This document shows positions 1 to 22,424 of a stretch of 22,424 nt of DNA, piece after piece; the first letter of the stretch is position 1, and each line of letters opens with the position of its first letter. Source of the stretch: a virus; IMG/VR virus record IMGVR_UViG_3300026120_000011, positions 1 through 22,424 of that record; one strand, 5' to 3'. The notes under the pieces were generated by a model, which did no database searches, was not told the DNA's origin, and saw nothing but the letters and a program-made list of their open reading frames with translations. The translations under genes were made by a program, and so were the position numbers.

Positions 1-395
1 ATAGGCTCGGTACCGTGTGAGCCAGTACCGCGCAAAAATGCACCCTGCAAGTCCGGCAAGTTGAAGGTAGTGGAGCCATCACCCGCGCCCCATGTTGTGC
101 CGATAGCCGCGAACAAATCCGAGTAATCGGTACGGCTGATGGCTGAGCCATCACATATCAACGCACCGATAGGGGCCACTGTTCCACCGTGTGGAAAGAT
201 AGCACCTATCTGAAAGCCACCGCCACCACCAGCTCCAGATATACCTTCAAGATCATCCCAAACATCGGTACCATTACCGATTTTAAGAAGCCCAGTATCG
301 GTTTCAAAACCGGGTTCACCTTGTGCTAATACTGGATTTACTGAGGTCCAATTAGCCGCTGTATCTCGTCTAAGTTTAATCTGTTGTACTGGCAT
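1..395 (-). CDS. Tail fibre/collar protein, 5' part only (runs off window)
   Basis: 131 complete codons are present; the 3' end lies beyond base 1. The ATG at 395-393 follows a GAGAGGAAT ribosome-binding site, 13 bases after the preceding fibre gene. Residues about 4-48 (QIKLRRDTAANW, then NPVLAQGEPGFETDTG and KIGNGTDVW) read like the small N-terminal domain shared by Mtd-type and other phage receptor-binding proteins. A GAGGGGG linker follows. The rest is a phage tail-collar domain (IGAIFPHGG, CDGSAISRTDYSDLF, GDGSTTFNLPDLQGAFLRG). The protein is probably a receptor-binding or short fibre subunit on the baseplate. The collar part is much richer in GC than the rest of the window (103 of 180 bases are G or C in 1-180), which suggests recent acquisition by recombination. 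Family identity is good; the receptor is unknown. Confidence 0.85.
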   Translation of the reverse strand, partial: MPVQQIKLRRDTAANWTSVNPVLAQGEPGFETDTGLLKIGNGTDVWDDLEGISGAGGGGGFQIGAIFPHGGTVAPIGALICDGSAISRTDYSDLFAAIGTTWGAGDGSTTFNLPDLQGAFLRGTGSHGTEP

Positions 396-408
396 TAATT
401 CCTCTCAA

Positions 409-1671
409 TTAAAATGAAGTGCTTGCACTTCCCCCATCTATTTCATCATCACCTATTAATAGTCTATCATCAGTGTAACGAACCTTGATCATAGCCGCTG
501 GGTCGGCGTAGTTTGGGAGATTGAATGTTGTGCTCCCATCACCGCTTCCGTAGGGATAGCTTTCAGACGCATACATAGTATTTAGACTTGAGTAATTAGT
601 ACGACTTATGGCTTGCCCTTCGGGACGAAGCCATCCCGGTTGAAGAGCCGTAGTTGAGCTAAACGCAATAGTTCCGATTGGAACCGCATCATAAGAAAAA
701 GAAGTGTCATTTATAGCTACAGATTCTTGAACTAAAACATCCACTGCATCAGTAGCGGTAGCTACTCCGAGATAAGTTCGATATACATTCGTTTCTAAAT
801 TACTTACGTCTTGTGTAAGTACTCCTCCACGTCCTAAGAAAACAGGAAGGCCCACAGTGAAAGTTCCACCCTCTATACTACCGGAGGGAATAGTTTCTAG
901 AAGAGCTATTTTTTGAGCTACAACTGTATTTCCGGATAAAGCATTTGCTTGAGTTATTCCTACAACTTCAGCGGAAAACAAAGTTTCTAAAGAAGCTACT
1001 ACAGCTTGCCCCGCAATACTAGTAGGAGAGGCTGTACCTATATAAGAAAAAGCAGTTCCTACCTCAATTATACTTGGAGAATATGTCGATGTGTCACATA
1101 TAATAGAAATGCTCGTAGTTAAGGTAACGTCGGTGTTTACACTATAAACTCCAAAATGTCCGATTAAGTCTTCGGCTGCAGAGCGAACATCCGCGCTCGT
1201 AGCGTACGAAGCCCTAAATATTTGAAATTCGTGAGTTTGCCCGACTGAAGGAGCCGGAGTATTGGTATCAGTAACAAAATATACTAGTATTTTAACATCA
1301 TTATCTAACGCTATAACAAAATAGGCTTCTACAGGGGTGTCAAATGCCCCACCCACAGCGGCTAAGTTTAACTCAAGATCAATATTTCCGGGTGCAACTG
1401 CAATTGGTTGACCAAGAGTGAAATCCATTGCTGCAGTGTATTCAGTGGTAGAAGCTCCGCCTCCACCTCCGCTGGCAAGTTCCCAATTGGTCTCGGTTAA
1501 ATCTAAAGAAGGTTGGTTATTTAAGTTTCCATTCGTTAAAGACTTGTAAATAGAGCCAGAGTCTATAGCGAGATCATTGATGGCATAAGTTTTTGTAGCG
1601 TCCCAGTTTCCAACATTATCTTTTACGTATTCTTGTACAGCTTCTACGCTGGGCACATTTTGAATTCCCAT
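409..1671 (-). CDS. Tail fibre protein with carbohydrate-binding-like N-terminus and C-terminal collar domain
   Basis: A 420-residue virion protein. Residues about 22-64 (NWDATKTYAINDLAI, YKSL, PSLDLTETNW) have the W...Y..GD.V...G..Y.....P......W spacing of small chitin/cellulose-binding-like (CBM5/12-type) modules. A five-glycine linker lies near residue 70. The middle part (to about 325) is beta-rich and Thr/Ser/Val-rich with no family I can name. The last 95 residues contain a tail-collar domain (VPIGTIAFSSTT, GWLRPEGQAISRTNYSSL, GDGSTTFNLPNY) and a short acidic tail. The ATG at 1671 follows AAAGGGGACT. The next gene encodes a second collar protein with a different N-terminus, so the two may be alternative or stacked fibre components. 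The module calls come from sequence pattern only. Confidence 0.8.
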   Translation of the reverse strand: MGIQNVPSVEAVQEYVKDNVGNWDATKTYAINDLAIDSGSIYKSLTNGNLNNQPSLDLTETNWELASGGGGGASTTEYTAAMDFTLGQPIAVAPGNIDLELNLAAVGGAFDTPVEAYFVIALDNDVKILVYFVTDTNTPAPSVGQTHEFQIFRASYATSADVRSAAEDLIGHFGVYSVNTDVTLTTSISIICDTSTYSPSIIEVGTAFSYIGTASPTSIAGQAVVASLETLFSAEVVGITQANALSGNTVVAQKIALLETIPSGSIEGGTFTVGLPVFLGRGGVLTQDVSNLETNVYRTYLGVATATDAVDVLVQESVAINDTSFSYDAVPIGTIAFSSTTALQPGWLRPEGQAISRTNYSSLNTMYASESYPYGSGDGSTTFNLPNYADPAAMIKVRYTDDRLLIGDDEIDGGSASTSF

Positions 1672-1673
1672 AT

Positions 1674-1683
1674 ATTAATAGTC
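1674..1683 (-). promoter_or_regulatory. GACTATTAAT motif before the collar-fibre gene
   Basis: A perfect copy of the recurrent intergenic motif, ending two bases before ATG 1671 and abutting the AGGGG ribosome-binding site. Confidence 0.3.
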
Positions 1684-1693
1684 CCCTTTAAGT

Positions 1694-3001
1694 TTAAGGT
1701 ATGGTTGTAACAACATTGATTCCATGAACTGTAGAAGTATCTGCTTCTAAAGCCTCGTGAGTTGTAAAATCTGAGTCCAACGTAGCAATATCATCGGTAT
1801 TTTGTTTAACTGTCTCAGTTGTTCTTCCTACTCCTGCAATTTCTTGTAGAGAAGCCTCTACCTCAGTGGCAGTGAATCTTCCCCCAGCATCAGCTATCGG
1901 AACATCTACCGCCGAAACTTGATCCGCTGCAGTTCCCCAATCAATGTGATAATCTTTAACTGAATCGTCGCTCACTCCGGGACCAGCTAAAATACTAGCC
2001 CAAAGTTCATAAATCTCGTCAAAAGCGGCTTCGATTGTAACCCGCCCTAATGAGTCTTCGGTATAATAATCATTTACGTTTTTGATAAGGAATTCGTCCG
2101 AGCTGACCATACCTTGTCTTGTTTCATTTACTTGACGAATGTCAGTTCCGATAATATTCGTTCTGCTAGGACCACGATTTATTTCAGCTAAAACTTTTCT
2201 ATTTAGATAAAGTGGAGCTTCCGGACTAGCTGATGCTATACCCTCTTCGATTTGAATATTACCACTTTCATCAACGTAGACAATGTCAATTCTACCCTGT
2301 GCAGTAGTATCACTGATATTAGTAGAAGTGGGATAGTGACCACCAGTAACCTGTTGTCTACCGTTACTTGTATTTATAGACCCGCTTGTGACAAAAACTT
2401 TTTTCTGGTTTCCAACACCTTCTGGACTTTGAACTCTAAGTTCACGAAAAGCTAAAGAAGAATCTGGAATAAAAACGTTTGTTCTGCGAGTTAGGTCAAA
2501 AGGCTGAGTAGTTTTTACAATATAATCGCCACTGCTTGGAGTTTCTTCTTCAAAAAGAACTTTTCCAACTATAATGTCAGTCGGCCATATCTGATCAGCA
2601 TTTGTAAAAGTAGGATCTTCAGGCCAAGCAACCGCCTTCATATCCATAAAGTTGTTTTCTACATCGCTCCAAGCGAATCTAAAAATAATGTATGGTTTAG
2701 CGGGGTTAGCATAACCCGCGTTTGTTCCATCATCAAGGTTTAATTCTATATCGCTAGATGCTTCTATCCTAGTAGTAATGTTAAGAGCATCGTTATTGGC
2801 ATCTCGTATCATAACTACAGTGGGCTGAGATACTGTAGGATTCGCACTAACATTTGTTCCACTTATTCTAGTTAATACTGCCCCGCTGTATATACCTGCA
2901 GGAATTAGCTGAGAAAATATTCTGTTGAAAATTTTGGCACGAGCTTCTTGACGATAATCCCATCCCAAAATTTGTGACCCGCGATTGACGGTTGTGCTCA
3001 T
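1694..3001 (-). CDS. Probable proximal tail fibre / fibre connector protein
   Basis: A 435-residue protein with a strong ribosome-binding site (GGAAGG) before ATG 3001. The N-terminus (QILGWDYRQEARAKIFNRIFSQLIPAGIYSG) resembles the attachment region of other phage fibre or baseplate-distal proteins. The middle is beta-rich (for example IIVGKVLFEEE, RIDIVYVDESGNIQI, LAEINRG). The C-terminal 110 residues become helical and repetitive (VEASLQEIAGVGRTTETVKQ, DDIATLDSDFTTHEA) and end in a THEALEADTSTVHGI segment, a pattern commonly seen near the shaft of phage tail fibres. It lies between the last baseplate wedge gene and two collar-domain fibre genes. I infer that it joins the fibres to the baseplate. 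No enzymatic motif is visible. Confidence 0.6.
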   Translation of the reverse strand: MSTTVNRGSQILGWDYRQEARAKIFNRIFSQLIPAGIYSGAVLTRISGTNVSANPTVSQPTVVMIRDANNDALNITTRIEASSDIELNLDDGTNAGYANPAKPYIIFRFAWSDVENNFMDMKAVAWPEDPTFTNADQIWPTDIIVGKVLFEEETPSSGDYIVKTTQPFDLTRRTNVFIPDSSLAFRELRVQSPEGVGNQKKVFVTSGSINTSNGRQQVTGGHYPTSTNISDTTAQGRIDIVYVDESGNIQIEEGIASASPEAPLYLNRKVLAEINRGPSRTNIIGTDIRQVNETRQGMVSSDEFLIKNVNDYYTEDSLGRVTIEAAFDEIYELWASILAGPGVSDDSVKDYHIDWGTAADQVSAVDVPIADAGGRFTATEVEASLQEIAGVGRTTETVKQNTDDIATLDSDFTTHEALEADTSTVHGINVVTTIP

Positions 3002-3024
3002 TTTATTTTTCCTTCCTTACCTAT

Positions 3025-3034
3025 TTTTATAGTT
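3025..3034 (-). promoter_or_regulatory. AACTATAAAA motif before the fibre connector gene
   Basis: A variant of the recurrent motif, about 23 bases before ATG 3001 and overlapping the stop codon of the upstream gene. With the following bases it reads CTATAAAAATA, which also resembles a T4-type late promoter (TATAAATA). Confidence 0.35.
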
Positions 3035-4832
3035 AGAAACTACCCTTCTTTATGAGAAAGCCAATATTTACGTGATTCTTACTACTATTGAACTCTATCG
3101 GGGGAAAAGTAGAATAGGCAATCATATTGTTGTTTATATCAAACAAACCGGCTTCGGTTATCTCAATTGTTTCTATTGTAAAGTAATAGTCAGCTTTTAT
3201 GAAAGTGGCTGCATCGGGAGTAGCTACTTTTCTGTAAGAATATTCTAACGAAACATCTTCTCCAGAGGTAATGGGAGCGTCGAATTCGAAAGAAAAATCT
3301 CCAGTGTTATAATCTACTGTTCCAGTAATAAGATGACCCTCTAAAGAAGTATCTTCAAAAATTCCACTTCCATTATCTATCGCCAAGAAAATTCTATTAC
3401 CGACATTATACTTAATAGTAACCTTTTCTCCAGAATAACTACTCATAGACGGATTCTGAATCGGAAAGTCTAAGTTAACATCATATTCTATGAGAGTATC
3501 TGTTCCATTTCCAGTAAAAATAATATCCTCAGCGTTGAAGATAAAATCTGTAGATAACGTATACTCACCGGTAGTGTAGTCTACTGTTCCTTTAGCGAAG
3601 TCTCCTATAAGCTCTCCTTTTCTATCATCAAAAATCTCTCTTTCTAATCCTTGATGCGTAAAGAGAATTCTAACATTACCTTTTTGTATAGGTGCAAAGA
3701 GTAACTGTCCTTCAAAGTAATCGGTATATCCGTCTACAGCTCCAAACCCAGTATTGTCTAAAAGATATCCTGTTTCATCATGAAGGTCGAATCTGTTAAT
3801 CTCTTGTCCTCTGTATTCAGAAATTCCTCCAATGAATTCATCATTATCATATTTTTCATCGAAGAGAACAAAGTTTCTAGCAACTCTAAGGTCTAATCCT
3901 GTAGGCATTACTTCGCCGCTCAAAGCTTCTTTAGTAGGAAGATTTTCATGAGATCCAATTCCAAATTCTATGTAGCTAATATCCAAAAAACTCTCTATAT
4001 CAAAATATTCTGGTGTTATCAAAGCTTTCATTTTTATAATAGGAGAGCTATACTCATCGTCTAATGGATTGACAGTCATACTTTCATCCATAAAAACAGT
4101 AAGCTGTGCTCCTACATGAGGAACTTCTTTCACTCTACGGGAGAAAGCTGTATTTACCTGAATAAAATCCATATATTCCCAAGTCATAAGGAACTCTTTT
4201 TCTATCAACTCGTCTGCTTCATTTCTAACTTCTTTTGTTATGAGACGATCAATAAAGAATTCCAATCCTATATGATTGGTTGTTATTTGGCTATCAACAG
4301 TATCTAAGGTCCAAATATCACCTTCATTTTCAACATCCAGAGATAAACCCGTGTCTAATCTAAGAGCATCTTCAACGAATCCAGATAAATCTTCTGAAGC
4401 TAAATGAAAATAAGGATCTGGAAAATTATGCCCAACTCCGTCAGTTATAAAGCTCTGAGTATTTCTTACTAAGGCATCACTGCTTGCTTTAAAGGAGTAT
4501 ATAAAAAGATCGCCTTTTCTGTTTAAGCTCTTAAAGAAAGAAAGATAGAGAATAGCGGTTCCTTTAAACTTTATCTTAAAAGGAATTGCCTTGACTTCTC
4601 TTCTCAAAAAGTCTATGGAGTCATTGATTGTCGCATTGAATAAGACTCCTAAGAGTTCAGATATTTCAATAAGTCTTTCATAGTCCATAGAGTCGATATC
4701 ATAAAAAGTATTCTTTTCCTCTATAAGAGAATTAAGAGTCTGTATTTCAATATCTATTGCATCTATGAGAGCGTTCCAAAAAGGATTTCTAAGAGAAAGA
4801 GGTATCTTTTTTACTAGTCGTAATTGTTCCAC
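3033..4832 (-). CDS. Baseplate wedge protein, gpI/gp7-like N-terminus with beta modules
   Basis: A 599-residue structural protein immediately after the gp6/gpJ-like gene, the usual place for a P2 gpI or T4 gp7 counterpart. Residues about 10-95 fit the gpI pattern: helices (NPFWNALIDAIDIEIQTLNS), then YERLIEISELLGVLFN and FLRREVKAIPFKIKFKGT. Two similar beta segments follow: GTVDYTTGEYTL (about 415-426) and GTVDYNTGDFSFEFDAPI (about 504-521). The C-terminus (EAGLFDINNNMIAYSTFPPIEF, then GFLIKKG) resembles the ends of phage tail-fibre-attaching proteins. An AAGGAG ribosome-binding site lies about 15 bases upstream of the ATG, which is unusually far. No in-frame start lies closer. It probably closes the wedge and carries the fibre attachment site. 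Confidence 0.65.
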   Translation of the reverse strand: MEQLRLVKKIPLSLRNPFWNALIDAIDIEIQTLNSLIEEKNTFYDIDSMDYERLIEISELLGVLFNATINDSIDFLRREVKAIPFKIKFKGTAILYLSFFKSLNRKGDLFIYSFKASSDALVRNTQSFITDGVGHNFPDPYFHLASEDLSGFVEDALRLDTGLSLDVENEGDIWTLDTVDSQITTNHIGLEFFIDRLITKEVRNEADELIEKEFLMTWEYMDFIQVNTAFSRRVKEVPHVGAQLTVFMDESMTVNPLDDEYSSPIIKMKALITPEYFDIESFLDISYIEFGIGSHENLPTKEALSGEVMPTGLDLRVARNFVLFDEKYDNDEFIGGISEYRGQEINRFDLHDETGYLLDNTGFGAVDGYTDYFEGQLLFAPIQKGNVRILFTHQGLEREIFDDRKGELIGDFAKGTVDYTTGEYTLSTDFIFNAEDIIFTGNGTDTLIEYDVNLDFPIQNPSMSSYSGEKVTIKYNVGNRIFLAIDNGSGIFEDTSLEGHLITGTVDYNTGDFSFEFDAPITSGEDVSLEYSYRKVATPDAATFIKADYYFTIETIEITEAGLFDINNNMIAYSTFPPIEFNSSKNHVNIGFLIKKGSF

Positions 4833-4844
4833 GCGACGTCTCCT

Positions 4845-6635
4845 TTAGACAGCTATCATCGTAATATTAGACTGATAGTAGGAATAGATTTGCTGCCGCT
4901 GTGTTAGTAAGAGGTCTCCCTCAGTCGAATCTTCCAATTCAAAGTCTACCCTAATTTGATAAAGAGTATAATTATCGTTTAGACCGAAAGTAACTAAAAT
5001 TTCACCTCCAAAACCATCAGCATAATTTATCGTAGCTCCAGGAAGATTATAAAATCCTGACCCAGAGTCAGAAGGGTCGATTTGTTCTCCAATCAAGTTA
5101 AAGTTACCATCATCCTGTGCTATCAATGTCCAGGGGTCGGAACTCTGTGTTCTAACCGAAATCTTTACCGAATTCGGCTTGATGTTATTTAAAGCTAAAT
5201 CTAGATCAAAGGCATAGGCACTGTTAAAAGATAGTAGATTAGTAAAGGATAGATTTGTTCTGTGATGTCCTACTCCTTCAATACTGTTAATATATTCGTA
5301 ATACTGAGAGAAGTAAAGATTTTCTCTAAAAGCTGTATTTTCTAACGAATAATTAGTTCGAAGTCCATTTTCAACATTAGCTCTGGCTTCTTCTAGAGAA
5401 TATCTTTTATCGCTTACAAATATCGTACAGTGAAACGTAATGTAAATAAACTGAGTGTCTACGAATCTTATGATGTCTGTAGGACCTTTTAAAGGATTTA
5501 ACTCATCTCTTAGGAAAGTTTGACCCGCCACGGTTAAAGTAGTACCAGAAAGCGTAATCGGATTAATATTGAATCCTGAAATATAGACTAAGTTTTCTTC
5601 GAGAGGTAAATAAGTTCCCGGAGGATTACCTCTGTCTTCATTTACTTCTGTCTCACCCCATACGATGACTCGATCAACTGCTCCGCTTCTAATAATGAGA
5701 GTTTGATAATCGAGTCGTGTCATAGCACGGTCTCCAGTCTGATAACTTCTAGGAGCATTAACACGAATACTTTCCGCTTCTTCGTATTCTGTTCCCCCGA
5801 TTATAGTAGAGATATTACTTGCGTATAAAGTAACAACCTGATCATTAGCATCTGTAAACAGACCGAGAATTTGATTCACGTTGCCTGATTCTAAAATATT
5901 TCCATTTTCACCTTTCGTCTCTAGATATTCGAGAGTAACAATATCACCAATTTCTAATTTTTTGCCAAAAACATCGTTTCCAAATTCTATTTGTATTCCT
6001 GAGAAATCATTTTTATTTCTTAGAACGAAGTTTTGAGAGGTCGCTGACTCAGCAAGTCTAATATGCTCGATTCTTGTCCATAATTGACCGTTTACCTTTA
6101 CATCATATAATGATTCTTCAATGCTATCATTGTTAACTTCTAAGACTGCGTATTCGGTTCCCGTAGGAAACTGAGCACTAGTTATTTCGAAAGTCTGTAT
6201 CTTTGGAACTCCCTGAACAACTTGAATATCGATGAAATTTTGTCCTGGGCTTAGAATTCTCTGAGAGCTACTGGCAAAAGAAGTCTCACCATTAGTAAAC
6301 TCAGTATATTTTGGAATGGTAATAGTTACTGGATAATCTCCGTCAAAGGCAGAATCGCTACTAACTCTTATTGTTCCATTGCTTCCTATTTTTCTATGAG
6401 GGGAATAATTAAAGAACTCAGACTGAGTTAAAAGTGATGAAATATTTCTAGCTATATTCCACTTAGACTCTCTAGTCAAATATTCATCATATCTTACTGT
6501 CTCGGTTAGTTCTTCAGCTACTGTCTCAAGTATACGAAGATTAGTAGAGAAGAAAAGAAAATCAGTATCGCCTAGTTTAACTTTTAGGCTATCGACCATT
6601 CGGTCTAAAATGCTTTGATAGTCAAAATTTATCAA
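4845..6635 (-). CDS. Baseplate wedge protein, gp6/gpJ-like
   Basis: 596 residues. The start is TTG (6635-6633), chosen because AAGGGG lies six bases upstream and no ATG fits. The sequence has the landmarks of the gp6/gpJ family. A helical N-terminus is followed by a beta domain with FGNDVFGKKLEIGDIVTLEY and ETKGENGN (about 218-246). The conserved core then follows: EYEEAESIRVNAPRSYQTGDRAMTRLDYQTLI (283-314) and VDRVIVWGE (320-328). Residues about 505-565 carry a beta module (NFNLIGEQI, GATINYADGFGGEILVTF) resembling modules in the sheath and in the next gene product. In T4 the homologue forms the ring that dimerises around the hub and triggers sheath contraction. Family assignment is confident from motif order and from the gp25-like gene just upstream. 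Confidence 0.88.
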   Translation of the reverse strand: MINFDYQSILDRMVDSLKVKLGDTDFLFFSTNLRILETVAEELTETVRYDEYLTRESKWNIARNISSLLTQSEFFNYSPHRKIGSNGTIRVSSDSAFDGDYPVTITIPKYTEFTNGETSFASSSQRILSPGQNFIDIQVVQGVPKIQTFEITSAQFPTGTEYAVLEVNNDSIEESLYDVKVNGQLWTRIEHIRLAESATSQNFVLRNKNDFSGIQIEFGNDVFGKKLEIGDIVTLEYLETKGENGNILESGNVNQILGLFTDANDQVVTLYASNISTIIGGTEYEEAESIRVNAPRSYQTGDRAMTRLDYQTLIIRSGAVDRVIVWGETEVNEDRGNPPGTYLPLEENLVYISGFNINPITLSGTTLTVAGQTFLRDELNPLKGPTDIIRFVDTQFIYITFHCTIFVSDKRYSLEEARANVENGLRTNYSLENTAFRENLYFSQYYEYINSIEGVGHHRTNLSFTNLLSFNSAYAFDLDLALNNIKPNSVKISVRTQSSDPWTLIAQDDGNFNLIGEQIDPSDSGSGFYNLPGATINYADGFGGEILVTFGLNDNYTLYQIRVDFELEDSTEGDLLLTQRQQIYSYYQSNITMIAV

Positions 6636-6650
6636 GTTATTCCCCTTCTG

Positions 6651-7043
6651 CTATTGGCTTATTCTTCTTAATTTTTCTGATAGAGAGAAAGTCTCTTTCA
6701 GAAGACTAGAATAACCTTCTAATTCTATATTCCAAAATTGATTTTCATAATCCGGAATAACCCGTACTTTAGTTATCGTTATTCTTGGTTCAAAGTCTTC
6801 AAAAAGACCTTCTTGGATGGCTTCTCTAATTCTGATGCCAACTTCTTCACTCATAGGTTTCATAAGCCACTGCACGATATATCCACCTCTCGCAGGTCTA
6901 CGGATAAGTTCTCCTCTAAAAGAAGCTATCCACATTCGTAGAGAGTTTACTAGAGCCTCAGTTCCAGTAACTATTCTGAGACTTCCATTTGGTTCAAACT
7001 CTGCAGAGCTTGTAAAATCTGAAAAAGTTCTTGAGTCAGACAT
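6651..7043 (-). CDS. Baseplate wedge protein, gp25-like
   Basis: A 130-residue protein of typical gp25/gpW length. The family core is present: TGTEALVNSLRMWIASFRGELIRRPARGG (26-54), then helix EEVGIRIREAIQEGLF and the diagnostic E-P-R tripeptide in FEPRITITKVRVIPD (84-98). In T4-type and simpler baseplates gp25 binds the first sheath ring and the gp6-gp7 core. Its gene normally precedes the gp6/gpJ gene, as here. The start has no Shine-Dalgarno sequence. Instead GACTATTATA ends three bases before the ATG, the same motif found at other gene starts in this window. Confidence 0.92.
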   Translation of the reverse strand: MSDSRTFSDFTSSAEFEPNGSLRIVTGTEALVNSLRMWIASFRGELIRRPARGGYIVQWLMKPMSEEVGIRIREAIQEGLFEDFEPRITITKVRVIPDYENQFWNIELEGYSSLLKETFSLSEKLRRISQ

Positions 7044-7045
7044 AA

Positions 7046-7055
7046 TATAATAGTC
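7046..7055 (-). promoter_or_regulatory. GACTATTATA motif before the gp25-like gene
   Basis: A member of the recurrent motif family, ending two bases before ATG 7043. No Shine-Dalgarno sequence is present at this start, so the motif or its AU-richness may help define initiation. Confidence 0.3.
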
Positions 7056-7059
7056 TATG

Positions 7060-9006
7060 CTAAGCCGGAGTCTGTATGACGCCGAAAGTACGATAAATAG
7101 TAGAGGCTCCTAAATTTAGTGAGGTATTTTCTAAAATAACTGTATCTTCAGTAACAGCGGATACCAAATAAAATTCTTCTACAGAAAAATCATCTGCAAC
7201 AATATAAACCCAACTACCACTTTGAAATTCATGACCTTCAGGTACAGTCATTCTACCACTAGTTATGTCAGTTAAGGCAACCCCGTTGGCTTCGTCATAA
7301 ATTTTACTTTGAAGAGATGATGAATCAAAACTGTCTATTCTTGGTAGAGGGGAAGAAGGACCATCTCCAGTAGAGTCAAATGCTTGAACACGGTAAATGT
7401 ACAAAGTGTTTGCTAAAAAAGTTGTGTCTAAATATTCAATGTCTATGCTGCCACTGTCTTCATTTACGGTAATAATCCAGCTTAAAAGTGTTGCGTCGGT
7501 CCAGTTATCATTTGTTATGGAAACAATAGAGCTTCTAGGTGATCTAAAAATTTTATACTTATTAGCCGCCGGGTAGCCTAACCATAAAAGGTTAACTCGC
7601 TGTTGTAGAATAATTCCATTTTCATCTAATTTGGGATTGGGAAAAGCTCCAATCATAGGCGCATTTACTAAATACTCTTCAGCATTACCGGACACTGTAT
7701 TAAGAGTTGCATTTTGGTTAGATAAGCTATTCTGTTGGCTAGTCTTTGCTACACCTATACCGTTTAAGCTTATATAAGGACTTACTGGTTTTTGAATGTT
7801 TTCTTTTACCCAGAAATAAAGCCACTTTCTAAACCCTAAAGTCAAAGTGGCGTCACTTAGATTAATAAAAGATTCTACTTCAGTAACTCGACTGTTTAAT
7901 TCTGAAGTCAGTGTCGAATTTAGTCCTGAAATAGTGGTATTAAGTCTATTATTGAAATCTGCCTCGATATATCCGACTTGTCCTGAGATATCAGTAGAAG
8001 CAGTAAATACTGAAAAATAAGAAGATTGAGATTGATAGTCGGTGATAAGAGATTGAATTTGTGTCTTCAGGTTGCCTAAGTTAATTAATTCGGTGGCAGT
8101 GTCTATGTCATTGTCCATTCCCGCTTCAGAAAACAGAGCATTGGTTCCATTATCTACAGAGGTAATATAGCCTTCAATTTCTATTATTTTAGCCTCATAA
8201 GACTGAAGTTCGATAATAATGCTATCCAAAGCGTTTATTAAATTACTTCTTTCGGGTTCAGCAAAATAATGTGGAGTGTCTGCACCATTATATCCTACAG
8301 TGTATCGCCAAAATCCTGGATCTGATGGGTCTTCTTCAGTATAAATTTCCTGAGTTCCAGTGAGAGGGTCTGGTTCTACTACAAACTCGCTATTTTCGTC
8401 TGCATTTTGAGTTCTTTTTCCAAGTAGTCCAGAACCTCTGTCAGACTGAGCTCTAGTTTGAGCCGCTAATAATGCATCTACAGTATCATCTAGCCCAGTT
8501 CCATCTCCAGATGTATAGATATAATCACTAATCCTACTGTCGCTATTATTTGAAGCGGAAGCTCCTAGAGCAGAGTTAATACTGCTTATTTCAGATTTAA
8601 TGCCAGCGTTTGTTTGCCCTTGGTCCCCGTTTTGGAATAACCAAGCGCTACTATTATTAATGTTTTCATCCGCTATTCCGTCTGAATTTCCATCTAAGTA
8701 TAAAGAACCATCTCCAGCAGTAGTTACTGCACTGTTGAACTGAGAAGTCCAAGAATTTTTTGTAGAGTCTAAACCATTATGAAGTGCGGGAGTAGTAGCA
8801 ATTCGGCCTACAGCTAAGTTTAACTCAGAATAATAAAGTTCTAAGAAATTTACCACCCCAAGATGCGTTCCATCTCCAAAAAGGTATTGATTGTTAAAAT
8901 CTATACTTTCTTGTAAGTCTACTTCAGAACTGTTTATTCCTCGAATCGCAGAAATGGTGTTTGTTCGGTCTTGTTTTAAAGCATCTACTTTTTCTTGAAA
9001 AGTCAT
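7060..9006 (-). CDS. Large virion protein, coiled N-terminal part plus FN3-like domain
   Basis: 648 residues; the ATG overlaps the upstream stop (ATGA). The first 400 residues are rich in Ser, Asn, Thr and helical segments (EISSINSALG, LINLGNLKTQIQSLITDYQSQ, LNSTLTSELNSRVTEVESF). They include an acidic D-G-N-S-D-G-I-A-D-E loop at 105-114 that resembles calcium-binding repeats. Residues about 475-560 look like a fibronectin type III domain (VNLLWLGYPAANKYKIFRSP, LYIYRVQAFDSTGDGPSSP). The remainder is beta-rich (FQSGSWVYIVADDFSVEEFYLVSAV). Its place between the spike region and gp25 suggests a baseplate-associated structural protein, perhaps binding host surface sugars or stabilising the hub periphery. 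I cannot assign a named family. Confidence 0.6.
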   Translation of the reverse strand: MTFQEKVDALKQDRTNTISAIRGINSSEVDLQESIDFNNQYLFGDGTHLGVVNFLELYYSELNLAVGRIATTPALHNGLDSTKNSWTSQFNSAVTTAGDGSLYLDGNSDGIADENINNSSAWLFQNGDQGQTNAGIKSEISSINSALGASASNNSDSRISDYIYTSGDGTGLDDTVDALLAAQTRAQSDRGSGLLGKRTQNADENSEFVVEPDPLTGTQEIYTEEDPSDPGFWRYTVGYNGADTPHYFAEPERSNLINALDSIIIELQSYEAKIIEIEGYITSVDNGTNALFSEAGMDNDIDTATELINLGNLKTQIQSLITDYQSQSSYFSVFTASTDISGQVGYIEADFNNRLNTTISGLNSTLTSELNSRVTEVESFINLSDATLTLGFRKWLYFWVKENIQKPVSPYISLNGIGVAKTSQQNSLSNQNATLNTVSGNAEEYLVNAPMIGAFPNPKLDENGIILQQRVNLLWLGYPAANKYKIFRSPRSSIVSITNDNWTDATLLSWIITVNEDSGSIDIEYLDTTFLANTLYIYRVQAFDSTGDGPSSPLPRIDSFDSSSLQSKIYDEANGVALTDITSGRMTVPEGHEFQSGSWVYIVADDFSVEEFYLVSAVTEDTVILENTSLNLGASTIYRTFGVIQTPA

Positions 9007-9431
9007 AATACTCCACCTGTTACGTAATATTGCACTATAGCAATCGAAAGTTGTGTGGCTACTAGGTCAATGTCAGCCCCTTTACCTGCACTTAAAGCAC
9101 TACTTATCTGTGTTTGTAGTAAACTAAGTCCTGCAGGAGGAGCTACAGGGGCTATAACAGATATTCCCGCTGCCATAGCTTGTGCTGTACCAGAAATTGT
9201 CGCTCCTTTCCCTAGACTTAAAGATTGCGTAATTAAAGCTTGACCCGCACTTAACCCTGCCGGAACTAGTGGGATAGGTGTAGGTGCTGGGGGAAAAAGA
9301 CCTGTAGGTGCTGCCGAAGCTACAGCCGCTGCAATTTGTGTTGCGGTAGAGCTAGCGCTCGCACCTTTACCTAGGCTCAATGCTGCTTTTATCTGAGTCT
9401 TTAATAAACTTTGAGAAGCTGCTATTGGCAC
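9003..9431 (-). CDS. Alanine-rich triple-repeat structural protein
   Basis: 142 residues. The start is GTG (9431-9429), with AAGGAA upstream. The protein is built from three related units of about 35 residues at 6-40, 61-94 and 101-134. Each carries an L..Q(I/S)..(A/S)LS.GKGA core followed by a helix rich in Ala and Ile. A Pro-rich linker (FPPAPTPIPLVPAGL) joins units 1 and 2. The related segments are also visible in the DNA (about 9075-9110, 9203-9240, 9360-9400). There is no signal peptide or charged transmembrane boundary. The gene lies between the spike region and a large baseplate protein. It could be a hub-periphery or spike-associated protein, but no function is assigned. Confidence 0.6.
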   Translation of the reverse strand: MPIAASQSLLKTQIKAALSLGKGASASSTATQIAAAVASAAPTGLFPPAPTPIPLVPAGLSAGQALITQSLSLGKGATISGTAQAMAAGISVIAPVAPPAGLSLLQTQISSALSAGKGADIDLVATQLSIAIVQYYVTGGVL

Positions 9432-9680
9432 TTATAATTCCTTTTTTACTTCATCTACTATATACTGAATACGATTTAATATAAGGTCACGAGGAACCTT
9501 TTGAAACAAAGCTTTTTCTACTTCCAAAATAGCATCGATTCCAGCGGCGTAATCCTCACTACCTGAGTTTTTTATCCTTCTGAGAACCTCCACCCGGTTA
9601 GCTAAGGTACTTTCTCCTTTTCGTCTAAGGAAAAGTATAACTTCGTCTATTTCATTTTCAGTTATGCTTAGGTCTGACAT
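9432..9680 (-). CDS. Small helical protein of the baseplate cluster, function unknown
   Basis: 82 residues with a good ribosome-binding site (GGAGATAAAA before ATG 9680). It is almost entirely charged and predicted helical (ENEIDEVILFLRRKGESTLANRVEVLRRIKN, DAILEVEKALFQKVP). It contains no cysteine, signal peptide or recognisable motif. Its stop codon is immediately followed by the GTG of the triple-repeat gene, and it follows the spike gene by 11 bases, so the three are likely co-translated. It could be an assembly chaperone or a minor baseplate protein. This is a guess from position and size only. Confidence 0.55.
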   Translation of the reverse strand: MSDLSITENEIDEVILFLRRKGESTLANRVEVLRRIKNSGSEDYAAGIDAILEVEKALFQKVPRDLILNRIQYIVDEVKKEL

Positions 9681-9691
9681 TTTTATCTCCT

Positions 9692-10504
9692 TTAATCTAG
9701 AGTGGTAGAAGCACTCTTCATTTCAGTTAGTTTAGACTGTAAAGCCGAAAGAGGACTCTTATCAGACTTTTCAGCTGGGGTTGTAGGACCAGAGGGTGCC
9801 GTGTGAGCATGGCTCAATAGGGCGGACAAGATTTCTTCTAGTGGGGTAAATAAAACAGCACTATCTCCTCCGCCGGCTATCACATAGTTTGTTCCATTAA
9901 ACGTAAAGTCTTCGGCGGTGATTACTACTTCTCCTCCATCGGCTTTAATATCCACCTTATTATCTGTGGTATTTAGCTCTAGCGAGATAGTTTCATCATC
10001 ATTCTTCATTTTTACTTTATCGATGAATTTTACAAATATTTGTCCTTTTTCATCGATAGCAACATATGCTCCAGTAGGATGTTGTATCCCTAAAATACCT
10101 TGACTAGTATCGTGGAAAGCAATAACTCCGTCTGCTGTTTTTTCGAATTTAGGCTGAGGATACTCAGGAGTTGTTTCTAACTCGTCTATATCAAACTCCT
10201 CAGAAAAGGAAGAATATGGATAATATGACGAAAGTCTTGGGGATTCATACAAGTAGTTAATATCGGTCCAATATTTATCATTAACCCTCACGGTGATATG
10301 ACTATCGATATCAGGAACATTATGAATTCCCACACCATCACTAGTTCCATTTTTACTTTGACTGTCAGGAGTTATCCAAGGAAGCAAATCATCATTAGGA
10401 ACTCCATTCATTTCGGGTAAAACTCTAACCTTTATGCGCCCTGTTTCCTCTTCATCTAAGTTATCTATTACTTTTGCAATTCGATATATTGGGTATTCCA
10501 TCAT
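9692..10504 (-). CDS. Baseplate spike, gp5/gpV-like with OB-fold, no lysozyme domain
   Basis: 270 residues. Residues about 5-90 have the OB-fold pattern of gp5/gpV spikes (YRIAKVIDNLDEEETGRIKVRVLPEMN, LLPWITPDS, DIDSHITVRVNDKYW). The segment 125-215 alternates short beta strands (GVIAFHDTSQGILGIQHPTG, GQIFVKFIDKVKMK, DNKVDIKADGGEVVITAEDF), consistent with a trimeric beta-helical needle. The C-terminus (SHAHTAPSGPTTPAEK) resembles the His/Pro/Gly-rich ends of many phage spikes. There is no muramidase domain between the OB-fold and the needle, unlike T4 gp5. The ATG overlaps the upstream hub gene stop (ATGA), and hub before spike matches gp27-gp5 order. It is expected to puncture the outer envelope on contraction. 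Confidence 0.85.
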   Translation of the reverse strand: MMEYPIYRIAKVIDNLDEEETGRIKVRVLPEMNGVPNDDLLPWITPDSQSKNGTSDGVGIHNVPDIDSHITVRVNDKYWTDINYLYESPRLSSYYPYSSFSEEFDIDELETTPEYPQPKFEKTADGVIAFHDTSQGILGIQHPTGAYVAIDEKGQIFVKFIDKVKMKNDDETISLELNTTDNKVDIKADGGEVVITAEDFTFNGTNYVIAGGGDSAVLFTPLEEILSALLSHAHTAPSGPTTPAEKSDKSPLSALQSKLTEMKSASTTLD

Positions 10505-11664
10505 GGATTATATAACCTGCTCTTTATCAAATAACTATCAGGAACCGTCTTATTCTTTCTTGAAAGCAGAAGTTGGGAAAATCCGTTTTGAGATTCCCCA
10601 CTCCAGGAGTGCTGACTTCTTTCTACTAAGAATTTTCCACTATAACTTAAAGAGTTTTCATTTTCTAAGAAAGCTTTTGAGGCAACCAGATCTACTGTTT
10701 TTCCCGCGACCAGATTTGTATTTAGTGGAATAGTTACTAAAATCTTATTTGTTAATAGTCCTGATCTTAGGTTAAATAGTTTTTGCCCTAGAACATTATC
10801 CTCATACTCTTTTATATTACTTCGGCTAAAGTATTCTGTTCCAGTTAGAATAAGTTCTTCTTGACTCACTAGGTAATCTCCAGGGTATACTTCCTTGATA
10901 TTCTTTTCTGATTCTGTAAGTTCAAAACTATCAACTCCCCTTTCGAAGTATTGATAAATCAAAGTCTTTTGTAAACTGTTGTAATCTTCACTAAGAGGTT
11001 TAAAGTCAATAACTCTATTTCTTTCATTTATCGCATAATCTCCTGGGATTAAAAGCAACTCTGTTTCCGATGATCGCTCTATAAGACTAAAAAAACTTTC
11101 AAAGTGAAATACATTATCATTATCAATGAACGAAAAGAAAGGGGTATCGTTTGAGTCATTCGAGTATACATTCTCTAATAAAACTTTCTCTATCATTTCA
11201 GCCTGAGTATAAAAAGGTCTGTACCAAATATGTTGATTTTCTGAGTTATCTATACGAGTATCAGAGAAGTTATAGTCTGAAGTTAATTCTCTTACTACAT
11301 CACTAGGAGTTCCTTCATAAGCATAACTCTCTCTATTTTGAAAGTAGACAAACTCATGCGTATTATTTATATTCAATAAGCCGTTTAGAGTTCCTGGAGT
11401 AAATACTTCCGACGTTTCAAAGTGTCGGCTTATGTATCTATTCTGTATCTCTTCTCCTACTCTTCCAAAAGTAGCATTAACTTTTTCACCTGGAGTAAAG
11501 GCTAAAGTTTCTAAAAGAACTCCGGCAACATCATTTATCTGAAGATTAAAGCTAGGAAACATTTGAAATATGCTATCGGACATAGAGAAAGAAAACTCTG
11601 AAGTTCCTATTTCAACAAGAGAATCTCCTATGACAATGTCTAGCACATAATCGTTAAATTCCAT
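10501..11664 (-). CDS. Baseplate hub protein, gp27/gpD-like
   Basis: 387 residues. The N-terminal half carries beta strands and a hub-type pattern (SMSDSIFQMFPSFNLQINDVAGVLLE, FTPGEKVNATFG). A segment like the second tube-like domain of gp27/gpD/gpP proteins follows (YAYEGTPSDVVRELTSDYNF, WYRPFYTQAEMIEKVLLEN, FFSFIDNDNVFHFES). The C-terminal part is beta-rich (ILVTIPLNTNLVAGKTVDLV) and ends in SGKFLVERSQHSWSG, reminiscent of the end of these hubs. The gene overlaps the spike gene by 4 bases, as expected for partners that assemble as a trimeric hub-spike complex. The assignment rests on pattern and gene order. Confidence 0.75.
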   Translation of the reverse strand: MEFNDYVLDIVIGDSLVEIGTSEFSFSMSDSIFQMFPSFNLQINDVAGVLLETLAFTPGEKVNATFGRVGEEIQNRYISRHFETSEVFTPGTLNGLLNINNTHEFVYFQNRESYAYEGTPSDVVRELTSDYNFSDTRIDNSENQHIWYRPFYTQAEMIEKVLLENVYSNDSNDTPFFSFIDNDNVFHFESFFSLIERSSETELLLIPGDYAINERNRVIDFKPLSEDYNSLQKTLIYQYFERGVDSFELTESEKNIKEVYPGDYLVSQEELILTGTEYFSRSNIKEYEDNVLGQKLFNLRSGLLTNKILVTIPLNTNLVAGKTVDLVASKAFLENENSLSYSGKFLVERSQHSWSGESQNGFSQLLLSRKNKTVPDSYLIKSRLYNP

Positions 11665-11669
11665 TTAAC

Positions 11670-11981
11670 CTACCTGAGATATTTGGAGAAAAATCTATCC
11701 AAGTCTCTCTTAGATGGTAATAGTATCTCTTGTCCTGGCACAGCATTCTTTAGATTATCGATGTTATTGAGCCATAGAATTATATCATCGTAGTAGGCAA
11801 CTCCATACTCGCGTATGCATAATAAATCAAATCTGTCTAGATCAAATCTGCGCAGTATATATTTTTTTGCTGTATTAGTGTAAAGAAACTTTTCTATCGG
11901 AAAAGTCATAACATCCGGGTATTTGTTTCCATCAGTATTTACCTGATCACTTTCTTTCATCACTTCGTATCTGTTTCTCAT
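11670..11981 (-). CDS. Baseplate wedge protein, gp53/LysM-like
   Basis: A 103-residue protein. The core (RRFDLDRFDLLCIREYG, YYDDIILWLNNIDNLKNAVPGQEILLPSKRDLDRFF) matches the LysM-type fold of T4 gp53 and of LysM proteins placed between tape measure and hub genes in many myoviruses: D..D.....YG......I...N.......PG..I.LP. In T4, gp53 bridges neighbouring wedges around the hub; it is not itself a peptidoglycan hydrolase. The ATG overlaps the upstream stop (TAATG), and the hub gene starts five bases after this gene. Confidence 0.8.
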   Translation of the reverse strand: MRNRYEVMKESDQVNTDGNKYPDVMTFPIEKFLYTNTAKKYILRRFDLDRFDLLCIREYGVAYYDDIILWLNNIDNLKNAVPGQEILLPSKRDLDRFFSKYLR

Positions 11982-12610
11982 TATTCATCATACCCCATTT
12001 GATCTATAAGGCTTGTAGTAGCAGTAAAGAGAGTTCTTATTTGTAGTCTGACTTTACTGAAGATTGGCCAACCATTCTGATCGGTTTCCTTGCTATACGT
12101 AGGCTCTGCTTCCGTTACAATAATGCCCGGAAGCCTAATAAATCCTATTCTGCAGCTTATTCTTCTACCTGATCTTTCCTGATTATCTGCTCCAAATGCT
12201 TCAATGATAGAAGGACCCGGAGGAATAAGTCCTATTCCATTTTCTTCAGCATTACCATCATCTGGAAGGGGTAATTTGATCAGAGCTCGAGTAGGGGATA
12301 CAACATCAGTATAGGCATTTGTTTGCATGTGAAAAGCTACTGTAATAGAGATAGATAAAGGTTGGGTTTTTTGCCAGATCTGAAACCCAAGCTGTTTAAA
12401 TTGTCCGCTAAATCCGAATCCTAAAATATCTCTAGATAAAGAACCTAACATACTAAGTCCGGTACTGGCTCCCCCGCTCACTAAGTCTCCGAATTCCGAG
12501 TTTAAAGAAAGCGTTATATCTTCTTCTAAGAGAATATCAACTCCTTCTGTTCCAGGAAGAAGCGCTCCATTTTGTTTAAACTCTACTCTTTTTCCTCGTG
12601 GAATTATCAT
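11981..12610 (-). CDS. Tube initiator / baseplate cap protein, gp48/gp54-like
   Basis: 209 residues, directly after the tape-measure gene with a TAATG overlap. The central sequence (FSGQFKQLGFQIWQKTQPLSISITVAFHM, then DVVSPTRALIKLPLP) is typical of proteins with the tail-tube fold that cap the hub and start tube polymerisation (T4 gp48/gp54 and simpler equivalents). The C-terminal half is beta-rich (RISCRIGFIRLPGIIVTEAEPTYS, FSKVRLQIRTLFTATTS). The Mu-like layout places a gpN/gp43-type protein at the same position, which is the main alternative. Either way it should join the tape measure and tube to the hub. Confidence 0.65.
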   Translation of the reverse strand: MIIPRGKRVEFKQNGALLPGTEGVDILLEEDITLSLNSEFGDLVSGGASTGLSMLGSLSRDILGFGFSGQFKQLGFQIWQKTQPLSISITVAFHMQTNAYTDVVSPTRALIKLPLPDDGNAEENGIGLIPPGPSIIEAFGADNQERSGRRISCRIGFIRLPGIIVTEAEPTYSKETDQNGWPIFSKVRLQIRTLFTATTSLIDQMGYDE

Positions 12611-14871
12611 TAACTTCCTCCAAGTCTTAGATTATTGAAATTGAATTGTGGCGTAGACTGAGAGTTTATGATATTTCCTCCACTTCTAGAGGTAACTTCA
12701 ATCAAAGTGGATAACTGCTGAATCATTGAATCGAATTTATTTTCATAATTTGTCCCATTTAAAGAAGCCATCCCACTCATGTCACTGGTTACTTCCCGAT
12801 CCATTCTATTTTCTACTATAGTGGGATTATTTTTAGTAGCTAGAATAGTATCATCTGGAGAAGTGTGGATTATAGTTCCATCGGGACGGATTATAGCATC
12901 TTCTACTGATTCTGATCTACTTGGAAGTTCAATACCACGCCTATCAAGCTCTGCTTGCATAAAGGCAGTATCTTGCTCCATGGCTCTTCTAACTTGATTA
13001 AAACGAGCATCCTCCATGCCGGATTCTGCTCGGTATCTGTCAACCAGCTCTTCAAAATCTTCTGAGTCACTTTTAAACAAATTCCCAAATAAACCAGTTG
13101 TACCACCTAAGGCGTCTACCATAGCTTGACGGTCTGCGTTTTCTCTTAATGAGTCACCTATACCACCAAAGAAGTTGCCTAAAGTATCAGCCGCCCCCTG
13201 AAAGAAAGCGCCTACGTTTTCTTTAACTTCATTGAGCCTTTCACCTACAGCAGGCCCGAATCCATCTCGTTGAATATCTCCAAAAAACTGCCCTACGGCA
13301 CGTCCAGCGTTAGCTATAATACCGTCGTTTCCCTCAAAGAGATTGTTTAACCTGTTCTCTACGGTAACTCCGAGTCCATCTTCCTTAACATCATTTGAAA
13401 AATCACGTATTCCATCTGCTACGTTACCAAAGAACTCTCTAACGTTTTGAGCTGCGTCTTGCGCTCTATCTCTTATAGCTCTTCTAAGTCCTCTTTCTTT
13501 TACATCAGCGAAGAAGTCGCCCACTCCTTCACGAACATTACCTAGAAAACCTGATATTCTACCCTTAAACCCTTCAAAAAGTTCACGAGCCGTTCTTGAG
13601 TTAGAACCAAAAATTCCCTCTCTTACCCGAGTAAAGAGTCCTCTCGCTCCTTCTATCGCGTTTCCGAAGAAATTGCTGATGCCTTCTTTTGCGTTGTCTA
13701 CCCAAGCTCGAATTCTTTCTTGTTTTTCATCTGGAAAAAGACCTACTACTCCATTAAATATGGTAGTACCGAAGCCCTTAACAAAATTAAAGCCAGTTTC
13801 AGCTAAACCAGCTACTGTTTGACCTACGGTACCTCCAATTTTACTAAGCAAGCCTCGTTCTTCATCTTGCCATATTCCTCGAATGTTGCCAACTCTTTCC
13901 TGTACTCCGTCAGTAACACCGCGTACTCCGCCTGCAAGAGCACCAAAAATACCCTTTCCTGCATTTTTTAAGGTAACCCCCATTTTCTGCAAGAAGGTAG
14001 CGTTTTCATCGTTCCAAACATCACGTATTTCTTCACCCATACTCTCGGCTTCTTTATCCCATTCATTCTTGAAAGCAATAGCAGTTCCAGCTATAGTCGC
14101 AGCTAAAGCAACCCAAGGGCCAGCTGCAGCGAGAGCGGGGCCAATACGTCCCATCATCCCACCTAAGCCTCTTCCACCACCTCTTACTCCTAAACGGCTC
14201 ATCATGTTAGAGAGAATGCCACCACCACCTTCTGCTTCTACTGATTCTGAACCACTAGCTGCGTCAAGTAAAGTGTCTGCAAGATAAACTGCGCTCGCTC
14301 CTTCAATGCCATACTTAAGCATCTGAGTTCTACGAGGAGCAATTCTTTTCTTATCTTCTTCTTCGCTTCCACCGCCTAATAGCGAAGGAATAGAAGAGGA
14401 TATGGAGTCAGATTCCCCAGAGTCTGACTTACCCTTAAATAAGGAGACTATTCCATCTCCAGCAGAAGATATCCCTTTCTTAAAAGAGTCTTTAACATTT
14501 ATTCCTGTCAACTCTTGAAGAGGATCGGTTATCAAGGAAAGAGGCGTCTTAATTCCATCGACGAGAGAAGTCGTAGTGGTAGAAACAGTACTTTTAATTT
14601 TGTCTAGCGAAGAATCTTTAAAATCTTTTATTCCGGATAAAAAACCTTTCTGAATTTCTTTTACATCGGATCCTTGATTCTTAAGAGTTTCCGATAATTC
14701 GTCTGTTTGTTTCGCTAATTCTGGGGTTATCTGTTTAAGATACTCTTTGGTCAGATCTGTATTAGCCCCAATCTCTTGGAGATACTGACTTTGTTCTTTT
14801 AGAAATTTGTTGGCTTCACTGTCAGAGCCGTCATCAACTCTTGTAAGCCCAGCTGGAATCATATCGCTCAT
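12610..14871 (-). CDS. Tape-measure protein
   Basis: 753 residues, the longest gene in the window, directly after the chaperone genes as is usual. The N-terminal 130 residues are helical (SEANKFLKEQSQYLQEIGANTDLTKEYLKQI). A glycine-rich hydrophobic segment (about 236-267, GPALAAAGPWVALAATIAGTAIAF) could insert in a membrane during DNA delivery. From about 390 to 575 the sequence is built of amphipathic repeats with FF pairs (GDFFADVKERGL, RDFSNDVKEDGL, GQFFGDIQRDGF). At roughly 0.15 nm per residue, 753 residues predict a tail of about 110 nm. There is no clear Shine-Dalgarno sequence; AACTATAAAA ends three bases before the ATG. There is no lysozyme or peptidase domain that I can see. Confidence 0.9.
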   Translation of the reverse strand: MSDMIPAGLTRVDDGSDSEANKFLKEQSQYLQEIGANTDLTKEYLKQITPELAKQTDELSETLKNQGSDVKEIQKGFLSGIKDFKDSSLDKIKSTVSTTTTSLVDGIKTPLSLITDPLQELTGINVKDSFKKGISSAGDGIVSLFKGKSDSGESDSISSSIPSLLGGGSEEEDKKRIAPRRTQMLKYGIEGASAVYLADTLLDAASGSESVEAEGGGGILSNMMSRLGVRGGGRGLGGMMGRIGPALAAAGPWVALAATIAGTAIAFKNEWDKEAESMGEEIRDVWNDENATFLQKMGVTLKNAGKGIFGALAGGVRGVTDGVQERVGNIRGIWQDEERGLLSKIGGTVGQTVAGLAETGFNFVKGFGTTIFNGVVGLFPDEKQERIRAWVDNAKEGISNFFGNAIEGARGLFTRVREGIFGSNSRTARELFEGFKGRISGFLGNVREGVGDFFADVKERGLRRAIRDRAQDAAQNVREFFGNVADGIRDFSNDVKEDGLGVTVENRLNNLFEGNDGIIANAGRAVGQFFGDIQRDGFGPAVGERLNEVKENVGAFFQGAADTLGNFFGGIGDSLRENADRQAMVDALGGTTGLFGNLFKSDSEDFEELVDRYRAESGMEDARFNQVRRAMEQDTAFMQAELDRRGIELPSRSESVEDAIIRPDGTIIHTSPDDTILATKNNPTIVENRMDREVTSDMSGMASLNGTNYENKFDSMIQQLSTLIEVTSRSGGNIINSQSTPQFNFNNLRLGGS

Positions 14872-14873
14872 AA

Positions 14874-14883
14874 TTTTATAGTT
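14874..14883 (-). promoter_or_regulatory. AACTATAAAA motif before the tape-measure gene
   Basis: Identical to the copy at 3025-3034. It ends two bases before ATG 14871, in a gap with no Shine-Dalgarno sequence. Confidence 0.3.
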
Positions 14884-14899
14884 GTGATTTTAGATAATC

Positions 14900-15124
14900 T
14901 TATCCTGAGAAAGGACATCCTCTTCCCGGGTTATCTTTCTTCCATTTAACGAGTTTTCTATACTGAGTAAAAACCATATGAGACGGAGTCTTTCTAATAT
15001 CTTCAAGACTCCAACCAAAGTTGTTAGCCAAATGAAAGAGTATATCCTGTATCGTTTTCTGATTCCACGGACGGTAAAAAATCCATAGGTCGAAATTGAA
15101 ACCTCCTAGTAATTGGAGTATGAT
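14900..15124 (-). CDS. Out-of-frame C-terminal extension of the tail chaperone (frameshift product)
   Basis: In the +1 frame relative to the upstream gene, the DNA is open from just after a TGA at 15127-15125 to a TAA at 14902-14900. It encodes convincing protein sequence: FDLWIFYRPWNQKTIQ, then DILFHLANNFGWSLEDIRK, TPSHMVFTQYRKLVKWKKDN and a short Cys-containing tail. There is no ATG or GTG and only a poorly placed TTG, so independent initiation is unlikely. A shift at codon 310 (+1) would give a 375-residue fusion. A -2 shift at codon 318 would give 376. It ends 28 bases before the tape-measure ATG, which closes what would otherwise be a 150-base gap. The helical, W/Y-rich character suits the 'T' part of a G/GT-type chaperone. 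Confidence 0.7.
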   Translation of the reverse strand: MILQLLGGFNFDLWIFYRPWNQKTIQDILFHLANNFGWSLEDIRKTPSHMVFTQYRKLVKWKKDNPGRGCPFSG

Positions 15125-16028
15125 TCACGGTACAGTCGAAAGTAACCTCTTTGTCTACGCCGAATACAAAATTATTTTTAAGAGCGCGATTATACTCTTT
15201 CCAAATAGTCAAGTCCAATTCTGACAGAATCCTTAACGCTTCTGGAAAATCTTCTACTTTCTTTTCATTCACTGAGTCAACAAGTTGAGCCTGATATGCT
15301 CGAAGATAATCCTTTCCTCTTTCTCGAAGATAACTCATGTATTCATCATATTCATCTTGAGAGTATTCTTCCCTAAGCCGAATTTTTCTCTTTAAACCAG
15401 CATACTTTGTCTCTTCTGTTACATATTTCTTGTTTACAAAATCTTTAGCTATAAGTCCTGTTTTCATTCTAGGAAGTCGCAGTTTAATCTTATCTTTTCC
15501 ATTTGATAACTCAAAAGGCTCTGAAACCTTCTCAGAGAGCTCTAGTGTATTCAGGTTGCTTATGGGTATCTCAGCTATAGATGTATTTTCATTCTTATTC
15601 CGGAGGCTCTGGGGGAGACTCTCATCTACCTGATATCTAAAACCTTCTAGTTTACTTCCCCACCACTTAGCATAAATATTTAGAAGTATTTCAACAGCTT
15701 CTTCTTCATGAAGATCATTAGCGTCGATATCTTCCCACAATAGCTCATTCAAAACCTTAATCATTATCTCTTTTTCATTGTCTTCGTCGATTTCTGATAA
15801 TTCTAAGGCTTCTTCGAAAGTATAATTACGAACATGCACAGAAGAAGGGGCTGTCAACTTTCCTAAGGAAGAAAGCTTTACTTCTATATAATTTGAAGGA
15901 ATACTAACGGGATCAGTATTAACCTTCTCAGCGATTTTTTGCTCTAAATATTTTTTATTCTCTTGTTCTGCTTGTCTGTTCTGTGTAACAAAAAGTAAAT
16001 CTGCCGTAGCTTCTTCATTCTCAATCAT
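15024..16028 (-). CDS. Tail assembly chaperone, zero-frame product (gp26/T4_baseplate-like)
   Basis: 334 residues, placed between the second tube-like gene and the tape-measure gene. This is where myoviruses and siphoviruses encode their frameshifting tail chaperones. Residues about 47-100 (YIEVKLSSLGKL, SSVHVRNYTFEEALELSEI, IKVLNELLWED) have the 'SLG + beta + helix' pattern of the T4 gp26-like baseplate/chaperone family. The rest is charged and helical, ending in TRRFQFRPMDFLPS and a short hydrophilic tail. The ATG 16028 has AAGGAGTG nine bases upstream. A +1 reading frame overlaps the last 34 codons and continues to 14900 as a protein-like sequence, so a longer fused product is likely. It is expected to coat the tape measure before tube assembly. 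Confidence 0.75.
   Translation of the reverse strand: MIENEEATADLLFVTQNRQAEQENKKYLEQKIAEKVNTDPVSIPSNYIEVKLSSLGKLTAPSSVHVRNYTFEEALELSEIDEDNEKEIMIKVLNELLWEDIDANDLHEEEAVEILLNIYAKWWGSKLEGFRYQVDESLPQSLRNKNENTSIAEIPISNLNTLELSEKVSEPFELSNGKDKIKLRLPRMKTGLIAKDFVNKKYVTEETKYAGLKRKIRLREEYSQDEYDEYMSYLRERGKDYLRAYQAQLVDSVNEKKVEDFPEALRILSELDLTIWKEYNRALKNNFVFGVDKEVTFDCTVNHTPITRRFQFRPMDFLPSVESENDTGYTLSFG
15075..15107 (-). promoter_or_regulatory. Probable programmed frameshift site
   Basis: The zero-frame codons run AGG AGG TTT CAA TTT CGA (15107-15090). AGGAGG is both a tandem of rare arginine codons and a perfect internal Shine-Dalgarno sequence. It is followed by two UUU-C sequences on which tRNA-Phe could slip +1. 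Fifteen bases downstream lies the heptamer T TTT TTA in the correct register (15081-15075), a classical slippery sequence that could support a -2 shift into the same frame. Both routes lead to the extension frame, and the sequence alone does not say which is used. Confidence 0.5.
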
Positions 16029-16046
16029 TTAATGCTCACTCCTTAA

Positions 16047-16056
16047 CTTAATAGTA
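16047..16056 (-). promoter_or_regulatory. TACTATTAAG motif before the tail chaperone gene
   Basis: A weaker member of the recurrent motif family, upstream of the AAGGAG ribosome-binding site and 18 bases before ATG 16028. Confidence 0.25.
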
Positions 16057-16062
16057 TTCTCT

Positions 16063-17013
16063 TTAAGTCTCGACAATTCTATCTGCTGTAAAATTGACAT
16101 CAAACTGCAAGGCGTCCACGTTATCATAATCTAGTGATACTTCAGAAAGTCCTAATAATTTTAATCCCTCATATCTAAAGGATTTTGTTTCATATGGTGT
16201 CCAAACTGGAACGGATTCTCTGATGATATTTCTTTGTATATTTTGGCTTATTCTCTCTACTCGTTCTTGAGTTACTATTAAAGACCGAGGTTGATTTTTA
16301 GTATCAAAACTCTTTAAAGTAGGAGGTGGATTGGAAGAAGCTCCTGTACTAGAAGAATTACCTATAAGATTTGGTCGTCCAAATACTCCGCCTACTCTAT
16401 TAACCGCATTCACTGCAGACCGTACAGCAGTATTTACAATCTGACCACCTAAGCTTTGAATTAATCCACCTACAATTTCTTGAGTTATAACACTACTTGA
16501 ACTTGCTTTCCTTAACTCTTTTGTTTGTATAAGATTTTTAACTTGAGATCGAATATCCGTAGCTGTAATATTATCATTAAGTCCTTTAGTAAGTTCTTTG
16601 ACATAAATTTCAACCGTTTGTCTGGAGTCTATTCTGAACGACTCGAAGGAAAGAAATCCGGTTCTATGAATAAGATCCTGTGAGCTTCCCTTTTCTACAT
16701 TTTCTCCTTGAGAGATAAAAGTTCCTTGCGTTTCGTCGAAAACATCATTCATCCAGTCTTTGAAATATTGAAATGTTGAAAAATCTCTATTTTCATAAAA
16801 GGTCATAGAGAATTCTCCGATAGGCTCGAATCCAGTATAGGCTTTTTCACCGGTATTGCGAGTCTCGGTTGTTAGATTAATGAAAGGAAGAGTGGTATTT
16901 TGCACTCTAGCTATTAGTGGCCAATCTTCGTTTTCTTTTTTCGAGATAAAAAAATCCCAAAGATTGGCTAGCTGGTGATTGGAATTCTCAAAGGAAGATT
17001 CGATTATGCTCAT
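16063..17013 (-). CDS. Second tail-tube-like protein with central insertion
   Basis: 316 residues. The N-terminal part (NLWDFFISKK, PLIARVQNTTLPFINL, PIGEFSMTFYENRDFSTFQYFKDWMNDVFDE) and the C-terminal 40 residues (FRYEGLKLLGLSEVSLDYDNVDALQFDVNFTADRI) look like the two halves of a tail-tube fold. They are separated by about 150 residues of helical and low-complexity sequence (GVFGRPNLIG, SSSTGASSNPPP). T4 uses the same fold in gp19, gp48 and gp54, so this may be a tube-cap or specialised tube ring protein made in low copy. It is separated from the main tube gene by a strong terminator. The start lacks a Shine-Dalgarno sequence; GACTATTAAC ends four bases before the ATG. Confidence 0.65.
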   Translation of the reverse strand: MSIIESSFENSNHQLANLWDFFISKKENEDWPLIARVQNTTLPFINLTTETRNTGEKAYTGFEPIGEFSMTFYENRDFSTFQYFKDWMNDVFDETQGTFISQGENVEKGSSQDLIHRTGFLSFESFRIDSRQTVEIYVKELTKGLNDNITATDIRSQVKNLIQTKELRKASSSSVITQEIVGGLIQSLGGQIVNTAVRSAVNAVNRVGGVFGRPNLIGNSSSTGASSNPPPTLKSFDTKNQPRSLIVTQERVERISQNIQRNIIRESVPVWTPYETKSFRYEGLKLLGLSEVSLDYDNVDALQFDVNFTADRIVET

Positions 17014-17017
17014 ATGT

Positions 17018-17027
17018 GTTAATAGTC
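17018..17027 (-). promoter_or_regulatory. GACTATTAAC motif before the second tube-like gene
   Basis: One member of a recurrent (G/A/T)ACTAT(T/A)A family that sits in the gaps before eight genes, here just after the terminator and four bases before the ATG. It may be a promoter -10-like element or a start-site signal; its function is not known. Confidence 0.35.
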
Positions 17028-17036
17028 CATAATCAG

Positions 17037-17073
17037 AAAAATAGCCTCCGGTATTATATCTCCAGAGGCTATT
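17037..17073 (-). terminator. Rho-independent terminator after the tube gene
   Basis: On the minus strand, AATAGCCTCTGG pairs with CCGGAGGCTATT (12 pairs, one of them T.G) around a 10-base loop (AGATATAATA), and the stem runs straight into TTTTT. It lies 14 bases beyond the tube gene stop. It should lower transcription of the downstream chaperone, tape-measure and baseplate genes relative to sheath and tube. Confidence 0.85.
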
Positions 17074-17086
17074 ATTATTCTATATC

Positions 17087-17617
17087 TTATAGTCCAGGAA
17101 TAATCTTCAAGAAGTCTAATGTCACACTTACGATGATTGGTTCACCCTCTGCAGTATTATCAAAACTAATACCTCCGAGGTTTTTTAGCCACGCTTGCTG
17201 CATTGTCCAACCCGGGCTTGTTGGGACACCATTACTGTCAGAAGTAAGTACTGAAACATCGGTACGAATATCACTCTCTCCAGTGATAGCCCCCACATCT
17301 TCAGCCATAGTTCCAGAATTATCATCTCCAATATAATTCTTCCATACTAAAAGAGCTTGATAAATAGTCCAATACTTATCTGCTCTAAAGTTGAATGTAA
17401 ATTCGTTTGGAGTAGTAATGCGGCCATTCGGCTTATTAAACTTCTGTGTTTTGTAAGCTACTTCATACTCACCGATTGAAAATTCGGGGATTTCAAAATC
17501 GGTTATTCTAAACTTTAAAGGATCCACATTAGGGAAAAAGCTAAGCGGTGTGATATTCACCTCCGCTTGGTTATTTAGTGCGTCATCCCCTAATGCAAAA
17601 ATTGCTGATATACTCAT
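17087..17617 (-). CDS. Major tail tube protein, gp19-like
   Basis: 176 residues, close to T4 gp19 length. Family landmarks are present: FRITDFEIPEFSIGEYEVAYKTQKFNKPNG (38-66), TTPNEFTFNFRADKYWTIYQALLVWKNYIG (68-97) and a C-terminal VSVTLDFLKI strand. A short Thr/Ser/Gly loop (about 98-130) may face the outside of the tube. The GAGGAGAAT ribosome-binding site before ATG 17617 is strong, as suits a protein needed in many copies. The gene follows the sheath gene by about 40 bases, in the standard sheath-tube order, and is followed by a strong terminator. Confidence 0.92.
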   Translation of the reverse strand: MSISAIFALGDDALNNQAEVNITPLSFFPNVDPLKFRITDFEIPEFSIGEYEVAYKTQKFNKPNGRITTPNEFTFNFRADKYWTIYQALLVWKNYIGDDNSGTMAEDVGAITGESDIRTDVSVLTSDSNGVPTSPGWTMQQAWLKNLGGISFDNTAEGEPIIVSVTLDFLKIIPGL

Positions 17618-17640
17618 TGTTTATTCTCCTCGTTCCTATA

Positions 17641-17650
17641 ATTAATAGTC
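17641..17650 (-). promoter_or_regulatory. GACTATTAAT motif before the tube gene
   Basis: A perfect copy of the recurrent motif in the 42-base gap between sheath and tube, 23 bases before the tube ATG and upstream of its ribosome-binding site. That position would suit a promoter -10 element for a short leader, but no matching -35 is obvious. Confidence 0.35.
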
Positions 17651-17659
17651 ATCCTATTT

Positions 17660-19477
17660 TTATGCGAACTGCTCCTCTACACTTGACGTCTGCGGAGTAT
17701 TAATAAAGGTGAACACAATAGTACGAGATTTGGGAGTTACCTTAATAGCTACATCTAGTTTAAACTCTTCTCTCGCTAATACTTCATCATTGTTGTTCTC
17801 TTCATCACACTTAATCGCATAATTTCGAATAACATTTCTAGGAGCAACTGTCATCGGCTCAAGAATAGAATTGGTCTTGTTAACGACAATATTTCTATGA
17901 GCTGCATCATTTAGTTTGACAACTTGATAAGGAAGAACCTGTTCCTCGATATTCTTTACCGCATAGTCAATAAGTCCACTATAATCGATAAAAGAGTAAT
18001 CACTGAGGCCAGCGACTGAAGTTCTACGACTCATTATCATAGCTCCGTAGTTGGGATCAAGAACAATCGGGTTTATTCTAGCAGTATCTAGTTGTTCGAG
18101 CTGTGCTTCATCGGGATCATACTGTGCCTCAACGAATCTTCCGCTTGTAAGCTGACCACCAAGACCGTTTTCGTTGATCCATGCTGGAGCAATACCGCCA
18201 AAAGCTCTTACTACGATATCTGCGATATTTTTTGCTACTTCTCCAGTTGGGGTAGAAATAACATTCCCAGTGTTATTGTAAACATTGAGCATCTCAAACC
18301 ATCCGTAGTAATAAAATACTCCACGATTCTGAACTGGAAGTACATAAGACAAGGTGTCTGAAATACTCTGATTGGGAGTAGGAAGAATGAATTTAGAGTA
18401 CTTGTGATATGATCCGCGAAGAGTACTAAATTTTGCTGGAACTGCTTGATCGGCGGTAGCATCAAAAAAGACATCGATTTGATATTTTCGTGTACTTTGA
18501 AATTGATCCCAACCAACAGCTAAATCAGATCCAGAAACTTCATCTCCACGATCCCCTCCATCAAAAGCAACTGTAGTAGAATCGTCTACAAAGGTTGATA
18601 CTGTAGCTCCATCAGTTACAATCGGGATTATATAATCGCTATTCTTGAAAGCATTCTCGATGAAGACGTTAGTTCCAAATCCATTCTCAGCATCAGGTGA
18701 GAAACTAAACTCTATATCAGAGGCATTAATTTCAACCCAAGATCCTAAGGTGTTCTTAGTATAAACCTTAGCTGTAAAAATATCAGTATCAGAGTCAAAA
18801 GAGTTTAGAATTCCAAGGTAATCGTCGGCAGGACTAGCTGTTAATAAAAGTCCATAAAAGGAGCTTAGATCAGCATTGTACGTTACTTTAATAACATCGC
18901 CGGCAAGAGGGGCGGTGTCGAATACAATATCAAGAGTGCCTGTAGAACGAACATAAGTTCCCGTAACACCTGTACCTGTTAAGTTTTCTGTACCAGCATC
19001 AGTAGCCGTTACTGTTCTAGACGATCCTTCCACAACAACGTCGATGCTGGTATTAATATACTCTGAATCTCTTTCAATAACATGAGAAAAAGCTAAGGTT
19101 GAACCGTCGCCTGTTCCCACAGTTTCTTCCAGTCCTACCTGAGTAAGACTCATTGGTGCTGCAGGTACTCCAGCTCCTAGACTCTCTGTTCCACTAGGAC
19201 CAACAAGGACTCCGCCATGTAGTCCATTAAGAGAGGGGGCACTTACCCAAATCGGATATGAGTTGTTATACTCTAATGCTTCAAGTAATTCTGGATTATC
19301 TGAGGTAGGAAGACCGAAAAGAGTCGTCATTCTCAGTGTTTCTCCGATACCAAAGTATGTCGGCTCTAGAGTTCCTCGATTTGCTCTAATAACCGTTCCG
19401 CCAATTCCGTTTCCAGCGCTAGGAACTGCCCTACCACTGCGGTTATCAAATAAAGTTGTAATTCTCCAACTGCTCAT
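17660..19477 (-). CDS. Tail sheath protein
   Basis: 605 residues. The C-terminal domain is diagnostic: YGAMIMSRRTSVA, then FIDYSGLIDYAVKNIEEQVLPY, and a final FKLDVAIKVTPKSRTIVFTFIN segment like the sheath handshake strands of T4 gp18-type proteins. The N-terminus (GGTVIRANRGTLEPTYFGIGE) is also sheath-like. Residues about 120-202 (TVGTGDGSTLAFSHVIE, VVVEGSSRTVTATD, YVRSTGTLDIVFDTAP) form a beta module inserted into the sheath core. It probably decorates the outside of the sheath. AGGAGATAAAA precedes ATG 19477. The 73-base gap upstream is the largest in this half of the window and carries a promoter candidate. Confidence 0.93.
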   Translation of the reverse strand: MSSWRITTLFDNRSGRAVPSAGNGIGGTVIRANRGTLEPTYFGIGETLRMTTLFGLPTSDNPELLEALEYNNSYPIWVSAPSLNGLHGGVLVGPSGTESLGAGVPAAPMSLTQVGLEETVGTGDGSTLAFSHVIERDSEYINTSIDVVVEGSSRTVTATDAGTENLTGTGVTGTYVRSTGTLDIVFDTAPLAGDVIKVTYNADLSSFYGLLLTASPADDYLGILNSFDSDTDIFTAKVYTKNTLGSWVEINASDIEFSFSPDAENGFGTNVFIENAFKNSDYIIPIVTDGATVSTFVDDSTTVAFDGGDRGDEVSGSDLAVGWDQFQSTRKYQIDVFFDATADQAVPAKFSTLRGSYHKYSKFILPTPNQSISDTLSYVLPVQNRGVFYYYGWFEMLNVYNNTGNVISTPTGEVAKNIADIVVRAFGGIAPAWINENGLGGQLTSGRFVEAQYDPDEAQLEQLDTARINPIVLDPNYGAMIMSRRTSVAGLSDYSFIDYSGLIDYAVKNIEEQVLPYQVVKLNDAAHRNIVVNKTNSILEPMTVAPRNVIRNYAIKCDEENNNDEVLAREEFKLDVAIKVTPKSRTIVFTFINTPQTSSVEEQFA

Positions 19478-19533
19478 TTTTTATCTCCTGTATTAACTAA
19501 TCTCGTAAAATCATATCTATATAACATCTTTCT

Positions 19534-19561
19534 ATTATAGTTTAGAACTTTCAAAAGTCTA
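19534..19561 (-). promoter_or_regulatory. Candidate sigma70-like promoter before the sheath gene
   Basis: TAGACT (19561-19556) and TATAAT (19539-19534) are separated by 16 bases. The -10 matches the consensus fully and the -35 matches at four of six positions. The predicted start is about 50 bases before the sheath ATG. The -10 lies inside AACTATAATA, a member of the recurrent intergenic motif family. The candidate depends on the host polymerase. Confidence 0.4.
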
Positions 19562-20321
19562 CTTCTCCTAAAACATGATCTATGACTCCATTTAGAGTTA
19601 TGTCATAGTCTCCTACTTCTAATCCATGCTTATGTGCAAAGTTAAAAATAACACTCTGTGGAATAGCAAAGCGATTATTATGATCTCTTATCATAAAGGT
19701 ATCTAAGCTAAAATCAACGGTAATAGCTTGTAGTTTATTTTTTTCTAGCCACTCATCCTCATTATACGATTCTCCATAGTTTGTATTATAGCTCAAAAGA
19801 CCCATATTTTCAAATTCTAGTCCATCAATTTCAATTTTCGGATAGATTTTTGTCTCTAAAGCATCATCCCACAAGAACTGTGTCATAATATAATGCATAT
19901 CCAAAGTTCTGTCGGTGAAGTAAATAGCATTAAAATCTATCTTAATAGGACTTAATCTAATTTTTTTACCTAAGTCCCAATCCATATAGCCGTCTAATTC
20001 TAGAGGAAAATTCTTCCAGGCAGATCGGTCAATATTGGTATTAATTCCTCCACTTCCGATTGAAAAGGCTAGAAAAGGCATATTAAGTGAATTGACTGTA
20101 AGAGAATTAGAAGATGGATCTAACTTCTGAGTTTGTATTCTGCGACGAAATGCAAACTCAGGTGAAGCATAGACAATTCTATCCGGATCACCTGGGAATA
20201 AGAATCCTTCATAATATTCATAAAGAGCCAAAATAGCTGAGAATATTACATTTCGATATCCTTCTGTATTGTGGTATGATCCGCCGAGAATTCTATCTTT
20301 TACTACATCTCTAACTGCCAA
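19551..20321 (-). CDS. Probable neck / tail-completion protein
   Basis: 256 residues. The start is TTG (20321-20319), directly after the upstream TAA, with GGGAGAGAG upstream; no suitable ATG exists. The protein is beta-rich (IKIDFNAIYFTDRTLDMHYIM, ITVDFSLDTFMIRDHNN, YDITLNGVIDHVL). It begins with a basic and helical segment (VKDRILGGSYHNTEGYRNVIFSAILALYEYYEG) followed by YASPEFAFRRRIQTQK. No enzyme motif or membrane segment is seen. Its place immediately before the sheath gene is where tail terminators, sheath initiators or neck proteins (T4 gp3, gp13-gp15 roles) are encoded. I infer such a role but cannot match a named family. Confidence 0.5.
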   Translation of the reverse strand: MAVRDVVKDRILGGSYHNTEGYRNVIFSAILALYEYYEGFLFPGDPDRIVYASPEFAFRRRIQTQKLDPSSNSLTVNSLNMPFLAFSIGSGGINTNIDRSAWKNFPLELDGYMDWDLGKKIRLSPIKIDFNAIYFTDRTLDMHYIMTQFLWDDALETKIYPKIEIDGLEFENMGLLSYNTNYGESYNEDEWLEKNKLQAITVDFSLDTFMIRDHNNRFAIPQSVIFNFAHKHGLEVGDYDITLNGVIDHVLGEVDF

Positions 20322-20798
20322 TTAAAACTCTCTCCCAAGGCTTAATCCTATTCTTATAGGATAAGAAACTTGTATTTGTCCGTACCATGTGTCAAATAAT
20401 TGCACTCCGAAAGAAGTTGACAAAAAATAAGAAAGATCAGATTCTATACCGAAGCCAATATCAAATAGAATACTTATCGCTTCGTCTCGTGTCTCTCGAT
20501 CATACAAATCTTGTAATTCTTCATTATCATTCTGAAGAATATCAACCTCTTCTTCTAATCGATTTACTTCCTCTATATATTCTTCAGCTTCTGAAGTCAA
20601 TTTATCAATCTCAGCAAGAGCTTCTTCTAAGTCATATCTTTCTTCTAAATATAAGGAAGCCATATTTTCATACGCTTCTTCCAGAGTCATATCCTCAGGA
20701 ATTATGAGATCAACTTCTCCTTTAGAAGTTGCAATTGTAAACTCCTGAGAAAAAAGAACAGAAGATATAAAAATGAAAATAAGAGGAAGTTTATTCAT
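20322..20798 (-). CDS. Secreted coiled-coil protein with outer-membrane-like C-terminus
   Basis: 158 residues. The N-terminus (MNKLPLIFIFISSVLFSQEF) is a clear signal peptide: basic, hydrophobic, then a small-residue cleavage region near residues 17-18, with no lipobox cysteine. Residues about 52-105 form an acidic coiled coil (EEALAEIDKLTSEAEEYIEEVNR). The last 50 residues alternate polar and hydrophobic residues in about four strands (ILFDIGFGIES, LSYFLSTSFGVQLF, WYGQIQVSYP, IRIGLSLGREF). They end in Phe, as do substrates of the BAM outer-membrane machinery. Phage genes for secreted proteins in a tail operon are unusual. It could act in lysis (spanin-like), superinfection exclusion or cell-surface change. 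The ATG overlaps the previous stop (TAATG). Confidence 0.6.
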   Translation of the reverse strand: MNKLPLIFIFISSVLFSQEFTIATSKGEVDLIIPEDMTLEEAYENMASLYLEERYDLEEALAEIDKLTSEAEEYIEEVNRLEEEVDILQNDNEELQDLYDRETRDEAISILFDIGFGIESDLSYFLSTSFGVQLFDTWYGQIQVSYPIRIGLSLGREF

Positions 20799-21094
20799 TA
20801 TCTACGATCCATTGGCCCGATAAAGTATCCCCATTCAGTCAACATAGGAAGAATAACATCATACGGAATCGGGTATTCATCGACTATAGTAGCTACAGCT
20901 GCTGCAGGCGCAAGTCCTTCTTCTCTGGTTAGCTCTTCATAACGAGCTCTAATATTCTGATCGGTTGTAAGCTCTTCAACCTTTGTTAGAATCTCAACAA
21001 TTTCGCCCTTTTCTACAATGATATTAGTTCCAGGAAGTCGAAAATCTTCGCTTACTTCTACTTTAACATTCTCCGACTTTTCTACCTTTCTCAT
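20798..21094 (-). CDS. Small conserved-looking protein of unknown function
   Basis: 98 residues with AAAGGAGAAAT before ATG 21094. The first half is beta and charged (VKVEVSEDFRLPGTNIIVEKGEIVEILTKV). The 'LPGT..I..KGE.V.I' stretch looks like a small SH3-like or virion beta fold. The second half contains a helix (RARYEELTREEGLAPAAAVATIVDE) and an aromatic C-terminus (MLTEWGYFIGP). There is no signal peptide. It sits between a membrane coiled-coil gene and a secreted coiled-coil gene, with a 1-base overlap with the latter. I do not recognise the family. Confidence 0.5.
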   Translation of the reverse strand: MRKVEKSENVKVEVSEDFRLPGTNIIVEKGEIVEILTKVEELTTDQNIRARYEELTREEGLAPAAAVATIVDEYPIPYDVILPMLTEWGYFIGPMDRR

Positions 21095-21095
21095 A

Positions 21096-21398
21096 CTATT
21101 TCTCCTTTAAATTTGGAAAGAAAGAATCAGCTTTTTCATCTCTTTCCTCTTTATCCTTTTTTATTTCTTTCGACTTATCTTTACTTGATTTAATAGTTTG
21201 CTTTAGAGAGGATTCTGATTTTTCAACAGATTCTTGACTTTCGTCTATGATGTTATTTTGTTTTTTGACTTCAGCCTTTTTTTCTTCAATTTCCTCGGTG
21301 GTAGGCCTACGACGTATAGAAATTATCAAAAGAAGAATTGATATGGCTAAGGCAATGTGAGACCATGCTTTTTTTAGAAATTGTTTAATCTTGCTCAT
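21096..21398 (-). CDS. One-pass membrane coiled-coil protein (i-spanin-like architecture)
   Basis: 100 residues. A basic N-terminus (MSKIKQFLKKAW) is followed by a hydrophobic segment at about 14-28 (HIALAISILLLIISI), then RRRP and a 65-residue very charged helix (EEIEEKKAEVKKQNNIIDESQ). Short N-terminal tail, membrane anchor and charged coil are the architecture of inner-membrane spanins (Rz-like). Basic residues flank both sides of the segment, so orientation cannot be decided. The gene overlaps the end of the upstream gene by 14 bases. A secreted coiled-coil protein is encoded one gene further on, making a two-component envelope system possible. Architecture is seen; the function is a guess. 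Confidence 0.5.
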   Translation of the reverse strand: MSKIKQFLKKAWSHIALAISILLLIISIRRRPTTEEIEEKKAEVKKQNNIIDESQESVEKSESSLKQTIKSSKDKSKEIKKDKEERDEKADSFFPNLKEK

Positions 21399-21900
21399 CT
21401 ATTTCCTCATCTATCTCTATAAGCTCAATAAGCTTACTTTTTGTAAGACCTTTTAGCTCTTGGTTTAAAAATCCTAATTCTAAAGCATAGTCAATCAGTT
21501 CCGATTTTTTCATACGGCATACATCTTTTTCTTCAGCCTTGGTTTCTTCAATAATTTCTACCGAAGTATCTTCTACAATATCTTCTATAGGTTCTTTATC
21601 CTCTTTTATTTTGATCCTGGTAGCTACCTCCGCGGCAGTTTTTCTAGGATTTTTCTTAATATTCTCAATACTTCTTTGTCGGATCTCTTGACGTTTTTGT
21701 TTCACGGCGGAAATATCTTTTTGTTCCAGCTCAGTCTTATCACTTCCTTTTTCTACTTCAATAAGATTATGAAAAGATTCTAGTATGAGAGGACGGTCTC
21801 TATATATCCATTGATTTTTATACAGAGTAGTTCCTTCTAGTTTTCTAGAATTAAGACTTTCATTTTCTTTACACTCTTTCAAACGATATCTATACATCAT
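21385..21900 (-). CDS. Protein with C-terminal SAP/HeH-like motif
   Basis: 171 residues. The first 45 residues are compact and aromatic (YRYRLKECKENESLN, YKNQWIYRDRPLILESF), the middle is charged and probably disordered (about 50-128). The C-terminus (MKKSELIDYALELGFL, ELKGLTKSKLIELIE; about 130-162) has the helix-extension-helix pattern of SAP/HeH/Rho-N-like motifs. These are often found at the ends of phage head and neck proteins, and some bind nucleic acid. The gene overlaps the upstream gene by 11 bases and the downstream gene by 14. A head-tail connection or DNA-contact role is possible. Confidence 0.5.
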   Translation of the reverse strand: MMYRYRLKECKENESLNSRKLEGTTLYKNQWIYRDRPLILESFHNLIEVEKGSDKTELEQKDISAVKQKRQEIRQRSIENIKKNPRKTAAEVATRIKIKEDKEPIEDIVEDTSVEIIEETKAEEKDVCRMKKSELIDYALELGFLNQELKGLTKSKLIELIEIDEEIDEQD

Positions 21901-22333
21901 AATTAAACTCCAAGTATGATAACTTCGGATTACTTTTGAATCTTTCTTTATAAATTTCTAGTTTACTTGAGGTTAAGGCTCCCGTATACGACTCGTCACT
22001 ATGTCTCACTGATAAGTCTTCTTCTATGAATATGGCTAAGATTTTGTTGATGCTTGAGGTTTCCCAACCCGGAGAATAGTCTATCGTACTATGATTATCA
22101 GCGATTATCTTTAATAAATAATCATGAATTAACTCTTCTTCTTGTGTTACACCAATAAAAAGGTGACCGGTAATAGTAAGAAACCCTCTTAGGTCTCCAA
22201 AGTTTAAAGCAGAGTAATCTAAATCGAAAGCTTCTGACATTTCTGATTTGTTGGGGTCTATAAATAACTCTACGTAGGAGCCTTTTTTAGTTTTAGCTCC
22301 AGTTAAAAAACTGTCAGTAAGCATTCTTCTCAT
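21890..22333 (-). CDS. Unidentified protein of the head-tail junction region
   Basis: 147 residues, with AAGGAAA before ATG 22333. The sequence is a mixed alpha/beta globular protein (YVELFIDPNKSEMSEAFDLDYSALNF, FLTITGHLFIGVTQEEELIHDYLLKI, INKILAIFIEEDLSV). I recognise no motif, signal peptide or membrane segment. It lies one gene before the SAP-like protein and overlaps it, several genes before the sheath. This is the position where head completion or neck proteins occur in myovirus genomes. No function is assigned. Confidence 0.5.
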   Translation of the reverse strand: MRRMLTDSFLTGAKTKKGSYVELFIDPNKSEMSEAFDLDYSALNFGDLRGFLTITGHLFIGVTQEEELIHDYLLKIIADNHSTIDYSPGWETSSINKILAIFIEEDLSVRHSDESYTGALTSSKLEIYKERFKSNPKLSYLEFNYDV

Positions 22334-22335
22334 AG

Positions 22336-22424
22336 CTATTTCCTTATAAAAATGTACGTCTCTTCACCAAGAAACGTTATGTCTTTCATGTCAACCCATT
22401 CCCACTCTGGAACATTCTTCTCTA
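22336..22424 (-). CDS. C-terminal end of an unidentified gene (5' part outside window)
   Basis: The frame ending at TAG 22338-22336 is open to the window edge and encodes VPEWEWVDMKDITFLGEE followed by TYIFIRK. It reads as genuine coding sequence, and the stop leaves only two bases before the next ATG. Nothing can be said about its function. Confidence 0.6.
   Translation of the reverse strand, partial: EKNVPEWEWVDMKDITFLGEETYIFIRK

Follow-up and report, generated by a model that had tools for sequence, protein, structure and literature searches.

A likely +1 frameshift at UUU_CGA in a T4 gp26/gp51-type tail assembly chaperone gene of an uncultivated contractile-tailed phage

We propose that a single gene of the T4 gp26/gp51 family yields a pair of tail assembly chaperones, a short one and a long one, the latter by a +1 ribosomal slip at UUU_CGA (15090..15095, minus strand); comparison of 14 homologous loci makes this reading likely. 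The gene belongs to an uncultivated contractile-tailed phage, IMG/VR record IMGVR_UViG_3300026120_000011, and we refer to the whole 22,424 nt analysed as the window. At the homologous loci the out-of-frame extension is conserved as protein, and the proposed slip codon is accompanied by a conserved internal Shine-Dalgarno element at a fixed distance of 6 nt.

Results

A predicted tail chaperone gene with an out-of-frame extension

The zero-frame ORF (15024..16028, minus strand) encodes 334 aa and was assigned as the short tail assembly chaperone (TAC-N, gp26-like) through a match to phrog_150; its stop codon ends at 15024. Just 5' of it are two tail-tube genes with phrog_45 matches (17617-17087 and 17013-16063, together 16063..17617, minus strand), and on its other side lies the tape-measure gene (12610..14871, minus strand; tail length tape measure protein PHROGs, best E 1.2e-12). 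The order is tube-tube-chaperone-tape measure. In the +1 frame no stop interrupts the sequence from 15124 until 14902-14900 (minus strand). Counted from the proposed slip, the extension (14900..15091, minus strand) comprises 63 codons (DLWIFYRPWNQKTIQDILF...) plus that stop, which is separated by 28 nt from the start of the tape-measure gene, and the long form predicted after a +1 slip has 375 aa. Codon alignment and homologue comparison place a two-frame overlap at 15024..15091 (minus strand), 3' of the slip site. An initial annotation, made from the letters alone, had the zero-frame chaperone ending at 15024 and the +1 frame open to 14900, with AGG-AGG-UUU-C at 15107-15098 and a U6A heptamer at 15081-15075; we reproduced all of these positions. 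Neither tRNA genes nor Rfam families were found within the window.

Because the chaperone protein alone, used as query, returned no relatives from viral contigs or isolated phages, the neighbouring sheath, tube and PmgG-like genes served as queries for homologous loci, followed by whole-record searches. The searches yielded 14 distinct chaperone loci (the window, L002, L005, L014, L015, L023, L024, L025, L027, L028, L031, L036, L047 and L048), whose tree has about nine deep lineages. The extension is present in all 14, always in the +1 frame relative to the chaperone ORF, and runs for 57-93 codons beyond the slip point. The initial annotation had read the locus as a frameshifted tail chaperone directly before the tape-measure gene, with +1 and not the common -1 as its target frame, and had looked to homologues lacking the extension as the counter-case; gene order and the shared +1 relation agree with that reading, and no such homologue turned up among the 14.

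The translated extension matches, in the same relative frame, those of L002 (E 9e-12, 46% identity), L015 (7e-11) and L005 (0.005). For the part beyond the zero-frame stop, dN and dS were 0.15/0.82 (L015-L027), 0.22/1.27 (L027-L028) and 0.28/1.26 (L023-L025). The dN/dS ratio of the extension is about 0.17-0.22 in close pairs with computable dS and 0.44 in the more distant pair L031-L025; dS was saturated for L015-L028 and L031-L015. Judged by these substitution patterns, the extension is evolving as protein, under purifying selection.

The surroundings of the chaperone differ among some related records. In L047 and L048 (with L020 and L004) the chaperone lies tens of kb from the sheath and tube genes, unlike in the window; in L048/L004 it is found at 55-59 kb, versus 106-124 kb for sheath and tube. 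Two tandem tail-tube-like stretches in L014 (2599-3653) match the same tube protein of the window. A contig from a Treponema bin (L038 8275-8958) has a PmgG-like tail gene related to that of the window, a hint at spirochaete hosts; no chaperone was found on it, and a search of 296 genomes from the phylum of this bin found no relative, which shows little.

Relation to T4 gp26 and gp51

The short form matches phrog_150 ('baseplate hub') with E 2.5e-7. Both phrog_150 and PF12322 are matched by T4 gp26 as well as by gp51, which consists of a gp26-like part with an extra C-terminal part; the two proteins are described as a chaperone pair (Virology 2022, 566:9, as cited in PMC12846349). PF12322 gave no match to the window protein, and its score for L015 was 21.6 bits, below the 24.5 cut-off. 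When profiles were compared, the long forms aligned with a small set of T4-type proteins at probability 95.6 and E 1.3e-8, over columns 50-370, which include the extension; single-sequence comparisons were mostly not significant. In PHROG matching the long form did no better than the short form.

The predicted structure of the window's long form has a mean pLDDT of 85.2 and a pTM of 0.73; confidence is low at the junction (residues 314-317), and the C-terminal part is helical. Among predicted structures, phage baseplate-hub/gp26-type proteins match its fold best (E down to 1.5e-14); a fold search of solved structures with the same model returned nothing significant. By these profile comparisons and structure models, the chaperone is probably a short form of the T4 gp26/gp51 type and the predicted frameshifted product a gp51-like long form.

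Placement of the proposed slip

The codons around the frame change read AGG AGG UUU CAA UUU CGA in the window and L031, CGG AGG UUU CAA UUU CGA in L015, CGG AGG UGU CAU UUU CGA in L036, AGG GGG UUC UCU UUU CGA in L002, CGC CCC UUU CGA UUU CGC in L005, UGU ACC UUU CAA CUU GAG in L014 and CGG AGG UUU CUU UUU CAA in L048. We place the slip on the second Phe codon (15095-15093), two codons 3' of the UUU that directly follows AGGAGG. In a codon alignment of the 14 homologues this codon is UUU in 77/77 pairs versus 57.5 expected; UUU_C is present at 13/14 loci and UUU_CGN at 12/14. Wherever Arg comes after the second UUU its codon is CGN (12/12), though CGN accounts for only ~31% of Arg codons and AGA is the commonest of them (56%). 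Overall the codon after the slip codon is CGA, CGC, CGG, CAA or GAG. A zero-frame UUU followed by CGN at the point of frame change is what marks UUU_CGN sites, and the window has this arrangement. A +1-frame stop 5-6 codons 5' of the slip in L025, L047, L005 and L014 bounds it on that side.

When synonymous codons were resampled in nine lineage representatives, UUU_C had a P of about 1e-4; such values are indicative only, since the motif was recognised in the very sequences tested, and the homologues are few and related, the codon statistics resting on roughly nine lineages. Three observations run counter to the proposed site: L014 has CUU_GAG at the aligned place, with UUU_CAA two codons upstream; L048 has UUU_CAA; and CGA, at 14% of the window's Arg codons, is not the rarest of them.

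A search of viral contigs by nucleotide motif alone gave 18 stretches, among them the known loci and two further genuine homologues, L053 and L066/L067, both with blastp E about 1e-91 or lower; these two we left out of the statistics because they had been selected by the motif itself. The matches in L055, L058, L062, L063 and L068 have no long open frame upstream and are due to chance.

The first candidate named in the initial annotation lies slightly further 5', at AGG-AGG-UUU-C. A +1 shift there, caused by the tandem rare AGG codons and/or by a slip on the first UUU-C, now seems unlikely. Re-pairing from UUU to UUC would be possible there, the combination of AGG-AGG with UUU-C recurs in L025 and L031, and UUU-C also stands at the first Phe position in L014 and L048; but the first UUU is without codon-level constraint (55 identical pairs versus 57.5 expected), being replaced by UUC in L002 and L027 and by UGU in L036, and the tandem AGG is not kept, the first Arg codon being CGG in 7/14 homologues. 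A slip at the intervening CAA, which would have a prfB-like 3-nt spacing, was also rejected: this codon varies (CAA, CAG, UCU, CGA, CCC, CUU, CAU) and re-pairing would be poor.

The same annotation offered as its second candidate a -2 shift, in the style of phage Mu, at the U6A heptamer (15075..15081, minus strand). Tail chaperones with a -2 shift do exist (Mu; PMC5009743) and the heptamer is in register within the window, but it is found in no other homologue, the corresponding codons being GUC UUC AUA in L002 and GAU UUC UUA in L015. The proposal is scarcely credible also because of a Trp in the +1 frame, encoded 5' of the U6A position as the third residue after the slip. It is kept in 11/14 homologues, whereas the zero frame varies there between M, L and V; reading in +1 thus starts before U6A, and a -2 shift at the heptamer would lose the Trp. 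The U6A of the window also lies in -1 phase (GAU UUU UUA, that is U_UUU_UUA), which the annotation had missed, and the -1 frame is open there for 66 codons (15081-14890, minus strand). We rejected a -1 shift at U_UUU_UUA, as its peptide lacks conservation and a stop follows within 2-33 codons in that frame of the 13 remaining homologues.

There is next to no chance that the frame change comes from slippage of RNA polymerase along the U run or from an indel in the assembly. The window does have a six-T run (15081-15076), but this run is missing from homologues with the identical frame relation, and an assembly indel is excluded because that relation is common to independently assembled contigs.

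An internal Shine-Dalgarno element

Upstream of the preferred slip codon, UUU at 15095-15093, the sequence AGGAGG (15102..15107, minus strand) forms an internal Shine-Dalgarno element 6 nt 5' of that codon and is a probable stimulator of the shift. The initial annotation had recognised the element, and we find it kept in 11/14 homologues, as GGAGG in ten and as AGGGGG in L002, with the 6-nt spacing in every homologue that has it. The predicted duplex with the anti-Shine-Dalgarno sequence amounts to -12.4 kcal/mol in the window and from -10.7 to -15.2 kcal/mol among the homologues with the element; L047 has a partial one (-8.4 kcal/mol), and L005 and L014 are without. None of 200,000 synonymous resamplings of the nine lineage representatives reached the observed Shine-Dalgarno count, again an indicative figure only, and at the AGG preceding the first UUU the codons agree in 44/44 pairs versus 16 expected. 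Since the first Arg codon is so often CGG, the kept unit is the nucleotides GGAGG and not the tandem AGG codons. The check that had been suggested, whether AGGAGG or U6A is conserved in homologues, therefore comes out for GGAGG as a nucleotide element, and against both the tandem AGG codons and U6A.

In prfB, the gene for release factor 2, a +1 shift at the stop codon of CUU_UGA serves autoregulation. The prfB analogy drawn in the initial annotation carries over in part: both cases combine a +1 shift with an upstream internal Shine-Dalgarno sequence, L002 even having AGGGGG, but the analogy is incomplete because the prfB spacer is 3 nt, with a stop codon following, whereas the window has 6 nt and a sense codon. 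A review gives a Shine-Dalgarno spacing of 3 nt for +1 stimulation and 9-14 nt for -1 stimulation (PMC5009743), and the 6 nt of the window fits neither. Downstream of the slip no RNA structure is conserved (fold z-scores from -4.5 to +1.8), and we dropped a stem-loop as stimulator, there being none common to the homologues.

A strong Shine-Dalgarno sequence could also act as a ribosome-binding site, with the extension made as a separate small protein from an independent start or by translational coupling, and L002, L023, L027 and L028 do have an upstream ATG in the +1 frame. We consider this very improbable: in five loci (the window, L005, L025, L031 and L047) no ATG, GTG or TTG precedes the conserved DxWxxYxPW in the +1 frame, as had already been remarked for the window, no start-like codon stands at a fixed distance after GGAGG, and the extension aligns with and completes a gp51-type long form.

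Discussion

From the arrangement of the conserved elements we infer the following course for a +1 slip at UUU_CGA. Most ribosomes would terminate at 15024 and release the 334-aa short form. In a minority, with peptidyl-tRNA-Phe on UUU (15095-15093) and a slowly read CGA in the A site, the P-site tRNA-Phe would re-pair from UUU to UUC in the +1 direction, so that C15092 is skipped. Reading would then continue as DLWIFYRPW... to 14900, giving the 375-aa long form (...TRRFQF-DLWIFYRPWNQK...). The GGAGG six nt upstream probably pairs with 16S rRNA and may thereby hold or pause the ribosome.

Lambda makes a short and a long chaperone, gpG and gpGT, from one gene 5' of the tape measure, by a -1 slip. 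The window resembles lambda in having a predicted short/long pair and a single gene before the tape measure, and differs in the proposed direction of the slip. It has two features of the G/GT type: the position between tube and tape measure, and a protein-conserved out-of-frame extension that overlaps the first ORF at its 3' end. As in lambda, both forms would assemble along the tape-measure protein as a coat, and the long form would use its helical C-terminal domain to bring in tail-tube subunits; these bindings are suggested by gene order and family.

The idea of UUU_CGN for tail chaperones is not new, since TTT-CGC has been proposed for the +1 shift in tail chaperones of HF1-group haloviruses (PMC7230728). 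In HSTV-2 (L051, NC_020159.1) we find UCC_UUU_CGC at 15486-15494, nearly the influenza PA-X site; a +1 slip there gives a long form whose end coincides with the annotated 15813. TTT makes up only 30/222 Phe codons in the sampled genes. Like the window, these haloviruses have a chaperone gene that precedes the tape measure and has a proposed +1 shift at UUU_CGN close to its 3' end. They differ from it in their archaeal hosts, in having no GGAGG six nt upstream and in a shift closer to the end of the ORF, and their chaperone has no evident sequence relation to that of the window. Influenza A PA-X, which shifts at UCC_UUU_CGU, shares the re-pairing of tRNA-Phe, in which UUU is exchanged for UUC while the A site holds CGN (PMC3498833), and the +1 sites of plant amalgaviruses, likewise UUU_CGN, follow the same slip logic; unlike the window, both involve eukaryotic ribosomes and no Shine-Dalgarno sequence.

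What appears to be new, in the literature searched, is UUU_CGN in a T4-type family with a conserved Shine-Dalgarno element at 6 nt, by which a second group of tail chaperones would join the UUU_CGN class of +1 sites. Whether this amounts to a bacterial +1 cassette without earlier description, independent of the halovirus sites and set in an otherwise -1 family, we regard as evenly balanced; in such a cassette GGAGG would stand exactly 6 nt before UUU_CGN, and the mRNA-rRNA duplex would promote the slip or hold the ribosome. It would offer a compact, testable natural case of an internal Shine-Dalgarno sequence whose spacing differs from the one in prfB. The long form would escape ordinary gene finders, which call one frame per gene.

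T4 encodes gp26 and gp51 by two separate genes, whereas the window has one gene with a +1 extension; in cyanophage S-SKS1 (U_UUU_UUC) and Agrobacterium phage Atu_ph04 (U_UUU_UUU) the extension is instead in the -1 frame. This indicates that one chaperone family reaches its short/long pair by three routes, namely gene duplication (T4), a -1 slip (S-SKS1, Atu_ph04) and a +1 slip, in which case the requirement for two forms would be conserved and the direction of the slip would not. The S-SKS1 gp26 gene (L039/L049; HQ633071.1, 187503-188404) has a gp51-like -1 extension, the downstream part of which figures in the annotation as a hypothetical gene of its own, SWZG_00259, and the -1 extension of the Atu_ph04 gp26 gene (L040/L050; MF403007.1, 20985-21835) is unannotated. 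Pseudomonas phage HRDY3 (L019 4557-6310; PQ015379.1) carries a pair of gp26-like paralogues side by side, of which the second is extended at its C terminus, a solution resembling that of T4.
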